From: Kineosporia corallincola
Lineage (GTDB): Bacteria; Actinomycetota; Actinomycetes; Actinomycetales; Kineosporiaceae
DNA length: 64,000 nt
Assembly (NCBI RefSeq): GCF_018499875.1
Contig: NZ_JAHBAY010000009.1
Span: forward strand, 248,001 to 312,000
Direction of reading: 5' to 3'
Below are positions 1-64,000 of this stretch, in pieces. Position 1 is the first letter of the stretch; every line of letters starts with the position of its first letter. The notes below the pieces were generated by a model. It was not told where the DNA came from and ran no database searches. It saw only the letters and a program-made list of their open reading frames with translations. A program made the position numbers and the translations under genes.

Positions 1-390
1 CAGCTGGCCGCCCTGCCCCGGCGCTACCGGCAGCGGTTCACACCCGCCTTCGTGCGGGCCTTCATCGTGGCGTTCACCGGCGTCACCGCCCGGCTGGCCG
101 GCACCTGGACCCCGCTCGACTGCCTGGCCCAGGAACTGGCCGTTTACCGGCTGTTCGACGAGGTCGAGGACCTCGCCGACGACCTGCTGCTGGAGTTGCC
201 CGGTCAGTGGCGCGACCGGCTGTCGGCCCGGCTGATCGCCGAGGACGACCTGGCCCTGCTCTACGACCCGGCGAAGGACCACGCCGCCGAACGTGCCTTC
301 CCCCTGCCCCGCGGCACCGCACCGCTGGCCTTCGACGCCTGGTTCACCCCGTTCACCACCGGGTCGCCGTCGTACGTGGTGCCCCCGTGA
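1..390 (+). CDS. C-terminal part of an unknown protein (truncated by window edge)
   Basis: The reading frame is open from base 1 and ends at TGA 388-390, so at least 129 residues of a longer protein lie here; its start is outside the window. The visible part is mostly helical and acidic (LFDEVEDLADDLLLELPGQW) and has no transmembrane segment or recognisable catalytic motif. It ends in a small-residue tail (TTGSPSYVVPP). An internal ATG at 52 exists, but the frame continues upstream with normal codon use, so I treat the gene as partial. I do not recognise the family. Confidence 0.6.
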   Translation, partial: QLAALPRRYRQRFTPAFVRAFIVAFTGVTARLAGTWTPLDCLAQELAVYRLFDEVEDLADDLLLELPGQWRDRLSARLIAEDDLALLYDPAKDHAAERAFPLPRGTAPLAFDAWFTPFTTGSPSYVVPP

Positions 391-472
391 CCGGGCCGGG
401 CGCGCGTCGTCCACCAGTTGACCGTCGGACCGGATATCGGTGGGCGGCGGCGCGGTGCAGGAGGATCGGGGC

Positions 473-745
473 ATGGGTGCGCACGTCTGGATCTCCGGGT
501 GGCAGCAGCAGCGCTGCGGTGACGACTTCCGGGTCGGCTCGCAGGTGACCTGAGAGGTGGCGACCGGCGCCGCCCGCACCCGCACCGTGCCGGAGTGCGA
601 CGCGTGGGAACCCGAGCGCCGCGCCGAGAGCGAGGGACGCCGGTTCGAGGGCTGGGTGGTCGAGCTGGAGCAGGCCGGATACCTGGCCGGCGGCCGGAAG
701 CCGGCCGCTCCCCGGCCGCGGGGGAATAAGCGGCGTCGCTCCTGA
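473..745 (+). pseudogene. DUF6578-like small protein interrupted by an in-frame TGA
   Basis: An ATG at 473 sits behind a good ribosome site (aggagg, 459-465 region). It opens with MGAHVWISGWQQQRCGDD, which resembles the start of DUF6578 proteins (aromatic-rich GWQ, a Cys-Gly pair, then an FRVG segment). The frame meets TGA at 551-553 and then continues in the same frame for 64 codons (554-745), including RRFEGWVVELEQAGY, which resembles the family's C-terminal strand. In relatives, as I recall them, the position of the stop (after FRVGSQVT) is tryptophan, so a single TGG-to-TGA change would explain it. Without the stop the product would be 90 residues, shorter than the usual family length. 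A sequencing error or stop readthrough cannot be excluded. The family assignment is from memory. Confidence 0.4.
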
Positions 746-854
746 CCGGCCGGTGGAATCGCCGGGTTCGGGGAGTTGTGGTTGCGTTCCGCGAGAACAC
801 CCACGGGACGATCTTTCCCGGCCACCTCGGACAGCGGCAGGACACCGGTAGCAG

Positions 855-1640
855 ATGCAATTCGACAGCGAGTCCGCGGAAGCGGAGTTCATGTACCAGT
901 ACGCCCTGGCCGCCCCGGAGACGCTCGGCGTGAGCGCCCGGCGGCTCGCCGGCGGCGTGGTGATGCACATGCGGAACGACCCGATGTCGTACTGGAGCAA
1001 GGCCCTGGGGTTCGACCAGGACGTCACCCCCGGTCTGCTCGACGAGATCCTCGGCTTCTACGCCGGGTGCGGCGCCACCTCGGCCGTGCTCCAGTTCACC
1101 CCCGGGCTGCTGCCGGGCGGGTTCGCCGCCGAGGCCGCCGCCCGCGGCATCACCGCCGGAACGACCTGGGCCAAACTGGGCTGTGAGGTGAGCGAGGTGC
1201 TGCCCGCCGGCAGCACCGGCCTGCGGGTCGGCCGGGTCGCGCCGGAGCAGGCCGGTGAGTGGGGCGAGACGGTGCTGCGGGCCTTCGGGGTGCCCGGCAC
1301 CCCGCTGTCGCAGATGGTGGCGGGTGCCGTGTCGGCCCCCGGCTTCCAGGCCTTCGCCGCCTGGGACGGTGACGTGATGGTCGCCGGTGGTGGGCTGCTC
1401 GTGCACGGCGAGGTCGGGTCGCTGCACACCGGCGCCACCCTGCCGGAGCACCGCGGGCGCGGCGCGCAGTCGGCGCTGATCGCCGCCCGGGCCGAGGCCG
1501 CGCGCCGGGCCGGGTGCCGCTGGCTCACCTCCGAGACCGGCGTGCCCGAGCCCGGCCGCGGCAACAGCTCGCTGAACAACCTGCGCCGGGCCGGGCTGCG
1601 GGTGCTGTACGAACGGCCGAACTGGCGCTGGAACGCCTGA
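855..1640 (+). CDS. GNAT-family N-acetyltransferase
   Basis: A 261-residue cytoplasmic protein whose C-terminal half carries the GNAT acetyl-CoA fold. Strand 4 and motif A read HTGATLPEHRGRGAQSALI (about residues 195-213), with the pyrophosphate loop RGRGAQ, followed by an alanine-rich helix and a final strand ending RRAGLRVLYERPNW. The N-terminal 120 residues probably form a second, degenerate GNAT-like or substrate domain, as in two-domain acetyltransferases. The acceptor is unknown. It stands alone between a broken gene and a regulator. ATG 855 is used; a weak purine stretch precedes it. Confidence 0.8.
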   Translation: MQFDSESAEAEFMYQYALAAPETLGVSARRLAGGVVMHMRNDPMSYWSKALGFDQDVTPGLLDEILGFYAGCGATSAVLQFTPGLLPGGFAAEAAARGITAGTTWAKLGCEVSEVLPAGSTGLRVGRVAPEQAGEWGETVLRAFGVPGTPLSQMVAGAVSAPGFQAFAAWDGDVMVAGGGLLVHGEVGSLHTGATLPEHRGRGAQSALIAARAEAARRAGCRWLTSETGVPEPGRGNSSLNNLRRAGLRVLYERPNWRWNA

Positions 1641-1741
1641 GACCGTCTCGGCCCGCGGGGCCACGCGCTGCCGGCCGGCCACGGGGACGATGACGGGGAC
1701 GGCACGACCCGATCGGGCGCCGCGGGATCCGCCGCCGTGCC

Positions 1742-2416
1742 GTGATCGTGGCGATACGCTCGGTGCATGCGGTTTCGGGGGAACGTCCGGGAGACACGCA
1801 CACAGGCCCTGGTCAGGGGGTCGGTCGGGACACCGCTGCCGCGCACCAGCGGCTCGCCCGGGAACTGTGCAGGCTCCGGGCGGCGTCGAGCAAGAGCCTG
1901 AAGGAGCTCGAACCCGAGCTGCACGTCAGTGACTCGTCGCTGTCCCGCTACCTGTCCGGCCGGGCGGTGCCGCCCTGGACGGTGGTGGCCCGGCTGGCCC
2001 GCCTCGTCGGCCGCGAGCCCGGCGGGTCGTGCGACGGTTTCCCCACGCTCGAAGCCGCGGGACAGACTCCGGTGCAAGGGGTTACGCCGGCCCGGCCGCA
2101 GGGAGACGACCACGAGCCCACGGTGACCCTGGTGACCGGTGCCGTGGACGGGCGTCCCTCGATCTGGGCCGAGATCACCGGGGCCCAGGCCGGCGACCGG
2201 GTGTGGATCGACTGGTCCGACACCGAGGGGGTCTCACACACCCGGTGCGGGCCGTTCGGGGTGACGCCGCCCGACGGGGTGTCCCGGGCGGCGGAAGTGG
2301 TGGCCGGCCGGTGGTTCCGGGCCTGCGGCGACACCCCGAGGGCGGTTGCGGGCAGTCCCCGCAACGCCTGCACGGACTGGGACCCGGTGGTCAGCCGACG
2401 GTCGCCTCCAGGGTGA
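1742..2416 (+). CDS. XRE-type helix-turn-helix regulator with C-terminal sensor-like domain
   Basis: A 224-residue protein. Residues about 35-92 form an XRE/Cro-like DNA-binding domain (LARELCRLRAASSKSLKELE, then SDSSLSRYLSGRAVPPWTVV). The C-terminal 110 residues are beta-rich, with tryptophans and paired cysteines (TRCGPF, FRACGDT, NACTDW). In related actinobacterial regulators such a domain usually follows a membrane segment; no membrane segment is visible here. The start is uncertain. GTG 1742 gives the longest form and GTG 1763 is also in frame. A good -10 hexamer (TACGCT, 1755-1760) lies 6 nt before an out-of-frame ATG at 1767, which hints at a misplaced start or a frameshift. The 3' end overlaps the convergent ohr gene by 26 nt. 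Confidence 0.65.
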   Translation: MIVAIRSVHAVSGERPGDTHTGPGQGVGRDTAAAHQRLARELCRLRAASSKSLKELEPELHVSDSSLSRYLSGRAVPPWTVVARLARLVGREPGGSCDGFPTLEAAGQTPVQGVTPARPQGDDHEPTVTLVTGAVDGRPSIWAEITGAQAGDRVWIDWSDTEGVSHTRCGPFGVTPPDGVSRAAEVVAGRWFRACGDTPRAVAGSPRNACTDWDPVVSRRSPPG

Positions 2417-2813
2417 CCGGCACGTTGCCGCGGGTGGCGTTGGAGTAGGGGCACACCTGGTGCGCGGCCTCGACCAGCTCGTCCGCGGTGGCCTGGTCCA
2501 GGCCGCCGAGCTCGACGTGCAGCGACACCTCCAGGGCGAAACCGCCGGCGTCGTTCGGGCCGATGCCGACCTCGGCGGTGACGGCGCTGTCGACGAGCTG
2601 GATCTTCTTCTTGCCGGCCACCAGCTTCAGCGCGCTGTGGAAGCAGGCCGCGTAACCGGCCGCGAACAGCTGCTCCGGGTTGGTCGCGCCGCCGGCCCCG
2701 CCCATCTCCTTGGGGGTCGCGAGGTCGAGATCGAGGATGCCGTCGGACGACTGGGCGTGGCCGTTGCGGCCGTCACCGGTGGCGGTGGCGACGGCGGTGT
2801 AGATGCTCGGCAC
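2391..2813 (-). CDS. ohr: Organic hydroperoxide resistance protein (Ohr/OsmC family)
   Basis: A cytoplasmic thiol peroxidase that reduces organic hydroperoxides using a reactive cysteine recycled by lipoylated or other dithiols. Both catalytic cysteines are present: GYAACFHSAL (peroxidatic) and VCPYSNATRGN (resolving), with the family's opening SIYTAVATATGDGRNGH. I choose GTG 2813 because gagaggtg lies 6 nt upstream and it gives 140 residues, the usual length; in-frame starts at 2834 and 2897 would add a non-conserved extension. It is divergent from a TetR-family gene and shares an intergenic palindrome with it, so repression by that TetR protein is likely (inference; the usual Ohr regulator is the MarR-type OhrR). 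Confidence 0.93.
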   Translation of the reverse strand: MPSIYTAVATATGDGRNGHAQSSDGILDLDLATPKEMGGAGGATNPEQLFAAGYAACFHSALKLVAGKKKIQLVDSAVTAEVGIGPNDAGGFALEVSLHVELGGLDQATADELVEAAHQVCPYSNATRGNVPVTLEATVG

Positions 2814-2834
2814 GGGATCACCTCTCGTAGACAT

Positions 2835-2844
2835 AGAACGTTCT
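2835..2844. promoter_or_regulatory. Palindromic operator between ohr and tetR
   Basis: Perfect 10-bp palindrome AGAACGTTCT in an AT-richer patch, 21 bp upstream of the chosen ohr start. The flanks extend the symmetry with one mismatch (ATAGAACGTTCTGT). Position and form fit an operator for the divergently encoded TetR protein. Confidence 0.6.
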
Positions 2845-2929
2845 GTCTCATGCATTCGACCAGAAGCGGGCGGGCCCGTCAATCGGTGCCGGCCCACCGG
2901 TGGCGTGTGCCCGGGTTATGGTGCAGCGC

Positions 2930-3499
2930 GTGAACGCTGCCGTCCGTACCCCTCCCGCCCGTGACCGCCTGCTGCGTGCGGCGAGTGACGTGTTCTACCG
3001 CGAGGGCCTGCGCGCCGTGGGCGTCGACCGGGTGATCGAGCGGGCCGGGGTCACCCGCGCCACCTTCTACCGGCACTTCCCCTCGAAGGAGCTGTTGCTT
3101 GTGGCCTACGTCCAGGGCCTGGACCGGGCGGTGCGCGAGCACGTCGGCGCGGTGCCCGGGACACCGGCCGAATCTGCCCGCTGGGTGCGCGATTTCACCC
3201 GGGCCATCGCCGATCAGCTGAGCGGGGAGGGATTCCGGGGGTGTCCCTTCATCAACGCCGCCGCCGAGTACCCGGACGCCGACCACCCGGTGCGGCAGGC
3301 GGTGAGCGCACACCGCGACTGGCTGGAGTCGTCGGTGGCCACGGCCCTGGAGCGGGCCGGGCACCCGGATGCCGAGGAGGGGGCCCGGCGCTGGCTGGCC
3401 CAGCGTGACGGCGCCATGGTGGGCGGCTATCTGGGCAGCCCGGCGGCGGCCGCGGCCACGCTGGTGGCGGCGGTGGACGACCTGGTCGGGGCGCGCTGA
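2930..3499 (+). CDS. TetR/AcrR family transcriptional regulator
   Basis: A 189-residue repressor. Residues about 8-55 form the TetR helix-turn-helix (RLLRAASDVFYREGLRAVGV then VTRATFYRHFPSKELLL). The remaining all-helical ligand-binding half includes a CPFINAAAEYPDADHPVR segment found in the TetR subgroup that has a conserved Cys-Pro-Phe. GTG 2930 is preferred because a -10 hexamer TATGGT (2917-2922) ends exactly 7 nt before it, the arrangement of leaderless actinobacterial genes; longer forms from GTG 2900 or ATG 2918 would place the start upstream of or inside the promoter. Its likely targets are itself and ohr. Confidence 0.88.
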   Translation: MNAAVRTPPARDRLLRAASDVFYREGLRAVGVDRVIERAGVTRATFYRHFPSKELLLVAYVQGLDRAVREHVGAVPGTPAESARWVRDFTRAIADQLSGEGFRGCPFINAAAEYPDADHPVRQAVSAHRDWLESSVATALERAGHPDAEEGARRWLAQRDGAMVGGYLGSPAAAAATLVAAVDDLVGAR

Positions 3500-3521
3500 G
3501 CTCACCACCAGGGTCCTTGGT

Positions 3522-3584
3522 CACGAAGAGGCTCGAACGTTATTCGGCTTTAACCCTGCAAAACAGGACCAACGCCTCTTCGTG
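3522..3584. promoter_or_regulatory. Long inverted repeat upstream of the OFA transporter
   Basis: Two perfect 11-bp arms, CACGAAGAGGC (3522-3532) and GCCTCTTCGTG (3574-3584), are separated by 41 nt. Just outside and inside them a second pair, GGTCCT (3512-3517) and AGGACC (3565-3570), is also complementary. The enclosed DNA is AT-rich for this genome. It could be a leader RNA structure or paired protein-binding sites controlling the carrier gene, whose start lies 47 nt downstream. It could also terminate the upstream tetR gene. Confidence 0.5.
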
Positions 3585-3631
3585 TGTCAGCCTGGACCCG
3601 AACCCAATGGTGAGTTTTAGGAAGCGAGCGC

Positions 3632-5008
3632 ATGCCCTCTGTCCTCGACCGTGAACGGACCGTCGCCCCGCCCGGGTACAACCGGTGGCTGGTCCCGCCG
3701 GCAGCCCTCGCGGTACACCTCTCGATCGGTGAGGTGTACGCCTTCAGCGTTTTCAAGGCGCCGCTGGTCACGCACTTCGACTCCAGCCTGACCGCGATCG
3801 GCGTGGTGTTCTCCATCGCCATCGTCATGCTCGGCCTGTCCGCCGCCTTCGGCGGCACCTGGGTCGAGCGCAACGGGCCGCGCAAGGCGATGACTGTTTC
3901 CATGCTCTGCTGGGTCACCGGTTTCCTGGTCAGCGCCCTCGGGGTGGCGACCGGGCAGCTGTGGCTGGTCTACCTCGGCTACGGCGTGATCGGCGGCATC
4001 GGCCTGGGCATCGGCTACATCTCGCCGGTGTCCACGCTGATCAAGTGGTTCCCCGACCGCCCGGGCCTGGCCACCGGCCTGGCCATCATGGGCTTCGGCG
4101 GCGGCGCGCTGGTCGCCTCGCCGCTGACCAGCCGCCTGCTCGACGCGTACGCCGGGAAGCCGGAAGACGCGATCGCCCCCACCATGCTCACCCTCGCCGC
4201 GGTCTACCTGGTGCTGATGGCGCTGGGCGCCTGGGTGATCCGGGTGCCGGCCGAGGGCTGGACCCCGCCCGGTTACAGCACGGGTGCCGCCGTGGTGGCC
4301 GCCGCCCGCCGTCCCGGTCTGGGCCACGGGGCGCCGGCCGACCTGACCGCGAACCAGGCCATCCGCACCCCGCAGTTCTGGCTGCTGTGGACGGTGCTGT
4401 TCTGCAACGTCACCGCCGGCATCGGGATCCTGGAGCAGGCCGCCCCGATGATCCAGGACTTCTTCTCCGACGTCGACGCCACCGAGGCCGCCGGGTTCGT
4501 CGGGCTGCTGTCGCTGTGCAACATGGCCGGCCGGTTCGTCTGGTCGTCCACCTCCGACGTGATCGGCCGCAAGCCGATCTACGCGATCTACCTCGGCGCC
4601 GGGGCCCTGCTCTACCTGGTGCTGGCGTTGCGGGGAACGGCCGGCATCGGCCTGTTCGTGGCCGTGGCCTGTCTCATCCTGAGCTTCTACGGAGGCGGTT
4701 TCGCCACCATTCCGGCTTACCTGAAAGACCTTTTCGGCGGTCTCCAGGTGGGCGCCGTCCACGGCCGTCTGCTCACCGCCTGGTCGGCGGCCGGCGTGGT
4801 CGGCCCGATGGTGGTGAACCGGGTCGCCGACCACCAGACCGCGGCGGGCAAGTCGGGTGCGGACCTGTACTCGCTGTCGTTCGCGATCATGGTCGGCATC
4901 CTGGTGGTCGGTTTCGTGGCCAACGCCCTGGTGCGCTCGCTCGCCGGGCGGGCGCAGGCGCCGTCCGGGACGTCCGCACCGGAGTCCGCGCGGACGTCCA
5001 CCTCCTGA
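3632..5008 (+). CDS. OFA-family MFS transporter (oxalate/formate antiporter-like)
   Basis: A 458-residue major-facilitator protein with 12 predicted membrane segments. The opening (YNRWLVPPAALAVHLSIGEV) is typical of the oxalate:formate antiporter (OFA) family, and the helix 2-3 loop has the MFS motif-A style GGTWVERNGPRKAM. The central loop contains the family's TANQAIRTPQFWLLW segment, and the second half a SDVIGRKPIYAIY motif. The C-terminus is a short cytoplasmic Ser/Thr/Ala tail. Substrate is unproven; members carry oxalate, formate or other monocarboxylates. ATG 3632 has aggaag 8 nt upstream. It is followed by a 47-residue membrane peptide that is probably its partner. No oxalyl-CoA decarboxylase gene is nearby. 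Confidence 0.88.
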   Translation: MPSVLDRERTVAPPGYNRWLVPPAALAVHLSIGEVYAFSVFKAPLVTHFDSSLTAIGVVFSIAIVMLGLSAAFGGTWVERNGPRKAMTVSMLCWVTGFLVSALGVATGQLWLVYLGYGVIGGIGLGIGYISPVSTLIKWFPDRPGLATGLAIMGFGGGALVASPLTSRLLDAYAGKPEDAIAPTMLTLAAVYLVLMALGAWVIRVPAEGWTPPGYSTGAAVVAAARRPGLGHGAPADLTANQAIRTPQFWLLWTVLFCNVTAGIGILEQAAPMIQDFFSDVDATEAAGFVGLLSLCNMAGRFVWSSTSDVIGRKPIYAIYLGAGALLYLVLALRGTAGIGLFVAVACLILSFYGGGFATIPAYLKDLFGGLQVGAVHGRLLTAWSAAGVVGPMVVNRVADHQTAAGKSGADLYSLSFAIMVGILVVGFVANALVRSLAGRAQAPSGTSAPESARTSTS

Positions 5009-5034
5009 TCTCCAGAACAGAATTGAGGACGACG

Positions 5035-5178
5035 ATGAGCGATGACGTGACCGCCCCCGCTCCGGCTCCTGCCCAGGGTGCCGCGGCGGTGGCCGTGGGC
5101 CTGTGGGTGATCGTGGGTTCGGCTCTGGTGTACGGGATCTGGGAGACGATCCAGAAGGTGTCGGCGTTGTTCGGCTGA
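5035..5178 (+). CDS. Small membrane protein paired with the OFA transporter
   Basis: A 47-residue protein: a flexible Ala/Pro N-terminus (about 1-17), one membrane helix (AVAVGLWVIVGSALVYGIW, about 19-37) and a short amphipathic tail (ETIQKVSALFG). It starts 26 nt after the carrier's stop behind a good gagga site and ends before a terminator hairpin, so the two are co-transcribed. Its form and position match the proteins annotated as the MFS transporter small subunit in actinobacteria and proteobacteria. A role in stabilising or gating the carrier is inferred, not shown. Confidence 0.8.
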   Translation: MSDDVTAPAPAPAQGAAAVAVGLWVIVGSALVYGIWETIQKVSALFG

Positions 5179-5191
5179 CCTGGTTCTGGTC

Positions 5192-5232
5192 CGGCGGCCG
5201 GTGGAGACGGACTCCGCCGGCCGCCGTTCTTC
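5192..5232 (+). terminator. Hairpin terminator after the OFA operon
   Basis: Arms CGGCGGCCGG (5192-5201) and CCGGCCGCCG (5217-5226) form a perfect 10-bp stem with a 15-nt loop, followed by TTCTTCT. It begins 13 nt after the small-subunit stop. The convergent ABC permease gene ends at 5243, so it may act in both directions. Confidence 0.75.
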
Positions 5233-5242
5233 TGCGTGGACG

Positions 5243-5971
5243 TCAGTAGTCGCGGTGGGTGATGCGCAGCGCCGACGCGGTGAGCAGGACCGCGGTGTAC
5301 GCGCAGGTGGTCGCGAGCGCGGCCGGATCGCCGCCGGTGGCGTCCCGGGCGGCGGTGAACGGCAGGTAGACCGAGAGTTCTTCCAGGCCGGGTGAATACG
5401 TGCTGGCGGCCAGGGCGGACAGCGGCTCCACCAGCAGGACGTCGAGCAGCACCAGGCCGACCGGGACCGCCGCGGTGCCGGTCAGCCAGCCCAGGGCCGC
5501 GCCCGCCCAGCACAGCAGCACGAGCGTGACCAGGTGGGCCACGAACACGTCGGGCACCTGCCCGGCGCCGATCGGGCGACCGAGCAGCTGGGCCGTGAGG
5601 AACGTGAGAACGGTCAGCAGCAGGCAGATTCCGCCGGTGATCGAGGCCAGCACGGTCAGTCGTGCGCCGGCCAGGGTGGTACGCCGGGGCTGCGCCACCA
5701 GCAGCACGGTGGCCAGGCGGTGCTGGGTGTCTTCGAGTACCGAGGTGACGCCGATCAGTACCACCAGCAGACCGGTCAGCGGGAGCAGTGACATCGACCC
5801 TGCGCCGGTCAGTACGGCTGTGGCGGTGTCGCCGGACAGGGCGCCGGGCGGGTCGGTGGCGGCGACGAAGGCGGCCGCGGCCGTGCCGAGAAGGACTGCG
5901 GCGAGGGCGAGGACACGGATCGTGCCCAGGGTGGCGATCCGGCGGCTCTCCATCCTGAGGGTGCTGCCCAC
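5243..5971 (-). CDS. ABC-2 type transporter permease
   Basis: A 242-residue integral membrane protein with about six hydrophobic segments, for example LALAAVLLGTAAAAFVAA and VTLVLLCWAGAALGWL. The N-terminal MESRRIATLGTIRVL has the amphipathic entry helix of ABC-2 exporters. GTG 5971 has aggagg 9 nt upstream; ATG 5953 is an alternative. It lies 16 nt downstream of the ATPase gene on the same strand, so the pair forms an exporter, probably for a lipid, peptide or drug; the substrate cannot be inferred. Confidence 0.85.
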   Translation of the reverse strand: MGSTLRMESRRIATLGTIRVLALAAVLLGTAAAAFVAATDPPGALSGDTATAVLTGAGSMSLLPLTGLLVVLIGVTSVLEDTQHRLATVLLVAQPRRTTLAGARLTVLASITGGICLLLTVLTFLTAQLLGRPIGAGQVPDVFVAHLVTLVLLCWAGAALGWLTGTAAVPVGLVLLDVLLVEPLSALAASTYSPGLEELSVYLPFTAARDATGGDPAALATTCAYTAVLLTASALRITHRDY

Positions 5972-5987
5972 GGTGCTCGGCCTCCTG

Positions 5988-6977
5988 TCAGCGGCCGCGG
6001 CCGGTGGTCTGGTGCTTGGTCGGGTGCTTGGTCGGATGCGTCGTGTACTCGGTGCTGGTGGCGGTGGCCTCGAGGAAGGCGTCTTCCAGCGATGAGGAGT
6101 GCGGTGACAGTTCGTGCAGCACCACGCCGTAATGGGCCGCGAGCTCGCCGATTTCGTCGGTGCTCGTCTCGCCGGCGACGACCAGCCCGTCGGGACCCCG
6201 CGGTGTGACGGGCCCGATGCCGTTCGCGTGCAGGCAGTCCGCGAGGTGGTGCGGGGTGGGGGTGCGGATCAGCACATGGCGGCGGGTGAACCGGTCGACG
6301 AAGTCGCCCAGCGGCCCCTGGGTGATGATGCGGCCGCGCCCGAGAACGATGACCTCGTCGGCGGTCTGGGCCATCTCGGCGAGCTGGTGCGAGGAGAGCA
6401 GCACCGTGCGGCCCTCGTCGGTGAGGGTGGTGAGGAAGTCCCGCAGCCAGCGGATCCCCTGCGGGTCGAGGCCGTTGGCGGGCTCGTCGAGGATGAGGTA
6501 TTCCGGATCGCCGACGAGCGCCGCGGCGAGGGCGAGACGTTGCTGCATGCCGAGGGAGAACCCGCCGGAGGCACGACCCGCGACGTCGGTGAGACCGACC
6601 AGCCCGAGCACCTCGTCGACCCGGCGGTCGTCCGTGCCGGCGGCGGCCGCGAGCATGCGCACGTGGGCGCGGGCGCTACGGCGGGGATGGTGCGCCGTCG
6701 GGTCGAGCATGGCGCCCACCGTGCGGGTGGGCTGCCGCATCTGGTCGACGCGGCGCCCGCCGAAGGTGGTGACGCCGCCCCCGAGGCACAGCCGCAGCAT
6801 CAGCCGCATGGTGGTGGACTTGCCCGCCCCGTTCGGCCCGAGGAACCCGGTGACCACCCCCGGCCGCACGTCGAACGAAAGGTCCCGCACCGCATGGACT
6901 CCGGCGAAGACCTTGCTCAACCTGCGAGCGCTGATGGACAGGCCGGTGCTCCTCGTTCGCGGGCGGCGACCCGGCAC
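5988..6977 (-). CDS. ABC-2 type exporter ATP-binding protein
   Basis: A 329-residue ATPase of the drug/lantibiotic exporter class. Walker A GPNGAGKST, signature FSLGMQQRL, Walker B YLILDEPANGLDP and switch SSHQLAEM are all intact. A C-terminal 100-residue extension has a repetitive tail rich in Thr, Lys and His (THPTKHPTKHQTTGRGR). GTG 6977 is the upstream in-frame start; a stronger gaggag site lies 7 nt before an in-frame CTG (codon 6939-6941), so translation may really begin there, just at the conserved domain edge. It is paired with the permease downstream. Confidence 0.88.
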   Translation of the reverse strand: MPGRRPRTRSTGLSISARRLSKVFAGVHAVRDLSFDVRPGVVTGFLGPNGAGKSTTMRLMLRLCLGGGVTTFGGRRVDQMRQPTRTVGAMLDPTAHHPRRSARAHVRMLAAAAGTDDRRVDEVLGLVGLTDVAGRASGGFSLGMQQRLALAAALVGDPEYLILDEPANGLDPQGIRWLRDFLTTLTDEGRTVLLSSHQLAEMAQTADEVIVLGRGRIITQGPLGDFVDRFTRRHVLIRTPTPHHLADCLHANGIGPVTPRGPDGLVVAGETSTDEIGELAAHYGVVLHELSPHSSSLEDAFLEATATSTEYTTHPTKHPTKHQTTGRGR

Positions 6978-7123
6978 GGCCGGGCACGGTCAGCCGGCCC
7001 GCCGGGACGAAGTGGGTCAAAGAGTACACGGTGGGTGCACGGCGTGGATCAGGACCACCGGCGGGACACCAGGAGTGTGCGGGCCACCAACCTGGTCGGG
7101 ATGATCGGGCGGCGCCGCCGTGC

Positions 7124-7199
7124 GTGGGCGAACTCGGTCTGAGTGTGGGCGAATCCGGTCTGCCTGTGGGCGAACTCGGTCTGCCTGTGGCGAACCTGG
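7124..7199. repeat. 21-bp tandem repeat, about 3.5 copies
   Basis: Three consecutive 21-bp units begin GTGGGCGAA at 7124, 7145 and 7166, followed by a degraded partial unit from 7187. Units 2 and 3 differ at two positions. The array is in the 594-nt stretch between the ABC ATPase start (6977) and the MMPL stop (7572), where I find no convincing gene. It is open in several frames because 21 is a multiple of three, but none has a ribosome site or a conserved protein. Confidence 0.85.
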
Positions 7200-7281
7200 T
7201 CGGGTGCGAGTATGGCGCGCTCGATCGTGTGAGGATGAGGTGATCGGCTCGGGCGATACCGGCCGACGGCGCCGGAGGCCA

Positions 7282-7346
7282 GACCCCTCAGCATTTTTCA
7301 CACCACCATCGGCGGCAGGGTGGTGTCAGAACCGAAGAGGTGTCCC
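7282..7346. repeat. Dispersed palindromic element, copy 1
   Basis: An imperfect palindrome centred near 7313. The inner arms ACACCACC (7300-7307) and GGTGGTGT (7319-7326) pair perfectly, followed by CAGAACCGAAGAGGTGTCCCC on the right. The same core and right-flank order (GGTGGTGTCAAAA-CCGCGAAGGGTCCCC) recur at 60318-60389. It lies 226 nt past the 3' end of the MMPL gene. A REP-type element or a terminator is possible. Confidence 0.65.
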
Positions 7347-7571
7347 CGGCCGGAGCGTGCGGACTGACCCGCCGGGAACATGCTTCGACGCCCTGGGTCC
7401 GCACTGTGACGGATCGGATGGGCCGGCCGCACCTGGTCCGCCGGTTGGCCTGGACTTCGCCACCGGGCGGGCCCCGATCTTCGAGGCCGGGTCGGCTCGT
7501 ACCTCGACCCACGGCCGGTCCGGCCTCGGGCGGCAGGATGCTGATGCGCCTCTCGCCGCCCGAGGCGGAGG

Positions 7572-9785
7572 TCAGGGCTCCGACACGGCGTCGTCAGATC
7601 GGTGTGGATCGGTGTCGTGCGGATCGGCGGAGGGGGTGCCGGAAGTGACGGGCAGATGCGGGTTCTCGTCGGTGACCGGGACGACCGCGTCGGAGTGGCC
7701 GGGCCACCAGGCGGCGTGCCCGAACAGGGCGGTGAGGGCGGGGGTGAAGAACATCGCCATCACGAACGCCGCGATCACGATGCCGAACGACACCGCGAAG
7801 CCCATGGTCAGCAGCAGCGAGTTGCCTGCCAGCATGAGCGAGGCGAAGGTGCCCGCCAGGATCACGCCGGCCGCCGCGATGGTCGGGCCGGCATGACGGA
7901 CCGCCTGTGCCGCAGCCTCTCTCGGGTCGCGACCCGCGCGGGCCTCCTCGCGGAGCCGGGCCACCATCAGGATGTTGTAGTCGGTGCCGAGCGCGACCAC
8001 GAACAGGTAGATGTAGATCGGCAGCAGGAAGATCAGCCCCGGGTCGCCCTTGATCTGCTGGAACACGATCACCGTGGCGCCCAGCGTGGCGGCGAAGCCG
8101 AGGCCCACCGACACCATCAGGTACCAGGGTGCGACCAGGCTGCGCAGCAGCACCATCAGGATGAGCAGGATGATCGCCGCGGCCACCGGGAACACCACGG
8201 AGTAGTCGCGATTCATCGCGGCCTGGAAGTCGACGAAGACCCCGGCCGTGCCCGCCACATAGGCCTCGGTGCCCTGCGGTGCGGCCGCGTCGGCGGCCGG
8301 GCGCAGGTCGTCTTTCACCGCGGCCAGCGCCTCACCGGACGCCGAGTCGTATTTCAGGATGGTCATGACCAGCGCCGTGCTCGGGTCGTCGGGGGAGACG
8401 GTCGCGCTGACCACCTGCCCGATGCCCTCGGTGCCGGCGACGGCGTCGGAGAACGTCTTCACCTCGGCCTCGGTCAGCGCCCGGCCGTCGCCCGCGTGCA
8501 GCACGATCGGCGTCGGGTCGGTGGCGCCGGCGCTGAAGCCCTTCTGCTCCATCGTCGCGGTGGCGGTGGCCGACTCGACGTCGGAGGCCGAGTTGCTGTC
8601 ACCCAGGTCGAAGGTCGGGTTGAACGACAGCGCGAACACCGACAGCACCACCAGGAACGCCCCGGAGACCGCGGCATAGCGCACCGGGTGCCGCCCCAGC
8701 GAGGCCCCGACCCCGGCGAACCTGCTGCCGCGCGGCTGTTCCCGCCACTTCTTCGAGGGCCAGAACAGGGCCCGGCCGAGCACCGTGACGGTGGCCGGCA
8801 CCAGGGTGAGGGCCGCGAGCAGGGTGACGGCCACGGCCACGGCCAGCGACGGGCCGATCGACCGGAAGATGCCCAGCGATGACAGCACCAGCGTCATGAA
8901 GGCGACGAACACCGCCCCGCCCGCCGATGCGATGGCCTCACCGGCGCGCTCGATCGACAGCGACACGGCCTGCCGGTGCACCTCGCCGTCGCGGCGGGCC
9001 TCGCGGTAGCGGAACAGGAAGAACAGGATGTAGTCGGTGCCGATGCCGAACAGCACCACGATCAGGATGACGCTGGTGGACGGGTCGTGATTGAGGTCGA
9101 ACGCCTTCTCGACCATCGCGATCAGGCCGCCCGCCACGGCCGAGACGATGCCGACCAGCACCAGCGGCATGAAGGCGATCAGCACACTGCGGAAGATGGC
9201 GCCGAGCAGCACGACGATCAGCGCGATGGTGGCGACGAAGACGATGGCCTCGGCGTTCTGGCCGGACTCGGTCTGGTCGTAGCCCTGTGCCAGCGCACCG
9301 GTGACGCCCTCGTCGAGCCCGGTGCCCTCGACCGCCCTGCCCACCTGATCCCGCAGGTCGGGAACCTGGTCCAGGTCGGCCGGGTCCTGCCCCGTGACCC
9401 CCGGCGCCAGGCCGATGTTGACGATGGCCGCCTGGTTGCTGGGGGAGGGGGTCACCTCGCCCACGGTGCCGAACGCGGAGCCCGGCCTGAGCCCCTCGGC
9501 GATGGTGGCGATGGTGGACAGGTCCTGCTCGCTGAGCGGGGCGCCGTCGGACCGGTCGAACACGATGGTGGCGCCGGCCTGCTGGGTCTGCGGGAACGCC
9601 TGGTCGATCAGCTCGTAGCCCTTGATCGACTCGTAGGTGCCCGGCAGGAAGTCGGCCTGGTCGGTGGTGGCGGTGACGGTGGGCGCGGTGGTCACCACCA
9701 CGACCGCGAACAGCACCCAGGCACCCAGCACCCACCACGGCCGCCGGGACACGAGATGGCCCAGCCCTCTGAATACGCGTGACAC
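7572..9785 (-). CDS. MMPL/RND family membrane exporter
   Basis: A 737-residue inner-membrane exporter of the MmpL type: two repeats, each of one membrane helix, a large external loop and five further helices. The first repeat opens RRPWWVLGAWVLFAVVVV and carries GIGTDYILFFLFRYREA; the second carries ALGTDYNILMVARLREEA. These paired GTDYxxF/L motifs hold the proton-relay Asp-Tyr. Members move lipids, siderophores or drugs using the proton gradient. GTG 9785 follows a ggagggg site. It is monocistronic with no neighbouring lipid-synthesis genes, so the cargo is unknown. Confidence 0.92.
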   Translation of the reverse strand: MSRVFRGLGHLVSRRPWWVLGAWVLFAVVVVTTAPTVTATTDQADFLPGTYESIKGYELIDQAFPQTQQAGATIVFDRSDGAPLSEQDLSTIATIAEGLRPGSAFGTVGEVTPSPSNQAAIVNIGLAPGVTGQDPADLDQVPDLRDQVGRAVEGTGLDEGVTGALAQGYDQTESGQNAEAIVFVATIALIVVLLGAIFRSVLIAFMPLVLVGIVSAVAGGLIAMVEKAFDLNHDPSTSVILIVVLFGIGTDYILFFLFRYREARRDGEVHRQAVSLSIERAGEAIASAGGAVFVAFMTLVLSSLGIFRSIGPSLAVAVAVTLLAALTLVPATVTVLGRALFWPSKKWREQPRGSRFAGVGASLGRHPVRYAAVSGAFLVVLSVFALSFNPTFDLGDSNSASDVESATATATMEQKGFSAGATDPTPIVLHAGDGRALTEAEVKTFSDAVAGTEGIGQVVSATVSPDDPSTALVMTILKYDSASGEALAAVKDDLRPAADAAAPQGTEAYVAGTAGVFVDFQAAMNRDYSVVFPVAAAIILLILMVLLRSLVAPWYLMVSVGLGFAATLGATVIVFQQIKGDPGLIFLLPIYIYLFVVALGTDYNILMVARLREEARAGRDPREAAAQAVRHAGPTIAAAGVILAGTFASLMLAGNSLLLTMGFAVSFGIVIAAFVMAMFFTPALTALFGHAAWWPGHSDAVVPVTDENPHLPVTSGTPSADPHDTDPHRSDDAVSEP

Positions 9786-9982
9786 CGCTTACCCCTCCGT
9801 CGCAGCTGATGCGGCTCGGAAAATCCCCACAAAGATCCCCAGAACGAACCTACCGAAATCTGCCCCAGGGGTCGCGCGAGTTACCGGAACGCGCCCAGGC
9901 CCTCAGCATGGCACCCGGGTCCGGCAGTTTCCGCGTGCCCGGCCGCCCGGTCGGCGGCAACCGCCCAGGAGGGCGGAATCGC

Positions 9983-10129
9983 TCAGCGGGAGCGGGAATC
10001 CAGGTCTTCCGGACGCTCCGGCTCGGCCGCCGGGCAGGGCACCGGCCCGAGGGCCCGGCCCACGTGCCACCAGCGCCCGAGCAGACGCCGCAGCTGAACA
10101 CCGCAGTTACGGCAGTACACGTCGGCCAT
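9983..10129 (-). CDS. Short zinc-ribbon-like protein
   Basis: A 48-residue protein (MADVYCRNCGVQLRRLLGRW...). The leading CxxC is a rubredoxin-type knuckle; a third cysteine lies in GPVPCPAAEP, and histidine in the WWH segment may complete a metal site. ATG 10129 has a CAGGAT hexamer 6 nt upstream, which can be read as a leaderless -10 or as part of a ribosome site. It is divergent from the nitrilase gene, 34 nt away. Function unknown; similar orphan knuckles are common in actinobacteria. Confidence 0.55.
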   Translation of the reverse strand: MADVYCRNCGVQLRRLLGRWWHVGRALGPVPCPAAEPERPEDLDSRSR

Positions 10130-10163
10130 CCCCCGATCCTGCCAGAACCTGCCAGGATGGCGT

Positions 10164-10916
10164 GTGCTGATCGCTCTCGCCCAGATCCCCGGTGTTCCCC
10201 TCGACATCGAGGCCAACGTCGGCGCCCACGTCCAGGCGGTCGAGGCCGCGGCGGCGGCCGGTGCCCGCCTCGTGCTCTTCCCCGAGCTCTCCCTGACCGG
10301 CTACGAGATCGACGGCATCGCGTCCGATCCCACCCGGCAGCTGGACGACCCGGCGACCGTGGACGACGAGAGGCTCCGCCCTCTGCGTGAGGCCTGCACC
10401 CTGGCCGGCCTGACCGCCGTCGTCGGTGCCCCGACCCGCCGGGCCGGCCGGACCTACCTGTCCGCGCTCGCGCTCGACGGGCGCGGCGGGGTCACGGTGT
10501 ACGACAAGCGCAACCTGTTCGGCGCCGAGAAAGACGTGTTCACCGCGGGAACCGGCGGCCGCACCCTGACCGTCTGCGACCGCCGCCTGGCTCTGGGCAT
10601 CTGCTTCGACCTCAGCGACGACGACCAGGCCGGCGCCGCCGCGGCCGGCGACGCCTGGATGCTGGGCGTGCTGCTGACCGGTCCCGGCTACGCGGCCGAC
10701 GCGGCGCGCGCGGCCCAGGTGGCCCAGCGGCACGGCGTCACCGTGGTGCTGGCCAACCACGCCGGCCCGTCCGGGGGCATGGTGGGGTGCGGCGGTAGCG
10801 GGATGTGGACGGCGGACGGCGGGCACGTCGCGGCGGACGCCGGTGACCAGGAGCAGGTGGCGGGGGTGTGGCTGTTCGACCTCGACGATGCGGCGGTGCA
10901 TCGCCGGATCGCCTGA
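10164..10916 (+). CDS. Carbon-nitrogen hydrolase (nitrilase superfamily)
   Basis: A 250-residue cytoplasmic amidohydrolase with the Glu-Lys-Cys triad in order: Glu in LFPELSLTGY (about residue 40), Lys in VYDKRNLFGAEK, and Cys in LGICFDLSDD. It hydrolyses a carbon-nitrogen bond of an amide or carbamoyl compound; the subfamily cannot be named safely. GTG 10164 is just 5 nt downstream of a CAGGAT hexamer with no ribosome site, so it may be leaderless. The sialidase-like gene follows after 36 nt but has its own promoter-like hexamer. Confidence 0.85.
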   Translation: MLIALAQIPGVPLDIEANVGAHVQAVEAAAAAGARLVLFPELSLTGYEIDGIASDPTRQLDDPATVDDERLRPLREACTLAGLTAVVGAPTRRAGRTYLSALALDGRGGVTVYDKRNLFGAEKDVFTAGTGGRTLTVCDRRLALGICFDLSDDDQAGAAAAGDAWMLGVLLTGPGYAADAARAAQVAQRHGVTVVLANHAGPSGGMVGCGGSGMWTADGGHVAADAGDQEQVAGVWLFDLDDAAVHRRIA

Positions 10917-10952
10917 ACGTGCCGCGGGGGCCGGGCCCGCTACCGTCTCCGG

Positions 10953-12758
10953 ATGGATGACCTGACAGACCGGCGCGACGACGCCCGGGAGACCGCGGGC
11001 ACCACTCCCTCCGAAACGCTGGGCGATCTGCTCGCGCTGGAGCTGTACGCCGCCCGCGGCGTCTCGGTGACCGGCGACGACGCCTCGGTGGACTGCTGGC
11101 ACGACACCCGCGAGGGCGGCCTGACCGCCTCCGCGACCGGCGCCGACGGGCGTCCCCACCTGATCCCCGCCGCGCTGGGAACCCTTGCCGCCGTGCGGTT
11201 CACGACCGGGCACCTGGAGATCCCCGACGTCCCCCGGCTGAATCCGGGCGACGGCGCGTTCCGGGCGCTGGTGGTGGCCCGCAACCGCGCCCTGGAGACC
11301 GGCACGCTGCTGGCCAAGGGCGACGCGTACGGCATCGGCCTGGAACGGCTCGCCGACAACGCCATGGGCACCCGGTTCCGGGCGGGCGGCGAGGAGGCCC
11401 TGCTCACCCACACCGAGACGGTCGCGGAGAACCTCGGCGCCGTGCACCTGTACGAGCTGCACCTGACCGGCGAACGGGCGCTGGCGGCGCTGGACGGCGA
11501 CGGGTCGTCCGGCATCACCACCGACGACGACACCTACACCGCTCCCGTCACCACGCCCGATCCTCTCCGGGTGGGCGGAACCGGCCTGGGGGTGGACCTT
11601 TTCGCCGTCCTGCTGATCCGGGGCGAGGCGAGCGAGGAGCAGATGGACGACGTCCGCTCCTACCTGGCCTCGGCGTACCCGCTCGGCTCGGTACCGCGGG
11701 CGGTGGCGCCGGCGGGGGACGAGCAGACCGGCATGATCGCGGTGAACACCGGTGGCCGCGCCCGCATCCCGGCGATCGTGCGCTGTGACGACGACAGCCT
11801 GGTGCTGTTCGCCGAGCACCGCTGGAACGGCGACGCCGACTCCGGCCACATCGGCACCGTGGCCCGCCGCTCCACCGACCGGGGCGTCACCTGGGGCGAG
11901 CAGTTCACGGTGGCCGACGACGGCGAGAACTGCCTGGGCAACCCGGTTCCCGTGGTGGACCGGAGCACCGGCCGGCTGCACCTGCTGCTGACCGGGAACC
12001 GGGCCACCGACACCGAGGCCGAGATCAACGCCGGCACCTCCGACGACACCCGGCGGGTGTACCGCACCTGGTCGGACGACCACGGCGTGACCTGGGCGCC
12101 GGTCACCGAGATCACCGCGTCGGTGAAGGACCCGGCCTGGCGCTGGTACGCGACCGGCCCGGGCGGTGCCGAGCAGCTGGCGAGCGGCCGCCTGCTGGTG
12201 CCCTGCAACCACTGGGACCCGGCGGTCGCGGCCTACCGCTGCCACGTGATCCTGTCCGACGACCACGGCGAGACCTGGCGCACCGGAGGCATCATCGAGA
12301 CCGACCGGAGCAACGAGGTGCAGACCGCCCAGCTGCCCGACGGCACCGTGGTGGCGCACGTGCGGGTGCAGATGGACAACAACCCGCCCGGTTTCAAGTG
12401 GTGGTCCACGAGTGACGACGAGGGCGTCAGCTGGTCACCCGCCGTCCGCAACCACAGCCTGCCCTCGACACCCGTGCAGGACGACATCCTGGTGCTGCCC
12501 GGCGGCCGGCTGGTGGCCACGAACCACCAGGACTTCACCGGCCGGTACCACCTGGCGGTCAACGTCTCCACCGACGGAGGCCGCTCCTGGCCCGCGTACA
12601 CCGTGATCCGGGTGGGCGAGCGCGGCAACGGCGCGGCCTACTCCGACCTGGTGCACGTGGGCGGTGAGCGGATCGCGGCGACCTGGGAGGCCGGTCGCGA
12701 GATCTCGGTGGGACTGTTCGACGTGGTCTACCCGGCGCACCCTGACCGAGTCGACTGA
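10953..12758 (+). CDS. Exo-alpha-sialidase-like protein with N-terminal lectin-like domain
   Basis: A 601-residue protein. The first 220 residues look like a concanavalin-type beta-sandwich. The remaining 380 residues form a sialidase-type propeller: the arginine motif GGRARIPAIV, then five Asp-box turns (STDRGVTW, SDDHGVTW, SDDHGETW, SDDEGVSW, STDGGRSW). Known family members cleave terminal sialic acids; homologues with other glycan specificities exist. There is no signal peptide, unlike most sialidases, which argues for an intracellular or unconventional role. ATG 10953 lies 6 nt after TACCGT (10941-10946), a leaderless arrangement. The convergent neighbour's stop is 1 nt away. Confidence 0.82.
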   Translation: MDDLTDRRDDARETAGTTPSETLGDLLALELYAARGVSVTGDDASVDCWHDTREGGLTASATGADGRPHLIPAALGTLAAVRFTTGHLEIPDVPRLNPGDGAFRALVVARNRALETGTLLAKGDAYGIGLERLADNAMGTRFRAGGEEALLTHTETVAENLGAVHLYELHLTGERALAALDGDGSSGITTDDDTYTAPVTTPDPLRVGGTGLGVDLFAVLLIRGEASEEQMDDVRSYLASAYPLGSVPRAVAPAGDEQTGMIAVNTGGRARIPAIVRCDDDSLVLFAEHRWNGDADSGHIGTVARRSTDRGVTWGEQFTVADDGENCLGNPVPVVDRSTGRLHLLLTGNRATDTEAEINAGTSDDTRRVYRTWSDDHGVTWAPVTEITASVKDPAWRWYATGPGGAEQLASGRLLVPCNHWDPAVAAYRCHVILSDDHGETWRTGGIIETDRSNEVQTAQLPDGTVVAHVRVQMDNNPPGFKWWSTSDDEGVSWSPAVRNHSLPSTPVQDDILVLPGGRLVATNHQDFTGRYHLAVNVSTDGGRSWPAYTVIRVGERGNGAAYSDLVHVGGERIAATWEAGREISVGLFDVVYPAHPDRVD

Positions 12759-12759
12759 G

Positions 12760-14904
12760 TCAGTTGGCGAGCGACTGGGTCTTGCCCTTCTCGTCCAGCG
12801 TGACATTGGGGACGCTGATCCACCGGATCCGCTTCAGCTGGTGGGTGTCCCGGTCCCAGGACCGGAACCGCATCGAGAAGTGTGTCGGGATCGTGCTCTT
12901 CGCGGACCGGTACACCGGGGTGACCTCGTAGACGGTCACCGTGTTCGCCGCGCCGGACGAGCGGATCCAGGCGTTGGCGTGCTTCTCGAAGTCCCGCATC
13001 GACACCTTCATCACCGGCCTGCTCTTCGCGGTGCTGTTGATGTTGATGCCGGCCTGCCAGCAGGTCACCAGGTTGCCGGTGGAGGCCTCGTTCGGGCCGC
13101 CGAGCACGGCCGGCACCAGGTGGCAGCGGGCCAGGCCGTTGCCGGACGCGCTCGGGAACGCCGCCGCGCCGGTCTTCTGCCCGTCCAGCCAGCCCGCCGG
13201 GTTGCCGGTGGGCGCGGTGGGGTGCCCGGACACGACCGGCTTCTCGAAGCAGGCCTCGCCCACCTCGGTGCGGCCCCCGGCGGCGCCCTGGTCGCTGCCT
13301 CCGGTGGGCCGGATCACGAAGTTCTTCCAGCCGGTGGTGCCGTGCGGGGTGGCCCCGGCCGGCTCCAGGTCGGCGCAGCCGACCGGATCCTCGTCGTCCG
13401 GGTCGGGCTGCGGAACCACGACGCCGGAACCGGAGGGCTGCGGGGCGGGCTCGGCGCCCCCGGTGGTGCCGGGGGCGGTGGTGGTGCCGGGTTGCGTGCC
13501 GTTCCCGGGCTGTGTGCCGGTCTGCCCTTCCGGCTCGGCCTGCGGTTCGGTCTGCGGTTCGGCCTGCTCCAGCAGGTCGTCGAGCAGGTCCTGACGCGAG
13601 AGCATCAGCCGCACCAGCGTCTTCACGTTGACCCTGGCCACCGCGCGCACGTCGACGGTGCCGCCGTAGGGCACGGTGTAGGGCACCCGGGCCCCGTTCA
13701 TGGCCCGCGACTTCGCCTCGGCCTGGGCCTTCGCCCGGCTCAGAGCGCTGCGCAGCTCGGGGCCGGCCGAGGTGGTGGTGCACTTCAGCGTCTTGCTCTT
13801 GTCCAGCTTCATGGTGGTGACGGCGGTGCATTTCCCGGCGCCGGTCTTGCCGTCCACCTCGATGTCGGCGGTCAGCGAGGCCCGCACCGTGCCGGAGGTG
13901 ACCTCGCTGTCCGAGCCGGCGGTGCGCGCGCCGGCGGTGATCCGGGCCGACACCGAGCAGCTGTACTCGGTGCAGTTGATCGCGGCCTGCTGCTCCAGAT
14001 CGAGGACGACGCCCGGGTCGACCGTCTTCGCCGTCGTGCGGGCACGTTTCACGATCTGCTCGAAGGCCTCGTCCACCTGGGCCGCGGTGAGCTGGACCGG
14101 GGTGGCGGTGGCGGACGCCGCGGCCGGGCGCGCGAAGGAGACCGGATCGGCAGCACCGCCGGCCGTGCTGTCGGTGTCGGCTGTGTCGTCGGTGCCGGAG
14201 CCGGCCGAGAGCACCGGGACCGACATCAGCCGGTGCGGTGAGGACGCGCTCACCCGGACCGGCCCGGACGGCGTGGTGACGGTCAGCATGCCCTCGTCGT
14301 CCCCGTTCGTGGACGCCGTGGGCGTGGTGGTGGAGTCGGCCGCGGTGAAGTCGGTGGCCGGGTCGTTGAGGTCGTCCAGCACCCGCTGGGCCAGGTCGGA
14401 CGGGTCGTCCGGGACGTCACCGAACGAGACCCCCAGGTACTCCGCGGTGGCTGGGCCGGCCTTCACCCAGGTCGCCGTGGTCTCGGTGGCGCTCGGCTGG
14501 AGCGCGTTGACCGAACTGGCCGGCAGCTGCACCGAGGTCACGCCGTCGGTGCGGATCACCGGGTACACGCCACCGCGGGCCTCGACCGAGCCGGTGTAGT
14601 CGCCGAACAGCGTGAGCTGCACCGAGAAGACGCCGTCGTCGTAGTGCGCCCCCGGCGCCTGCGCCAGCGCGAGCACGGCCTCCTCGAACGGTGCGCGCCG
14701 GTGGGCCAGCCGCACCGCGGCCGACTCCCCGGGCGCCGCGCCGTCACCCGCCGGGTCGTCCGCACCGCCCGACATCCGGACCACCGCCACCGCCCCGATC
14801 AGGAGCAGCACGAAGCCGGCGGCGAATCCCCAGATCAGGCGGGACGAACCAGGCCGGGGTGTGCCCGGCCCGGACGTCCATCCGCTGGAACCCTGCTGTG
14901 TCAC
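12760..14904 (-). CDS. Membrane-anchored protein with C-terminal DNA/RNA non-specific endonuclease-like domain
   Basis: A 714-residue protein: short cytoplasmic Gly/Ser/Pro N-terminus, one membrane helix (LIWGFAAGFVLLLIGAVAVV, about 24-43), a large external region and a Pro/Gly/Gln/Thr-rich linker (about 455-520). The last 190 residues contain ARCHLVPAVLGGP followed by GNLVTCWQAGININS, resembling the His-and-Asn core of Endonuclease-NS-2 type nucleases, though the usual Asp-Arg-Gly-His is Ala-Arg-Cys-His. The external part has repeated TAKTV/ARVNVKTLV-like helices and paired cysteines. GTG 14904 follows a ggggg stretch. A secreted nuclease or contact-type toxin is possible; no immunity gene is recognisable next to it. 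Confidence 0.6.
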   Translation of the reverse strand: MTQQGSSGWTSGPGTPRPGSSRLIWGFAAGFVLLLIGAVAVVRMSGGADDPAGDGAAPGESAAVRLAHRRAPFEEAVLALAQAPGAHYDDGVFSVQLTLFGDYTGSVEARGGVYPVIRTDGVTSVQLPASSVNALQPSATETTATWVKAGPATAEYLGVSFGDVPDDPSDLAQRVLDDLNDPATDFTAADSTTTPTASTNGDDEGMLTVTTPSGPVRVSASSPHRLMSVPVLSAGSGTDDTADTDSTAGGAADPVSFARPAAASATATPVQLTAAQVDEAFEQIVKRARTTAKTVDPGVVLDLEQQAAINCTEYSCSVSARITAGARTAGSDSEVTSGTVRASLTADIEVDGKTGAGKCTAVTTMKLDKSKTLKCTTTSAGPELRSALSRAKAQAEAKSRAMNGARVPYTVPYGGTVDVRAVARVNVKTLVRLMLSRQDLLDDLLEQAEPQTEPQAEPEGQTGTQPGNGTQPGTTTAPGTTGGAEPAPQPSGSGVVVPQPDPDDEDPVGCADLEPAGATPHGTTGWKNFVIRPTGGSDQGAAGGRTEVGEACFEKPVVSGHPTAPTGNPAGWLDGQKTGAAAFPSASGNGLARCHLVPAVLGGPNEASTGNLVTCWQAGININSTAKSRPVMKVSMRDFEKHANAWIRSSGAANTVTVYEVTPVYRSAKSTIPTHFSMRFRSWDRDTHQLKRIRWISVPNVTLDEKGKTQSLAN

Positions 14905-14977
14905 GACCGCCCCCTGGATCTCCCTGCCCCCACTTCGGCGGTGGAGATTAGCAGGAAACGGTGTCTTTCATGGAGGT

Positions 14978-15823
14978 TCAGAGGCCGATGGTGGTTTCGT
15001 AGGCCTTCTTCACCCGCTGCGTCACCTCGGCCGGGTCGGCGTCCCACAGCTCCTGGTTGAAGATCTCCACCTCGATGTCGCCGGTGTACCCGGCGTCGAG
15101 CACCCAGCGGGTGACGGAGGCGAAGTCCACGTGCCCGTCGCCCATCAGGCCGCGCGAGAGCAGGGCGTCGGCGGGGAACGGGGTGATCCAGTCGCACACC
15201 TGGTAGGCCGCGATCCGTCCCTCCCGCCCGGCCCGGGCGATCAGGGTGGCCAGGTCGGGGTCCCACCACACGTGGAAGGTGTCCACGACCACCCCGGCCA
15301 CCTCGGCGGGCAGGTCGCCGACGAGGTCGAGGGCCTGGTCGAGGGTCGAGACCACGCCCCGGTCGGCGGCGTAGATCGGGTGCATCGGCTCCACGGCCAG
15401 CACCACCCCGGCCGCGGCGGCGTGGCCGGCCAGCGCGGCCACCGCGTCGGCGGCCCGGGCGCGCGCGCCGCGCAGGTCCCGCGAGCCCTCCGGCAGGCCG
15501 CCCGCCACGAGCACCAGCACCGGCCGTGACCCGGGGGCCCCGGCCGCGGCCAGGGCAGCGGTCTCGTCGATGGCGCGCCGGTTCTCGTCCAGGGCCTGCT
15601 GCCGGGCCGCCGGGTCGGCGGTGGTGAAGAACCCGCCCCGGCACAGGCTGGAGAACCGCAGGCCGGAGTCCGCGACCAGGCGGACGGCCTCGGCCAGCCC
15701 CACCTGCGCCACCGGCTCGCGCCACAGCCCGATCGAGCCGATCCCGGCCCGCGTCGTCACCGACAGGGCGGTGGCCAGATCGGCGTACTTGATCGTGGCC
15801 TGGTTGAGCGACAGCCGGCTCAC
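14978..15823 (-). CDS. Sugar phosphate isomerase/epimerase (TIM barrel)
   Basis: A 281-residue protein of the xylose-isomerase-like TIM-barrel family. Metal-binding acidic and histidine residues at barrel strand ends are visible: LAVEPMHPIY, VVDTFHVWWDP, GDGHVDFASV and DIEVEIFNQELW. Members isomerise or epimerise sugars and keto-sugars, or act as keto-glycoside hydrolases. It overlaps the upstream Gfo/Idh/MocA gene by 4 nt (GTGA), so the two are translated together and probably act in sequence on one sugar derivative. The cluster's importer is divergently transcribed. Confidence 0.85.
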   Translation of the reverse strand: MSRLSLNQATIKYADLATALSVTTRAGIGSIGLWREPVAQVGLAEAVRLVADSGLRFSSLCRGGFFTTADPAARQQALDENRRAIDETAALAAAGAPGSRPVLVLVAGGLPEGSRDLRGARARAADAVAALAGHAAAAGVVLAVEPMHPIYAADRGVVSTLDQALDLVGDLPAEVAGVVVDTFHVWWDPDLATLIARAGREGRIAAYQVCDWITPFPADALLSRGLMGDGHVDFASVTRWVLDAGYTGDIEVEIFNQELWDADPAEVTQRVKKAYETTIGL

Positions 15824-17013
15824 GGGTGCACCGCGCCCGAGGTGCCCGCCGTCCCCGGTTCACCGGTGACCAGGGCCGGGAGCTCGATCCGGCGGCCGGT
15901 GCGCGAGCTCTCCAGACCCGCCTCGGCCAGCCGCACGCCGCGCGCCCCGGCCAGCAGGTCGTAGGAGTACGGCCCGTCCTCGGCCACGTGCCGCAGGAAC
16001 TGCTCCCACTGGGTGCGGAAACCGTTGTCGAACACGTCGTTGTCGGGCACCTCGGCCCAGTCGGTGAAGTAGTCGTGGGTCTCGGCCAGATCGGGGTTCC
16101 AGACCGGTTTCGGGGTGGCCGTGCGGTGCTGGGCCCGGCAGCCGAACAGCCCGGCGACGGCGCTGCCGTGCGTGCCGTCGACCTGGAACTCGACCAGTTC
16201 CTTGCGGTTCACCCGCACCGCCCACGACGAGTTCACCTGGGCGATCACGCCGCCGGCCAGCTCGAACACGGCGTAGGCGGCGTCGTCGGCGGTGGCCGGG
16301 TACTCCCGGCCCTGCTCGTCGGTGCGGTTGGGCAGGTGCGTGACCGCGCGCGAGTAGACCGCCTCGACCGGACCGAACAGGTTCTCCAGCACATAGTTCC
16401 AGTGCGGGAACATGTCCGCGACGATGCCGCCGCCGTCCTCGCTGCGGTAGTTCCAGCTGGGCCGCTGGGCGCTCTGCCAGTCGCCCTCGAACACCCAGTA
16501 GCCGAACTCGCCGCGGATCGACAGGATGCGGCCGAAGAACCCGGACTCGACCAGGCGGGCCAGCTTGCGCAGGCCGGGCAGGTACAGCTTGTCGTGCACC
16601 ACGCCGTTCTTCACCCCGGCCGCCCGGGCCAGATCGGCGAGTTCCAGTGCCTCGCCGAGGGTTCCGGCAGTGGGCTTCTCGGTGTAGATCGCCTTGCCCG
16701 CGGCGATCGCCTGGCGGATGGCCGCCACCCGGGCCGAGGTGATCTGGAAGTCGCCGTAGACCTGCCACCGCGGGTCGCTCAGCGCGGCTCCGAGATCGGT
16801 TGTCCAGTCGGTGATGTCGTGCTTCTTGGCGATCTCCGCCAGCTTGCTTTCGCTGCGGCCGACCAGCAGCGGTTCCACCTGAACCCGGGTGCCGTCGGAG
16901 AGCGGTACGCCGCCGGCCTCGCGGATCGCGAGCACCGACCGCAGCAGGTGCTGCCGGTAGCCCATGCGTCCGGTGACGCCGTTCATGATGATCCCGATGG
17001 GCTCGTGTGCCAT
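15820..17013 (-). CDS. Gfo/Idh/MocA family oxidoreductase
   Basis: A 397-residue NAD(P)-dependent dehydrogenase. The N-terminal Rossmann domain has IGIIMNGVTGRMGYRQHLL, an unusual NGVTGRMG dinucleotide loop, and the family EKP motif as AIYTEKPTAGTLGEA. The C-terminal half is the substrate and oligomer sheet, with a catalytic-type His in FPHWNYVLENLFGP. ATG 17013 has a gaggag site upstream; the longer GTG 17151 form would run through operator DNA. It is long for the family (usual 330-390) and is coupled to the isomerase gene. It lies on the opposite strand to a second Gfo/Idh/MocA in the same cluster. Confidence 0.88.
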   Translation of the reverse strand: MAHEPIGIIMNGVTGRMGYRQHLLRSVLAIREAGGVPLSDGTRVQVEPLLVGRSESKLAEIAKKHDITDWTTDLGAALSDPRWQVYGDFQITSARVAAIRQAIAAGKAIYTEKPTAGTLGEALELADLARAAGVKNGVVHDKLYLPGLRKLARLVESGFFGRILSIRGEFGYWVFEGDWQSAQRPSWNYRSEDGGGIVADMFPHWNYVLENLFGPVEAVYSRAVTHLPNRTDEQGREYPATADDAAYAVFELAGGVIAQVNSSWAVRVNRKELVEFQVDGTHGSAVAGLFGCRAQHRTATPKPVWNPDLAETHDYFTDWAEVPDNDVFDNGFRTQWEQFLRHVAEDGPYSYDLLAGARGVRLAEAGLESSRTGRRIELPALVTGEPGTAGTSGAVHP

Positions 17014-17123
17014 GCCGGCTCCTCGTTCTGTGGCGATCGGGCGCGGGTCGATCGGCGATTCGATGCTCGCGCACGGGAAAAGGCGGCAGGGGGCCGGCGG
17101 CGGATCCGCTGCCGCAACCCTGC

Positions 17124-17137
17124 GGTAAACGCTTTCC
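17124..17137. promoter_or_regulatory. LacI-type operator, left copy
   Basis: GGTAAACGCTTTCC matches the imperfect palindrome bound by LacI/CcpA-like repressors (central CG, flanking AAA/TTT). It lies 110 bp upstream of the Gfo/Idh/MocA start and resembles the site at 17301. The cluster-end LacI protein is the probable binder. Confidence 0.6.
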
Positions 17138-17163
17138 GCAAAGCCTGGCACCTGCGGCCGGTG

Positions 17164-17207
17164 CGGTCAACCATTCGCCCTGGCGCAGGCGGGGAATGGT
17201 TTGACCG
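17164..17207. promoter_or_regulatory. Inverted repeat in the divergent intergenic region
   Basis: Arms CGGTCAACCATTC (17164-17176) and GAATGGTTTGACCG (17194-17207) are complementary with one bulged T, separated by 17 nt. It lies midway between the two LacI-type sites and may be a second regulator's binding site or an upstream activating element. Confidence 0.45.
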
Positions 17208-17300
17208 GCTCTGATCGACTTCGCCGTGTCCAGATCGTGGCTAAAAGTTGTCGGCAAGCATTGCGGGGTCGGGCGTGAGCTGTTTCACTGGTCCCGCGCT

Positions 17301-17314
17301 GGATAGCGCTTTCC
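17301..17314. promoter_or_regulatory. LacI-type operator, right copy
   Basis: GGATAGCGCTTTCC is a near-palindrome of the same type as the site at 17124, 39 bp before the TTG start of the ABC permease gene. Centre-to-centre spacing from the left copy is 177 bp. Repression of both divergent operons by one LacI protein would explain the pair. Confidence 0.6.
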
Positions 17315-17352
17315 CCTGCGGCAACGTGGCTTGGCAGGTAAGGAGGTCGGCC

Positions 17353-18294
17353 TTGAGTGTGGTCAGTGAGATCCGGGCGCTGAAACAGCCCCCTGGAGGC
17401 TCCGGGCGCAAGGGGCGGGTCAGGACCCGTGACGGGAAGGCCGCCGCCGTCTTCCTCGCCCCCTGGTTGTTCGGGCTGGTCGTGATCACGGCCGGTCCCA
17501 TGCTGATGTCGTTGTACCTGTCCTTCACGGACTACAACCTGCTCAGCAATGCGAATTTCACCGGGCTGGACAACATCCAGCACATGCTGAACGACGATCG
17601 TCTGGCGAAAAGCCTTACGGTCACCCTGATCTACGTGTTCGTCTCGACCCCGATCCAGCTGGCCTTCGCCCTCGGGCTGGCCGTCGTGCTGGACCGCGGG
17701 CTGCGCGGCCTGTCGCTCTACCGCTCCATCTTCTACCTGCCCTCGCTGCTGGGTTCCAGCGTCGCGGTGGCGGTGCTGTGGAAGCGGGTGTTCGGCGTCG
17801 ACGGTCTGGTGAACCAGTTCCTGGCCGTGTTCGGGATCGACGGACCGGGCTGGATCTCCTCGCCCAGCACCGCGCTCTCCACGCTGATCCTGCTCCACGT
17901 CTGGACTTTCGGCGCCCCGATGGTGATCTTCCTGGCCGGCCTGCGGCAGATTCCCCGGGAGTTCTACGAGGCCGCCTCGGTCGACGGCGCGAGCCGGTGG
18001 CAGCAGTTCCGCACCATCACCGTGCCGATGCTGTCGCCCATCGTGTTCTTCAACCTGGTGCTCGGGCTGATCGGCGCGTTCCAGTCGTTCACCCAGGCCT
18101 TCGTGGTCTCCGACGGCCGCGGCGGGCCGTCCGACTCGACCCTGTTCTACACGCTGTACCTGTACCAGCAGGGTTTCGTGAACTTCAACATGGGCTACGC
18201 GTCGGCACTCGCCTGGCTGCTCCTGCTGATCATCGCGCTGTTCACGGCCATCAACTTCTGGGTCTCGAAATTCTGGGTTTTCTATGACAACTGA
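17353..18294 (+). CDS. Carbohydrate ABC transporter permease (MalF/UgpA type)
   Basis: A 313-residue permease with six membrane segments, starting with VFLAPWLFGLVVITAGPML. The EAA loop that docks the ATPase is EAASVDGASRWQQF, near residue 220. TTG 17353 is chosen because aaggaggtcgg lies directly upstream and the conserved protein begins soon after; an extension to GTG 17248 would cover the operator. It overlaps the next permease gene by 11 nt. The cluster has no ATPase gene, as is usual for actinobacterial sugar importers that share MsiK. Confidence 0.9.
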   Translation: MSVVSEIRALKQPPGGSGRKGRVRTRDGKAAAVFLAPWLFGLVVITAGPMLMSLYLSFTDYNLLSNANFTGLDNIQHMLNDDRLAKSLTVTLIYVFVSTPIQLAFALGLAVVLDRGLRGLSLYRSIFYLPSLLGSSVAVAVLWKRVFGVDGLVNQFLAVFGIDGPGWISSPSTALSTLILLHVWTFGAPMVIFLAGLRQIPREFYEAASVDGASRWQQFRTITVPMLSPIVFFNLVLGLIGAFQSFTQAFVVSDGRGGPSDSTLFYTLYLYQQGFVNFNMGYASALAWLLLLIIALFTAINFWVSKFWVFYDN

Positions 18295-19195
18295 CACGTC
18301 GGTGGCCCCGCCCGTGGCGCAGCCACCCCAGCAGCCCGCTTCCGTGCACACGTCCCGGCGCGGCGTCCGTTCCCGGATCGGCTCCGTGTTGCGTCACGCC
18401 CTGCTGATCCTGGCCGCGTTCGTGATGCTGTACCCGTTGCTCTGGATGATCGCCAGCTCACTCCGGCCGGACAACGAGATCTTCAGCAGCTACGGCATTT
18501 TCGTGAACACGTTCGACACCTCGCACTACCCGGACGGGTGGAACGCGCTGGCCCAGCCGTTCAGCGGCTACCTGCTGAACTCGGCGATCGTGGTGCTCGG
18601 GGCGATCCTGGGCAACCTGGTGTCGTGCTCGATGGCGGCGTACGCCTTCGCCCGGCTCGACTTCCCGTTCAAGCGCAGTGCTTTCGCGGTGATGCTGCTG
18701 ACGATCATGCTGCCCGTGCACGTGGTCATCGTTCCGCAGTACATCCTCTGGGCGAACCTGGACCTGATCAACACGTTCGTGCCGCTGATCCTGCCCAAGT
18801 GGCTGGCCACGGACGCGTTCTTCATCTTCCTCATGGTCCAGTTCATCCGCGGCATCCCGCGTGAGCTCGACGAGGCCGCCCGCATCGACGGCGCCGGTCA
18901 CGCCCGGATCTTCCTGCGGATCATCCTGCCCCTGATGGTCCCGGCCCTGGCGACCACCACGATCTTCACGTTCATCTGGACCTGGAACGACTTCTTCACC
19001 CAGCTGATCTTCCTGACCGACCCGAACCTCTACACGGTGCCGGTCGCCCTGCGCTCGTTCATCGACGCACAGGAGAACAGCTCGTACGGCTCGCTCTTCG
19101 CGATGAGCGTGGTGTCCCTCATCCCCATCTTCCTGGCGTTCCTGCTCGGTCAGCGCTACCTGATCCAGGGCATCGCCACCACCGGAGGCAAGTAA
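18284..19195 (+). CDS. Carbohydrate ABC transporter permease (MalG type)
   Basis: A 303-residue permease with six membrane helices and EAA loop DEAARIDGAGHARIFLRI. The cytoplasmic N-terminal 35 residues are Pro/Ala-rich. It starts within the end of the upstream permease gene and its stop shares a base with the binding-protein start (TAATG), so the three transporter genes are translationally coupled. Confidence 0.92.
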   Translation: MTTDTSVAPPVAQPPQQPASVHTSRRGVRSRIGSVLRHALLILAAFVMLYPLLWMIASSLRPDNEIFSSYGIFVNTFDTSHYPDGWNALAQPFSGYLLNSAIVVLGAILGNLVSCSMAAYAFARLDFPFKRSAFAVMLLTIMLPVHVVIVPQYILWANLDLINTFVPLILPKWLATDAFFIFLMVQFIRGIPRELDEAARIDGAGHARIFLRIILPLMVPALATTTIFTFIWTWNDFFTQLIFLTDPNLYTVPVALRSFIDAQENSSYGSLFAMSVVSLIPIFLAFLLGQRYLIQGIATTGGK

Positions 19196-20520
19196 TGAGC
19201 ACCCCCTTCTCCCGCCGGTCACTGCTCGGCGGCGCGTTCGCCGGCCTGTCGATGGCCGGCCTGGCCGCCTGCGGCGTGAACAACGACACCGCGGCGGGCG
19301 ACATCGCTCTGTCCGACGAGGACGTGACGCTGCGCCTGACCTGGTGGGGCTCGGACGCCCGGCACGAGGCCACCCAGAAGGTGATCGACGCGTTCCACCA
19401 GGAGAACCCGAAGATCACGGTCAAGGGCGAGTTCGCCGACTGGACCGGCTACTGGGACCGGCTGGCCACCACCTTCGCCGCCAACGACGCCGCCGACGTG
19501 GTGCAGATGGACGAGCTGTACCTGCGCACCTACGCCGACCGCGGCTCGCTGCTCGACCTGACCAAGACCAAGGAGTTCCTCGACACCAGCGGCATCGACG
19601 CCGTCACCCTGGCGGCCGGCCAGGCCGGTGGCACCCAGTACGGGCTGCCGATCGGCAAGGGCGCGCTGTCGGTCGTCACCAACAAGACGGTGTTCGACAA
19701 GTACGGCATCGACCTGCCCGACGACTCGTCCTGGACCTGGGAGGACTTCGCCCAGCTCTCCTCGGACATCGCCAAGGCCTCGGACGGCGACGTGGTCGGG
19801 GCCGGGGCCCTGGGCACCGAGGCCGCCCTGATCACGATCTTCGCCCGGCAGCACGGCGGCACCCTGTTCGACGACTCCGGCAAGGTGGTGCTCGACCCGG
19901 ACGTGCTGGCCCAGCTGTGGGAGCTCACACTCAAGATGGCCGGTGACGGCGCGCCCTCGGCCGAGTCGTCGGCCGAGCAGCTCACCGCCACGCTGAACCA
20001 GACCTGGCTGGTGCTGGGCAAGCAGGCGATGAACTTCAACTACAACACCCAGATCTCCGCCCTCCAGGCGGCGGCGAAGGACACCGAGTTCGTACTGCTC
20101 CAGCTGCCGCGGTCGGCCGACGGCAGCTCGCCCGGCTTCTACTACAAGCCGTCGATGTACTGGTCCATCTCCTCGGGCAGCGAGCACCCGGCCGAGGCCG
20201 CGAAATTCGTGGACTACCTGACCAACTCGCCGGAGGCGGCGAAGATCATCGGCACCGACCGGGGCATCCCGGCCAACGCGCAGACGCTGGAGGCCATCCG
20301 CTCCTCGCTGGACGCCCCCTCGGAGCAGGCCGCGGCGTTCAACGACAAGGTGGCCTCGCTGGTCACCGACCCGCCCGCGCTCACCCCGGCCGGCGCCAGC
20401 GACATCAACAACCTCACCGGGCGCTACGTGCAGGAGGTGCTGTTCAAGCGGCAGACTCCGGCCGAGGCCGCGAAGAAGTACCTGGAGGAGCTGACCAGCG
20501 CCGTCGACAGCGCCTCCTGA
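19195..20520 (+). CDS. Sugar ABC transporter substrate-binding lipoprotein (Tat signal)
   Basis: A 441-residue extracellular solute-binding protein, family 1. The N-terminus has a twin-arginine motif (SRRSLLGG), a hydrophobic core and lipobox LAAC, so it is probably exported folded and lipid-anchored. The mature part has the type I sugar-binding layout (LTWWGSDARHEATQKVIDAF, then SSWTWEDFAQLS, and FYYKPSMYWSISSGSEHPAE). The substrate is unknown, but linkage to dehydrogenase, isomerase and DUF6807 genes suggests a sugar, sugar acid or glycoside. Confidence 0.92.
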   Translation: MSTPFSRRSLLGGAFAGLSMAGLAACGVNNDTAAGDIALSDEDVTLRLTWWGSDARHEATQKVIDAFHQENPKITVKGEFADWTGYWDRLATTFAANDAADVVQMDELYLRTYADRGSLLDLTKTKEFLDTSGIDAVTLAAGQAGGTQYGLPIGKGALSVVTNKTVFDKYGIDLPDDSSWTWEDFAQLSSDIAKASDGDVVGAGALGTEAALITIFARQHGGTLFDDSGKVVLDPDVLAQLWELTLKMAGDGAPSAESSAEQLTATLNQTWLVLGKQAMNFNYNTQISALQAAAKDTEFVLLQLPRSADGSSPGFYYKPSMYWSISSGSEHPAEAAKFVDYLTNSPEAAKIIGTDRGIPANAQTLEAIRSSLDAPSEQAAAFNDKVASLVTDPPALTPAGASDINNLTGRYVQEVLFKRQTPAEAAKKYLEELTSAVDSAS

Positions 20521-20573
20521 CCAGCCCCCACCGGTAGCCAGACCAGCATCATCCAGCGCAGGAGGGACACGTC

Positions 20574-21677
20574 ATGCCCAGCGGCAGCAGGTACCGGGTG
20601 GCGATCGTGGGGGCGGGGGCGATCGCCGGGGCACACCTGAAGGCGGTCCAGGCCCTCGGTGACCGGGCCGAGGTGGTCGCGGTCGCCGACCTGGACGGTG
20701 ACCGGGCCACCGGGTTCGCCACGCAACACGGTGTGCCGCAGGCGTTCACCGACGTCCCCACCCTGCTCGAGCAGGCCCGGCCCGACCTGGTGTCGGTCTG
20801 CACGCCGCCGGGGGCCCACCGGGAGACCGTGCTGGCGGCGCTCGCGGCGGGTGCCTGGGTGTGGTGCGAGAAACCGCCGGTGCTGTCGCTGGCCGAGTAC
20901 GACGAGCTGGCCGGTGCGGAGGGTGAGCAGGGCCCCTACGTGGGGTACGTGTTCCAGCACCGGTTCGGCTCGGCCGCCCGCACCTTCCGCGAGCAGGTGG
21001 CGGCCGGCACCCTCGGCCGCCCGCACGTCGCGGTCTGCCACACGCTCTGGTACCGCGACCACGACTACTACGCGGTGCCGTGGCGCGGGAAGTGGGAGAC
21101 CGAGGGCGGCGGCCCGGCGATGGGCCACGGCATCCACCAGATGGACCTGATGCTGTCGCTGCTCGGCGACTGGCGCGAGATCACCGCGCTGATGGGCACT
21201 CTCGACCGGGACGTGCAGACCGAGGACGTGTCGGTGGCCGCGGTGTCGTTCGAGAGCGGGGCGCTGGCCACCGTGGTGAACAGCGTGCTGTCGCCGCGGC
21301 AGACCAGTTACCTGCGGTTCGACCTGACCGACGCCACGGTCGAGGTGGAACACCTGTACGGCTACGACAACTCGAACTGGACCTGGACGCCGCGCGAGGG
21401 GGTGGACGCCTCCGGCTGGGCGCCCGCCACCGACGAGGCCAGCTCGCACACCGCGCAGCTGGGCGCCTACCTGGACGCGATGGACGCGGGGGAGCGGCCA
21501 CCGGCCAGCGGCCACGACGGCCGCCGCAGCCTGGAACTGGTTGCCGCGCTGTACCAGTCCGCCATCACCGGGCAGCCGGTGCGGCGGACGGACCTGAAGC
21601 CCGGAAACCCCTTCTACACCGCACTCGACGGCGGCGGTCGCTACACGCCGCACCGTCCCGGGGAGGACGCCCGATGA
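20574..21677 (+). CDS. Gfo/Idh/MocA family oxidoreductase
   Basis: A 367-residue NAD(P)-dependent sugar dehydrogenase. The Rossmann loop is VAIVGAGAIAGAHLKAV and the EKP motif is VWCEKPPVLSLAEYD. The conserved C-terminal active-site segment is GGGPAMGHGIHQMDLMLSLL, including the catalytic-type His. ATG 20574 has caggaggg upstream. It overlaps the next gene (DUF6807) by 4 nt, indicating coupled translation; DUF6807 and Gfo/Idh/MocA genes are commonly neighbours. Confidence 0.92.
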   Translation: MPSGSRYRVAIVGAGAIAGAHLKAVQALGDRAEVVAVADLDGDRATGFATQHGVPQAFTDVPTLLEQARPDLVSVCTPPGAHRETVLAALAAGAWVWCEKPPVLSLAEYDELAGAEGEQGPYVGYVFQHRFGSAARTFREQVAAGTLGRPHVAVCHTLWYRDHDYYAVPWRGKWETEGGGPAMGHGIHQMDLMLSLLGDWREITALMGTLDRDVQTEDVSVAAVSFESGALATVVNSVLSPRQTSYLRFDLTDATVEVEHLYGYDNSNWTWTPREGVDASGWAPATDEASSHTAQLGAYLDAMDAGERPPASGHDGRRSLELVAALYQSAITGQPVRRTDLKPGNPFYTALDGGGRYTPHRPGEDAR

Positions 21678-22567
21678 GCACCGCTCTCACCGTCAGCCAC
21701 CAGCACGGCCACAGCATCGCGCTGGGGGTGGGCCGGGTGGAGATCCTGCGTTACGTGTACGGCGAACAGATGCCCCAGTTCGAGGCGCCCAAGCCGTTCC
21801 TGCACCCGATCCGGACCCTGTCCGGGGCGCTGGTGTCGGCGTACCGGCCGTGGGACCACCGCTGGCACAAGGGTCTTCAGATGACCTGGTCGCACGTGTC
21901 GGGACAGAACTTCTGGGGCGGCAACACCTACGTGCACGGCACCGGCTACGTGCCGCTGGAGAACGTCGGCGGGATGCGGCACGACGGCTTCGGCGTCATC
22001 GAGCACGACGGTTCCGGCCTGACCCTCCAGGAGCGGCTGACCTGGGTGACCCAGGGCGGCGAGGAGTGGGTCTCGGAGACGCGCGGGCTGCGGGTGCACG
22101 ACATCGACACGCAGCGCGGGTCGTACGCCATCGACGTCCACAGTGAACTGACGAACGTCCGGGGCGAGAACCTGGAACTGGGCAGCCCGACCACCCACGG
22201 TCGCGAGAACGCCGGCTACACCGGGTGGTTCTGGCGCGGGCCGCGCGGCCTGACCGGTGGCCGGGTGCTGGCCGCCGACGGGGCCGGGCCGGAGGCGATG
22301 GGCACACCGTCGGCCTGGCTGGCCTACACCGGGCCGAACGACGAGGTGGACGGCGAGGTGACGATCCTGGCGGTGGCCGGGAAGACGTCGCACGGCTCGC
22401 TGGAGTGGTTCGTGCGCAACGAGCCGTTCCCGGCGATCGCGCCGTCACCGGCCTTCCACGACGAGATCGTGCTGACACCGGGCGAGACCCTCACGCTCTC
22501 GCACACCTTCGTGATGGCCGACGGCGCGTGGACCCGGGACGACGTCGAGAGCTACCTGTCGCGATGA
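21674..22567 (+). CDS. DUF6807 (PmoA-like) family protein
   Basis: A 297-residue beta-rich protein with the family's conserved core: LHPIRTLSGALVSAYRPWDH, RWHKGLQMTWSHV and FWGGNTY. The family is often labelled methane oxygenase PmoA in databases, but this soluble protein bears no relation to membrane methane monooxygenase. Its fold resembles galactose-mutarotase-like sandwiches, and it is found beside sugar dehydrogenases. ATG 21674 overlaps the upstream stop by 4 nt. Its biochemical role is unknown; a part in processing oxidised sugars or keto-glycosides is inferred from context. Confidence 0.85.
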   Translation: MSTALTVSHQHGHSIALGVGRVEILRYVYGEQMPQFEAPKPFLHPIRTLSGALVSAYRPWDHRWHKGLQMTWSHVSGQNFWGGNTYVHGTGYVPLENVGGMRHDGFGVIEHDGSGLTLQERLTWVTQGGEEWVSETRGLRVHDIDTQRGSYAIDVHSELTNVRGENLELGSPTTHGRENAGYTGWFWRGPRGLTGGRVLAADGAGPEAMGTPSAWLAYTGPNDEVDGEVTILAVAGKTSHGSLEWFVRNEPFPAIAPSPAFHDEIVLTPGETLTLSHTFVMADGAWTRDDVESYLSR

Positions 22568-23277
22568 GCGCCCCGCTGCCCGGTGGGGTGGGCCTGAGCG
22601 CCCTGCGGGTGTATCCGTGGGAGGCGCTCGACGGTCTCTGCGGCGGCTCACCCCACCTGCATGTGTGCTGCACCGAGGCCTATCTCGTGGTCTCCGGCAG
22701 CGGCCGGCTGCACACGCTGACCACGGCCGGGTTCGAGGAGCACCCGCTCGGCCCGGGTGACATGGTCTGGTTCACGCCGGGCACGATCCACCGGGCCGTC
22801 AACGACGGCGACCTGCGGGTGCTGGTGCTGATGCAGAACTCGGGCCTGCCGGAGGCCGGGGACGCGGTGCTCACCTTCCCGCCGGAGCACCTCACCGACC
22901 GGGACACCTACCTGCGGGCCCGTGACCTGGCCGGGCCGGACGGCGTCCCCTCGGCCGAGCGCGCCCGGCGGCGCCGCGACCTGGCGGTCGAGGGCTTCAC
23001 CGCGCTGCGGGCGGCCGGCCAGGCGGGCGACCCGAAGCCGCTGGAGCAGTTCCAGGCCGCGGCCGCCGCCCTGGTCACGCCGGTGCTGGAGGACTGGCGG
23101 GCGATCCTCGACACCGGTGCGGCGCAGGCGGTGCGGCAGACCACGGCCCAGCTCGACGCCCTGGCCGCGGGCGACCACTCGCACCTGCGCGAGGCCGCCG
23201 TGATCCGGCAGGAACGCCCGGCCCAGGACACCTTCGGCATGTGCGGCTTCCTCAGCGCCTACCCGATCCAGCCGTGA
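22564..23277 (+). CDS. Cupin-domain protein of the sugar cluster
   Basis: A 237-residue protein. Residues about 15-95 form one cupin barrel, with a metal-site pattern in SPHLHVCCTEAYLVVSGSG and the second motif PGDMVWFTPGTIHRAV. The rest is helical (ERARRRRDLAVEGFTAL onward) and ends MCGFLSAYPIQP. ATG 22564 overlaps the DUF6807 stop by 4 nt, placing it last in a six-gene coupled operon. It may be an isomerase, a mutarotase-like enzyme or a sugar sensor; the sequence does not decide. Confidence 0.8.
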   Translation: MSAPLPGGVGLSALRVYPWEALDGLCGGSPHLHVCCTEAYLVVSGSGRLHTLTTAGFEEHPLGPGDMVWFTPGTIHRAVNDGDLRVLVLMQNSGLPEAGDAVLTFPPEHLTDRDTYLRARDLAGPDGVPSAERARRRRDLAVEGFTALRAAGQAGDPKPLEQFQAAAAALVTPVLEDWRAILDTGAAQAVRQTTAQLDALAAGDHSHLREAAVIRQERPAQDTFGMCGFLSAYPIQP

Positions 23278-23370
23278 TCCCGGTGGGGAACGGGACCGGA
23301 GGGACTCCCGGATGACCAGCAGCCCGACGACGTGCATCAGCCCTGATCACCCTGCGGCAGAATCGGTGCC

Positions 23371-24471
23371 ATGCGTGACCTCGACAGAAGCTCCGGCGGC
23401 GTGCCCCTGGTGACGCTGGCCGACGTGGCCGCCCTGGCGGGGGTGTCGCTGGCCACGGCGTCGCGCGCGCTGAACGGGAGCAAGAACCGGCGGGTGGCCG
23501 ACGACCTGCGTGAGCGCGTGCTGGAGGCGGCCCGCCGGCTGGACTACGCGCCCAACCCGAACGCCCAGGCGGTGGCCCGCGGGCGCACCGACTCGGTCGG
23601 CCTGGTGATGCACGACATCGCCGACCCCTACTTCTCCTCGATCGCGGCCGGGGTGATCGCCGGGGCCGAGGACCAGGGTCTGGCCGTCACCATCGCCACC
23701 ACCGGGCGGCGGCCGGGCGCGGAGCTGGAGAGCGTGGCCCGGCTGCGGCGCCAGCGGGCCCGGGCGATCGTGCTGGTCGGCAGCCGGCTGTCCGACCAGG
23801 TCGCGACCGCCCGGCTGATCGAGGAGTTCGAGGCCTACGTGGAGGGTGGCGGCCGGGTGGCGGCCATCACCCAGCCGGTGCTGCCGGTGGACACGCTGGC
23901 CATCGAGAACCGGGCCGGGGCGCAGGCCCTGGCACAGGCCCTGGTCGAGCTGGGGCACCGCGAGTTCGCCGTGCTGGCGGGCGATCCGGCGGTGATGACC
24001 TCGCAGGACCGGCTGGCCGGGTTCCGCGACGGGCTGCGCCGCACCGGCACCCGGCTGGCCCGGGAGAACGTGCTGCGCACCGCCTTCACCCGGGACGGCG
24101 GCTACGAGGCGATGCGGCGGCTGATCGCCCGGGCCCCCGCGGTGTCGTGCGTGTTCGCGGTGAACGACGTGATGGCCGTGGGCGCGATGGCGGCGCTGCG
24201 GGAGGCCGGGCTGGTGGCCGGGCACGACGTGGCGATCGCCGGTTTCGACGACATCGAGACCCTGCGCGACGTCACGCCCGCCCTCAGCACGGTCGGGGTG
24301 CCGCTGCGTGACCTGGGCACCCAGGCGCTCGGGCTGGCGCTGCGCGAGTCCGGGACGCCGGTCGAGGTGGTGCGGGTGGCCGGGCACGTGCAGCTGCGCG
24401 AGAGCACACCGCCCGCCACCGGGCGCACCCTGGCCACGGCGCTGGAGGAGGCGCGCGTTCTGCGGGCGTGA
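23371..24471 (+). CDS. LacI-family transcriptional regulator of the sugar cluster
   Basis: A 366-residue repressor: residues about 14-62 are the LacI helix-turn-helix (VTLADVAALAGVSLATASRA) and hinge (PNPNAQAVARGRTDSVGLVM), followed by a periplasmic-binding-type effector domain (VFAVNDVMAVGAMAALREAG, AIAGFDDIE). ATG 23371 lies exactly 7 nt after CAGAAT (23358-23363) with no ribosome site, indicating a leaderless transcript. It follows the cluster's last gene by 93 nt. The LacI-type sites at 17124 and 17301 are its likely targets. Confidence 0.92.
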   Translation: MRDLDRSSGGVPLVTLADVAALAGVSLATASRALNGSKNRRVADDLRERVLEAARRLDYAPNPNAQAVARGRTDSVGLVMHDIADPYFSSIAAGVIAGAEDQGLAVTIATTGRRPGAELESVARLRRQRARAIVLVGSRLSDQVATARLIEEFEAYVEGGGRVAAITQPVLPVDTLAIENRAGAQALAQALVELGHREFAVLAGDPAVMTSQDRLAGFRDGLRRTGTRLARENVLRTAFTRDGGYEAMRRLIARAPAVSCVFAVNDVMAVGAMAALREAGLVAGHDVAIAGFDDIETLRDVTPALSTVGVPLRDLGTQALGLALRESGTPVEVVRVAGHVQLRESTPPATGRTLATALEEARVLRA

Positions 24472-24530
24472 GGCCGCCGGGACCGGAAAACGGCTCGCCG
24501 CGTGCGGAACGGGCGACGAGGATGGCCCGC

Positions 24531-25274
24531 ATGACGAGTAGCGACCTGTGGACCGAGGACGACGCAGAGCACTACGACGAGGTGTCCGCCGGGTCCTTCG
24601 CACCGGGGGTGGTCGAGCCGGCGGTGGACTTCCTGGCCCGGCTGGCCGGTGACGGCCCGGCGCTGGAGTTCGCGAGCGGCACCGGCCGGGTGGCCGTGCC
24701 GTTGTCGCGGCGGGGTGTGCGGGTGAGCGGCATCGAGCTGTCCGAGCCGATGACCCGGCGGCTGCGCGCCCAGGTGCCGGAGAGCGAGCTGCCGGTGGTC
24801 ACCGGTGACATGGCCACCACGCGGGTCGAGGGCGAGTTCACGCTCGTGTACCTGGTGTTCAACACCATCGGCAATCTGTGCACCCAGGCCGAGCAGGTGG
24901 AGTGCTTCCGCAACGCGGCCCGGCACCTGGCGCCCGGCGGGCGCTTCGTGATCGAGGTGGGGGTGCCGCCGCTGCGCCGCCTGCCGCCCGGGCAGGTGGC
25001 CGTGCCCTTCGAGGTGAGCGAGCGGCACACCGGTCTCGACACTTTCGACCTGGTGACCCAGCAGGCCACGTCCCACCACTACCACCGCACGGACGACGGG
25101 AGGGTGCGCTACGGCGCCTCGAACTTCCGGTACGTGTGGCCGTCCGAGCTGGACCTGATGGCCCAGCTGGCCGGGCTGGAACCGGAGCAGCGGCTGGCCG
25201 GCTGGGACGGCTCACCGTTCACCGCCGACAGCGAGAGCCACGTGTCGGTGTGGCGCCGGCCCCAGGCAGGCTGA
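24531..25274 (+). CDS. Class I SAM-dependent methyltransferase
   Basis: A 247-residue methyltransferase of the Methyltransf_25 type. The SAM-binding glycine loop is ALEFASGTGRVAVPLSRRG, the acidic end of strand 2 is GIELSEPM, and motif III is ARHLAPGGRFVIEV. The start is set at ATG 24531, with gagga 8 nt upstream; GTG 24468 and ATG 24522 are in frame. The methyl acceptor is unknown. It lies 59 nt after the LacI gene on the same strand but shows no functional tie to it. Confidence 0.85.
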   Translation: MTSSDLWTEDDAEHYDEVSAGSFAPGVVEPAVDFLARLAGDGPALEFASGTGRVAVPLSRRGVRVSGIELSEPMTRRLRAQVPESELPVVTGDMATTRVEGEFTLVYLVFNTIGNLCTQAEQVECFRNAARHLAPGGRFVIEVGVPPLRRLPPGQVAVPFEVSERHTGLDTFDLVTQQATSHHYHRTDDGRVRYGASNFRYVWPSELDLMAQLAGLEPEQRLAGWDGSPFTADSESHVSVWRRPQAG

Positions 25275-25416
25275 CCGGCGGGACGCCGGTGTGCCACCAT
25301 GAACGGGTTCTCGGCCGTGCGGGGCGGCCGTGCAGTCACCGGTGCCTGCTGTCGTTCGGACGGTCTGGTCGGGGTTCCTCAGGTGCAGGCTGGCAACACC
25401 TGAGAGGCTTCCCATC

Positions 25417-26334
25417 GTGGCTGGTGTGGTCACCGGTTTCAGCATCATTCTCGTGGTCATCCTGGCCGGGCTGGGGCTGGCCGCGAGCGGCGTGATCCCC
25501 ACCGAGGGCGCCCGCTACCTGAGCAAGACCGCCTACGCCGTGGCCAACCCGGCGCTGCTGTTCATGACCATGTCGCGGGGCGACCCGTCGGTGCTGGCCT
25601 CCCGGGCGGCCCTGGTGGCGTTCGTGTCGGCGGTGCTCAGTGGCCTGGTGTTCGTCGTCCTCTCGCGGTCGTTCTTCCGGAGACCGGTGGCCGAGACGAC
25701 GATCGGGGTGACCTCGTCGTCGTACGCGAACGCCGCGAACATCGGCCTGCCGGTGGCCACCTACGTGGTGGGTGACACCACCGCGGCCGCGCCGCTGCTG
25801 ATGCTCCAGCTGGTGGTGCTGGCACCGGCCGTGACCGCCGCGCTGGAGCTGGGCACCCGCGGGCGGCTCGACCCGCTCGCGATCGTCACGGTGCCGCTGC
25901 GCAACCCGCTGGTGCTGTCCACCCTGGCCGGGGTGGCGGTGTCGGTGGCCGGGGTGAGCGTCCCGGACGTGGTGGCGGCCCCGCTGGAGATGCTCGGCGG
26001 GGCGGCGGTGCCGCTCATGCTGATGGCGTTCGGGATCACGCTGTGGGGACGCCGCCCGCTGGCCGGGGCGGACCTGCCGCCGGTGCTCACGGCGACGGTG
26101 ATCAAGACGATGGTGATGCCCACGATCGCCTTCCTGGTGGCCGGGCCGCTGATGGGGCTGCACGGGGCGGCGCTGTTCGCGGTGGTCGCGATGGCCGCGC
26201 TGCCGACCGCGCAGAACGTGCAGACCTACGCCATCTGGTACGGCGAGGGCGAGAACATCGCCCGCGACGTGGCCCTGCTGACCACGGTGACCTGCGTGCC
26301 GGTGCTCCTGCTGGTGTCAGCCCTGCTGACCTGA
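25417..26334 (+). CDS. AEC family transporter (auxin efflux carrier type)
   Basis: A 305-residue membrane protein with ten predicted helices in two halves. The first helix IILVVILAGLGLAASGVIP and the substrate-crossover pattern SSYANAANIGLPVATYVVG are typical of the AEC family, whose bacterial members carry organic acids such as malate or malonate. GTG 25417 is preferred, with gagagg about 9 nt upstream; the form from 25330 adds a non-conserved lead. It stands alone and converges on the next gene, 9 nt away. Confidence 0.85.
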   Translation: MAGVVTGFSIILVVILAGLGLAASGVIPTEGARYLSKTAYAVANPALLFMTMSRGDPSVLASRAALVAFVSAVLSGLVFVVLSRSFFRRPVAETTIGVTSSSYANAANIGLPVATYVVGDTTAAAPLLMLQLVVLAPAVTAALELGTRGRLDPLAIVTVPLRNPLVLSTLAGVAVSVAGVSVPDVVAAPLEMLGGAAVPLMLMAFGITLWGRRPLAGADLPPVLTATVIKTMVMPTIAFLVAGPLMGLHGAALFAVVAMAALPTAQNVQTYAIWYGEGENIARDVALLTTVTCVPVLLLVSALLT

Positions 26335-26348
26335 GCGGTGCGCTCAGG
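26330..26348. terminator. Short hairpin shared by two convergent gene ends
   Basis: CCTGAGC and GCTCAGG form a 7-bp stem around the 5-nt loop GGTGC. It spans both stop codons of the AEC transporter and the convergent unknown gene. The stem is short and has no U-tract, so function as a terminator is only possible. Confidence 0.3.
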
Positions 26349-26841
26349 GCATCTCGTGCAGCTCGGCGGTGCGGATCCCGTCCAGGGCCTGACGCAGGTA
26401 CTGCGGCAGCGTGAGCGGCGGGGCCTGGGGTTGCGAGAACAGCTCGGCGATGAACAGCGGGGCGTGCCGGGCCACCTCCAGAGGCGTGTAACGGCGTGGG
26501 TTCTCGTCGTCCTCGTGCAGCCCCAGGGCACCCGTGAGGACGACGACGAGCGCGTTCACGTCGAGGGCGGGGTACCAGCCGAAGGCCCGCCGGGCGCAGC
26601 CGCGGATCAGCGCCAGCAGGTCGTCGCTCGCCAGGCCGTCCGGGTTGAGGTGCTCCAGCAGGTCCCGCACCACGGCGCCGAGCACCAGCCTGACCTGCTC
26701 CGGCTCGCAGGCCGCCAGGGCGGCCGTGGCCTCCTCGAAGGCGGGGGCGTCGCCGGCCCGGGCCGCGGCCACCGCCTCGGTGGTGGTGCGGGCGATGGTG
26801 CGGGCGGCGGGTGGACCGGCCAGGGCGTCGGAGGTGGGCAC
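26344..26841 (-). CDS. Helical protein of unknown function
   Basis: A 165-residue all-helical cytoplasmic protein with no recognised motif. Notable segments are EQVRLVLGAVVRDLLEHLNP, RGCARRAFGWYPALDVNALV and RYTPLEVARHAPLFIAELF. GTG 26841 is favoured, with aggat just upstream readable as a ribosome site or a leaderless -10 (CAGGAT, 6 nt spacing). The longer form from 26928 would overlap the divergent DUF4865 gene. The pattern resembles small actinobacterial scaffold or TPR-like proteins, but I cannot place it. Confidence 0.65.
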   Translation of the reverse strand: MPTSDALAGPPAARTIARTTTEAVAAARAGDAPAFEEATAALAACEPEQVRLVLGAVVRDLLEHLNPDGLASDDLLALIRGCARRAFGWYPALDVNALVVVLTGALGLHEDDENPRRYTPLEVARHAPLFIAELFSQPQAPPLTLPQYLRQALDGIRTAELHEMP

Positions 26842-26893
26842 GGGCCTATCCTGCCAGGCACGCCGTCGCCGGTACCCGCGGGAGGAAACGTCC

Positions 26894-27463
26894 ATGATCG
26901 CCGCCCAGTACGAGATCACGCTGCCCACCGACTACGACATGAGCATCATTCACCGGCGCATCGCCGAACGCGGGGCAGCGCTCGACGACCGGGCCGGTCT
27001 GGGCCTGAAAGCCTATCTGACACGCGACGTCTCGGACTCCTCGGCGGTCAATGCCTATGCCCCGTTCTACCTGTGGCGCGACCCGGCGGCACTGGCCGCG
27101 TTCCACTGGGGCGGGCAGGGCTTCTCCGGCATCGTGCGGGACTTCGGCCGGCCGCAGGTGCGTACCTGGATCGGCGGCGGCTTCGAGCGTGGCCCGCGGA
27201 TCGGCGACGTGCCCACCCACGCCCTGAAGCAGCTGCGGCCGCTGGCCCCGGACGCCGACCCGGCCGACGCGACGGCCGGGATCGTCGGCACCGCGGCGGA
27301 ACTGGCCGCCCTGCCGGGCACGCACAGCGTGGCCTGGGGCCTCGACCCGACCCGCTGGGAGGCCGTGCTGCTGCGGCTGTCCACGGCCGGCCACCCGGAC
27401 GGGGTGGCCGGCACGCGGTACCGGGTCGGTCATCTCAGCGCACCCGAGATGGCCGCGCTGTGA
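26894..27463 (+). CDS. DUF4865 family protein
   Basis: A 189-residue protein matching the DUF4865 pattern: start MIAAQYEITLPTDYDMSIIH, then KAYLTRDVSDSSAVNAYAPF and the aromatic core FYLWRDPAALAAFHWGGQGF. These resemble monooxygenase-like alpha/beta-barrel dimers, but no enzymatic activity is established. ATG 26894 is preceded by ggaggaaa. It is divergent from the gene at 26841 (52 nt apart) and converges with the flavoprotein-TPR gene. Confidence 0.85.
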   Translation: MIAAQYEITLPTDYDMSIIHRRIAERGAALDDRAGLGLKAYLTRDVSDSSAVNAYAPFYLWRDPAALAAFHWGGQGFSGIVRDFGRPQVRTWIGGGFERGPRIGDVPTHALKQLRPLAPDADPADATAGIVGTAAELAALPGTHSVAWGLDPTRWEAVLLRLSTAGHPDGVAGTRYRVGHLSAPEMAAL

Positions 27464-27470
27464 GCGCCTT

Positions 27471-30185
27471 CTAGCAGGGCCGGCGGGCCGGCCGGGCGGC
27501 GAGCAGCTCGTCGGCCAGCACGTCGTGACCGTCCTGGCGCAGGCAGTGGATCAGCGTGTCGTGGAACACCTCGCGCTGCGCCGCCGACCCGGCGATGTGG
27601 TCCAGCCGGGGGTACAGGTCTTCCAGGATCGGCGCGGCGTCGGCCCAGCGCCGCTCCACCACCGCGGTCAGCGCCTCGCACGCCGCCACGACCAGCGTGT
27701 GCATCGACGCCTCGGACGACCCCAGCGCGTGCTGCCGCAGCTGCGCCAGCCCGGCCACGTCGTCGGCCGCGGTCAGCGCGATCGCCGCGTACAGCGCGAT
27801 GAACGGCGTCTGCGGTGTCTTCAGCAGGCCCTCGCCGATCGCCTCCAGCACCGGCCCGGCCGGGGGCAGGTCGCGGTCGTCGACGAGCCGCCAGCGCCAC
27901 AGCAGCGACGCCGAGTCGATCAGCGCGCGCACCCCGGTGACCGCGGGCGGGGCCAGGTGCGTCTCGTAGCGCCGGCGCACTGCGTCCAGGTCGCCCAGCG
28001 CCAGCTCGTGAAGGGCCGCGTGCCAGGCGAAGTGGGCACGGTAGCCGGCCGACCGCCCGGTCTCGGTGACCCAGTGGTCCAGCCAGACCCGGCCCTCCTC
28101 GTGCTGGCCGGTCTCGTAGTTCACGTGGGTCTGCGCGTGCACCGCGTGCCCGGACGACGGCTCACAGGCCAGGGCACTCTCGGCCAGCAGCGCGGCCTCC
28201 TCGAACCGGGACTGCTCCTGCCGGGTGAACGCCAGCAGCGAGATGTACCACCAGTGGTCGCCGTACGCCGGGGCCAGCCCCTCGACCAGCGCCCACGCCT
28301 CCTGCTGGAGATCGGTGACGCCGGAGAACGCGATCGTGGGGACGGCGGCCGAGACCGCGAGCGCGTCGCGCGGGTAGGCGGCGATGTGCGCGATCAGGGC
28401 CTGGGCCCCGGAGTTGCGCACGTCGTTGACCCGGCGCTCGATCACGTCGACGAAGCTGCGCTCGCGGTCGTCGCCGCGCACCGTGATCGCCCGCTGGGCC
28501 TCGGCCAGCGACGCCCGCACGTCGGCGTGCGCGCCGGCCTCGTGCCCGAGCATGGCCAGCGCGGCGTGCGCCAGGGCGAAGTCCGGGTCGTGCTCGACGG
28601 CCTCGCGCAGCAGGTCCTCGGCACCGGCCTGGAGACGCATGACCCGCTCCAGGCCGGCGTTGAAACTGGCCGCCGACTCGGCGGTGGTGGACAGCGGCAG
28701 GCCGAGCAGGTCGCGCGGCCGGGCGATCGGGTGGTGCCCGCTGACGATGCGGCCGTCGGCCAGCCGGCGCGGCAGCGGGGCCAGGGTGTCGAGCAGCGTG
28801 GTGGCCAGTTCCCGGGCCTGGACCCGGATCTCGGGCACCGCCGTGGTCTCCCACAGCTCGCCGCGGCGCAGCGCGCCCAGCGTCCAGATCGGCGCCTCGG
28901 GGCTGCCCGCCGAGTCGATCAGCCGGCCGTTCACGGTGCGCAGTCCCATGCCGCCGGTGGAGACGGTGGCCGCGGCCACGCCGTGCACCGGCTTCAGCAG
29001 GTCGTCGAGCAGCGGGTTGCCGAGCTCCCGGATGTCGGTGCGCGGCCCGGTGCAGTTGACCACCCAGCCCACCTCGTGGGTGCTGCCGTCGGTCATCGTG
29101 ACCCGCAGCCCGCCCCGCGACAGCGGCTGCGCCCCGGCCACCGTGGCGCCGGAGTGCAGGTGCAGGCGGCCCTGCGCCCGCAGCTGGTTCAGCTTGTCCG
29201 AGCTGGCCAGCGGCATGCGGTGACGCAGCACGTTCCAGTAGCCGGCGTCCTCGCGCAGGAAGGCGAGCCGGTCGGCGTCGCTCATCCGGCTCCACAGGTT
29301 CTGCACCTGCACCCGCAGGCCGTCCAGGGCCGGGCGCCAGTCGCCGGAGGAGCGGACCACCTCGCTGAAGTGCCGGTGCACCCGCTTGCGCAGTTCCTCG
29401 ATGCCGGTGTCCCAGTCCGAGACGTCCGGGATGGTGGCCAGTTTCGGGCTGCGGGCGTGCGTGCGGGGCAGCCGGCCGCTGCGCGAGACGACGTGCAGCG
29501 CCCGGTCGTCGCGGCCCTCGCCGGTGAGCGACAGCGCGACGTCGACCATGGTCAGGCCCGCGCCGACGACCAGCACCGGGGCCGGGCCGCTGCGGTCGCG
29601 GCGGATCACGTCGAGCGCGCCGGGCGCCCACGGGTCGGGCACGAAGAACGGTGAGGAGCGCAGGGTCTCGGGGGCCCAGTCCCAGCCGGCGGCGGGCAGG
29701 CCGGTGGCCACCACCACGGCGTCGGCCCGGTAGGTGCGGCGGGCGGTGGACACCTCGGCCCCGGCCCCGGAACGCCGCACGCGCAGCGCCTGCTGCTGCA
29801 CGTGGCGCAGCGACACCTGGCCGCCCGCCGTGGCCAGCGACTCGCTGAGCAGTTCGCGCACGTAGCGGGAGAACTCGCGGCGTGAGGTGAAGTCGTAGGG
29901 GAGGGAGGGGCGGTCCGGGTCGTCCTCGGCGCGCCAGGCGACGAAGTGCCCGGGCTCCTCCGGCAGGGCGGTCATGCCGCTGGCCGGGACGTTGAGCAGG
30001 TGCCGGTCCTCCGGCGTGCCGAAGGCCACGCCCCGGCCCAGCAGGTCGGACGGTTCCAGCACGACGATGTCGACGCCGGTGGACCGGCGGGCCGCCAGCC
30101 GGGCCAGGTGGACGGTGACGAGCGTGCCCGCCACACCGCCGCCCACGATCAGGATGGTCGGCCGTGCTGCCCGGTCAACCGCCAT
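27471..30185 (-). CDS. FAD/NAD(P)-binding oxidoreductase fused to a TPR38-like domain
   Basis: A 904-residue two-part protein. Residues 1 to about 490 form a FAD/NAD(P)-binding domain (PF13454 type): ILIVGGGVAGTLVTVHLAR, the AFGTPEDRHLLNVPASGM segment, a second nucleotide loop PVLVVGAGLTMVDVALSL, and GWVVNCTGPRTD. From about 495 to the end lies a helical repeat domain resembling tetratricopeptide repeat protein 38, with LSTTAESAASFNAGLERVM, then HDPDFALAHAALAMLG and AHFAWHAALHELALGD. The join is uninterrupted. The flavoprotein part resembles enzymes acylating or hydroxylating small molecules, but its substrate is unknown. ATG 30185 has cgaggag upstream. Direct repeats lie in the promoter. Confidence 0.88.
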   Translation of the reverse strand: MAVDRAARPTILIVGGGVAGTLVTVHLARLAARRSTGVDIVVLEPSDLLGRGVAFGTPEDRHLLNVPASGMTALPEEPGHFVAWRAEDDPDRPSLPYDFTSRREFSRYVRELLSESLATAGGQVSLRHVQQQALRVRRSGAGAEVSTARRTYRADAVVVATGLPAAGWDWAPETLRSSPFFVPDPWAPGALDVIRRDRSGPAPVLVVGAGLTMVDVALSLTGEGRDDRALHVVSRSGRLPRTHARSPKLATIPDVSDWDTGIEELRKRVHRHFSEVVRSSGDWRPALDGLRVQVQNLWSRMSDADRLAFLREDAGYWNVLRHRMPLASSDKLNQLRAQGRLHLHSGATVAGAQPLSRGGLRVTMTDGSTHEVGWVVNCTGPRTDIRELGNPLLDDLLKPVHGVAAATVSTGGMGLRTVNGRLIDSAGSPEAPIWTLGALRRGELWETTAVPEIRVQARELATTLLDTLAPLPRRLADGRIVSGHHPIARPRDLLGLPLSTTAESAASFNAGLERVMRLQAGAEDLLREAVEHDPDFALAHAALAMLGHEAGAHADVRASLAEAQRAITVRGDDRERSFVDVIERRVNDVRNSGAQALIAHIAAYPRDALAVSAAVPTIAFSGVTDLQQEAWALVEGLAPAYGDHWWYISLLAFTRQEQSRFEEAALLAESALACEPSSGHAVHAQTHVNYETGQHEEGRVWLDHWVTETGRSAGYRAHFAWHAALHELALGDLDAVRRRYETHLAPPAVTGVRALIDSASLLWRWRLVDDRDLPPAGPVLEAIGEGLLKTPQTPFIALYAAIALTAADDVAGLAQLRQHALGSSEASMHTLVVAACEALTAVVERRWADAAPILEDLYPRLDHIAGSAAQREVFHDTLIHCLRQDGHDVLADELLAARPARRPC

Positions 30186-30214
30186 GTTCGGTGCTCCTCG
30201 TCTCGCGGTAAAGC

Positions 30215-30243
30215 TGAGTTTCTAGATTAACAAGATTGAGTTT
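30215..30243. promoter_or_regulatory. AT-rich promoter patch with direct repeats
   Basis: TGAGTTT occurs at 30215-30221 and again at 30237-30243, 22 bp apart (two helical turns), in an AT-rich island unusual for this DNA (TTTCTAGATTAACAAGATT between). It lies 30-58 bp upstream of the flavoprotein-TPR start. Same-face repeats suggest an activator or a MarR/AraC-type regulator site. Confidence 0.45.
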
Positions 30244-30404
30244 GCGGGTGCTCCCGCGCCGCCGGGCGGAGCCGAGCGGCGCGCGTGATCCGAACGGTAG
30301 AGGGTCCGCGGCGCACTGGCCAGGCTCGCCGGCTGGCCGCCGGCTGTGGGAGATCCGCAGGCCAAGGGCCGGTTGGGGGCGGGCCAAGCGCGGATTGGCC
30401 GCGG

Positions 30405-30806
30405 CTACCCGAAGAACGTCCACAGCTCCTGCCGGGTGTGCTCGGGCACCACCCAGTAGAGGAACAGCGGCGTCGCCAGACCGGCCAGGGCCAGCGTCCA
30501 GGTGTACCGCCGGCGGCCGGAGCGGCGCACCAGGGGCGCGGTCAGGGCCAGCCACAGCACGGTCAGCAGGCCGGGGACGACCACCAGCGCCAGCAGGCGC
30601 ACCCCGGAATCGCCGGCCACCCGGGAGACGCCGGGGTCGCCGGACCGGAAGGAGGAGGCGAACAGCACCGACGGCAGGATCGCGACGACCCCGGAGACCA
30701 CGCCGAGCACCGTGGCGAGCAGGGTGAAGAACCGCTGCGCGGGACCGATCGCGGAATCGGCCGGACGACGTTCCGGGCGACGGGTACGGGTACGGGCGGG
30801 GGGCAC
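30405..30806 (-). CDS. Small membrane protein of unknown function
   Basis: A 133-residue protein with an Arg/Pro-rich cytoplasmic N-terminus and three membrane segments (FFTLLATVLGVVSGVVAIL, LLALVVVPGLLTVLWLALTA, WTLALAGLATPLFLYWVV). It ends PEHTRQELWTFFG. GTG 30806 is the first in-frame start; no strong ribosome site is present. It follows the thioesterase gene by 40 nt on the same strand. No family is recognised. Confidence 0.55.
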   Translation of the reverse strand: MPPARTRTRRPERRPADSAIGPAQRFFTLLATVLGVVSGVVAILPSVLFASSFRSGDPGVSRVAGDSGVRLLALVVVPGLLTVLWLALTAPLVRRSGRRRYTWTLALAGLATPLFLYWVVPEHTRQELWTFFG

Positions 30807-30846
30807 CCGCGCAGCCTAGTGATCTTGGGCGCGCCCGGCGCACCCC

Positions 30847-31584
30847 TCAGCCGTGCAGGCGCCGTTCCAGCAGGGCCAGCACGTCCGAGGCCGCCCGGCC
30901 GGTGACGAAGAAGTGCCCGCCCGGGAACACCTCCAGCTCGAAACCGCCCGTGGTGTGCGCACTCCAGGCCGCCACGTCGGCCACGGGCGTCTCCGGGTCG
31001 GCGTCCCCACCCAGCGCGGTGACCGGTGCCGCGACCGTGGCCCCGGGCGTCCCCCGGTACAGCTCGGCCGCCCGGTAGTCGGCCCGCAGCGCCGGCAGCG
31101 CGGCCCGCATCAGGTCCGCGTCGTCGAGCACCGCCGGCGCCGTGCCGTCGAGCCCGCGCAGATGACCGAGCAGGCCGGCGTCGTCCATCAGGTGCACCCG
31201 GCCGTCGTGGAGCACCGACGGGGCCCTGCGCCCGGACACGAACAGCCGGGCCACCGGCAGCCCGGCCGCCTCCAGCCGCCGGGTCAGCTCGAACGCCAGC
31301 GACGCGCCCATGCTGTGCCCGAACAGGAACAGCGGCAGGTCGTCGAGCGGCAGCAGCACCGGGGCCAGCCGGTCGGCCAGGGTCGCGAGATCCGGCAGCG
31401 GCGCCTCACGGCCACGGTCCTGCCGCCCGGGGTACTGGATCGCCAGCACGTCGGCGCGCGGGCTCAGGGCACTGGCCACCGGCAGGTACCAGGACGCCGA
31501 GCCACCGGCGTGCGGCAGGCACACCAGCCGGGCCGTCGCGGTGCTGGTGGGCCGGAACCGGCGGATCCACGGATCGGAGGGCAT
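30847..31584 (-). CDS. Type II thioesterase (GrsT/TEII family alpha/beta hydrolase)
   Basis: A 245-residue editing thioesterase. The family opening RLVCLPHAGGSASWYLPVAS, the nucleophile elbow FLFGHSMGASLAFEL (catalytic Ser) and the terminal GGHFFV (catalytic His) are intact. Such enzymes release stalled acyl or aminoacyl groups from carrier proteins of NRPS and PKS systems. No carrier protein, NRPS or PKS gene is in this window, so its partner is elsewhere. ATG 31584; divergent from the GGDEF-EAL gene across 153 nt. Confidence 0.9.
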   Translation of the reverse strand: MPSDPWIRRFRPTSTATARLVCLPHAGGSASWYLPVASALSPRADVLAIQYPGRQDRGREAPLPDLATLADRLAPVLLPLDDLPLFLFGHSMGASLAFELTRRLEAAGLPVARLFVSGRRAPSVLHDGRVHLMDDAGLLGHLRGLDGTAPAVLDDADLMRAALPALRADYRAAELYRGTPGATVAAPVTALGGDADPETPVADVAAWSAHTTGGFELEVFPGGHFFVTGRAASDVLALLERRLHG

Positions 31585-31737
31585 GACGTCAGCGTGCCCT
31601 GAGAACGCCCGGAAACGGGCGATCCGGGCACGACTGTGCGCCTGATCACCCGCCTCACCCCACCCCCCTCACCGGCCGGCACTCAAGACCGGGCCCACCG
31701 CGGCCGATGTCCTGCGACGGCGGTGGAAGGGGGAGCC

Positions 31738-33975
31738 ATGCGGGCGGTGCGCGGGGCATGCGCGGCCGTCGTCGTGCTGCTGGCCGTCTACTGCGTCGTC
31801 GTCGCCCTGGGCACCACCGGGGGACGGCACCTGCCGATCGGGGTGGTCAGCGTCTTCACCGGCGCCGTCATCGGCGGCTGCGCCCTGGTCTGCGGCCTGC
31901 GCGCGTACCGGGAGCGCTCCGACCGCGCCGCCTGGGCCTGCGTCTGCGCCGGCCTGGTGTCGTACACGGCCGGAACCCTGCTCTGGCAGCTGGTGCTCCA
32001 GAACCGGGTGCCGCCGCCCTACCCGTCGTCGGCCGACCTGCTGTGGCTGACCCTCGACCCGCTGTGCATCGTCGCGATCTGGCTGATGGTGCGCTCCCGG
32101 CTGGGGCGCCGGATCAGTGCCCTGCTCGACGGCGTCGTCGCCGCGCTGGGTGTCGCCTCCCTGGCCACGCTCTACGTGCTGCCCGGGATTACCGACGACG
32201 CCGGGGCCTCGCTCGCCGCCGTCGTCACCAATTTCGCCTATCCACTGGTCGATCTCGCGCTCGTCGCGTCGGCGATCGGCGGCACGGCCGCCCTCGGCGC
32301 CTGGCGCGAGCGCACCTGGCTGCTGCTGACCGCCGGCTTCGCCCTGTTCACCGTCGCCGACACCTGGTACCTCTGGCTGGTCGTGGCCGACACCTTCCGG
32401 CCCGGTGACTGGAACGACGTCTGCTACCTGGTCGCCCTCGTGCTGGTCACCCTGGCCGCGCTGCGTCCCGGGCCGGCCGGCGAGACCACCGCTCAGGGAC
32501 GGCGAAGAGACCGCGAGTTCCTCGTCCCCCTGCTGTTCGGCCTGCTGCCGCTGTGGGTGCTGGTGGCCGCGTCACTGCGCACCGGCCGGGCCCCGCTGCC
32601 CACCGTGCTGCTGGCGGTGGCCGGGCTGGTCGCGCTCGCCGCCCGCACCGCCCTGGCCATCCGCGAGGTGGTCGCGTTGACCGACCAGCGCCGCCTGGCC
32701 CGCACCGACAGCCTCACCGGACTGCCGAACCGGCGCGCGCTGTACGACCTGCTCGGTTCCGGTGCGGACGGCGCCGTGCTGATCATCGACCTGGACCGGT
32801 TCAAGGAGATCAACGACGCCCTCGGCCACCAGGTCGGCGACGAGCTGCTGCGCCGGGTCGCGGAGCGGCTGGCCGCGACGGTGCCCGCCCCCGGCCTGGT
32901 CGCGCGGCTGGGCGGCGACGAGTTCGCGGTGCACCTGCCCGGCACACCCCGCGAGGAGGCCGCCCGCACCGCCACCGCCCTGCTGGCCGTGCTGGAGGAA
33001 CCGTTCACCGTGGCGGGGACCGTGCTGCACGTCGGCGGCAGCATCGGGATCACCGCCCCGGCCCCGGGCACCGCGGTGGGCCGGGCACTGGCCGAGGCCG
33101 ACATGGCGATGTACCGGGCGAAGACCGCCCGCACCGGGTTCGCGGTCTACGACGACGCCGACGCGAGCACCGCCTGGTTCCGGCTGGCCACCGTGGAGGC
33201 GCTGCGCCTGGCCCTGGACGAGCGGCGCCTGACCCTGCACTTCCAGCCGATCGTGGACGCCCGCACCCGGCTGCCCGCCTCGGCCGAGGCCCTGGTGCGC
33301 TGGACCGATCCCGAGCGCGGCCCGGTGCCGCCGGACGTGTTCCTGCCGCTGGCCGAGCACGCCGGGCTGATGCCCACCCTCACCCGCGCGGTGCTCGACC
33401 TGGCCTTCGAGGAGGCCCGGGCCCTGCGCGCCCTGGGCCACGAGCTGCCGATCTCGGTGAACCTGTCGGCCAGCGACCTGCTCGACGGGCGGCTGGAGCA
33501 CGAGGTGGCCGACCGGCTGGCCGCCGGTGAACTGCCGCCCTCCGCGGTGAAGATCGAGATCACCGAGTCCCTGCTGGTGGACGCCCGGGGCCGGGGCGGC
33601 GACCTGCTGATGGCGTTGCGCGACCTCGGGATCGAGCTGCTGGTGGACGACTTCGGCACCGGCTACTCCAGCATGGCCTACCTGCACGACCTGCCGGTCT
33701 CCACGCTGAAGGTGGACCGCTCGTTCACCAGCCGGCTGGGCGCCGACCCGCGCACCGGGGTGATCGTCAGCTCGACCATCGACATGGCCCACCGGCTGGG
33801 CCTGGACGTGGTGGCCGAGGGCGTGGAGACGCAGGAACAGCTCGACTGGCTGCGGGCCGAGGGCTGCGACCTGATCCAGGGCTACCTGACGTCGCGCCCG
33901 CTGCCGGCCGCCGCGCTGCACGAGTGGCTGGGCAGCGTGCGGGCCGTCGACCCTAGCTCTTCAGGCACAGCGTGA
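31738..33975 (+). CDS. Membrane GGDEF-EAL protein (c-di-GMP cyclase/phosphodiesterase)
   Basis: A 745-residue protein. About nine membrane helices (residues 1-310) form the sensor. The GGDEF domain has LARTDSLTGLPNRRALYDLL and an intact ARLGGDEFAV active site; the inhibitory RxxD five residues before it is absent (VPAP), so feedback control is unlikely. The EAL domain keeps the catalytic set: ASAEALVRW, EITESLL, VDDFGTGYSSMAYL and LKVDRSF. Both activities therefore look possible. ATG 31738 follows ggaagggggag; the longer form from 31636 is not conserved in style. It ends 23 nt inside the convergent gene. Confidence 0.92.
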   Translation: MRAVRGACAAVVVLLAVYCVVVALGTTGGRHLPIGVVSVFTGAVIGGCALVCGLRAYRERSDRAAWACVCAGLVSYTAGTLLWQLVLQNRVPPPYPSSADLLWLTLDPLCIVAIWLMVRSRLGRRISALLDGVVAALGVASLATLYVLPGITDDAGASLAAVVTNFAYPLVDLALVASAIGGTAALGAWRERTWLLLTAGFALFTVADTWYLWLVVADTFRPGDWNDVCYLVALVLVTLAALRPGPAGETTAQGRRRDREFLVPLLFGLLPLWVLVAASLRTGRAPLPTVLLAVAGLVALAARTALAIREVVALTDQRRLARTDSLTGLPNRRALYDLLGSGADGAVLIIDLDRFKEINDALGHQVGDELLRRVAERLAATVPAPGLVARLGGDEFAVHLPGTPREEAARTATALLAVLEEPFTVAGTVLHVGGSIGITAPAPGTAVGRALAEADMAMYRAKTARTGFAVYDDADASTAWFRLATVEALRLALDERRLTLHFQPIVDARTRLPASAEALVRWTDPERGPVPPDVFLPLAEHAGLMPTLTRAVLDLAFEEARALRALGHELPISVNLSASDLLDGRLEHEVADRLAAGELPPSAVKIEITESLLVDARGRGGDLLMALRDLGIELLVDDFGTGYSSMAYLHDLPVSTLKVDRSFTSRLGADPRTGVIVSSTIDMAHRLGLDVVAEGVETQEQLDWLRAEGCDLIQGYLTSRPLPAAALHEWLGSVRAVDPSSSGTA

Positions 33976-34531
33976 GCAGCGAGCGCTCGATCCGGGTCAC
34001 CAGCTGCCCGGACTGCGGGGCGCCGTCCACGGTGAGGGAGATCCGGTAGGTGGTGGTGCCGGAGAGCACCTCCAGGGTGCCGTCGCCGGTGAGCACCGCG
34101 GCGTCGCCGGGGCCCTTCAGCCGGCGCGCCCCGGACTGGTCCACCTGCTCCTGCGCGGAGGTGTCGAAGTCCTCGGCGGTGACGTCGTCCGCGGTGGACA
34201 CCCGGACCTGGGTGCCGTCGGCCAATTGTGTGGAACCGCTGACGCTCCAGTGGCATCCGGCGCCGGTGGAGGAGACCGGCGTGGCCTCGCCGCCGGTCAC
34301 CCCGGAGACCTGACCGGCGGTCAGGAGCGTGCACGGCCCGCCGCTGTCGGCGGCGAGCTGCGGGCCGGACGCCGATCCGGTGGGGCCCGGGGTGACCATC
34401 GCGGCGACGGCGCCGGCCGCTCCCGCGGCGGGCACCTCGTCGACGAAGAGGTTGGTGGCGAGCATGCCGAGACCGAGCAGCGCGGTGACACCGAGAAGGG
34501 CGACGATCGATTGGCCAGTCTTCGGTGTCAT
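33953..34531 (-). CDS. Secreted or membrane-anchored protein, DUF3558-like
   Basis: A 192-residue protein with an N-terminal membrane or signal helix (IVALLGVTALLGLGMLATNLF, about 9-29) and a small-residue linker. The external domain has paired cysteines in GGPCTLLTAGQVSG and TGAGCHWSVSG and a last one near the end (LLTLCLKS). The Cys-x-x-Leu-opening and Cys-x-Trp pattern resembles DUF3558-type mycobacterial lipoproteins, but no lipobox is present. ATG 34531 follows gaggg. Function unknown. It overlaps the GGDEF-EAL gene tail-to-tail by 23 nt. Confidence 0.6.
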   Translation of the reverse strand: MTPKTGQSIVALLGVTALLGLGMLATNLFVDEVPAAGAAGAVAAMVTPGPTGSASGPQLAADSGGPCTLLTAGQVSGVTGGEATPVSSTGAGCHWSVSGSTQLADGTQVRVSTADDVTAEDFDTSAQEQVDQSGARRLKGPGDAAVLTGDGTLEVLSGTTTYRISLTVDGAPQSGQLVTRIERSLLTLCLKS

Positions 34532-34632
34532 GGATTTTTTCCCTCAGGTCGGTGGGCGCGCGGGACATTTCGTCATACTTGTCCGGGTAGGCGCAAATCC
34601 GTATGTCCGAGGGATTCCGGAGAGTGACCCGC

Positions 34633-35922
34633 CTACCCGCCAGCCGCGTAGTCGGCGTCCATCGCCGCGAACATCTCCGTCCCGGTGCTCTGCCCGCTGA
34701 AGATCTCCTGGAGTCCGCTCAGCATCGTCTGCTGCACCCTGGGGTTCGGCCACAGCTGGTCCATGAAGGGCACGGTGCGGTCGTTGTCGATGAAGGTCGC
34801 GACGTCTTCGAGGGCCGGGTCCACGGTCGCTCCGCTGTCCGGCAGCGCGGGCAGGCCGCCCTGCGCCTCGACGAAGAGTTTCATCCCTTCCTGTGACATC
34901 ACAAAGGAAATGAACTCCAGCGCCAGCTCCCGGTTCGCCGTCTTCGCATTCACCCCGTACCCGGCCCCGGCGGCGGCCGGGATCAGCAGCCGGTCCTCCT
35001 CGTCCGTGCCCGGCAGCGGCCGGAACGTGAACGAGGCGTCCGGGTTCTTCTCCTTCAGCAGCGACACGATCCAGTTGCCCTGCACCACGCCGAGCGTCCT
35101 CCCGGTGGCGGCCAGGGTCTGCGAGGCCTCGTAACTGGTTCCCAGGGCGTCCTTCTGGAAACACCCGGCGTCGTCCATCTGCTGGTACTTCGCCAGCGCG
35201 TCCTCCCAGGCCGACCCGGTGAAGGTGGCCTGCCCGGCCGCCATCCGGGTGTCGAAGTCCGGGTCGCCGGGGTAGAGCGTGCCGGCCACCAGGGCGTAGA
35301 GCACCAGCTGGGTGACCCAGTTGTCCTGGATGCCGAGGGCGTAGGCGGGTGTTCCCTTCCTCGCCGCCGCCTCACAGAACGGCAGTACCTCCGGCCAGGT
35401 GGCCGGGGCGGTGAGCCCGGACTTCTCCAGGGCCCCGGTGTTGTAGATCGCGCCGATCGCGTTCAGCCCGTAGACCGCGTTGTAGGTTCTCCCCCCGTAG
35501 CGGGTCACGGTCTTCAGCGCGTCCGGATACCGGTCGGCCCAGGGCTGGTCGGAGAGGTCGAGCAGGTAGCCGGGTTTCGCGAGCACGTAGGTGGCGCCGG
35601 GATTGCCGTTGCCCGGCCACACACTCATCACGTCGGGGGCGGTGCCGGAGGCCAGCTGGGTGCGGATCTGCTGCTGGTACTGGTCGGCGGCGCTGGTCGT
35701 GTACTCGACCTTCACGCCGGGGTGGGCCTTCTCGAACGCCGCGACGACCGGCTCGATCGATCCCTGGTCCACCGAAGCCAGGGTGAGGGTCCTGGAGCCG
35801 CCGTCCCCGTCCCCGTCGCCGCCGGAGGCGGCCCTGGTGCCGCCCGCGCAGGCCGCCAGCAGGGCGGTGACCGTGCCGAGCGCGACCAGTGCCGATGATC
35901 GTTGCCACAGAGTGCGTTTCAT
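34633..35922 (-). CDS. Sugar ABC transporter substrate-binding lipoprotein (rhamnoside operon)
   Basis: A 429-residue family 1 binding protein. The signal peptide with lipobox LLAAC (about residues 21-25) is followed by a Gly/Asp linker. The mature protein has AAFEKAHPGVKVEYTTS, TQLASGTAPDVMSVW and FMDQLWPNPRVQQTM in the usual order. ATG 35922 follows a ggga site; the frame stays open far upstream only as a shadow of the rhamnosidase gene. It is 11 nt after the rhamnosidase stop, the last gene of the operon, and delivers the sugar to the two permeases. Confidence 0.92.
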   Translation of the reverse strand: MKRTLWQRSSALVALGTVTALLAACAGGTRAASGGDGDGDGGSRTLTLASVDQGSIEPVVAAFEKAHPGVKVEYTTSAADQYQQQIRTQLASGTAPDVMSVWPGNGNPGATYVLAKPGYLLDLSDQPWADRYPDALKTVTRYGGRTYNAVYGLNAIGAIYNTGALEKSGLTAPATWPEVLPFCEAAARKGTPAYALGIQDNWVTQLVLYALVAGTLYPGDPDFDTRMAAGQATFTGSAWEDALAKYQQMDDAGCFQKDALGTSYEASQTLAATGRTLGVVQGNWIVSLLKEKNPDASFTFRPLPGTDEEDRLLIPAAAGAGYGVNAKTANRELALEFISFVMSQEGMKLFVEAQGGLPALPDSGATVDPALEDVATFIDNDRTVPFMDQLWPNPRVQQTMLSGLQEIFSGQSTGTEMFAAMDADYAAGG

Positions 35923-35933
35923 GGTGTCTCCCG

Positions 35934-38708
35934 CTAGGACGTGGTGGGCCGGACGAGATCGGCGGAGAAGGTGTAGCTGCCGGACCTGAGGCGAAGGCCG
36001 TTCGCCAGGGGGGTGACGCCGGGCCGCAGCGCGGCCGCCTCGCCGTCCTCCGTGAGGTTCCGGGCGCCGTCGGGGAACTGGAGGACGGCGTCCGGGCCAG
36101 GTGGGACCACCACCGTGACCACCAGCGTCCCGTTGTTCAGTGACCAGCCGCAGGTGACGCTCCCGCGCGCCGTCTCCTGCGTCGCCCGGGCCCAGGTCAG
36201 CCGGCCGCCGGGGGTGGGGCGCAGCAGCAGCTCGGAGTACGCCACCGAGCCCGGGGTCTGGTCGATGCCCGCGACCCGGCCGAACAGCCAGTCGCCGACG
36301 CTGCCCAGGCTGTAGTGGTTGAACGAGTTCATCGACGCCGACTGGAATCCGGCGTGCCGGGTCCAGCCGTCCCAGCGTTCCCAGATCGTGGTGGCGCCGT
36401 GCCGGATCGAGTAGCCCCACGACGGGTACTCGTCCTGGTGCAGCAGGGCGTAGGCGACGTCGGCGTGGCCGTGCGCGGTGAGCACCGGGCAGAGCAGGCC
36501 GACCCCGGCGAAGCCGGTGGTCAGCCGGTTGCCCCGGCCCTTCAGGTCGGCCACCAGGTGCCCTACCGTGGCCTCGGTGAGGTGTTCCGGCACCAGCCCG
36601 AAGGCCAGGGCCAGCAGATGACCGGTCTGGGTGCCGCCGGCGACGCTGCCGTCCGGGCGCACGAAGTGGTGGGCGAAGGCCGCGCGGATTCCCCGGTGCA
36701 GTTCCTCGTGGGCCGCGGCGGCCTCGTCGTCGCCCAGCACCCGGGCCGCCCCGGCCACGATCCGGGCGCTGTGCGCGAAGTAGGCCGTGGCCAGCACCTC
36801 CCGCGGGGTGTGGGCGTCGATCTCCAGCCAGTCGCCGTAGGAGTTGCCGGTGCGGTGGCGCCAGATGAGGTCGGGGTTGTGCCGGTGGACGAAGCCGACC
36901 CATGCTTTCATGTGCGGGAAAGCCGTTGCCAGTGAGCGCTTGTCGGCGTAGGTGCGCCACAGGTGCCAGGGGATGACGACGGCGCCGTCGCCCCAGGCCG
37001 GCGCGGCCTGCCGGTACATCGAGACCACCGGGGCGACGTCGCGGAACGCCCCTTCCGCGTCCTGGGTGCCGAGCACGTCGAGCATCCAGCGGGCGAAGAA
37101 CGCCGAGACGTCCGCGTTCCGGCTGGCGGTGGGGGCGAAGATCTGCGCGTCGGCGAGCCAGCCGAGGCGCTCGTCGCGTTGCGGGCAGTCGGTGGGCACG
37201 GACACCCAGTTGCCCCGCTGCCCCCACACGATGTTCGAGTACAGCTGGTTCACCGTGGCGTCGGAGCAGTGGAACTCCCCGGCCTGCGGGGTGTCGCTGT
37301 GCAGCACCCGGGCCTCCACGTCGAAACGGTGCTCCAGGCCGGCGATCTCGGCGTAACGGAAGCCGTGGAAGGTGAACAGCGGCTCGAACACCTCGGTCGC
37401 TGCGCCGGAGGTGATGAACGTGTCGGTCGCCTCGGCCCGGCGCAGATTGGCGACGTACAGCGCGCCGTCGCTGAGGATCTCGGCATGCCGCACCACGATG
37501 CGGGTGCCGGGCGCCGCGCCGTGCACGGTGAGGCGGACCCGGCCGACGAGGTTCTGCCCGAAGTCCACGATGCTCGGCGGGGTGGTGGAGGGCGTGGGTC
37601 CGGCGCGGGTGATCGAGACCGGCCGGACGGTGTGGGTCACCCGCACCGGTTCGTCGGGTTCCGCGACCACCGGGCCGGGATCGGTGCCGAGCACCGCCAC
37701 CGGCCGGAAGCCGCTGCGCCGCCCGCCCCACCCGCCCGGGGTCCCCACGTCGCCGGAGGAGGATGCCGCTCCGGAACCCGTGGCGTCCACGAAACCCGGC
37801 TCGTCCCAGCCCCGAACCCGGGCGCGGGCGTCCACGTACTCACCCATGAGCAGGTCCGAGAACCGGATCTCGCCCGGCCCCTCGGTCCACGAGCCGTCGG
37901 TGGTGACGGCCTGCCGGGTGCCGTCGGCGAACCAGACCACCAGCCGGGCCAGCAGGGCGGGCGCGTCGCCGTAGTGGCAGGCGGGCCGGCGCGGGTCGAA
38001 CCCGACGTACCCCGACCACCAGCCGTCCGCGACCACGGCTGCCAGCACGTTCTCGCCCACCCGCAGGGCGTCCGTCACGTCGTGGGTCTGGTACTGCACA
38101 CGGTGCCGGTAGTCCGTCCAGCCCGGCGCGAGTTCGCCGTCCCCCAGGGGTTCTCCGTTCAGCCTCGGCTGATACACCCCGTGCGCCGTGGCATAGAGCC
38201 GGGCCCGCACCGGCTCCCGGCCGAGCGTGAACGAGCGCCGCAGATACAGCGGCGGGGGCAGGTTGTGCGTGGCCACGGTGCGGTCGTGATCGGTCGGCGG
38301 GTCCATCGGCGGCTGGTTCACCGCGTCCCGCCCGATCCACGCCGCCTGCCACGCGTCCACCCGCAGCAGCCCGGTCTCGAACCAGGACTGCGCGCCGGCG
38401 ACCCGGTCGCCGTTCTCGTCCCAGACCTCCACCCGCCAGAAGTAGCGGGTGCACGGCGCGAGTTCCGGCCCCGGCCAGTCGATCAGCAGGGTCTCGCCGG
38501 AATCCACCCGGCCGGTGTCGAGCAGCAGCCGGCCGGCGTCGTCCAGGTCGCCGGCCCGCAGAGCCGCCGTCAGGCGGTAGGCGGTCTGCGCGGCCCCTCG
38601 TCGTCCACCCCTGAGTTTCCAGGACAGGCGCGGGTTCTCGGCGTCCAGGCCGAGCGGTTCCACTCGCTGCTCGGCCGTCAGGCCGTAGGGGGTCAGGTGC
38701 GTCGTCAT
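35934..38708 (-). CDS. Alpha-L-rhamnosidase (GH78)
   Basis: A 924-residue glycoside hydrolase releasing terminal L-rhamnose. The N-terminal sandwich domains include NPRLSWKLRGGRRG and RARLYATAHGVYQPRLNG (Bac_rhamnosid_N). The family hallmark DCPQRDERLGWLADAQIF, with the acidic catalytic residues, begins the (alpha/alpha)6 barrel, followed by PAWGDGAVVIPWHLW and MNSFNHYSLGSVGDWL; a C-terminal beta domain ends the protein. There is no signal peptide, so it works on imported rhamnosides. ATG 38708 overlaps the permease stop by 4 nt. The operon pairs it with a dedicated ABC importer. Confidence 0.95.
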   Translation of the reverse strand: MTTHLTPYGLTAEQRVEPLGLDAENPRLSWKLRGGRRGAAQTAYRLTAALRAGDLDDAGRLLLDTGRVDSGETLLIDWPGPELAPCTRYFWRVEVWDENGDRVAGAQSWFETGLLRVDAWQAAWIGRDAVNQPPMDPPTDHDRTVATHNLPPPLYLRRSFTLGREPVRARLYATAHGVYQPRLNGEPLGDGELAPGWTDYRHRVQYQTHDVTDALRVGENVLAAVVADGWWSGYVGFDPRRPACHYGDAPALLARLVVWFADGTRQAVTTDGSWTEGPGEIRFSDLLMGEYVDARARVRGWDEPGFVDATGSGAASSSGDVGTPGGWGGRRSGFRPVAVLGTDPGPVVAEPDEPVRVTHTVRPVSITRAGPTPSTTPPSIVDFGQNLVGRVRLTVHGAAPGTRIVVRHAEILSDGALYVANLRRAEATDTFITSGAATEVFEPLFTFHGFRYAEIAGLEHRFDVEARVLHSDTPQAGEFHCSDATVNQLYSNIVWGQRGNWVSVPTDCPQRDERLGWLADAQIFAPTASRNADVSAFFARWMLDVLGTQDAEGAFRDVAPVVSMYRQAAPAWGDGAVVIPWHLWRTYADKRSLATAFPHMKAWVGFVHRHNPDLIWRHRTGNSYGDWLEIDAHTPREVLATAYFAHSARIVAGAARVLGDDEAAAAHEELHRGIRAAFAHHFVRPDGSVAGGTQTGHLLALAFGLVPEHLTEATVGHLVADLKGRGNRLTTGFAGVGLLCPVLTAHGHADVAYALLHQDEYPSWGYSIRHGATTIWERWDGWTRHAGFQSASMNSFNHYSLGSVGDWLFGRVAGIDQTPGSVAYSELLLRPTPGGRLTWARATQETARGSVTCGWSLNNGTLVVTVVVPPGPDAVLQFPDGARNLTEDGEAAALRPGVTPLANGLRLRSGSYTFSADLVRPTTS

Positions 38709-39526
38709 CCCTTGAGTCCTCCGGCGAAGCCGTTGATGATGCTGCGCTGCAACGCGAAATAGACCACCAGGATCGGAATCACGCTGATCAGCAGGGCGGC
38801 GAAGATGAGATTCCACTCGGACACGTACTGCCCGACGAAACCGGCCACGGCCACCGGCATCGTCTGCTGCCCGCTGCCCGACAGGTACAGCAGCGGGGTG
38901 AAGAAGTCGTTCCAGACGAACACCGTGTTGAGCACCAGCGCCGTCACCGTGATCGGGCGCAGCATCGGGAACACCACGTGCCGGAACGCCTGCCAGTGCC
39001 CGCACCCGTCGATCAGCGCTGCGTCCTCGAAATCCCTGGGCAGGCCCCGGATGAACCCGACGTAGAGGAACGTGGTGAACGGCACCTGGAGGCCGGAGTA
39101 GAACAGGATCAGGGCCCAGGCCTGCCCGAGCAGCCCGAGATCCCGCATGGTCTGGTACAGCGGCAGGGAGGCCAGCTGGAACGGCAGGATCAGTCCCAGC
39201 ATGAACAGCGCGAACGTGCCCCGCGACCAGTGCGTGCGCACCCGGGCCAGTGGATACCCGGCCAGCGCCGAAACCCCCAGCACGATCAGCACACTCGCGC
39301 TCGTCACCAGCACGCTGTTGCCGAGCGCTCCGCCCAGGGCGCCGTCGCGCCAGGCGCCGGTGAAGTTGGTGAGGGTCGGGTGCGTGGTGAGCCCGATCGG
39401 GGACGACGTGTCGGCCGGGGCCCGCACGGCCAGGTTCACCAGCACGTACACCGGCAGGGCGACCACCAGGGCGACCGCGACCATCACCAGTTCCAGCACG
39501 AGAGTCGCCGGCCGGTAACGGTTCAC
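38705..39526 (-). CDS. Carbohydrate ABC permease, MalG type (rhamnoside operon)
   Basis: A 273-residue permease with six membrane segments (LVMVAVALVVALPVYVLVNL first) and EAA loop EDAALIDGCGHWQAF. GTG 39526 overlaps the preceding permease stop by 4 nt and its own stop overlaps the rhamnosidase start by 4 nt, giving a tightly coupled operon. Confidence 0.92.
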   Translation of the reverse strand: MNRYRPATLVLELVMVAVALVVALPVYVLVNLAVRAPADTSSPIGLTTHPTLTNFTGAWRDGALGGALGNSVLVTSASVLIVLGVSALAGYPLARVRTHWSRGTFALFMLGLILPFQLASLPLYQTMRDLGLLGQAWALILFYSGLQVPFTTFLYVGFIRGLPRDFEDAALIDGCGHWQAFRHVVFPMLRPITVTALVLNTVFVWNDFFTPLLYLSGSGQQTMPVAVAGFVGQYVSEWNLIFAALLISVIPILVVYFALQRSIINGFAGGLKG

Positions 39527-40467
39527 GAGATGTCCGCCTCACGTCGCGAGAGGAACGCGTACTGCCCGGCCGAGGCGAGCGCCACGATCAGCGTCAGCAC
39601 CACCGCGAGCGCGATGCTGTAGCCGAACTCGCCGAGTGTGAAGGCGTCCTTGTAGATCAGCGTGGACAGGGTGTCGGTGGCGTGCCCGGGCCCACCACCG
39701 GTGAGGGCCCAGACCTGGTCGAAGAGCTTGATCCCGCCGATGATCGACAGCATCAGGTTGATCGTGACCGCCGGGGCCAGCAGGGGCCGGGTGACGTACC
39801 AGAAACGGCGCACCGCACCGGCCCCGTCGACGGCCGCGGCCTCGGTGACCTCGCGGGGGATGGACTGGAGCCCGGCCACGAAGATCACCATCGAGTAGCC
39901 GGCGTACTGCCAGACGATCACCGTCACCACCGACCACAGGGCCAGAGTCGGGTCGCCCAGCCAGTCCTGTTCCAGCGCACCGAGTCCCACGGCCCCCAGC
40001 AGGGCGTTCACCGCGCCGTCCGGGCCGAGCAGGTTGCGCCACAGGTAGGCGGTGACGATCGGGGTGATCATGGCGGGCGCGAAAAGCAGCACGCGCAGCA
40101 GGTTCCGGGTCTTGATCGCCGAGCTGACGCCGAGGGCCAGCAGCAGGCCCAGGCCGTTCTGGAGCACGGTGATCGCGACCGCGATCAGCACGGTGTGGCC
40201 GATCGCGGCGCGGGCGTCCGGGTCGCCGAGCAGGTCGGTGAAGTTGCCCGTGCCGACCCAGGAGAAGCCGGGCGACAGGCCGTCCCAGTCGGTGAACGCG
40301 TAGTAGACGCCGCGGGCGCTGGGGATCAGCACGACGAACGCGAACAGCAGCAGGGCGGGTGCCGCGAACCACCAGGGCGGTGCGGGGGAGCCGCGCCGGG
40401 GCCGGCGGGTGCCGGGGGGCGGGGCGGTGCCGGGAGCACAGGGACGGCCGGGGGAGGTGATCGTCAT
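39523..40467 (-). CDS. Carbohydrate ABC permease, MalF type (rhamnoside operon)
   Basis: A 314-residue permease. After a Pro/Gly/Arg-rich cytoplasmic tail, six membrane helices begin at WWFAAPALLLFAFVVLIPSA. The EAA loop is TEAAAVDGAGAVRRF. ATG 40467 has gagaggaaaggg upstream; extension to 40581 would enter the promoter region. It is the first gene of the four-gene rhamnoside operon, divergent from the LacI gene. No ATPase gene is present; a shared MsiK-type ATPase is likely. Confidence 0.92.
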   Translation of the reverse strand: MTITSPGRPCAPGTAPPPGTRRPRRGSPAPPWWFAAPALLLFAFVVLIPSARGVYYAFTDWDGLSPGFSWVGTGNFTDLLGDPDARAAIGHTVLIAVAITVLQNGLGLLLALGVSSAIKTRNLLRVLLFAPAMITPIVTAYLWRNLLGPDGAVNALLGAVGLGALEQDWLGDPTLALWSVVTVIVWQYAGYSMVIFVAGLQSIPREVTEAAAVDGAGAVRRFWYVTRPLLAPAVTINLMLSIIGGIKLFDQVWALTGGGPGHATDTLSTLIYKDAFTLGEFGYSIALAVVLTLIVALASAGQYAFLSRREADIS

Positions 40468-40498
40468 CGGGGCCCTTTCCTCTCTGAAAGGGGACTCA

Positions 40499-40514
40499 AT
40501 GGGTAACGTTCTCC
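40499..40514. promoter_or_regulatory. AACGTT-centred operator upstream of rhamnoside operon
   Basis: GGGTAACGTTCTCC is a partial palindrome centred on AACGTT (40505-40510), 32 bp upstream of the first permease start. It resembles the site at 40666 and has the form of a LacI-family operator. Confidence 0.5.
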
Positions 40515-40665
40515 ACGAAGCTGCGCCGACCGTAAGCGCGGGCCGGGACGCGCGGCAAGCACCCGGCGGTGAGCGGTTCACGTCGGTCCGTACACGATCG
40601 GCAGAGGATCCGGCTTTTCGGGATCACCCGGCACGGCGCCTGATCCATTGCCCCCGTGCCGTAGA

Positions 40666-40682
40666 CGTGTTAAACGTTGCCC
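40666..40682. promoter_or_regulatory. AACGTT-centred operator upstream of lacI
   Basis: GTTAAACGTTGCCC shares the AACGTT core (40673-40678) with the site at 40505, 168 bp apart. It lies 18-34 bp before the LacI start, fitting autoregulation together with control of the divergent rhamnoside operon. A further dyad, GTGAGCGGTTCAC, lies between them at 40569-40581. Confidence 0.5.
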
Positions 40683-40699
40683 ACTCGATGAGGAGGGCC

Positions 40700-41758
40700 A
40701 TGGAACCCGGATCCGGTCCGCGGCGGGTGACGATCGTCGATGTCGCGGCGCACGCGCGGGTGTCGACCACCGCCGTGTCCAAGGTGATGCGCAACGCCTA
40801 CGGGGTCAGCCCGGCCATGCGGGAGCGGGTGACCGCGGCGATCGCGGAGCTCGGCTACCGGCCCCGGGCGGCGGCGCGGGGCATGCGCGGGCGCACCTAC
40901 ACGATCGGGGTGCTGCTGCCGGACATCCGCAACCCGTTCTTCCCCGACATCGTCGACGGCATCACCGGGCACCTGCACGACAGCGAGTACCAGGTGATGA
41001 TCGGCACCGGCGGGCGGGGCCCGGGCGACGGTGCCGGTGACGCCGAGTCCGAGCTGCGGGTGGTGGACGCCATGGTGGACCGGGGCATGGACGGCATGGT
41101 GCTCGTGGCGCCCGCCGCCGGCCAGAAGCGGCTGGACGAGGTGGCGGGCGGGGTGCCGGTGGTGGTGATCGGGCGGCACATGCGGTCCGCGCGTCACGAC
41201 ACGGTGGTGGACGACGACGCCCGCGGCGCCGCTCTCGTCGTCGATCACCTGACCGGTCTGGGGCACCGCCGGATCGCGCACATCGACCAGCGTGAGCCGG
41301 ACCGGGGCCGGGCCGAGACGATGCCCAACGCGGTGCGCACCCGGGGCTACCGCGACGCCATGCGGGCGCACGGGCTGGAGGCCGAGATCGACGTGGTGTC
41401 GACCGGTTACACCGAGGACGGCGGGTACCGTGGGGCAAAGTGGTTGCTCGAACGAACGATTCGGCCGACGGCGATCTTCGCCGGGGCCGACATCGTGGCG
41501 ATGGGTGTGCTGACCGCGGTGGCCGAGGCCGGGCTGCGCGTGCCGCACGACATCTCCGTGGCAGGCTACGACAACACGAGTTTCGCGGCACTCGGCCCGA
41601 TCGGGCTGACCAGCGTGGACCAGGCGGGCCGGCAGATCGGGGCGGACGCCGCCCGCCTGCTGGTGCAGCGGATGGCCGACACCGGGCGGGCGTCCACCTT
41701 CATCACCACCTCGCCGAACCTGGTGGTGCGCCGCACCACCGCCACCCCGCCTGCCTAG
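40700..41758 (+). CDS. LacI-family regulator of the rhamnoside operon
   Basis: A 352-residue repressor. Helix-turn-helix: VTIVDVAAHARVSTTAVSKV; hinge: YRPRAAARGMRGRTYTIGVL; effector domain with PFFPDIVDGITGHLHDSEYQ and ISVAGYDNTSFAALGPIGLT, the conserved C-terminal signature. ATG 40700 has aggaggg just upstream; ATG 40688 is an alternative. It is divergent from the rhamnoside operon with AACGTT-type sites in the shared region, so a rhamnose-derived effector is likely (inference). Confidence 0.93.
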   Translation: MEPGSGPRRVTIVDVAAHARVSTTAVSKVMRNAYGVSPAMRERVTAAIAELGYRPRAAARGMRGRTYTIGVLLPDIRNPFFPDIVDGITGHLHDSEYQVMIGTGGRGPGDGAGDAESELRVVDAMVDRGMDGMVLVAPAAGQKRLDEVAGGVPVVVIGRHMRSARHDTVVDDDARGAALVVDHLTGLGHRRIAHIDQREPDRGRAETMPNAVRTRGYRDAMRAHGLEAEIDVVSTGYTEDGGYRGAKWLLERTIRPTAIFAGADIVAMGVLTAVAEAGLRVPHDISVAGYDNTSFAALGPIGLTSVDQAGRQIGADAARLLVQRMADTGRASTFITTSPNLVVRRTTATPPA

Positions 41759-41782
41759 ATTCGTCGGACGACCACGAAAGTT

Positions 41783-41796
41783 CCCGTCCGGACGGG
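41783..41796. promoter_or_regulatory. Perfect 14-bp palindrome after lacI
   Basis: CCCGTCCGGACGGG is a loop-free perfect palindrome 24 bp beyond the LacI stop and 175 bp before DUF808. It could be a regulator site for the DUF808 gene or part of a terminator; nothing else in this 213-nt gap is recognisable. Confidence 0.35.
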
Positions 41797-41971
41797 TGAC
41801 ATACATCGCGGGCCGGAAGCTCCCGGAAAGCGCGCTCTGTGGGCGGGCATACGGAATGCTGTGGCGCCTGTGCCCACCCGGCCACCGCACGCGCTCTGGC
41901 GCCGGCGGGGCGATGGGGGCACGGTTGGCCTCGGGGGAGCGCACACTCGGAACACACAGTGAGGGAGTTCG

Positions 41972-42967
41972 ATGGCAGGCGGTCTGGCGGCACTACTCGA
42001 CGACATCGCCGTCCTGGCGAAGTCCGCCGCGGCGTCGGTGGACGACGTCGCGGCGGCGGCCGGGCGGGCCAGCACCAAGGCGGCCGGTGTGGTCATCGAC
42101 GACACCGCGGTCACCCCGCGCTACGTGCACGGTTTCACCCCCGACCGGGAACTCCCGATCGTCTGGAAGATCGCGCTCGGATCGCTGCGCAACAAGATCC
42201 TGTTCATCCTGCCGGCCGCCCTGCTGCTGAGCCAGTTCCTCGACTGGATGCTCACGCCCATCCTGATGTGTGGCGGTGTGTACCTGGCCTTCGAGGGCGC
42301 CGAGAAGGTCTACGAGGCGTTCGGCGGGCACCACGAGCAGAAGAAGGACAAGACCGCCTCGGCCCTCGGCCCGGACGCCGAGAAGGCGATGGTGAAGGGC
42401 GCGATCACCACCGACTTCATCCTGTCCGCCGAGATCATGGTGATCTCGCTGAACGAGGTCACCGACGAGCCGTTCGTCTCCCGGGCGATCATCCTGGCCT
42501 TCGTCGCGCTGGTGGTCACCGCCGTCGTCTACGGCCTGGTGGCGCTGATCGTGAAGGTCGACGACGTCGGCCTGAAGCTGATCGAGACGCACGAGGGCGG
42601 CGCGGCGGCGTCGTTCGGCCGGTTCCTGGTGGCGGCCATGCCCCGGGTGCTGTCGGTGCTGTCCACGGTCGGCATCGCCGCCATGCTCTGGGTCGGCGGT
42701 CACATCCTGCTGGTCGGCGTGGACGAGCTGGGCTGGCACGGCCCCTACGAGCTGGTGCACCACCTCGAGGAGTCGGTGCACGACGCCGGCGGCGTCGGCG
42801 GTGTGCTGGCCTGGTGCGTCAACACCCTCTGCTCGGCCGTCATCGGCCTGCTGGTCGGCGCGGTGGTCGTGCTGATCATGCACCTCGTCCCGAAGAGGCC
42901 GAAGAAGCCGGAGAATCCGGAGAATCCGGAGGAGCCGCGGCAGGGCGACGCCGCAGCCGGCCACTGA
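41972..42967 (+). CDS. DUF808 family inner-membrane protein (YedI type)
   Basis: A 331-residue membrane protein. It opens MAGGLAALLDDIAVLAKSAA and SVDDVAAAAGRASTKAAGVV, both typical of DUF808, followed by the conserved DDTAVTPRYVHGF and about seven membrane helices. The soluble loop has AEKAMVKGAITTDFILSAEI. Function is unknown; homologues include E. coli YedI. The tail is charged and Pro/Glu-rich. ATG 41972 follows gagggag. The last 92 nt overlap the convergent tctA gene, an unusually long tail overlap. Confidence 0.9.
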   Translation: MAGGLAALLDDIAVLAKSAAASVDDVAAAAGRASTKAAGVVIDDTAVTPRYVHGFTPDRELPIVWKIALGSLRNKILFILPAALLLSQFLDWMLTPILMCGGVYLAFEGAEKVYEAFGGHHEQKKDKTASALGPDAEKAMVKGAITTDFILSAEIMVISLNEVTDEPFVSRAIILAFVALVVTAVVYGLVALIVKVDDVGLKLIETHEGGAAASFGRFLVAAMPRVLSVLSTVGIAAMLWVGGHILLVGVDELGWHGPYELVHHLEESVHDAGGVGGVLAWCVNTLCSAVIGLLVGAVVVLIMHLVPKRPKKPENPENPEEPRQGDAAAGH

Positions 42968-44417
42968 GCGGCAGCAGCGCCACCACCACGAACGCCGCCA
43001 GCAGCACGCCGGAGATCGGCCGGGTGACGAAGCCCGCCGGGTCGCCGTCGAACAGCAGCAGCGAGCGGCGCAGGGAGTCCTCCAGCAGCGTCCCCAGCAC
43101 GAAAGCCAGCACCAGCGGCCCGGGATCGAGACCGAGCTTCTTCATCAGGTAGCCCAGCGCCCCGAACGCCACCACCAGGGCGATGTCGAACACGCTGTTG
43201 TTCACCGTGTAGGCGCCGATCAGCGTGATCAGCACGGTGATCGGCGCCAGCACGGCCGGGCGCACCCGCAGGATCCGCACGAACACCCCGACCAGCGGGA
43301 TGCTCATCACCAGCAGCAGCACGTTGCCCAGATACATCGAGTTGACGACGCCCCAGAACAGCTCGGGGTTCTCGTCCACCAGCCGGGGCCCCGGGCTGAC
43401 TCCCTGGACGAGCAGCGCCCCGAAGATCACCGCCATCGTCGCGTTGGCCGGAATGCCCAGCGTCAGCAGGGGAATGAACGATGACGTGGCGGCGGCGTTG
43501 TTCGCCGTCTCGGGTGCGGCCACCCCCTCGACCGCGCCCCGGCCGAACCGCTCGGGCTGCGGCGACCGGCGTTTCTCCACCGCGTACGCGGCCAGCGACG
43601 CCATCACCGCGCCACCGCCGGGCAGCACGCCGAGCGCGAACCCGAGCACCGAGCCGCGCCCGATCGCACCGGACGAGCGCCGCAGGTCGGCGCGGGAGGG
43701 CCAGATGTCGTGCACCGCGACCGGGGCGTGCCCGGCGTGCTGCCGCCGCTCCAGGGAGTGCAGGATCTCGCCGAGGCCGAACAGGCCCATCGCGATCGGC
43801 ACGAAGTCCAGCCCGTCGGCCAGGTCGAGGCTGCCGAGGGTGAAGCGCTCGCCGCCGGTGAACGCGTCCCGCCCGACCACCGCCAGCAGCAGCCCCAGGC
43901 AGGCGGCGACCAGGGCCTTCACCCGGCCGCCGCCGGAGATGGTGGAGACCAGCAGGATGCCGAGCAGGGCCAGCGCGGTGTACTCCGGCGGCCCGAAGTC
44001 CAGGGCGAAACCGGCCACCAGCGGCGCCAGCACCGACAGCGCGATCACGGAAACCGTTCCGCCGACGAAGGATCCGATGGCGGCGATGCCCAGCGCGGTG
44101 CCCGCCCGGCCCTGCCGGGCCAGGGCGTGGCCGTCGAAGACGGTGACCACGGACGACGCCTCACCCGGCAGGCGCAGCAGCACGGACGTGATCGTGCCGC
44201 CGTACTGAGCGCCGTAGAAGATGCCGGCCAGCATGATCACGGCGCCGACCGGGTCGATCTCGAAGGTGATCGGCAGCAGGATGGCGATGGTCGCCGCCGG
44301 GCCCAGGCCCGGCAGCACCCCGACCAGCATGCCGATGGTCACGCCGATGAGGCAGTAGAGAAGGTTCGCCGGTTCCAGCACCACGCCGAAACCGTCGATC
44401 ACGGGTCCGAGATCCAC
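42876..44417 (-). CDS. tctA: Tripartite tricarboxylate transporter, large permease (TctA)
   Basis: A 513-residue permease with about twelve helices. Family motifs are GMLVGVLPGLGPAATIAILLP, FYGAQYGGTITSVLLRLPGEA (both halves of the substrate gate), and GVAAPETANNAAATSSFIPLL. It imports a carboxylate delivered by TctC, using an ion gradient. GTG 44417 has aggagag 7 nt upstream. The C-terminal 25 residues are Pro/Ser/Ala-rich and are encoded inside the DUF808 tail on the other strand. It is third in the order tctC-tctB-tctA. Confidence 0.93.
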   Translation of the reverse strand: MDLGPVIDGFGVVLEPANLLYCLIGVTIGMLVGVLPGLGPAATIAILLPITFEIDPVGAVIMLAGIFYGAQYGGTITSVLLRLPGEASSVVTVFDGHALARQGRAGTALGIAAIGSFVGGTVSVIALSVLAPLVAGFALDFGPPEYTALALLGILLVSTISGGGRVKALVAACLGLLLAVVGRDAFTGGERFTLGSLDLADGLDFVPIAMGLFGLGEILHSLERRQHAGHAPVAVHDIWPSRADLRRSSGAIGRGSVLGFALGVLPGGGAVMASLAAYAVEKRRSPQPERFGRGAVEGVAAPETANNAAATSSFIPLLTLGIPANATMAVIFGALLVQGVSPGPRLVDENPELFWGVVNSMYLGNVLLLVMSIPLVGVFVRILRVRPAVLAPITVLITLIGAYTVNNSVFDIALVVAFGALGYLMKKLGLDPGPLVLAFVLGTLLEDSLRRSLLLFDGDPAGFVTRPISGVLLAAFVVVALLPLSGRLRRRPAAAPPDSPDSPASSASSGRGA

Positions 44418-44439
44418 GAGCGGCTCTCCTGAGGGGGAT

Positions 44440-44940
44440 TCAGAGAAGATGAGGGATCGGTACCGCGAGCGCGGCCACGAAGACCAGGTACAGCGCCGCC
44501 ACCGCGGCCGGGGCCACGAGCAGGGTGGAACGCCAGCTCTCCCGCCCGAGAACCCGCAGCCAGAAAACCATCAGCGCGAACGACGGCACCTCGAAGCCGA
44601 TCGTGCCGATCACCGAGACGAACCCGGCCGTCGTCGCCAGCCCGGCGGCCACCGGCCAGGACGCGCGGGTGAACGCCTCGGCGCCGTCCGGCCGCCGGAA
44701 CCGCACCGCCAGGACGGCGCCCAGCGCGCACAGCGCGAGACCGACCAGCAGCGGCCAGGTTCCGGAGTCCGGCCGGGCCGGGGTGCCGGCGCCCAGCGCG
44801 AGCGACCCGATCACGGTGGCGACCCCGAGCGCGGTCACGCCCACCGCCAGCGCCAGGCCGGTGAGCGGCCCGGCGGGCGGTGCGCCCGGTGCGTCGTCCA
44901 TCATTCCTGTGACGTCACCGGTGGAGCCGGGGGAACTCAC
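44440..44940 (-). CDS. tctB: Tripartite tricarboxylate transporter, small permease (TctB)
   Basis: A 166-residue protein with four membrane segments (GLALAVGVTALGVATVIGSL; WPLLVGLALCALGAVLAV; VAAGLATTAGFVSVIGTIGF; STLLVAPAAVAALYLVFVAAL). The DSGTWPLLVG segment is typical of TctB. The start is uncertain: GTG 44940 overlaps the tctC stop by 4 nt (coupling), while ATG 44904 or 44901 has only a close agga. It lies between tctC and tctA, 22 nt before the latter. Confidence 0.85.
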   Translation of the reverse strand: MSSPGSTGDVTGMMDDAPGAPPAGPLTGLALAVGVTALGVATVIGSLALGAGTPARPDSGTWPLLVGLALCALGAVLAVRFRRPDGAEAFTRASWPVAAGLATTAGFVSVIGTIGFEVPSFALMVFWLRVLGRESWRSTLLVAPAAVAALYLVFVAALAVPIPHLL

Positions 44941-45953
44941 TGGCCGCCGCCGAGCTGGATGTCGTAGCGCTCGGTCACCGCCCGGTAGGTGTCCAGGTTC
45001 TGCGTCCACTGCCCGCGCAGCGTCTCGCCGTCCACCTGGTTCGGCGTGAGCTGGTTGTCCTGGTTGAACCTCCGGTACGGTTCGGCCTCGAAGGCCCGGG
45101 CGAAAGACGCCGCCAGCGAGTCGATCACGTCCTGCGGGGTGCCCCGGGGGGCGAACACCGCGCGGGACTGCTGCACCGGCACGTCGTACCCGGCCTCGAT
45201 CGCGGTCGGGGTGCCGGGCAGGTAGCTGACGCGCTCCCCGGCGAACGTCACGATCGGGGTCAGCTCACCCGCCTCGATCTGCTCGACCGCCTCACCGAGC
45301 TGGATCGACCCGACGTCCACCTGCCCGCCCAGCACCGCGGTCAGGGTGGGCGATCCGCCGTCGAAAGGCACTGCGGTGGCGTCGATCCCGGCCTGGGCGA
45401 AGAGCAGCTCCTGGGACAGCTGGCTGCCGGTGCCGACCCCGGTGGTGCCGAACTTCACCGCCCGGCCCAGCTTCTCCAGGTCGCCGACGGTGGCCAGCCC
45501 GGAGTCCGCGGCCGACACCAGCACGTAGTCGTCCTGACTGATGCCGGTGACGATCTCGTAGTCGGCCAGGTCGGGTGCCTCGCCCTGGGCCACCGCCAGC
45601 GGCGTGATGTAGGCCAGCGACCCGTTGAACACCATCAGGGTGTGCCCGTCGGCCTTCTTCCCGGCCAGCTCCTGCGCGGCCAGGGCGCCGTTGGCGCCGG
45701 GCTTGTTCTCCACCGGGACCGCCACGCCCAGGTCGCCGGACACCTGCTCGGCCAGCGCCCGCGCGATCAGGTCGGTGCTGCCGCCCGGGTCCTGCCCGAC
45801 GTAGAGCGTGACCGGGTCGCCGCCCGGGAAACCGGACCCGTCGTCGCCGGAGCCGCCGCCGAGGTTCCCGCCGCAGGCGGCCAGGAGCAGGCTCAGCCAG
45901 GCCGCCGTGCCGGCGGCCAGCCAGGGACGGGCTTTTCGGTGGGTGCTGGTCAT
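44937..45953 (-). CDS. tctC: Tripartite tricarboxylate transporter substrate-binding lipoprotein (TctC)
   Basis: A 338-residue binding protein with a lipobox signal (LSLLLAACGG). Family features are VGQDPGGSTDLIARALAEQV, VPVENKPGANGALAAQELA and LPGTPTAIEAGYDVPV. It captures a carboxylate outside the cell for TctAB. ATG 45953 follows aagggaga. Upstream on the minus strand, TTGGAC and TACGCT (46037-46007) could be a promoter, though with a wide 19-bp spacer. No two-component regulator gene of the usual TctDE kind is next to it. Confidence 0.92.
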   Translation of the reverse strand: MTSTHRKARPWLAAGTAAWLSLLLAACGGNLGGGSGDDGSGFPGGDPVTLYVGQDPGGSTDLIARALAEQVSGDLGVAVPVENKPGANGALAAQELAGKKADGHTLMVFNGSLAYITPLAVAQGEAPDLADYEIVTGISQDDYVLVSAADSGLATVGDLEKLGRAVKFGTTGVGTGSQLSQELLFAQAGIDATAVPFDGGSPTLTAVLGGQVDVGSIQLGEAVEQIEAGELTPIVTFAGERVSYLPGTPTAIEAGYDVPVQQSRAVFAPRGTPQDVIDSLAASFARAFEAEPYRRFNQDNQLTPNQVDGETLRGQWTQNLDTYRAVTERYDIQLGGGQ

Positions 45954-46085
45954 GTCGTTCTCTCCCTTGAGAAGCCATGCCGAACCTGCGCAAAGGGGAT
46001 CTAGGGAGCGTAGGAACCTGCGGTCATGCGTGTCCAACTCCGTTAGGGCATGAGCCGATACCTTCGGGGCATCAAAGAACTTCGG

Positions 46086-48509
46086 TCAGCGGACGACGAA
46101 GAGCGACACCCGCGACAGCCGGGCCGCCACCGGCGTGGTGGCCGAGCTCAGCGCCGGCGACGACACCGTCGTGCTGTCGGAACCCTGCCCGAGCTTGCCG
46201 TGGTAGTTGTGGCCCCAGCACCACAGACCGCCGTCCGAGCGGGTGGCGCAGGTGCTGTTGCCGCCCGCGAGCACCGAGGTCCAGGTGCGCCCGGTGCCCG
46301 CGGCCGCGGCCGTCACCGGGGCGGGCGAGTCGGCACTGCTGGAGGGAAGGCCGAACTGCCGGTCGCCGCCGCTGCCCCAGCACCACAGCACCCCGCCGGT
46401 GTCCAGGGCGCAGGTGTGCGTGTGGCCCACCGCGTAACCCGCCGCGAGGCCCGTCGCCGTACCCGTCGTGCGGCCCGCCCACGACCCGGTGACCAGGGTG
46501 GGGGAGGGCCGGGTGCCCCCGGAGGTGCCGGTGCCGATCTGTCCCGCGGAGTTGTTCCCCCAGCAGTACAGAGCGTGCGAAACCCGCATCCCGCAGGCGT
46601 GTTCGTTGCTGCCGACCTGCACGTCGTCCCAGTCGGTGCCGCCGCCGGAGACCTGGGTGGGCCGGTTCAGGTAGGTGCCCGCCGTGCCGTTGCCCAGCAC
46701 CCCCTGCGACTGCGCGCCCCAGCACCACAGCGTGCCGTCGGACCGGATGCCGCAGGTCGCGTTCAGCCCGGCGTCGAGCGACAGCCAGCGATCGCCGCTC
46801 ACCCCGGTCACCACCACCCGGGTGGGCACGGAGACGGAACTGTTGCTGCCGGTGCCGAGCACCGACCCGGCCAGGTTGCGGCCCCAGCACCAGGCCACGC
46901 CGTCGGTGTCCAGGGCGCAGGTGTGGTCGGAGCCGACGGTGACCTGGGCCCAGGCGCCGGCCACCGGCTGCGGGGTGCCGTGGCTGACGGTGTCACCGGT
47001 GCCGAGCTGGCCGCTGGTGTTGCGGCCCCAGCAGAACAGGGCGGAGCCCTGGAGCGCGCAGGTGTGGTCGGTCTCGCCGTCCGGTGCCGACCACCCGGCC
47101 GTCTGCGCGGAGTTGATGTCGCGCAACGTGTTCCGGTACCAGACCGCGCCGTTGCCGGGCTGCCCGTACTCGGCCGAGCCCCAGCAGAACGCCTGGCCGG
47201 CGGAGGTCAGGGCACAGCCGTGGGCCCGGGCCACCGAGACCGTGTCCCAGCCGGTCCCGGTGCCGCGCAGCACCGGTCCCCAGGCGGTCCGGTAGGACGT
47301 GGTGCCGTCACCGGCCTGGAACTGCGGGCTGCCGCCCCGGCACGACAGCGCGCCGCCGTCGACGCCGCAGAACGTGGTCACCCCGTCCCCGCCGGCGTCG
47401 ATCGACGTCCATCCGGTGGAGGTCCCGTCCTGCGCCGGGCCGGTCGTGGCGGTTCCGCCGTCCCCCAATTGGCCCCAGCACCACAGCTGCCCGGCCGGAC
47501 GCGACGGGTCACCGGCGTCGGCGGTGATGCCACAGGTGGACCGGCTGCCGGAGGCGAGCGACGCCCAGACCCGCACCCCCGTGGACCCGGCCGCGCCGAC
47601 GGCCGTGGGCACGGTCAGGCGGGTGGACGTGGTGCCGGTCCCGGTCTGGCCGTAACCGTTGGCGCCCCAGCAGAACGCCTGGCCCGGCGTCACCGCCACG
47701 CCCTGCACGCTGCCGCCCGCCGCGACCGCGCAGGTGTGGGTCGGGCCGGCGGCCACCGACGACCAGGTGGCGCCGCTCTCCACCGGCACCGGCACGGTGC
47801 GGTTGGTGGTGGTGCCGTCGCCGGTCTCGCCGTCCGCGGCCCGGCCCCAGCACCACAGGCCGCCCGCCGGGTCGAGGGCGCAGAACCGGTTGCCGTCACC
47901 GCTGAGCGAGCGCCAGGTCTCCGGCACCGTGCCGCCGTGCGTGATCCGGTTCGGCCGGGTCTTCTGGAGGGTGGTGCCGGCCGCCAGCTGTCCCATCCCG
48001 CCGTAGCCCCAGCACCACACCGAGCCGTCGGTGGGTGAGCTCTGGAGGGCACAGGTCACCTCCTCCCCGCCGGTCACCGACCGCCAGGTGGTGCCGGCCG
48101 CGTCCACCGGTTGCGGGGTGGCCTCCAGCGTGGACAGCGCGCCCCGGCCGAGCTGCCCTCCGCCGTTGCGGCCCCAGCACCACAGCGTGCCGTCGGTGGC
48201 GATCCCGCAGGAGTGGTAGAGGCCGGTGCCCAGGGCCGAGAAGGTCTGCCCGCCGGCCACGGCGGTGATCCCGCGCACCGCGACGGTGTCGCCGGTGCCG
48301 CTCTCCCCGGCCGAGCCGGAGGTGTTGTCGCCGGACCAGTACAGGGCCGGGCCGGTGCTCCAGGTGCTCGCGCTGAACCCGCTCCCGGTGCCGGTGGTCG
48401 CGGTGAACGCGGCCCCGGCGGGACGCACCGTGGCGACGGCGGCGAGCAGCAGCAGGCACAGCACCCAGACGGTGGCCCACCGTCGCGCCGCGGCCGCGGA
48501 CCCTGGCAT
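46086..48509 (-). CDS. Secreted RCC1-repeat beta-propeller protein
   Basis: An 807-residue exported protein. The signal peptide (WVLCLLLLAAVATVRPAGAA, about 14-33) runs into FTATTGTGSGFSASTW, reminiscent of SipW-type mature starts. The rest consists of about 13 RCC1 repeats of 50-55 residues, each with a Cys-Trp-Gly core (for example WCWGRNGGGQLG, FCWGANGYGQTG, YCWGNNSAGQIG); one is degenerate (LSCRGGSPQFQAG). This is enough for two seven-bladed propellers. Many blades also carry a TCAL/TCGI strand. The ligand is unknown. ATG 48509 follows gaggaggg. It is not in an operon. Confidence 0.9.
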   Translation of the reverse strand: MPGSAAAARRWATVWVLCLLLLAAVATVRPAGAAFTATTGTGSGFSASTWSTGPALYWSGDNTSGSAGESGTGDTVAVRGITAVAGGQTFSALGTGLYHSCGIATDGTLWCWGRNGGGQLGRGALSTLEATPQPVDAAGTTWRSVTGGEEVTCALQSSPTDGSVWCWGYGGMGQLAAGTTLQKTRPNRITHGGTVPETWRSLSGDGNRFCALDPAGGLWCWGRAADGETGDGTTTNRTVPVPVESGATWSSVAAGPTHTCAVAAGGSVQGVAVTPGQAFCWGANGYGQTGTGTTSTRLTVPTAVGAAGSTGVRVWASLASGSRSTCGITADAGDPSRPAGQLWCWGQLGDGGTATTGPAQDGTSTGWTSIDAGGDGVTTFCGVDGGALSCRGGSPQFQAGDGTTSYRTAWGPVLRGTGTGWDTVSVARAHGCALTSAGQAFCWGSAEYGQPGNGAVWYRNTLRDINSAQTAGWSAPDGETDHTCALQGSALFCWGRNTSGQLGTGDTVSHGTPQPVAGAWAQVTVGSDHTCALDTDGVAWCWGRNLAGSVLGTGSNSSVSVPTRVVVTGVSGDRWLSLDAGLNATCGIRSDGTLWCWGAQSQGVLGNGTAGTYLNRPTQVSGGGTDWDDVQVGSNEHACGMRVSHALYCWGNNSAGQIGTGTSGGTRPSPTLVTGSWAGRTTGTATGLAAGYAVGHTHTCALDTGGVLWCWGSGGDRQFGLPSSSADSPAPVTAAAAGTGRTWTSVLAGGNSTCATRSDGGLWCWGHNYHGKLGQGSDSTTVSSPALSSATTPVAARLSRVSLFVVR

Positions 48510-48656
48510 GCACGCCCTCCTCACGCGAACCGTCGGCAGCGCGGGCGCGGAGCTGAGGCTTCCGGGCCCCAATGGTGGACGACGGAAACCCCCGGGCCCG
48601 CGGCGCCGTTCCGGTTCCGGTGCGGTGCTGCGGGTGCCGTGCTGCGGGTGCGCTGC

Positions 48657-49427
48657 TCAGCGCTGCACGATGGTGGCCTCGAAGGCGTAACGGCCCGGAC
48701 GGTAGCCGTGGGAGCCCAGCTCCACCGGGCGGCCGGCGTTGTCGAGCAGGGTGCGCCGCATGGTCAGCAGCGGCGCGCCGCGGGACTCACCCAGCAGGGT
48801 GGCCTCGGCCGCAGTGGCCCGGCGTGCCCCGATGCGCTGGTGGGCCACCGCCGGCGTCACCCCGGCCCGGCGCAGCGACGCGTACAGCCCCTCGGCCTCC
48901 AGGTCGAACGTGGACAGGTCGGCCACCCCGGCCGGCACGTGGTTGCGCATCACCGCCAGCGGCTCGCCGTCGACGTGCCGCAGCCGCTCCAGCGCCCACA
49001 CCGGTGCGCCCGGCTCCAGCCGGAGCTCAGCCGCCACGTCGGGATCGGCCGGCACCTGCCGCAGGCCGAGCACCCGGGTGCCGGGGCGCCGGCCGCTGCG
49101 GGTCAGGTCGTCGTGCAGGCTGGTGAGTTCCAGCGAGCGCCGCACCTGGCCGTGCACCACCTGGGTGCCGACACCGCGGCGGCGCACCAGCAGGCCCTGA
49201 TCGACCAGCACCTGGATCGCCTGCCGCACCGTCGGGCGGCTCAGGCCCAGCTCGCGGGCCAGCGAGACCTCGTTGTCGAGACGGTCACCGGGCGCCAGAT
49301 CGCCTGCCAGCACGGCCTGTTCGATCTGCCGGGAGAGCTGCGACCACAGCGGCACCGGGCTGGCCCGGTCGAGACGGATCGCCGGTACGCCGGTCGTTCG
49401 CCCGGTCATGCGCATGGCATCCATCAT
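48657..49427 (-). CDS. GntR-family (HutC/UTRA) regulator of the inositol operon
   Basis: A 256-residue regulator. The winged helix includes QIEQAVLAGDLAPGDRLDNE and LGLSRPTVRQAIQVLVDQGL; the C-terminal UTRA effector domain includes EPGAPVWALERLRHVDGEPL and TPAVAHQRIGARRATAAEA. Starts at 49427, 49424, 49415 or 49409 are in frame; none has a clear ribosome site. A perfect 14-bp dyad lies 6 bp upstream of 49427, so autorepression and control of the divergent inositol operon are likely. It would play the role IolR plays elsewhere; the effector is probably an inositol pathway intermediate (inference). Confidence 0.9.
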   Translation of the reverse strand: MMDAMRMTGRTTGVPAIRLDRASPVPLWSQLSRQIEQAVLAGDLAPGDRLDNEVSLARELGLSRPTVRQAIQVLVDQGLLVRRRGVGTQVVHGQVRRSLELTSLHDDLTRSGRRPGTRVLGLRQVPADPDVAAELRLEPGAPVWALERLRHVDGEPLAVMRNHVPAGVADLSTFDLEAEGLYASLRRAGVTPAVAHQRIGARRATAAEATLLGESRGAPLLTMRRTLLDNAGRPVELGSHGYRPGRYAFEATIVQR

Positions 49428-49432
49428 GCCAC

Positions 49433-49446
49433 TTTGTCCTGACAAA
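49433..49446. promoter_or_regulatory. GntR operator in the iol intergenic region
   Basis: TTTGTCCTGACAAA is a perfect palindrome with a 2-bp centre, matching the general form of GntR/HutC operators. It sits between the regulator gene and the inositol operon, immediately before a TTGACA box. Confidence 0.75.
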
Positions 49447-49448
49447 CC

Positions 49449-49477
49449 TTGACAGTGCCGCAGGCCCGGCCGAGGAT
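49449..49477 (+). promoter_or_regulatory. Putative promoter of the inositol operon
   Basis: TTGACA (49449-49454) and GAGGAT (49472-49477) have a 17-bp spacer. The -35 box is 2 bp from the operator palindrome, so a bound repressor would block RNA polymerase. The first gene starts 65 bp further on. Confidence 0.5.
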
Positions 49478-49542
49478 CGGAATCGGTCCGGCCGTGCTCC
49501 GGTCCGTGCGCGGTGACTTCCCGGTGACTGCTGAAAGGCTCA

Positions 49543-50460
49543 ATGATGAGTGACGTTTCGCTGTCCACATCGCCTTCGCCACGGTCGGGCGCCCGGCCGC
49601 GGATCGCCGGGGCCCCGATCTCCTGGGGCGTGTGCGAGGTGCCGGGCTGGGGCCACCAGCTGCCCGCCCACCGGGTGCTGTCCGAGATGCGCTCGCTGGG
49701 GCTGGAGGCCACCGAGTTCGGGCCGGACGGGTTCCTGCCCGGCGACCCGCACGAGAAGGCCGCGCTGCTGGCCGATCACGGGCTGGCGGCGGTCGGCGGT
49801 TTCCTGCCGGTGGTGCTGCACGACCCCGCCCACGACCCGGTCGCCGAGGTCGACGCGTTCGCCGACGCCTGCGTCGCGGCCGGCGCCGGGGTGGTGGTGC
49901 TGGCCGCCGTCACCGGTTCCGACGGCTACGACGCCCGGCCGGAACTGTCTGCGGCGCAGTGGAGAACGCTCCTGTCGAACCTGGACGCGCTGTCGGCGCG
50001 GCTGGCCGGGCGGGGCCTGCTCGGCGTCGTCCACCCGCACATCGGCACGCTGGTCGAGAGCGACGCCGACGTGCGGCGGGTGCTGGAGGGGTCCGGCATC
50101 GCCCTGTGCGTCGACACCGGTCACCTGGTCGCGGCCGGCGCCGACCCGGTCGCGATCACGCTGGCCCATCCGGACCGGGTGGGGCACGTGCACCTCAAGG
50201 ACGTCGACGCCGCGCAGGCCGCGCGGGTGGTCGGCGGGCAGGTCGCGTTCTCCGCGGCGGTCGCCGAGGGCCTGTGGAAGCCGCTCGGCGAGGGCTCGGT
50301 CGACCTGACCGCCATGGTCGCCGCCCTGGAGCGGGCCGGCTACCGCGGCTGGTACGTGCTGGAGCAGGATCTGATGCTGAAAGACGGCCCGCCGCAGGGG
50401 GAAGGACCGGCCGCCGAGGTGCGGCGCTGCCTGTCCTGGTTGCGTGGGGCCCTGGCATGA
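49543..50460 (+). CDS. iolE: Inosose dehydratase-like TIM-barrel protein (IolE type)
   Basis: A 305-residue TIM barrel likely to dehydrate 2-keto-myo-inositol, the second step of inositol breakdown. The IolE-like opening is GAPISWGVCEVPGWGHQLP, with metal-site segments VVHPHIGTLVES, CVDTGHLVAAGADPV and VGHVHLKDVD, and a closing glutamate in YVLEQDLML. IolI isomerases share this fold, so the assignment rests on the opening motif and on place in the operon. ATG 49543 follows gaaagg. It overlaps iolC by 4 nt. Confidence 0.78.
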   Translation: MMSDVSLSTSPSPRSGARPRIAGAPISWGVCEVPGWGHQLPAHRVLSEMRSLGLEATEFGPDGFLPGDPHEKAALLADHGLAAVGGFLPVVLHDPAHDPVAEVDAFADACVAAGAGVVVLAAVTGSDGYDARPELSAAQWRTLLSNLDALSARLAGRGLLGVVHPHIGTLVESDADVRRVLEGSGIALCVDTGHLVAAGADPVAITLAHPDRVGHVHLKDVDAAQAARVVGGQVAFSAAVAEGLWKPLGEGSVDLTAMVAALERAGYRGWYVLEQDLMLKDGPPQGEGPAAEVRRCLSWLRGALA

Positions 50461-51410
50461 GCCGCGACTTCGACCTGATCACGATGGGCCGGGTCAGCGT
50501 CGACATCTACCCCGAGCAGACCGGCGTGCCGCTGGAGGACGTGACCAGTTTCGGCAAGTTCCTCGGCGGCAGCGCCACCAACGTGGCCGTCGCCGCGGCC
50601 CGGCTGGGCCGCCGCGCCGCCGTGGTCACCCGCACCGGCGCCGACCCGTTCGGCCGCTACATCCACCGCGCCCTGCGGGATTTCGGCGTGGACGACCGCT
50701 GGGTGCGCGAGGTGCCGCACCTGCCCACCCCGGTGGTGTTCTGCGAGATCTTCCCGCCCGACGACTTTCCGCTCTACTTCTACCGTTTCCCCAAGGCCCC
50801 CGACCTGGAGATCGGCCCCGACGAACTGGACCTGGACGCGATCCGCCGGGCCCGGGTGTTCTGGGTCACCGGCACCGGCCTGTCCCGCTCGCCCAGCCGG
50901 GAGGCCACCCTGGCCGCGCTGGAGGCCCGGGGTCGTTCCGGCATCACCGTTCTCGACCTGGACTACCGGCCGATGTTCTGGTCGTCACCGATCGCCGCGG
51001 CCCGGCACATCGCCGCCGCCCTGCCCTACGTCACGGTGGCGGTCGGCAACCTCCAGGAGTGCCGGGTGGCCGTCGGCGAGGCCACACCCGAGGGCGCGGT
51101 CAGGGCCCTGCACGACGCCGGGGTCGACCTGGCCGTGGTGAAACAGGGACCGGGCGGGGTGCTGGGCAGCCGGCTGAGCACGGCTGAGCGGGCGCTCGTC
51201 CCGGCGGTGCCGGTCACCGTGGTGAACGGGCTCGGCGCCGGTGACGCCTTCGGCGGGGCACTCGCGCACGGCCTGATCGCCGGGCACGACCTGACCACCA
51301 CCCTGACCCTGGCGAACGCGGCCGGTTCCTACGTGGCCGGGCAGCTGGCCTGCGCCGACGCGATGCCCGACCTGGGGCAGCTGACCGGATACCTGGAGGC
51401 GGCGCGGTGA
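50457..51410 (+). CDS. iolC: 5-dehydro-2-deoxygluconokinase (IolC)
   Basis: A 317-residue PfkB-family sugar kinase that phosphorylates 5-dehydro-2-deoxygluconate. The N-terminal motif FGKFLGGSATNVAVAAARLG and the C-terminal VNGLGAGDAFGGALAHGL, with catalytic Asp, are intact; YRPMFWSS and VGNLQECRVAVGE match IolC proteins. ATG 50457 overlaps the upstream stop by 4 nt, and its stop overlaps the next start by 4 nt. Confidence 0.93.
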   Translation: MSRDFDLITMGRVSVDIYPEQTGVPLEDVTSFGKFLGGSATNVAVAAARLGRRAAVVTRTGADPFGRYIHRALRDFGVDDRWVREVPHLPTPVVFCEIFPPDDFPLYFYRFPKAPDLEIGPDELDLDAIRRARVFWVTGTGLSRSPSREATLAALEARGRSGITVLDLDYRPMFWSSPIAAARHIAAALPYVTVAVGNLQECRVAVGEATPEGAVRALHDAGVDLAVVKQGPGGVLGSRLSTAERALVPAVPVTVVNGLGAGDAFGGALAHGLIAGHDLTTTLTLANAAGSYVAGQLACADAMPDLGQLTGYLEAAR

Positions 51411-52330
51411 GCCCGGTGAACCCGGTGAGCCCGGTGAACCCGGTCGAGTCGGTGACCTCGGGCGACCTGACCGTGATCACCCGGCTGCGGTGCGAGAACC
51501 CGCAGCGGATCGCCGAACTCGCGCAGTCCCGGCGGCGGCCGGACGGCCTGCGTGGGCAGACCGGCCGCCTGCTGCTGGTCGCCGCCGATCACCCGGCGCG
51601 CGGCAGCCTGCGGGCCGGCGCCGACCCGCTGGCGATGGGCGACCGCACGGTGCTGCTCGACCGGCTGGTGCGGGCGCTGGCCCGGCCCGGCGTCGACGGG
51701 GTGCTCGGCACCGCCGACGTGCTCGAGGACCTGCTGCTGCTCGGCGCGCTGGAGGGCAAGGTGGTGCTCGGCTCGATGAACCGCGGCGGCCTGGCCGGCA
51801 CGGCCTTCGAGATCGACGACCGGTTCACCGGTTTCGACGCCGGGCACCTGGTGGCGGCCGGGTTCCAGGGCGGCAAGATGCTGCTGCGCATCGACCCGTC
51901 CGACCCGCTGACCTCGCCCACCCTCCAGGCCTGCGCCGGGGCCGTGCAAGACCTGGCGAACCGGCGTCTGGTCGCCCTGGTCGAGCCGTTCGTCTGCGGC
52001 CGCGACGCGAACGGGCGCGTGCGCAACGACCTCTCGGCCGAGGCCGTGGTGCGCTCGGCCACGGTGGCCGCCGGGCTGGCCTCCACCTCGGCCTACACCT
52101 GGCTGAAACTTCCTGTGCTGGAACACATGGAGCCCGTGCTGGCGGCCACCTCGCTGCCGGTGCTGCTGCTCGGCGGTGAGGTGGCCGACGACCCGGGCGC
52201 CCAGCGCGCCTCCTGGGCCAAGGCGCTGGCCGCGCCGGGGGTACGCGGCATGGTGGTGGGCCGCTCGCTGCTGTTCCCGCCCGACGGTGACGTGGAGGCG
52301 GCCGTGGACGCGACCGTGGAGCTGCTGTGA
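51407..52330 (+). CDS. Cgl0159-like (beta/alpha)8 aldolase of the inositol operon
   Basis: A 307-residue class I aldolase-like barrel related to the corynebacterial protein Cgl0159, which also sits in an inositol cluster. Visible features are LLLVAADHPARGSLRAGADP, MNRGGLAGTAFEIDDRFTGF and a lysine in YTWLKLPVLEHM that could form the Schiff base. It probably fills the IolJ step, splitting 2-deoxy-5-keto-gluconate 6-phosphate into dihydroxyacetone phosphate and malonic semialdehyde (inference). The first 12 residues are a repeat, SPVNPVSPVNPV, encoded by repeated GTGAACCCG/GTGAGCCCG units. GTG 51407 overlaps the iolC stop by 4 nt. Confidence 0.85.
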   Translation: MSPVNPVSPVNPVESVTSGDLTVITRLRCENPQRIAELAQSRRRPDGLRGQTGRLLLVAADHPARGSLRAGADPLAMGDRTVLLDRLVRALARPGVDGVLGTADVLEDLLLLGALEGKVVLGSMNRGGLAGTAFEIDDRFTGFDAGHLVAAGFQGGKMLLRIDPSDPLTSPTLQACAGAVQDLANRRLVALVEPFVCGRDANGRVRNDLSAEAVVRSATVAAGLASTSAYTWLKLPVLEHMEPVLAATSLPVLLLGGEVADDPGAQRASWAKALAAPGVRGMVVGRSLLFPPDGDVEAAVDATVELL

Positions 52331-53265
52331 GCCCGGCCGGTGCGGACCGGGTGGTGCGGGCGGGCACGTCCGGCGCCGGTCCCCTCGACCTGGTGGTGAC
52401 GCCGGAGTCGGCCGGCTGGGAACGCTCCGGCCTGCGGGTGCTCACCCTGGAACCCGATGCCGTGCGGGAGCTCACCACGGGGGACGCCGAGGTCGTGGTG
52501 ATCTCGCTGGGCGGGTCCGCGCGGGTGGACGACGAGGGCGGCGCCTCGTTCGCCCTGCTCGGTCGCGGTGGCGTGTTCGACGGGCCGAGCGACGTGGTGT
52601 ACCTGCCGCCGGGATCGGCCTTCACCGTGAGCTCGCCCGGCGGTGGGCGTTTCGCCGTCTGCTCGGCGCGCTGCCCGGTGGGCGAGGGGCCGGGCGAGCC
52701 GTACCACCTGGCCGCCGCCGATGTCCCGGTCGAGCTGCGCGGCGCCGGGGCGGCCAGTCGCCAGGTGCACAACTTCGGCGTGCCGGGGGTTCTCGCGGCC
52801 GGGCGGATCATCGCCTGCGAGGTGATCACGCCCGGCGGCAACTGGTCGTCGTGGCCGCCGCACCGGCACGACCGGGCCGGTGAGCACGAGAGCGCGCTGG
52901 AGGAGATCTACTACTACGAGGTGGCGCCCGGGCCCGGCGGTGAGCCCGGCGTCGGCTACCAGCAGGTGTCAGGCATCGGCGTCACCACCGAGATCCGTTC
53001 CGGCGACGTCATTCTCGTCCCGCACGGCTGGCACGGCCCGTCGATCGCGGCGCCCGGCAACGACCTGTACTACCTCAACGTGATGGCCGGGCCGGAACGG
53101 GCCTGGCGGATCACCGACGACCCGGCCCACGCCTGGGTGCGCGGCACCTGGCCGTCGCAGCCGGTGGACCCCCGGCTGCCGCTGCGGCGGTCCTCGTCGC
53201 CGCACCCGTCCCCGTCGCCGCATCAGTCCCCGTACCGAGCCGACCGGACCGGAGGCCACCGATGA
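52327..53265 (+). CDS. iolB: 5-deoxy-glucuronate isomerase (IolB)
   Basis: A 312-residue bicupin that converts 5-deoxy-glucuronate to 5-dehydro-2-deoxygluconate. The IolB signature PGGNWSSWPPHRHDR, with metal-binding histidines, is followed by SALEEIYYYEVAP, GDVILVPHGWHGPS and LYYLNVMAGPERAW. The C-terminal tail is Ser/Pro/His-rich from repeats (SSPHPSPSPHQSP). GTG 52327 overlaps the upstream stop by 4 nt. Confidence 0.95.
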   Translation: MSPAGADRVVRAGTSGAGPLDLVVTPESAGWERSGLRVLTLEPDAVRELTTGDAEVVVISLGGSARVDDEGGASFALLGRGGVFDGPSDVVYLPPGSAFTVSSPGGGRFAVCSARCPVGEGPGEPYHLAAADVPVELRGAGAASRQVHNFGVPGVLAAGRIIACEVITPGGNWSSWPPHRHDRAGEHESALEEIYYYEVAPGPGGEPGVGYQQVSGIGVTTEIRSGDVILVPHGWHGPSIAAPGNDLYYLNVMAGPERAWRITDDPAHAWVRGTWPSQPVDPRLPLRRSSSPHPSPSPHQSPYRADRTGGHR

Positions 53266-55175
53266 CCGTCCGCCTCACCGTGGCCCAGGCCACCGTCCGC
53301 TTCCTCCAGGCGCAGCAGGTGGAACGCGACGGCGCGCGGCACCCGTTCTTCACCGCCTGCTGGGGCATTTTCGGGCACGGCAACGTGGCCGGCCTGGGGG
53401 AGGCCCTGCTCGGCAGCGGGATGCGCTACCTCCAGGGCCGCAACGAGCAGGCCATGGTGCACGCCGCCGTCGGCTACGCCCGGCACCGCGACCGGCTGGC
53501 CGCCCACGTCGTCACCTCCTCGGTCGGGCCGGGTGCCACCAACATGGTCACCGGGGCCGCGCTGGCCACGGTCAACCGGCTGCCGGTGCTGCTGCTGCCC
53601 GGCGACACCTTCGCCACCCGGGCCGCCGACCCGGTGCTCCAGCAGCTCGAGCACGACGGCGCCGGGGACGTCTCGGTCAACGACGCGTTCCGCCCGGTCA
53701 GTGTGTACTTCGACCGGGTGGTGCGCCCGGCCCAGCTGCCCGCGGCCCTGCTCGCCGCCACCCGGGTGCTCACCGACCCGGCCCGCACCGGGGCCGTCAC
53801 CCTCGCGCTGCCGCAGGACGTGCAGGCCGAGGCCCACGACTGGCCGGAAGACCTGTTCCGCGAACGGGTCTGGCATATACCACGCCCGGTGCCGGAGCCG
53901 GCCGCGCTGGCCCGTGCGGTCGCCGTCCTCAGAACCGCGCGGCGCCCGCTGCTGGTGGCCGGGGGCGGCACCACCTACAGCGATGCCAACGCCGCCCTGG
54001 CCGAATTCGCCACGCGCACCGGCATTCCGGTGGCCGAGACGCAGGCCGGCAAGGGAGCCCTGCCGCACGGCCACCCACGATCGGTGGGGGCGGTCGGGGC
54101 CACCGGCGGCACCGCGGCCAACCGGCTGGCCGCGCGGGCCGACGTGGTGATCGGCGTCGGCACCCGCTGGAGCGACTTCACCACCGCCTCCCGCACCCTT
54201 TTCGCCTACCCCGGCGTGCTTTTCGTCAACCTGAACGTGGCGGCGCCGGACGCCCACAAGCTGTCCGCGGTGCCGCTCGTCGCGGACGCCCGCGAGGGCC
54301 TCACCGCCCTCACCCGGGCGCTGGAGGATTGGAGCGCCGACCCGGACTGGACCAGGTGGGCCGGTGAGCTGACCGCGGAGTGGGACGGCGTGGTCACCGC
54401 CGCCGGGGCCCTGGAGACCTCGGCGCAGTCCGGGGTGATCGGGGCCGTCAACGAGCGGTCCGGCCCGCGCGACGTGGTGGTCTGTGCGGCCGGCTCGATG
54501 CCCGGTGACCTGCACCGGCTCTGGCGCACCCGCGACCGCAAGGGCTATCACGTCGAATACGGTTATTCCTGCATGGGTTACGAGATCGCCGGCGGGCTGG
54601 GGGTGAAGCTGGCCGTGCTCGACGAGGACGACGACCGCGAGGTGTACGTGCTGGTCGGTGACGGCTCGTACCTGATGATGAGCTCCGAGCTGGTCACCGC
54701 CGTCGCCGAGGGCGTCAAACTGGTGGTGGTGCTGGTGCAGAACCACGGTTACGCCTCGATCGGGGCGCTGTCGGAGTCGGTCGGCTCCGGGCGGTTCGGC
54801 ACCCGCTACCGCTACCGCTCGGAGGGCGGGCGGCGCGACGGCGACCGGCTGCCCGTCGACCTGGCCGCGAACGCCGCCAGCCTGGGCGCCGACGTGTTCA
54901 CCGTGAACGGCCGGGCCGAGCTGGAACACGCCCTGGACAAGGCCCGGCGCTCGGCCCGGCTGACGGTGATCCATGTGGAGACCGACCCGCTGGTGGGTGG
55001 GCCCGACGGTGGTGCCTGGTGGGACGTGCCGGTGGCCGGGGTGTCGGCGAACCCGGCCACCCGCTCCGCCCGGGCCGGCTACGAGCGGCAGAAGACGGCG
55101 CAGCGCCCCTATCTGCGGCCCTCCTCACCGTCGGGCTCTTCGCCGATTCCCGTGTCGATCGCGGAGGACGAGTAG
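53262..55175 (+). CDS. iolD: 3D-(3,5/4)-trihydroxycyclohexane-1,2-dione hydrolase (IolD)
   Basis: A 637-residue thiamine diphosphate enzyme that opens the inositol-derived ring. The N-terminal part has RNEQAMVHAAVGYAR, with the glutamate needed for ThDP activation, and HVVTSSVGPGATNMVTGAA. The C-terminal ThDP/Mg motif is VLVGDGSYLMMSSEL to VLVQNHGYASIG. Length and order match IolD. It overlaps iolB by 4 nt and its TAG is followed directly by the iolG ATG. Confidence 0.96.
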   Translation: MTVRLTVAQATVRFLQAQQVERDGARHPFFTACWGIFGHGNVAGLGEALLGSGMRYLQGRNEQAMVHAAVGYARHRDRLAAHVVTSSVGPGATNMVTGAALATVNRLPVLLLPGDTFATRAADPVLQQLEHDGAGDVSVNDAFRPVSVYFDRVVRPAQLPAALLAATRVLTDPARTGAVTLALPQDVQAEAHDWPEDLFRERVWHIPRPVPEPAALARAVAVLRTARRPLLVAGGGTTYSDANAALAEFATRTGIPVAETQAGKGALPHGHPRSVGAVGATGGTAANRLAARADVVIGVGTRWSDFTTASRTLFAYPGVLFVNLNVAAPDAHKLSAVPLVADAREGLTALTRALEDWSADPDWTRWAGELTAEWDGVVTAAGALETSAQSGVIGAVNERSGPRDVVVCAAGSMPGDLHRLWRTRDRKGYHVEYGYSCMGYEIAGGLGVKLAVLDEDDDREVYVLVGDGSYLMMSSELVTAVAEGVKLVVVLVQNHGYASIGALSESVGSGRFGTRYRYRSEGGRRDGDRLPVDLAANAASLGADVFTVNGRAELEHALDKARRSARLTVIHVETDPLVGGPDGGAWWDVPVAGVSANPATRSARAGYERQKTAQRPYLRPSSPSGSSPIPVSIAEDE

Positions 55176-56162
55176 ATGACGGCCGGCGGGTTCGTGCGGG
55201 TGGGTGTCATCGGGGCGGGGGCGATGGGAGCCGATCACATCCGCACCATCACCACGAGCGTCCCGGCCGCCCGGGTCACCGTCGTGCACGACCCCTACGC
55301 CCCGGGCGATTTCGGTGGGGTGCGGCGGGTGGGAACCGCGCAGGAGCTGATCCAGGCCCCCGACGTGGACGCCGTCGTCATCGCCTCGCCCGACCGCACC
55401 CACGCCGACCTGGCCCTGGCCTGTGTGGCGGCGGGCCGGCCGGTGCTGTGCGAGAAGCCGCTCGCCGTCACCGCCCACGACGCGCGCCGGGTGGTCGAGG
55501 CCGAGCTGTCCCTCGGAAGACGGCTGGTGCAGGTCGGTTTCATGCGCCGCTACGATCCGGGGTTCACCGATCTGCGCCGCACCATCGAGCTCGGCAAGAT
55601 CGGCGAGGTGCGGCTGATCCACGCCGTGCACCGCAACGCCTCCAACGTCACCAGCACCGACGACGCGAGCCTGATCACCGGGTCGATGGTGCACGAGCTC
55701 GACGCCGTGCCCTGGCTGGCCGGCAGCGAGCTCACCGCGGTACGGGTGGAGTCCCCGGTGCGTCAGGGTTTTCGCGACCCGCAGCTGGCCACGCTGTGGA
55801 CCCGCGGCGGGGTGATGGCGGGCGTCGAGGTGTTCGTCAACGCCGGGTACGGCTACGACGTGCGCTGCGAGGCGGTCGGCACCCGCGGCACGGTGTCGCT
55901 GGCCGCGTCGTCACCGGTGTCGTCACGGATCGCCGGGATCGAGGGCCGGGTGGTGCGCAGCGACTTCGTGGCGCACTTCGCCGACGCCTACCGGGCCGAG
56001 CTCGGGCACTGGGCCCGGGCCGCCGCCACCGGCACCGCGACCGGGCCGAGCGCCTGGGACGGCTACGTGGCACAGGTCGCGGCCGAGGCCGGCGTGGCGT
56101 CGCTGGCCTCGGGCCGGACCGAGCCGATCGACCCGGGGGAGCGGCCCGCGCTCTACGCCTGA
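55176..56162 (+). CDS. iolG: myo-inositol 2-dehydrogenase (IolG)
   Basis: A 328-residue Gfo/Idh/MocA enzyme oxidising myo-inositol to 2-keto-inositol, the first pathway step. The Rossmann loop is VGVIGAGAMGADHIRTI, EKP motif VLCEKPLAV, and the catalytic-type segment ITGSMVHELDAVPWLAGSEL. ATG 55176 abuts the iolD stop. It is the last gene of the operon; no malonic-semialdehyde dehydrogenase (iolA) or inositol transporter follows. It overlaps the convergent GNAT gene by 10 nt. Confidence 0.9.
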   Translation: MTAGGFVRVGVIGAGAMGADHIRTITTSVPAARVTVVHDPYAPGDFGGVRRVGTAQELIQAPDVDAVVIASPDRTHADLALACVAAGRPVLCEKPLAVTAHDARRVVEAELSLGRRLVQVGFMRRYDPGFTDLRRTIELGKIGEVRLIHAVHRNASNVTSTDDASLITGSMVHELDAVPWLAGSELTAVRVESPVRQGFRDPQLATLWTRGGVMAGVEVFVNAGYGYDVRCEAVGTRGTVSLAASSPVSSRIAGIEGRVVRSDFVAHFADAYRAELGHWARAAATGTATGPSAWDGYVAQVAAEAGVASLASGRTEPIDPGERPALYA

Positions 56163-56746
56163 GCGCTCTGCACCTGAGCGCTCTGCACCGGACGGGTCAT
56201 GCAGACCCTCGGCCAGCGGTCCAGGCCGTGGTCGCGCTCCCGGCGCCGCACGCCGCGCAGCTGCGGGCCCGGACCGGTCATCACCCGGAAGCCCCGCCGG
56301 GCGTAGTAGGGGGCGTTCCACGGGACGTCGGCGAAGGTGGTCAGCGTCAGCGCCGGAACTCCCTGTGCCGCGGCCAGTTCCGCGACCCGGTCGATCAGCG
56401 CCCGGCCCAGGCCCCGGCCCGCGGCCCGCGGGTGCACCGACACCTGCTCCACGTGGAAGAGACCGTCCACGACGTCCATCAGCAGGTACGCCACAGGTAC
56501 GCCCTCGGCGCGGTCGGGGTGGTCCGGGTGGCCGGGGCTGTCTGCGTGGTGGGGGTGCCCGGTGCCGTCGTGCACCCAGGCGTGCCCGGCCGCGCGGTAG
56601 GCCTCCAGCGTCTCCAGGGGGAACGGTTCGTCGTCCGCGATCTCCGGCATCCCGATCTCCCGGAAGGCCTCGCCCCCGGCCCACTCGATCTCCTGAAGCG
56701 CCGGTAGCTCGTCGGGGCGGGGCGGGCGGATCGTCATGCCGGTCAT
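56153..56746 (-). CDS. GNAT-family N-acetyltransferase
   Basis: A 197-residue acetyltransferase. Motif A is VSVHPRAAGRGLGRALIDRV (acetyl-CoA loop GRGLGR) and the final motif B is WNAPYYARRGFRVM. An insert rich in His and Pro (HPHHADSPGHPDHPD, about 65-80) interrupts the domain; it could bind metal or be a simple repeat expansion. Start 56746 or 56737 (both ATG). The C-terminal tail RPVQSAQVQSAQA comes from a duplicated 15-bp unit (CTGAGCGCTCTGCAC) at the gene end and reaches into the iolG stop. Confidence 0.82.
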   Translation of the reverse strand: MTGMTIRPPRPDELPALQEIEWAGGEAFREIGMPEIADDEPFPLETLEAYRAAGHAWVHDGTGHPHHADSPGHPDHPDRAEGVPVAYLLMDVVDGLFHVEQVSVHPRAAGRGLGRALIDRVAELAAAQGVPALTLTTFADVPWNAPYYARRGFRVMTGPGPQLRGVRRRERDHGLDRWPRVCMTRPVQSAQVQSAQA

Positions 56747-56956
56747 TCTGCCTGTCCCCGGGTCCTGGCCCGGATACCGGCACAGGTCCCGGCCTGATCT
56801 CCACCGCCGGACGGCGGACCGTTTGACCTGCGCGTCCACCGTCCGACAGGCTGCACGGTGAAACGCGGTCGAGCCCAGCCGGTATCCAGTCCGGCACCAG
56901 GTCGCCAGGGGTCCACCCGAGGCGGGGCAGATCGCCGAGCGAGGTACGGAGTCTCG

Positions 56957-57826
56957 GTGTCGCCTGCCCCCAGAAAAATCGGTAAGCCCCTCGCCGCCCT
57001 GCTCGCGGCGGTCGCCGTCGCGGGCGCCGGCACGCTGTTCGCCCTCGGCACGCAGGGGGCGGACGCGGCCCCCGCCGGTTCCGCCGCCTCCGCCGCCACG
57101 AAGGCCGCCTACGAACTGCCCCCGGCCGATGCCAGGTTCGACTACCAGCTCGGCGGTGCCTACAAGCCGGCCAAGGGCGTCAAGGTGGTCACCCGCGACC
57201 GCACGGCCGCGCCGGCCAAGGGCAAGTACGGCATCTGCTACGTCAACGCCTTCCAGGCCCAGCCCGACGCCACGGGCTGGTGGAAGAAGAAGCACCCCGA
57301 CCTGCTGCTGAAGAACGCGTCCGGCGCGTACGTGGTGGACGGCGACTGGGACGAGCTGATCCTCGACACCTCCAGCGCGGCCAAGCGCAAGAAGCTGGCC
57401 GCGATCGTCGGCGGCTGGATCGACGGCTGCGCCGAGAAGGGCTATCAGGCCGTCGAGCCCGACAACCTGGACTCGTACACCCGCTCGCAGAAGCTGCTCA
57501 CCCGCTCCGACGCCGTTGCGTTCACCAAGCTGCTGGCCGCCCGCGCGCACCGGGCCGGGCTGGCCATCGGCCAGAAGAACACCTCCGAGCTCGGCACCCG
57601 CGGCAAGAAGGCCGGGCTGGACTTCGCCGTCACCGAGGAGTGCGGCCGCTACGACGAGTGCGGTGACTACACCAAGGTCTACGGCAACCACGTGATCGTC
57701 ATCGAGTACACCAAGAAGGCCTTCGCCAAGACCTGTGACGCCTACGGCGACCAGCTCTCGGTGGTGCGGCGCGACCTCGACGTCACCCCGCGCGGCAGCA
57801 AGGGGTACGTGTACCAGGCCTGCTGA
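56957..57826 (+). CDS. Secreted GH114-type endo-alpha-1,4-polygalactosaminidase-like protein
   Basis: A 289-residue exported protein. A signal peptide (residues about 8-37, LAALLAAVAVAGAGTLFALG) is followed by one GH114 barrel domain: YGICYVNAFQAQPDATGWW, GDWDELILDTSS, YQAVEPDNLDSYTRS (acidic active-site region), TEECGRYDECGDY. The family cleaves alpha-1,4-polygalactosamine or related exopolysaccharides. Several Cys pairs fit an extracellular location. GTG 56957 has cggag upstream; a longer form from 56858 would hide the signal peptide. A clear terminator follows. Confidence 0.88.
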   Translation: MSPAPRKIGKPLAALLAAVAVAGAGTLFALGTQGADAAPAGSAASAATKAAYELPPADARFDYQLGGAYKPAKGVKVVTRDRTAAPAKGKYGICYVNAFQAQPDATGWWKKKHPDLLLKNASGAYVVDGDWDELILDTSSAAKRKKLAAIVGGWIDGCAEKGYQAVEPDNLDSYTRSQKLLTRSDAVAFTKLLAARAHRAGLAIGQKNTSELGTRGKKAGLDFAVTEECGRYDECGDYTKVYGNHVIVIEYTKKAFAKTCDAYGDQLSVVRRDLDVTPRGSKGYVYQAC

Positions 57827-57834
57827 TCGCTCTC

Positions 57835-57863
57835 GCCGGTCACGCTCGCTCAGCGTGACCGGC
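57835..57863 (+). terminator. Hairpin terminator after GH114 gene
   Basis: GCCGGTCACGCT (57835-57846) and AGCGTGACCGGC (57852-57863) form a perfect 12-bp stem with a 5-nt loop, starting 8 nt past the stop. There is no long U-tract, as is common for actinobacterial terminators. Confidence 0.85.
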
Positions 57864-57953
57864 CGACTCCTGTACCGGTGCGTGACCAGGTTGTGACGGT
57901 GCAGCACCTGTCCCGGGCGTCACGGTCGGTATGGGTTCGGTACGGTTGGGCGC

Positions 57954-58670
57954 ATGCCGACCACCGAGCCGCGCCTTCTGGAGTACGAGCGGGTGGCGGG
58001 GGAGCTGCGCCGGATGATTGTGGACGGCGAACTGCGGCCCGGCGACCGGCTTCCCGCCGAGGGTGAGCTGACGGCCCGGATGCGGGTCAGCCGGGGCACC
58101 CTGCGCGAGGCTCTGCGGGTGCTCTCGGCGCAGAAGCTGCTCACCTCGGCGCGGGGCATGAACGGCGGCACCTTCATCGCCGAACCCTCGCCCGACGACG
58201 TGGCCGGCTACCTGGAGACCTCGCTCACGCTGCTGTCACGCGGCCGGGTCACCGCCGCGCACCTGCTGGAAATGCGCTCGCAGCTGGAGGTTCCGGCGGC
58301 CGAGCTGGCTGCCCGGCGGCGTGACGACGAAGACCTGAGGCGGCTGGAGGCGTCGGTCACCGGGATGACCGAGGCCCCCGACCCGGCCCGGCTGCGGATG
58401 AACAGCGAGTTCCACATGCTGGTGCTGCGCGCGGCCGGCAACCCGGTGCTCGACATGATGGCGCGGCCGGTGTTCACGGTGCTGCGCGAGCGGTTCGGCC
58501 GCGACCAGCTGGAGCCGGACTTCTGGGGGCGCGTCGCGGCCGAGCACGCCGAGATCCTCCAGCACGTGCGCGATCGCAACAGCCGCGGCGCCCGCCGGGC
58601 CATGCGCACCCACCTGGCCGGCCTCAAGGAGACCTACACCCGCATCGACGTCAGCCGGCTCGGCGACTGA
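57954..58670 (+). CDS. FadR-type GntR transcriptional regulator
   Basis: A 238-residue regulator. Winged helix: LRRMIVDGELRPGDRLPAEG and MRVSRGTLREALRVLSAQKL; C-terminal FCD domain with EMRSQLEVPAAELAARRR and NSEFHMLVLRAAGNPVLDMM, where His and Asn probably help bind a metal and carboxylate ligand. ATG 57954 lies exactly 7 nt after TACGGT (57941-57946) with no ribosome site, so it is probably leaderless. Neighbouring dienelactone hydrolase may be a target. Confidence 0.92.
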   Translation: MPTTEPRLLEYERVAGELRRMIVDGELRPGDRLPAEGELTARMRVSRGTLREALRVLSAQKLLTSARGMNGGTFIAEPSPDDVAGYLETSLTLLSRGRVTAAHLLEMRSQLEVPAAELAARRRDDEDLRRLEASVTGMTEAPDPARLRMNSEFHMLVLRAAGNPVLDMMARPVFTVLRERFGRDQLEPDFWGRVAAEHAEILQHVRDRNSRGARRAMRTHLAGLKETYTRIDVSRLGD

Positions 58671-58763
58671 CGCCGGCGGGCGTCCCGGGAACCCGGCGAC
58701 TATGTTGAGCGGGCGACAAATCTGCCCCACTCGTCAGAACATTCGTGAACAGGGAGTCCGAGC

Positions 58764-59531
58764 GTGACCGACTTCGCACCCGTCCACCAGGAGCTCGTCG
58801 ACCGGGTGCCGCTGCGGCCCGGAGCCCGGATCGAGGAAGAGGTCGTCACCTACGACCACGACGGCACCACCCTCGAGGGTTTCGTCGTGCACGACGCCGC
58901 GATCACCGGAGCGAAGCCCGCGGTCGTCGTCGTCCACGACTGGTACGGCCTGAAGGACTACCCGAAGGCCCGGGCGCACATGCTGGCCCGGCTGGGTTTC
59001 TACGTGTTCTGCGCCGACGTGTACGGCCAGGGGCGCCGGTTCGAGCGCGAGGAGGACTGCCAGGCCGAGGCCGGCAAGTTCTACGGTGACCTGCCGCTGC
59101 TGCGGGCCCGCGTGGGTGCCGCCTACGACCGGGTGGTGCTGGACGAGCGGGCCGACAACGCCCGGATCGCCGTGATCGGCTACTGCTTCGGCGGCAGCGC
59201 GGCCCTGGAGTTCGCCCGCACCGGCGCCCGGCTCGCCGCCACCGTCTCGTTCCACGGCGGCCTGGTGACGCACGAGCCGGCCGACGTCGACAAGATCGCC
59301 GGCCCGCTGCTGGTGCTGACGGGTGGTGCCGACCCGGTGGTGCCGGACGCGGCCGTCGCCGCGTTCCAGGACGAGCTGCGCACCCGCGAGGACCTGGACT
59401 GGACCGTCACCACGTACGCCGGTGCGCCGCACGCGTTCACGATCGTCGGGGCCCCGGTCTACCGCGAGCTCGCCGACCTGCGCAGCTGGCGGGCGATGCT
59501 CGACCTGTTCGGCGAGACCCTCACCGTCTGA
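58764..59531 (+). CDS. Dienelactone hydrolase family protein
   Basis: A 255-residue alpha/beta hydrolase. The catalytic triad uses cysteine: Cys in VIGYCFGGSAALEFA, Asp in VLTGGADPVVPDAA and His in YAGAPHAFTIVG. The N-terminal half has VVVVHDWYGLKDYPKARAHM, typical of the group. It hydrolyses lactones or esters; the natural substrate is unknown. GTG 58764 follows gggag. It lies 93 nt after the FadR-type regulator gene. Confidence 0.92.
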   Translation: MTDFAPVHQELVDRVPLRPGARIEEEVVTYDHDGTTLEGFVVHDAAITGAKPAVVVVHDWYGLKDYPKARAHMLARLGFYVFCADVYGQGRRFEREEDCQAEAGKFYGDLPLLRARVGAAYDRVVLDERADNARIAVIGYCFGGSAALEFARTGARLAATVSFHGGLVTHEPADVDKIAGPLLVLTGGADPVVPDAAVAAFQDELRTREDLDWTVTTYAGAPHAFTIVGAPVYRELADLRSWRAMLDLFGETLTV

Positions 59532-59537
59532 CCGCGC

Positions 59538-59570
59538 GGTCACCGGCCGGGGCATACTCGGCCGGTGACC
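59538..59570 (+). promoter_or_regulatory. 12-bp hairpin overlapping the J-domain gene start
   Basis: GGTCACCGGCCG (59538-59549) and CGGCCGGTGACC (59559-59570) form a perfect stem with a 9-nt loop. The right arm contains the GTG start at 59565-59567. The loop includes CATACT (59553-59558), a -10 hexamer 6 nt before the start. The stem may terminate the upstream gene; a transcript beginning at the GTG would lack the left arm. Confidence 0.6.
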
Positions 59571-60266
59571 CCGGCACGTTTCCACGACCTCGCGGGCGGC
59601 AGTGCCTACCAGGTGCTCGGTGTGGCCGAGTCCGCCACACCCGGCGAGATCAACCGCGGCTACCGCCGCCGCATGCGGGCCCTGCACCCCGACACTCGTC
59701 CCAGGGGGTACGAAGAGGCCCAGGTGGTCTCCACCGCCCACCGCTGGCTGACCCACCACCGGCCGGACTACGACCGTTACGTGCGGGAACGGCGCCGCGG
59801 CGACCCGCGGTGGGGGAGGACGCCTGACCTCACCGCCGAGGCTGCCGGGACGACGGGAGAGCGCCGGCCCGGCTGGGCCCAGCCCCGGCGCGATGCTCAG
59901 CCCGGAGGTGGCGTTCAGCCCCGACGCGGCGCGCGGCTCCCGAGGCCGCCCGGCCTCGCCGACCGTGCCCGTCCTGCCCGTCCTGCCCGTCCTGGCCGTG
60001 CCAGTCGTGCCAGTCGTATCGGCCTGCCACGTCTGCCCCGGTTGGGCCTGCCACGTCCGCCTCGTCTGGGCCTTCCCGGTCCGCCTCGTCTGGGCCTTCC
60101 CAGAGCGCCCCGGCTGGGTCTTCCCGCCGTGCCACCGCTCGGGCTACCCCGGCTGCGGGTGCTGCCCCACCGCCGGGGCAGGCCGGGGCCGGGGCCCGGG
60201 CCGGTACTGCTGGCCCTGGTGGTCGTGGTCCTCGGGTTCCTGGCGGCTGCCCGGATCCCGTTCTGA
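59565..60266 (+). CDS. J-domain membrane protein with repetitive Pro/Leu/Arg linker
   Basis: A 233-residue protein. Residues about 11-70 are a DnaJ J-domain (AYQVLGVAESATPGEINRGY), with the HPD motif in RALHPDTRP that stimulates DnaK ATPase. The linker (about 115-210) is low-complexity with an 8-residue repeat (LPRPPRLG-like) from 24-bp tandem DNA units. A C-terminal membrane anchor (VLLALVVVVLGFLAAARI) ends the protein. It could recruit DnaK to the membrane. The GTG start lies inside a hairpin and 6 nt after a -10 hexamer. The repeat frame could be wrong beyond residue 100, since other frames are also open there. Confidence 0.65.
   Translation: MTPARFHDLAGGSAYQVLGVAESATPGEINRGYRRRMRALHPDTRPRGYEEAQVVSTAHRWLTHHRPDYDRYVRERRRGDPRWGRTPDLTAEAAGTTGERRPGWAQPRRDAQPGGGVQPRRGARLPRPPGLADRARPARPARPGRASRASRIGLPRLPRLGLPRPPRLGLPGPPRLGLPRAPRLGLPAVPPLGLPRLRVLPHRRGRPGPGPGPVLLALVVVVLGFLAAARIPF
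60021..60140 (+). repeat. 24-bp tandem repeat within the J-domain gene
   Basis: Five units of 24 bp begin GGCCT or GGTCT at 60021, 60045, 60069, 60093 and 60117, with increasing divergence. Just upstream (about 59965-59995) a 9-bp unit CCTGCCCGT is repeated three times. They encode the low-complexity linker. Confidence 0.75.
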
Positions 60267-60317
60267 GACAAGCGGTCCTGGATCCTCCGCCCCCGTACGA
60301 CAACGGGTGCGCGGCCA

Positions 60318-60389
60318 GGGGGGACACCCTTTCGCGGTTTGACACCACCTTCCCGCCGAGGGTGGTGTCAAAATCCGCGAAGGGTCCCC
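60318..60389. repeat. Dispersed palindromic element, copy 2
   Basis: A nearly perfect palindrome of about 70 bp between two convergent gene ends. TTTGACACCACC (60338-60349) pairs with GGTGGTGTCAAA (60361-60372); outer arms CCCTTTCGCGG (60327-60337) and CCGCGAAGGG (60375-60384) pair with one bulge; GGGGACA and GTCCCC lie outside. It matches the element at 7282-7346 in core and flank order. It may be a REP-type repeat acting as a bidirectional terminator. Confidence 0.75.
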
Positions 60390-60417
60390 TCTACGCTGTG
60401 CCCACGGCCGTGATCGG

Positions 60418-62226
60418 TCATCCCGAACGATCTCTCCCGCGACCGCCGCTGGTCAGCACCGCCAGCACGACCAGCACCCCGGCGGGCCCGAGCACCAGCC
60501 AGGGCGCGGCACCGAGGTAGCCGACACCGGCGGCCAGCATCGCGCCGAGCTCGGGCTGGTCCGGGTCGGCGCCGAGCCCGAGGAAGCTGAGCCCGGCGAT
60601 GCCCAGCGCGGCCGCCGGCAGCCGCACCAGCGCGTGACGCAGCAACGGCCCGAGCACGGCGGGCAGCACGTGCACCCGCAGCAGCCGCCCGGGCCCGGCC
60701 CCGGCCAGCACCGCCGCGCGCACGTACCCGGCGCTGCGGACCTCCGACGCCAGCGTGCGGGCGTGCACGGCCAGCGGGATCCAGGCCACCAGCAGAACCG
60801 CCAGGCAGGCGCCGCGCAGTCCCGGCCCGAGAGCGGCCGCCACCAGCAGCCCGGCCAGGTTCGACGGCACGGTCGCGAGCACGTCCAGCGCCCCCGGCCC
60901 GGACATCGCCCCGCCCCGCCCGACATCCCCGCCCAGCCCGGCCGCCGTACCCACGAGCGCCCCCACGACCAGGGCCGCGACGCTGATCGCCGCGGCCAGC
61001 GACACGGTGAGCAGGGTGCCCTCGGCCAGGCGTCCCCACTGGTCGTGCCCCACCGCGTCCGCGCCCAGCGGATGCGCCGCGCCAGGGGCGGCGAGCCGCG
61101 CGGACAGGTCGGTGCCCGTGCCGTCGCGCAGCAGCCCGGCAGCGAGAACGGCCAGCAACAGCCCCGGCCCGAGGAACCCGGGCGGGGGAAGCCGGGGCTT
61201 TCGTCGTCCACCATCGACCCCGGCCCGACCCGCACCCAGGTGGGCCGGGGCACCCACCGTGCGCTCGGCGTCCGGAACCGCCAGCCCGCGGTGCACGGCG
61301 GCAGCCAGGGCCGCCGCCACCAGCCCGGTGACCACGAACCCGGCCAGCACCGCCTGCACCACGGGCAGGTCCTCGGCCAGCACCGCGTCGAGCGCGAGCG
61401 TGCCCGCGCCGGGGATCGAGAACACCTTCTCGACCGCCACCGACGACCCGACGATCGACATGCCCACCACCACGGCCTGCGGCGTCCCCACGGCCACCAC
61501 CCGGCGCAGCACCGCCCGCCGCATCGGGCGCAGGTCCAGCCCGGACGCCCGCCAGGCCCGCACCCAGGGCTCGGTCAGCGTCTGCTCCACCGTCGCCGAC
61601 AGCATGCGCGCCAGCAGCCCTCCGGCCGGCAGACCGAGCGCCAGGCCGGGCAGCACCCCGCTGGACACGCCGTTCCAGCCGAAAACCGGTAGCAGCCGCC
61701 AGGTCACGGCGAACAGCAGCACCCCGGCCACCGCCACCACCACCTCGGGCAGCGCCGCCAGCGCCGCGGGAACCTGCCCCGACAGCAACCGGGCCCACCG
61801 GGCCCGGACCGTGCGGCGGTCGCCGGCCCCGGACGTCCCCTGACGGATCGCCGGGGTCAGCAGCGACCCGGCGACCAGCACCGCGACCAGCAGAGCGGTG
61901 CCCGCCAGCGTCAGCGACGTGACCAGCGCCGGGCCGACCAGCCCGCCGACCGGCTGTCCGCTGACCCAGCCGGTGCCGAGGTCGCCGTGCAGGGCGTCCC
62001 GCACCCACGTCAGCACCCCGGCGAGCGGTGACGACGGAAGATCCAGCTCGCGGCGCAGCGCCGCGACGGCCTCCGGGTCGTCACCCCGCGCCCGGAAACG
62101 CACCCGCAGCACGGTGGCCGCCGGGTCCTCGCCCCGCAGCCAGGGCAGCGCCGCGACCGCGAGCAGCAGCGCCAGGAACGTGCCCCCGGTGCGCAGCGGG
62201 GTCCCCCACCACCGGTTGTGCCCCAC
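60418..62226 (-). CDS. Fused ABC permease of peptide/nickel type (DppB-DppC fusion)
   Basis: A 602-residue permease combining two normally separate subunits. The first half has LPSSPLAGVLTWVRDALHGD and PAALAALPEVVVAVAGVLLF, then ASGLDLRPMRRAVLRRVV and SIVGSSVAVEKVFSIPGAGT, a DppB-type EAA region. The second half begins after a linker (PDAERTVGAPAHLGAGRAGV) with HPLGADAVGHDQWGRLAEGT (DppC-type entry) and has RAAVLAGAGPGRLLRVHVLP and LPAAALGIAGLSFLGLGADP. GTG 62226 lies 18 nt after the binding-protein stop; the longer form from 62289 is possible. Control by the upstream riboswitch suggests transport of cobalt or a corrinoid precursor. No ATPase gene follows. Confidence 0.85.
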   Translation of the reverse strand: MGHNRWWGTPLRTGGTFLALLLAVAALPWLRGEDPAATVLRVRFRARGDDPEAVAALRRELDLPSSPLAGVLTWVRDALHGDLGTGWVSGQPVGGLVGPALVTSLTLAGTALLVAVLVAGSLLTPAIRQGTSGAGDRRTVRARWARLLSGQVPAALAALPEVVVAVAGVLLFAVTWRLLPVFGWNGVSSGVLPGLALGLPAGGLLARMLSATVEQTLTEPWVRAWRASGLDLRPMRRAVLRRVVAVGTPQAVVVGMSIVGSSVAVEKVFSIPGAGTLALDAVLAEDLPVVQAVLAGFVVTGLVAAALAAAVHRGLAVPDAERTVGAPAHLGAGRAGVDGGRRKPRLPPPGFLGPGLLLAVLAAGLLRDGTGTDLSARLAAPGAAHPLGADAVGHDQWGRLAEGTLLTVSLAAAISVAALVVGALVGTAAGLGGDVGRGGAMSGPGALDVLATVPSNLAGLLVAAALGPGLRGACLAVLLVAWIPLAVHARTLASEVRSAGYVRAAVLAGAGPGRLLRVHVLPAVLGPLLRHALVRLPAAALGIAGLSFLGLGADPDQPELGAMLAAGVGYLGAAPWLVLGPAGVLVVLAVLTSGGRGRDRSG

Positions 62227-62243
62227 CGTCAGAAACCCGGAAA

Positions 62244-63743
62244 TCAGTCGCCCAGCGTGGTTTCCGCCGTGACGACCGCCCGCTCCCACGGGTCCCGGGC
62301 CAGCCCCGACACCCCGTCGGCCAGGCCGAACTGGGTGCGGTCGTGCACCAGCGGGATCACCGCGACGGCGGAGAGCACCTCGTGCTCGGCGGCCACGGCG
62401 GCCTGGTTCCGGGCGTCCACGCCGGCCTGCCGCGCGGCGTCGGCCAGCTCGGAGTCGAGGTCCTCGTCGCAGTACCGGCTGATGTTGTAGCCGCCGTCGC
62501 AGCCGAAGTCGGATTGCAGGTAGCTGATCGGGTCGGCGGTGTCCTGCCCGTACGACCGGCTCATGATCACCGCGTCGTAGGTGCCGTCGAGGAAGTCCTT
62601 CTCCATCTGGTTGTACTCGCGCACCACCGTCTTCATCGTGAAACCGGCCTTGCGCCAGCGATCGGCCACCACGGCGGCGATCTCGGCCATCTCCGGCCGG
62701 TCGCTGAACGTGGCCAGGGTGATCTGCCGGTCCTGCGGGGTGGTGGCCTGCGGGTAGTCGGCGGCCGGGCGGTCGTCCGCCCAGGTCGACACCGAGGAGA
62801 ACAGCCCCTTCGCCGGGTCGGCCGCGCCGGCGTAGACGGTGCCGGCCAGGTCGAGGTCCTGCACGGCCTCCCGGGCGGCCTCGCGCTGTCCGGCGTCGCG
62901 GAACACGGCCGAGCTCTGGGTCAGGTGGATCGACACGGTGCGTGGCAGCGGCACGGCCAGCACGTGGTCGGCGCCGACCTGGCTCAGCTGGTCGGCGGGC
63001 AGGGCCTGCGCCACGTCGGTCTGCCCGGCCCGCAGCGCGGACGCCCGCTGGTCGCCGTCCGCAACGAAGCTCAGCTCGATCCCGGCCAGCGCCGGTCTGC
63101 CGCCCCAGTAGCCGTCGTTCGCGGTCAGGTCGGCCGACGTGGTGCCGTTCAGCCGGGTGATCGTGTACGGCCCGGTGCCGGTCCCGATCACCGACGGCGC
63201 CGCCGCGTCGTCCTCGTACGCCTTGGCCGACAGCACGGCCAGTTCCGGTGAGGTCAGCCGCTGCACGAGCACCGGGTCCGCGGTGCCGGTGACGATCCGC
63301 ACCGTGTCGTCACCCTCCGCCGTCACGGTCAGCTCGGTGCCGGACAGCGCGCGCGGCGCCGGGTCGGCCTGCGCCGCGTGGGTGAGCGACCCGGCCACCG
63401 CCTCGGCGTCCATCGGTGTGCCGTCCTGGAACGTGACGCCCTCGCGCAGGGTGAGTTCCCAGGTCGTGGCGTCGGTCCGGGTCCAGGAGGTGGCCAGCGA
63501 GGGCTCCGGGGCGCCGGAGGCGTCGAGCCTGGCCAGTGTCTCGGTCGCGCCCACCCCGTAGCTGGTCACCGCATCGTCGCTGTACGGCGAGAGCGCCGCG
63601 ACCGGGGTGAACGCGTACGCGTACCGCAGCGTGCGCCGTTCGCCGGAGGCGGTGCCGCCGGAGCTTCCGCAGGCGGCCAGGGACAGGGAGAGGACGACGG
63701 CCGCCGCGACCGCGGACGACCTCAGAACACGCGCATGGCCCAT
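62244..63743 (-). CDS. Family 5 ABC substrate-binding lipoprotein (riboswitch-controlled)
   Basis: A 499-residue extracellular binding protein of the peptide/nickel group. A signal peptide with lipobox SLAACG (about residues 21-26) is followed by YSDDAVTSYGVGATETLARL, LREGVTFQDGTPMDAEAVAG and SYGQDTADPISYLQSDFGCD. Cysteines in FGCDGGYNISRYC may form a disulfide. ATG 63743 has ggagg 11 nt upstream; GTG 63770 (in frame, within gaggtgctgg) is possible. It lies directly downstream of a cobalamin riboswitch, so it is expected to be produced when B12 is low and to capture cobalt or a corrinoid. Confidence 0.9.
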   Translation of the reverse strand: MGHARVLRSSAVAAAVVLSLSLAACGSSGGTASGERRTLRYAYAFTPVAALSPYSDDAVTSYGVGATETLARLDASGAPEPSLATSWTRTDATTWELTLREGVTFQDGTPMDAEAVAGSLTHAAQADPAPRALSGTELTVTAEGDDTVRIVTGTADPVLVQRLTSPELAVLSAKAYEDDAAAPSVIGTGTGPYTITRLNGTTSADLTANDGYWGGRPALAGIELSFVADGDQRASALRAGQTDVAQALPADQLSQVGADHVLAVPLPRTVSIHLTQSSAVFRDAGQREAAREAVQDLDLAGTVYAGAADPAKGLFSSVSTWADDRPAADYPQATTPQDRQITLATFSDRPEMAEIAAVVADRWRKAGFTMKTVVREYNQMEKDFLDGTYDAVIMSRSYGQDTADPISYLQSDFGCDGGYNISRYCDEDLDSELADAARQAGVDARNQAAVAAEHEVLSAVAVIPLVHDRTQFGLADGVSGLARDPWERAVVTAETTLGD

Positions 63744-63784
63744 GGAACGGACCGCCTCCAGCACCTCGTGGTTGCGAAACGGTG

Positions 63785-63960
63785 CCGTGGCCGGTCTCCT
63801 GGCTCCCGGGTGCAGGGGGTGGCCCCAGCGCTGCCGGCGCACCTTCCCAGGCGGAGGACCACCCAGTGGCGCCCGGTTGCGGACTACGCGAACCGGCAGC
63901 TTCCCGATCACAGTGGCGAGGGCCGCTCCGGTCTCGCACCGGAATTCCCGAACACCACGG
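63785..63960 (-). ncRNA. Cobalamin riboswitch
   Basis: Read on the minus strand, the conserved cobalamin aptamer parts appear in order: CCGGTGCGAGACCGGAGC (63949-63925 region), GCCACTGTGA (63917-63908), GGGAAGCTG (63905-63897), a second GCCACTGGG (63870-63862), CTGGGAAGG (63851-63843), and the B12 box AGCCAGGAGACC (63804-63793). It lies 42-50 nt upstream of the binding-protein start. Cobalamin binding should switch the operon off, most likely by hiding the ribosome site. Confidence 0.93.
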
Positions 63961-64000
63961 CCCGGTCAACGTACCCCACGTTCCGCCCGGAGTGGTGGGC

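Follow-up and report, generated by a model that had tools for sequence, protein, structure and literature searches.

The 64,000-nucleotide stretch of DNA from Kineosporia, a soil actinobacterium, analyzed here (the window), which belongs to a draft genome of 53 contigs that is 97% complete, contains a two-gene operon in which a cobalamin (B12) riboswitch is followed by a gene for a NikA-like lipoprotein and then by a gene for a fused permease. The same operon is conserved in 6/6 Kineosporia genomes. The features of the locus are:

60328..60400, minus strand: strong inverted repeat, a candidate terminator between convergent genes (-35.7 kcal/mol)
60418..62226, minus strand: fused NikB-NikC-type permease, 602 aa (stop at 60418; GTG start at 62226 proposed)
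60655..60729, minus strand: EAA/coupling loop of the NikC half, residues 500-524 (from alignments)
61477..61572, minus strand: EAA/coupling loop of the NikB half, residues 219-250 (from alignments and a generic-likeness test)
62244..63743, minus strand: NikA-like solute-binding lipoprotein (SBP_bac_5), 499 aa, with an LAAC lipobox at residues 22-25
63755..63759, minus strand: Shine-Dalgarno-like GGAGG abutting P13 (by eye from the sequence)
63759..63787, minus strand: expression-platform hairpin P13/L13 (stem 63787-63782 with 63764-63759; L13 63779-63773)
63772..63974, minus strand: cobalamin (B12) riboswitch aptamer, RF00174 (72.4 bits)
63932..63938, minus strand: aptamer loop L5, predicted to form a kissing interaction with L13 (from base pairing)

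RF00174 is the sole Rfam family that reaches its gathering score within the window (minus strand, 63974-63772; score above a gathering value of 31.5, E 6.7e-16), and since the model is covered in full (positions 1-189 of 189) the aptamer is full length. Aptamers scoring 70.5-89.7 bits lie ahead of the same gene at the five other Kineosporia loci. L5 and L13 pair at 7/7 positions in the window and at 6/7 in each of the five relatives, so that a kissing loop beside the ribosome-binding site is predicted in 6/6 sequences; this feature and the names P13/L13 are those of the btuB-type architecture. In the alignment 95% of the L5-L13 cells are paired, against 29-46% when the two segments are slid past each other (shuffles were uninformative), and the P13 stem is invariant at 6/6 pairs. 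No platform pair changed on both sides among the six sequences, which thus show no covariation. The Shine-Dalgarno-like site reads GGAAGG in one relative (locus L094). From this arrangement the riboswitch is inferred to repress on binding adenosylcobalamin: when the ligand is plentiful, the kissing loop would close by the ribosome-binding site and repress translation, and when B12 is short both proteins would be made.

The binding protein has a family-5 solute-binding domain (SBP_bac_5, E 1.3e-56), and nickel-binding proteins are its best profile and fold matches and its closest solved relatives. Its best NCBIfam model is NikA (Opp5A), at 182.5 bits and under the cut-off of 600; the best fold match, 3rqt, is a Staphylococcus binding protein, as is Staphylococcus aureus NikA (SaNikA, Opp5A), second best both by profile and by fold (4xkr; TM 0.76). 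In the fold alignment the identity to SaNikA is 20%. The Opp5A nickel importer is a five-gene system. In the permease, B- and C-type domains form the two halves of one chain: counted along the 617-aa translation of a single open frame, residues 33-327 hold the matches of the best NikB-type models and residues 372-607 those of the best NikC-type ones. The scores of Opp2C (136.7 vs 300) and Opp1B (125.9 vs 380) lie below their NCBIfam equivalog cut-offs. The start of the permease is probably the GTG at 62226. Across five Kineosporia the permease is 77-80% identical and the binding protein 76-81%; the permease dN/dS of 0.17-0.28 indicates purifying selection in the genus, and that of the binding protein is 0.29-0.45.

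An ATPase pair is adjacent to the importer at none of the 6 Kineosporia loci, window included. At the downstream border lies the 60328-60400 hairpin (z -4.4; 0/200 shuffles equally stable), at which no T tract was found, and beyond it a DnaJ-domain gene (59565-60266) convergent with the operon; the next upstream gene on the same strand, for alanine dehydrogenase, is outside the window. A previous sequence-only reading of this DNA had described a B12 riboswitch, a binding protein, both permease halves in one polypeptide, a terminal palindrome and an operon lacking an ATPase gene, all of which we find, with its coordinates correct to within 14 bases. It had also called fused permeases uncommon, which does not hold for this actinobacterial subfamily, where fusion is the norm (39/43 loci, window included). 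The 33 fused loci outside Kineosporia comprise 20 with an adjacent ATPase pair, 12 without and 1 at a contig edge, and the ATPase-equipped relatives carry one of two unrelated pairs, upstream or downstream. On the binding-protein tree, three changes are needed to account for where the pair is present or absent. At one locus (L166) the binding protein is encoded by itself, and MdtH-like MFS genes lie near many relatives. When plasmids were searched with the fused permease, no location reached 80% coverage of it, and a contig scan for the system turned up five loci, of which three, all Kineosporia, the genome search had already supplied.

We consider it rather probable that the operon encodes a Nik-type importer repressed by B12, whose substrate is probably a cobalt chelate and which has lost its own ATPases and borrows resident Opp/Dpp ones. 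The lipoprotein receptor and the fused NikBC permease would then be the substrate-specific half of an ABC importer of the nickel/peptide family. Other riboswitches in the genome precede cbiM-cbiN, cobN, metE, a class Ib ribonucleotide reductase and nrdD, with a weak match ahead of a cob gene set, and because of these genes the operon can be said to share its control with known B12-repressed genes. The substrate would most likely be chelated cobalt (e.g., with histidine or a metallophore), taken up for B12 synthesis alongside CbiMNQO. No B12 riboswitch was found ahead of the system at any of 37 loci outside Kineosporia (L098 being cut off upstream), and therefore cobalt is not implied for the whole family.

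A substrate other than a cobalt chelate, be it nickel, a peptide-like metallophore, a corrinoid or one of its precursors, seems to us rather unlikely. Family-5 binding proteins accept many ligands, the MdtH-like genes of the relatives might export a metallophore, and cobalt is already served in this genome by a separate set of CbiMN-type importer genes behind a riboswitch of its own. Against nickel, however, B12 control suits cobalt or corrinoids better, and against a corrinoid, the top hits by profile and by fold are proteins that bind nickel rather than corrinoids; corrinoid uptake normally proceeds through the unrelated BtuCDF type.

The sequence-only reading had further predicted an orphan or B12-controlled DppD/DppF, and neither was encountered. 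The ATPase inventory, which covers the window's own genome, contains 17 Opp-type loci, all 17 of them beside permeases (16 by inspection, the C13 locus by coordinates), and no orphan Opp/Nik-type ATPase was found among them, a result tempered by the draft state of this genome. Nor was an Opp-type ATPase seen behind the riboswitches inspected (7/7 in this genome and 30/34 in the five other Kineosporia), two cases being ambiguous; among the genes that follow riboswitches, the BtuC-like ones, the cob sets and several more owe their names to inspection by eye. These counts bear on the alternative that one dedicated pair is encoded elsewhere and is too diverged to be recognized, which we regard as improbable. 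In its favor, dedicated pairs are only ~40-53% identical to each other and generic ATPases of this genome are no less alike, so identity alone cannot exclude a hidden pair; percent identity to a dedicated ATPase was dropped as a criterion for this reason and trees were used. The tree combined 40 dedicated ATPases, 34 Opp-type ATPases of this genome (all 17 pairs) and the 42 remaining matches in the genome down to E 1e-22. The dedicated ATPases fall into four clades of 12, 12, 8 and 8 rows (support 95, 92, 99 and 99), inside which there are 0 rows from this genome. The 42 further ATPases (39 loci) group apart from the Opp-type with 99% support, and at 35 of their loci there was no binding-protein or permease match; both results speak against a hidden pair. 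In an earlier, smaller tree, in which the two C13 ATPases were entered twice and one L103 domain was missing, the base could not be resolved for three dedicated ATPases of the D type and for some from this genome. Borrowing of a resident ATPase, as first proposed from the sequence, is supported indirectly. A candidate donor is OppF (C6:155244 in this genome), 93-94% identical in all six Kineosporia genomes, although such conservation is no evidence of use.

The coupling loops bear on whether the permease engages an ATPase at all. Neither EAA loop has lost its conserved glycine, and among Kineosporia the two loops are conserved at 0.86 and 0.82, compared with 0.82 for the rest of the protein; on these two grounds we argue for ATPase docking. 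They also count against the idea that the two proteins act independently of ATP hydrolysis, whether as scavenger, as sensor or as facilitator, which we hold to be quite improbable. CbiMN or BioY can work without their ATPases, and the lack of an ATPase, the persistence of the lineage and the lone binding-protein copy at L166 would all fit such a role. That the operon is the decaying remnant of a complete one, its ATPases having already gone, is scarcely credible given the same two-gene riboswitch operon in 6/6 genomes, with open frames and dN/dS well below 1.

The generic-likeness of the NikB-half loop (mean similarity to 12 generic Opp loops of this genome) is 0.97-1.20 in the six Kineosporia. 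The 11 other ATPase-less loci score 0.69-1.06, whereas 19/20 ATPase-equipped loci lie at 0.16-0.75. In two ATPase-less lineages, then, this loop looks nearer to ordinary Opp permeases than it does in ATPase-equipped relatives. When Kineosporia is set against its three nearest relatives with ATPases, a sliding comparison peaks 3 residues before the NikB loop start; for the 11 ATPase-less loci versus all, the peak comes 2 residues before it. Less in favor of the borrowing model, in Kineosporia the loop start itself ranks 16/269 against the nearest relatives and 28/269 against all, with the peak in the latter 14 residues upstream. The NikC loop of Kineosporia ranks 12/197 (nearest) and 37/197 (all); in the other ATPase-less clade it ranks 155/196, and convergence of the NikC half there is unsupported. 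As far as the alignments indicate, neither the NikC-half loop nor the third ATPase-less lineage (L156, whose NikB loop is the second-least generic at 0.21) clearly follows the NikB-loop trend.

The simplest history for a B12-repressed importer with borrowed ATPases would begin with the loss, from an ancestral system, of its dedicated NikD/NikE-like pair; a shift of the NikB-half loop toward the common Opp/Dpp type would allow resident Opp/Dpp ATPases to dock. We advance a wider proposal tentatively, with somewhat more doubt than belief: the ATPase pair may be an exchangeable or dispensable module, which three lineages dropped so as to plug into two-subunit Opp/Dpp ATPases, with NikB-loop convergence in at least two of them, and Kineosporia may then have brought the substrate-specific half alone under the control of B12.

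In the literature searched we found no paper that mentions Kineosporia together with cobalamin and, judging by titles and abstract openings, nothing on ATPase-less Nik/Opp operons; matches pairing "fused permease" with "oligopeptide" concern other matters, judging from the listings. The nearest parallels are the NikABCDE systems of Clostridium tetani and Desulfitobacterium hafniense, which PMC2667541 places behind a B12 riboswitch and sets apart from Ni-specific ones. Like the Kineosporia operon these are Nik-type ABC importers behind a B12 riboswitch, but they are described there as members of a five-subunit family, whereas Kineosporia has a single fused permease and neither of the two ATPases. 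CbtJKL of Sinorhizobium meliloti, a cobalt ABC importer with a binding protein and an adenosylcobalamin riboswitch, differs in its BtuF-like binding protein and conventional, complete composition, as portrayed in PMC7689651. The CbiMNQO ECF cobalt importer is likewise B12-controlled, its cbiM/cbiN lying behind another riboswitch of this genome, but it has an unrelated architecture and no soluble binding protein.

Sharing of ATPases is already documented for sugar importers, where MsmX and MsmK are "multitask" ATPases (PMC7658222), and for FhuC, which energizes IsdF of the Isd system (PMC10147376). The Kineosporia operon resembles these cases in lacking an ATPase gene while its permease keeps the coupling loops, and sharing may be supposed here as well. 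Those cases involve sugar- or siderophore-type ATPases, whereas here two different Opp/Nik-type ATPases would be shared, and unlike the MsmX/FhuC kind no orphan ATPase gene was seen in the Kineosporia genome. If true, this would be a case from the Nik/Opp family, and rules that score a system as incomplete without ATPases would overlook working metal importers. The subfamily, with its members carrying pair I, pair II or none, is a natural set for finding the coupling-loop residues that decide ATPase choice, and for Kineosporia itself the operon adds a second B12-controlled candidate route for cobalt beside CbiMNQO.

On the minus strand of the window lie a cobalamin riboswitch, a binding-protein gene and a gene for a fused permease. 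The sequence-only reading had seen all three correctly, as well as the lack of an ATPase gene in the operon.

63974-63772, minus strand: cobalamin riboswitch, full-length RF00174 match (72.4 bits)
63743 (start) to 62244 (stop), minus strand: family-5 binding protein, 499 aa, with a lipobox, downstream of the riboswitch
62226 (probable GTG start) to 60418 (end, also the operon end), minus strand: fused permease, 602 aa

The riboswitch is the sole Rfam match at gathering score within the 64-kb window. The probable permease start lies about 20 bases past the binding-protein stop, and the single permease chain gives a NikB-type match in its first half and a NikC-type match in its second. A hairpin follows the operon (-35.7 kcal/mol, z -4.4), at which we looked for a T tract and found none, and beyond it is a convergent DnaJ-domain gene (window 59565-60266) that encodes a C-terminal low-complexity proline/leucine/arginine stretch and then a terminal hydrophobic segment; the same-strand upstream neighbor is alanine dehydrogenase. 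No ATPase gene was found in or beside the operon in this 8.2-Mb draft (53 contigs, 97.0% complete; the window is C9:248001-312000). Riboswitch, binding protein and fused permease are present in all six Kineosporia loci, none of which has an ATPase near the operon, and since the G003 genome among them is assembled as one contig this gap is not an assembly artefact. Identity across the genus is 77-80% for the permease and 76-81% for the binding protein, with pairwise dN/dS (NG86 script, 15 pairs per gene) of 0.17-0.28 and 0.29-0.45, respectively.

The K. corallincola genome has seven RF00174 matches, six above the cut-off; the other riboswitches precede class Ib ribonucleotide reductase, metE, cbiM-cbiN, cobN and nrdD (by Pfam), and the weak match has a cob gene set downstream (named by eye). 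The five other Kineosporia genomes have 34 matches, 30 of which were fetched as loci, and a downstream gene (best frame per strand) could be assigned in 28 (exceptions L192 and L200). These targets are the binding protein (5), nrd genes (5), metE (4), cbiM (4), cobN (4), a cob set (3), BtuC-like permeases (2; L179 in G001 and L187 in G004, by eye) and cbtA (1; L205, G002:C36, by Pfam, with an RF00174 match below the cut-off). Given the CbtA and BtuC-like loci in some sister species, the members of the genus may not all import cobalt and corrinoids alike. No Opp-type ATPase was seen behind a riboswitch in these 30 loci (L192 and L200 being without assignment). Outside Kineosporia, none of 37 loci scanned (L098 is cut off upstream) has RF00174 in front of the system; their only match, in L167, precedes cbiMNQO about 2 kb beyond an MFS gene.

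The six Kineosporia leaders align well. A predicted L5-L13 kissing loop has 7/7 pairs in the window and 6/7 in each of the five others, and the P13 stem abuts GGAGG. Across the six leaders, 95% of cells of this structure are paired vs 29-46% when it is slid, shuffles being uninformative, and no covariation was seen in it; thus repression of translation by adenosylcobalamin would be the expected mode only.

By profile search the binding protein most resembles nickel binders from Bacillus halodurans and S. aureus, and its model (pLDDT 81.6) is nearest in fold to the Staphylococcus binding protein 3rqt and then to SaNikA 4xkr (TM 0.76, 20% identity), which holds a nickel-histidine-thiazolidine chelate. 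Peptide, haem and opine binders rank close behind, and the scores fall far short of the NCBIfam equivalog cut-offs. Together with the B12 control, the nickel-binder matches make a cobalt chelate our best guess for the substrate, in a broad family and in a genome that already has a B12-controlled cobalt importer.

The permease is found at E <= 1e-40 in 11 of the 58 relatives searched (K. corallincola itself being counted), and the binding protein at E <= 1e-100 in 31 of 394 genomes of the class, at 34 places. We compared 43 loci: 32 fetched places (the 34 minus the window and G044, which is L097), ten loci L091-L100 and the window. A single frame spans both permease halves in 39 (38 and the window), two have separate permease genes (L161, L175), and two have no permease match (L176 and L166, a lone binding-protein gene), so the fusion, uncommon according to the sequence-only reading, is ordinary in this subfamily. 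Outside Kineosporia, 33 loci have the fusion. An ATPase pair adjoins 20 of them, upstream in 12 (L096, L097, L099, L100, L143-L146, L150, L154, L155 and L158) and downstream in 8 (L142, L147-L149, L151-L153 and L157). It is absent from another 12 (L156, L159, L160, L165 and L167-L174), and the sequence of the last, L098, ends too early to judge. On the binding-protein tree this presence or absence requires at least three changes: in Kineosporia, in L156 and in a 12-row clade confined to one genus, g59 (eleven ATPase-less fused loci and L166). Kineosporia groups with the ATPase-equipped L096, L097 and L158 (99%), L096 and L158 being on long branches. ATPases are present in both outgroups with separate permease genes, L161 and L175, which favors loss of the pair over gain.

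Near the system in many relatives (L097, L099, L142-L147, L149-L151, L153, L155-L159, L165, L167, L168, L170 and L172-L174) is an MdtH-like MFS gene, the family being named for L097 and L170; none was matched in five Kineosporia loci examined. Its product might secrete a metallophore for re-uptake by the ABC system. Upstream of the binding protein in the ATPase-less L170 (7162-8845) are genes for a GNAT acetyltransferase and, divergently oriented, a ParA/CooC-like ATPase; similar genes were seen by eye at L168:8915-9457 and L166:7910-8869. Farther afield, two pieces on Klebsiella plasmids (H1-H20) match both permease halves (41% identity over 59% of the query) and share one 'ABC transporter permease subunit' annotation, possibly another fused permease.

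The sequence-only reading proposed that the permease borrows an ATPase, an orphan or one under B12 control. The direction of this proposal is probably right, and the predicted ATPase was not found. All 17 Opp-type ATPase loci of the genome lie beside permeases (at least one permease match in each of the 16 fetched, and both permeases by coordinates in the seventeenth, C13), and none is behind an inspected riboswitch. One of them, at G000:C22:51000-63000 (L103), seems to belong to a metallophore cluster: judged by eye, it is an Opp/Nik-like importer with a double ATPase, next to a thioesterase-like frame and two genes resembling ABC exporters. Fourteen of the 17 were found by PF08352; as the other three (C11, C5:289-291 and C22) were recognized by coinciding ATPase and permease matches, the remaining ATPase matches at E <= 1e-22 (39 loci, 42 rows) were also taken. 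In a tree of these 42 rows, 34 Opp-type rows and 40 rows of dedicated ATPases from relatives (listing was for the own genome only), the 42 fall into a single group (99%) and the dedicated ATPases into four clades of 12 (95), 12 (92), 8 (99) and 8 (99) rows. Upstream-type pairs make up the two 12-row clades, and downstream-type pairs the two 8-row clades. Two unrelated pairs thus serve one fused-permease subfamily, which suggests that the pair has been swapped within it. No own-genome row falls inside any dedicated clade and none of 35 newly fetched further-ATPase loci has a binding-protein or permease match, which makes it improbable that a hidden dedicated pair encoded elsewhere serves the permease.

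Sharing of generic ATPases is addressed by the coupling loops of the two halves, chosen beforehand as known ATPase contacts (cf. PMC7658222) and scored by mean BLOSUM62 similarity to the loops of 12 own-genome Opp permeases. NikB loop scores are 0.97-1.20 in the six Kineosporia, 0.69-1.06 in the eleven g59 loci and 0.21 in L156, vs 0.16-0.75 in ATPase-equipped loci (19/20; L155 has no match, and some loops are gapped). NikC scores (1.43-1.50, 1.02-1.33 and 1.63 vs 0.61-1.65 in 18/20) do not separate the groups. When a window is slid along an alignment of the NikB half, the excess for Kineosporia over L096, L097 and L158 peaks at 200 and the loop window (start 203) ranks 16/269; for g59 over all ATPase-equipped loci the peak is at 201 and the rank 3/269, and for Kineosporia over all they are 189 and 28/269. 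The NikC loop window ranks 12/197 (vs nearest) and 37/197 (vs all) for Kineosporia and 155/196 for g59. One of two loops, in two of three ATPase-less lineages, thus supports a permease that may be adapted to generic ATPases.

Both ingredients are known from elsewhere: PMC7658222 and PMC10147376 describe ATPase sharing between importers, and PMC2667541 describes Nik systems behind B12 riboswitches. Of interest here are an ATPase pair repeatedly absent or exchanged in a metal-type importer subfamily, and B12 control over an ATPase-less half-system.
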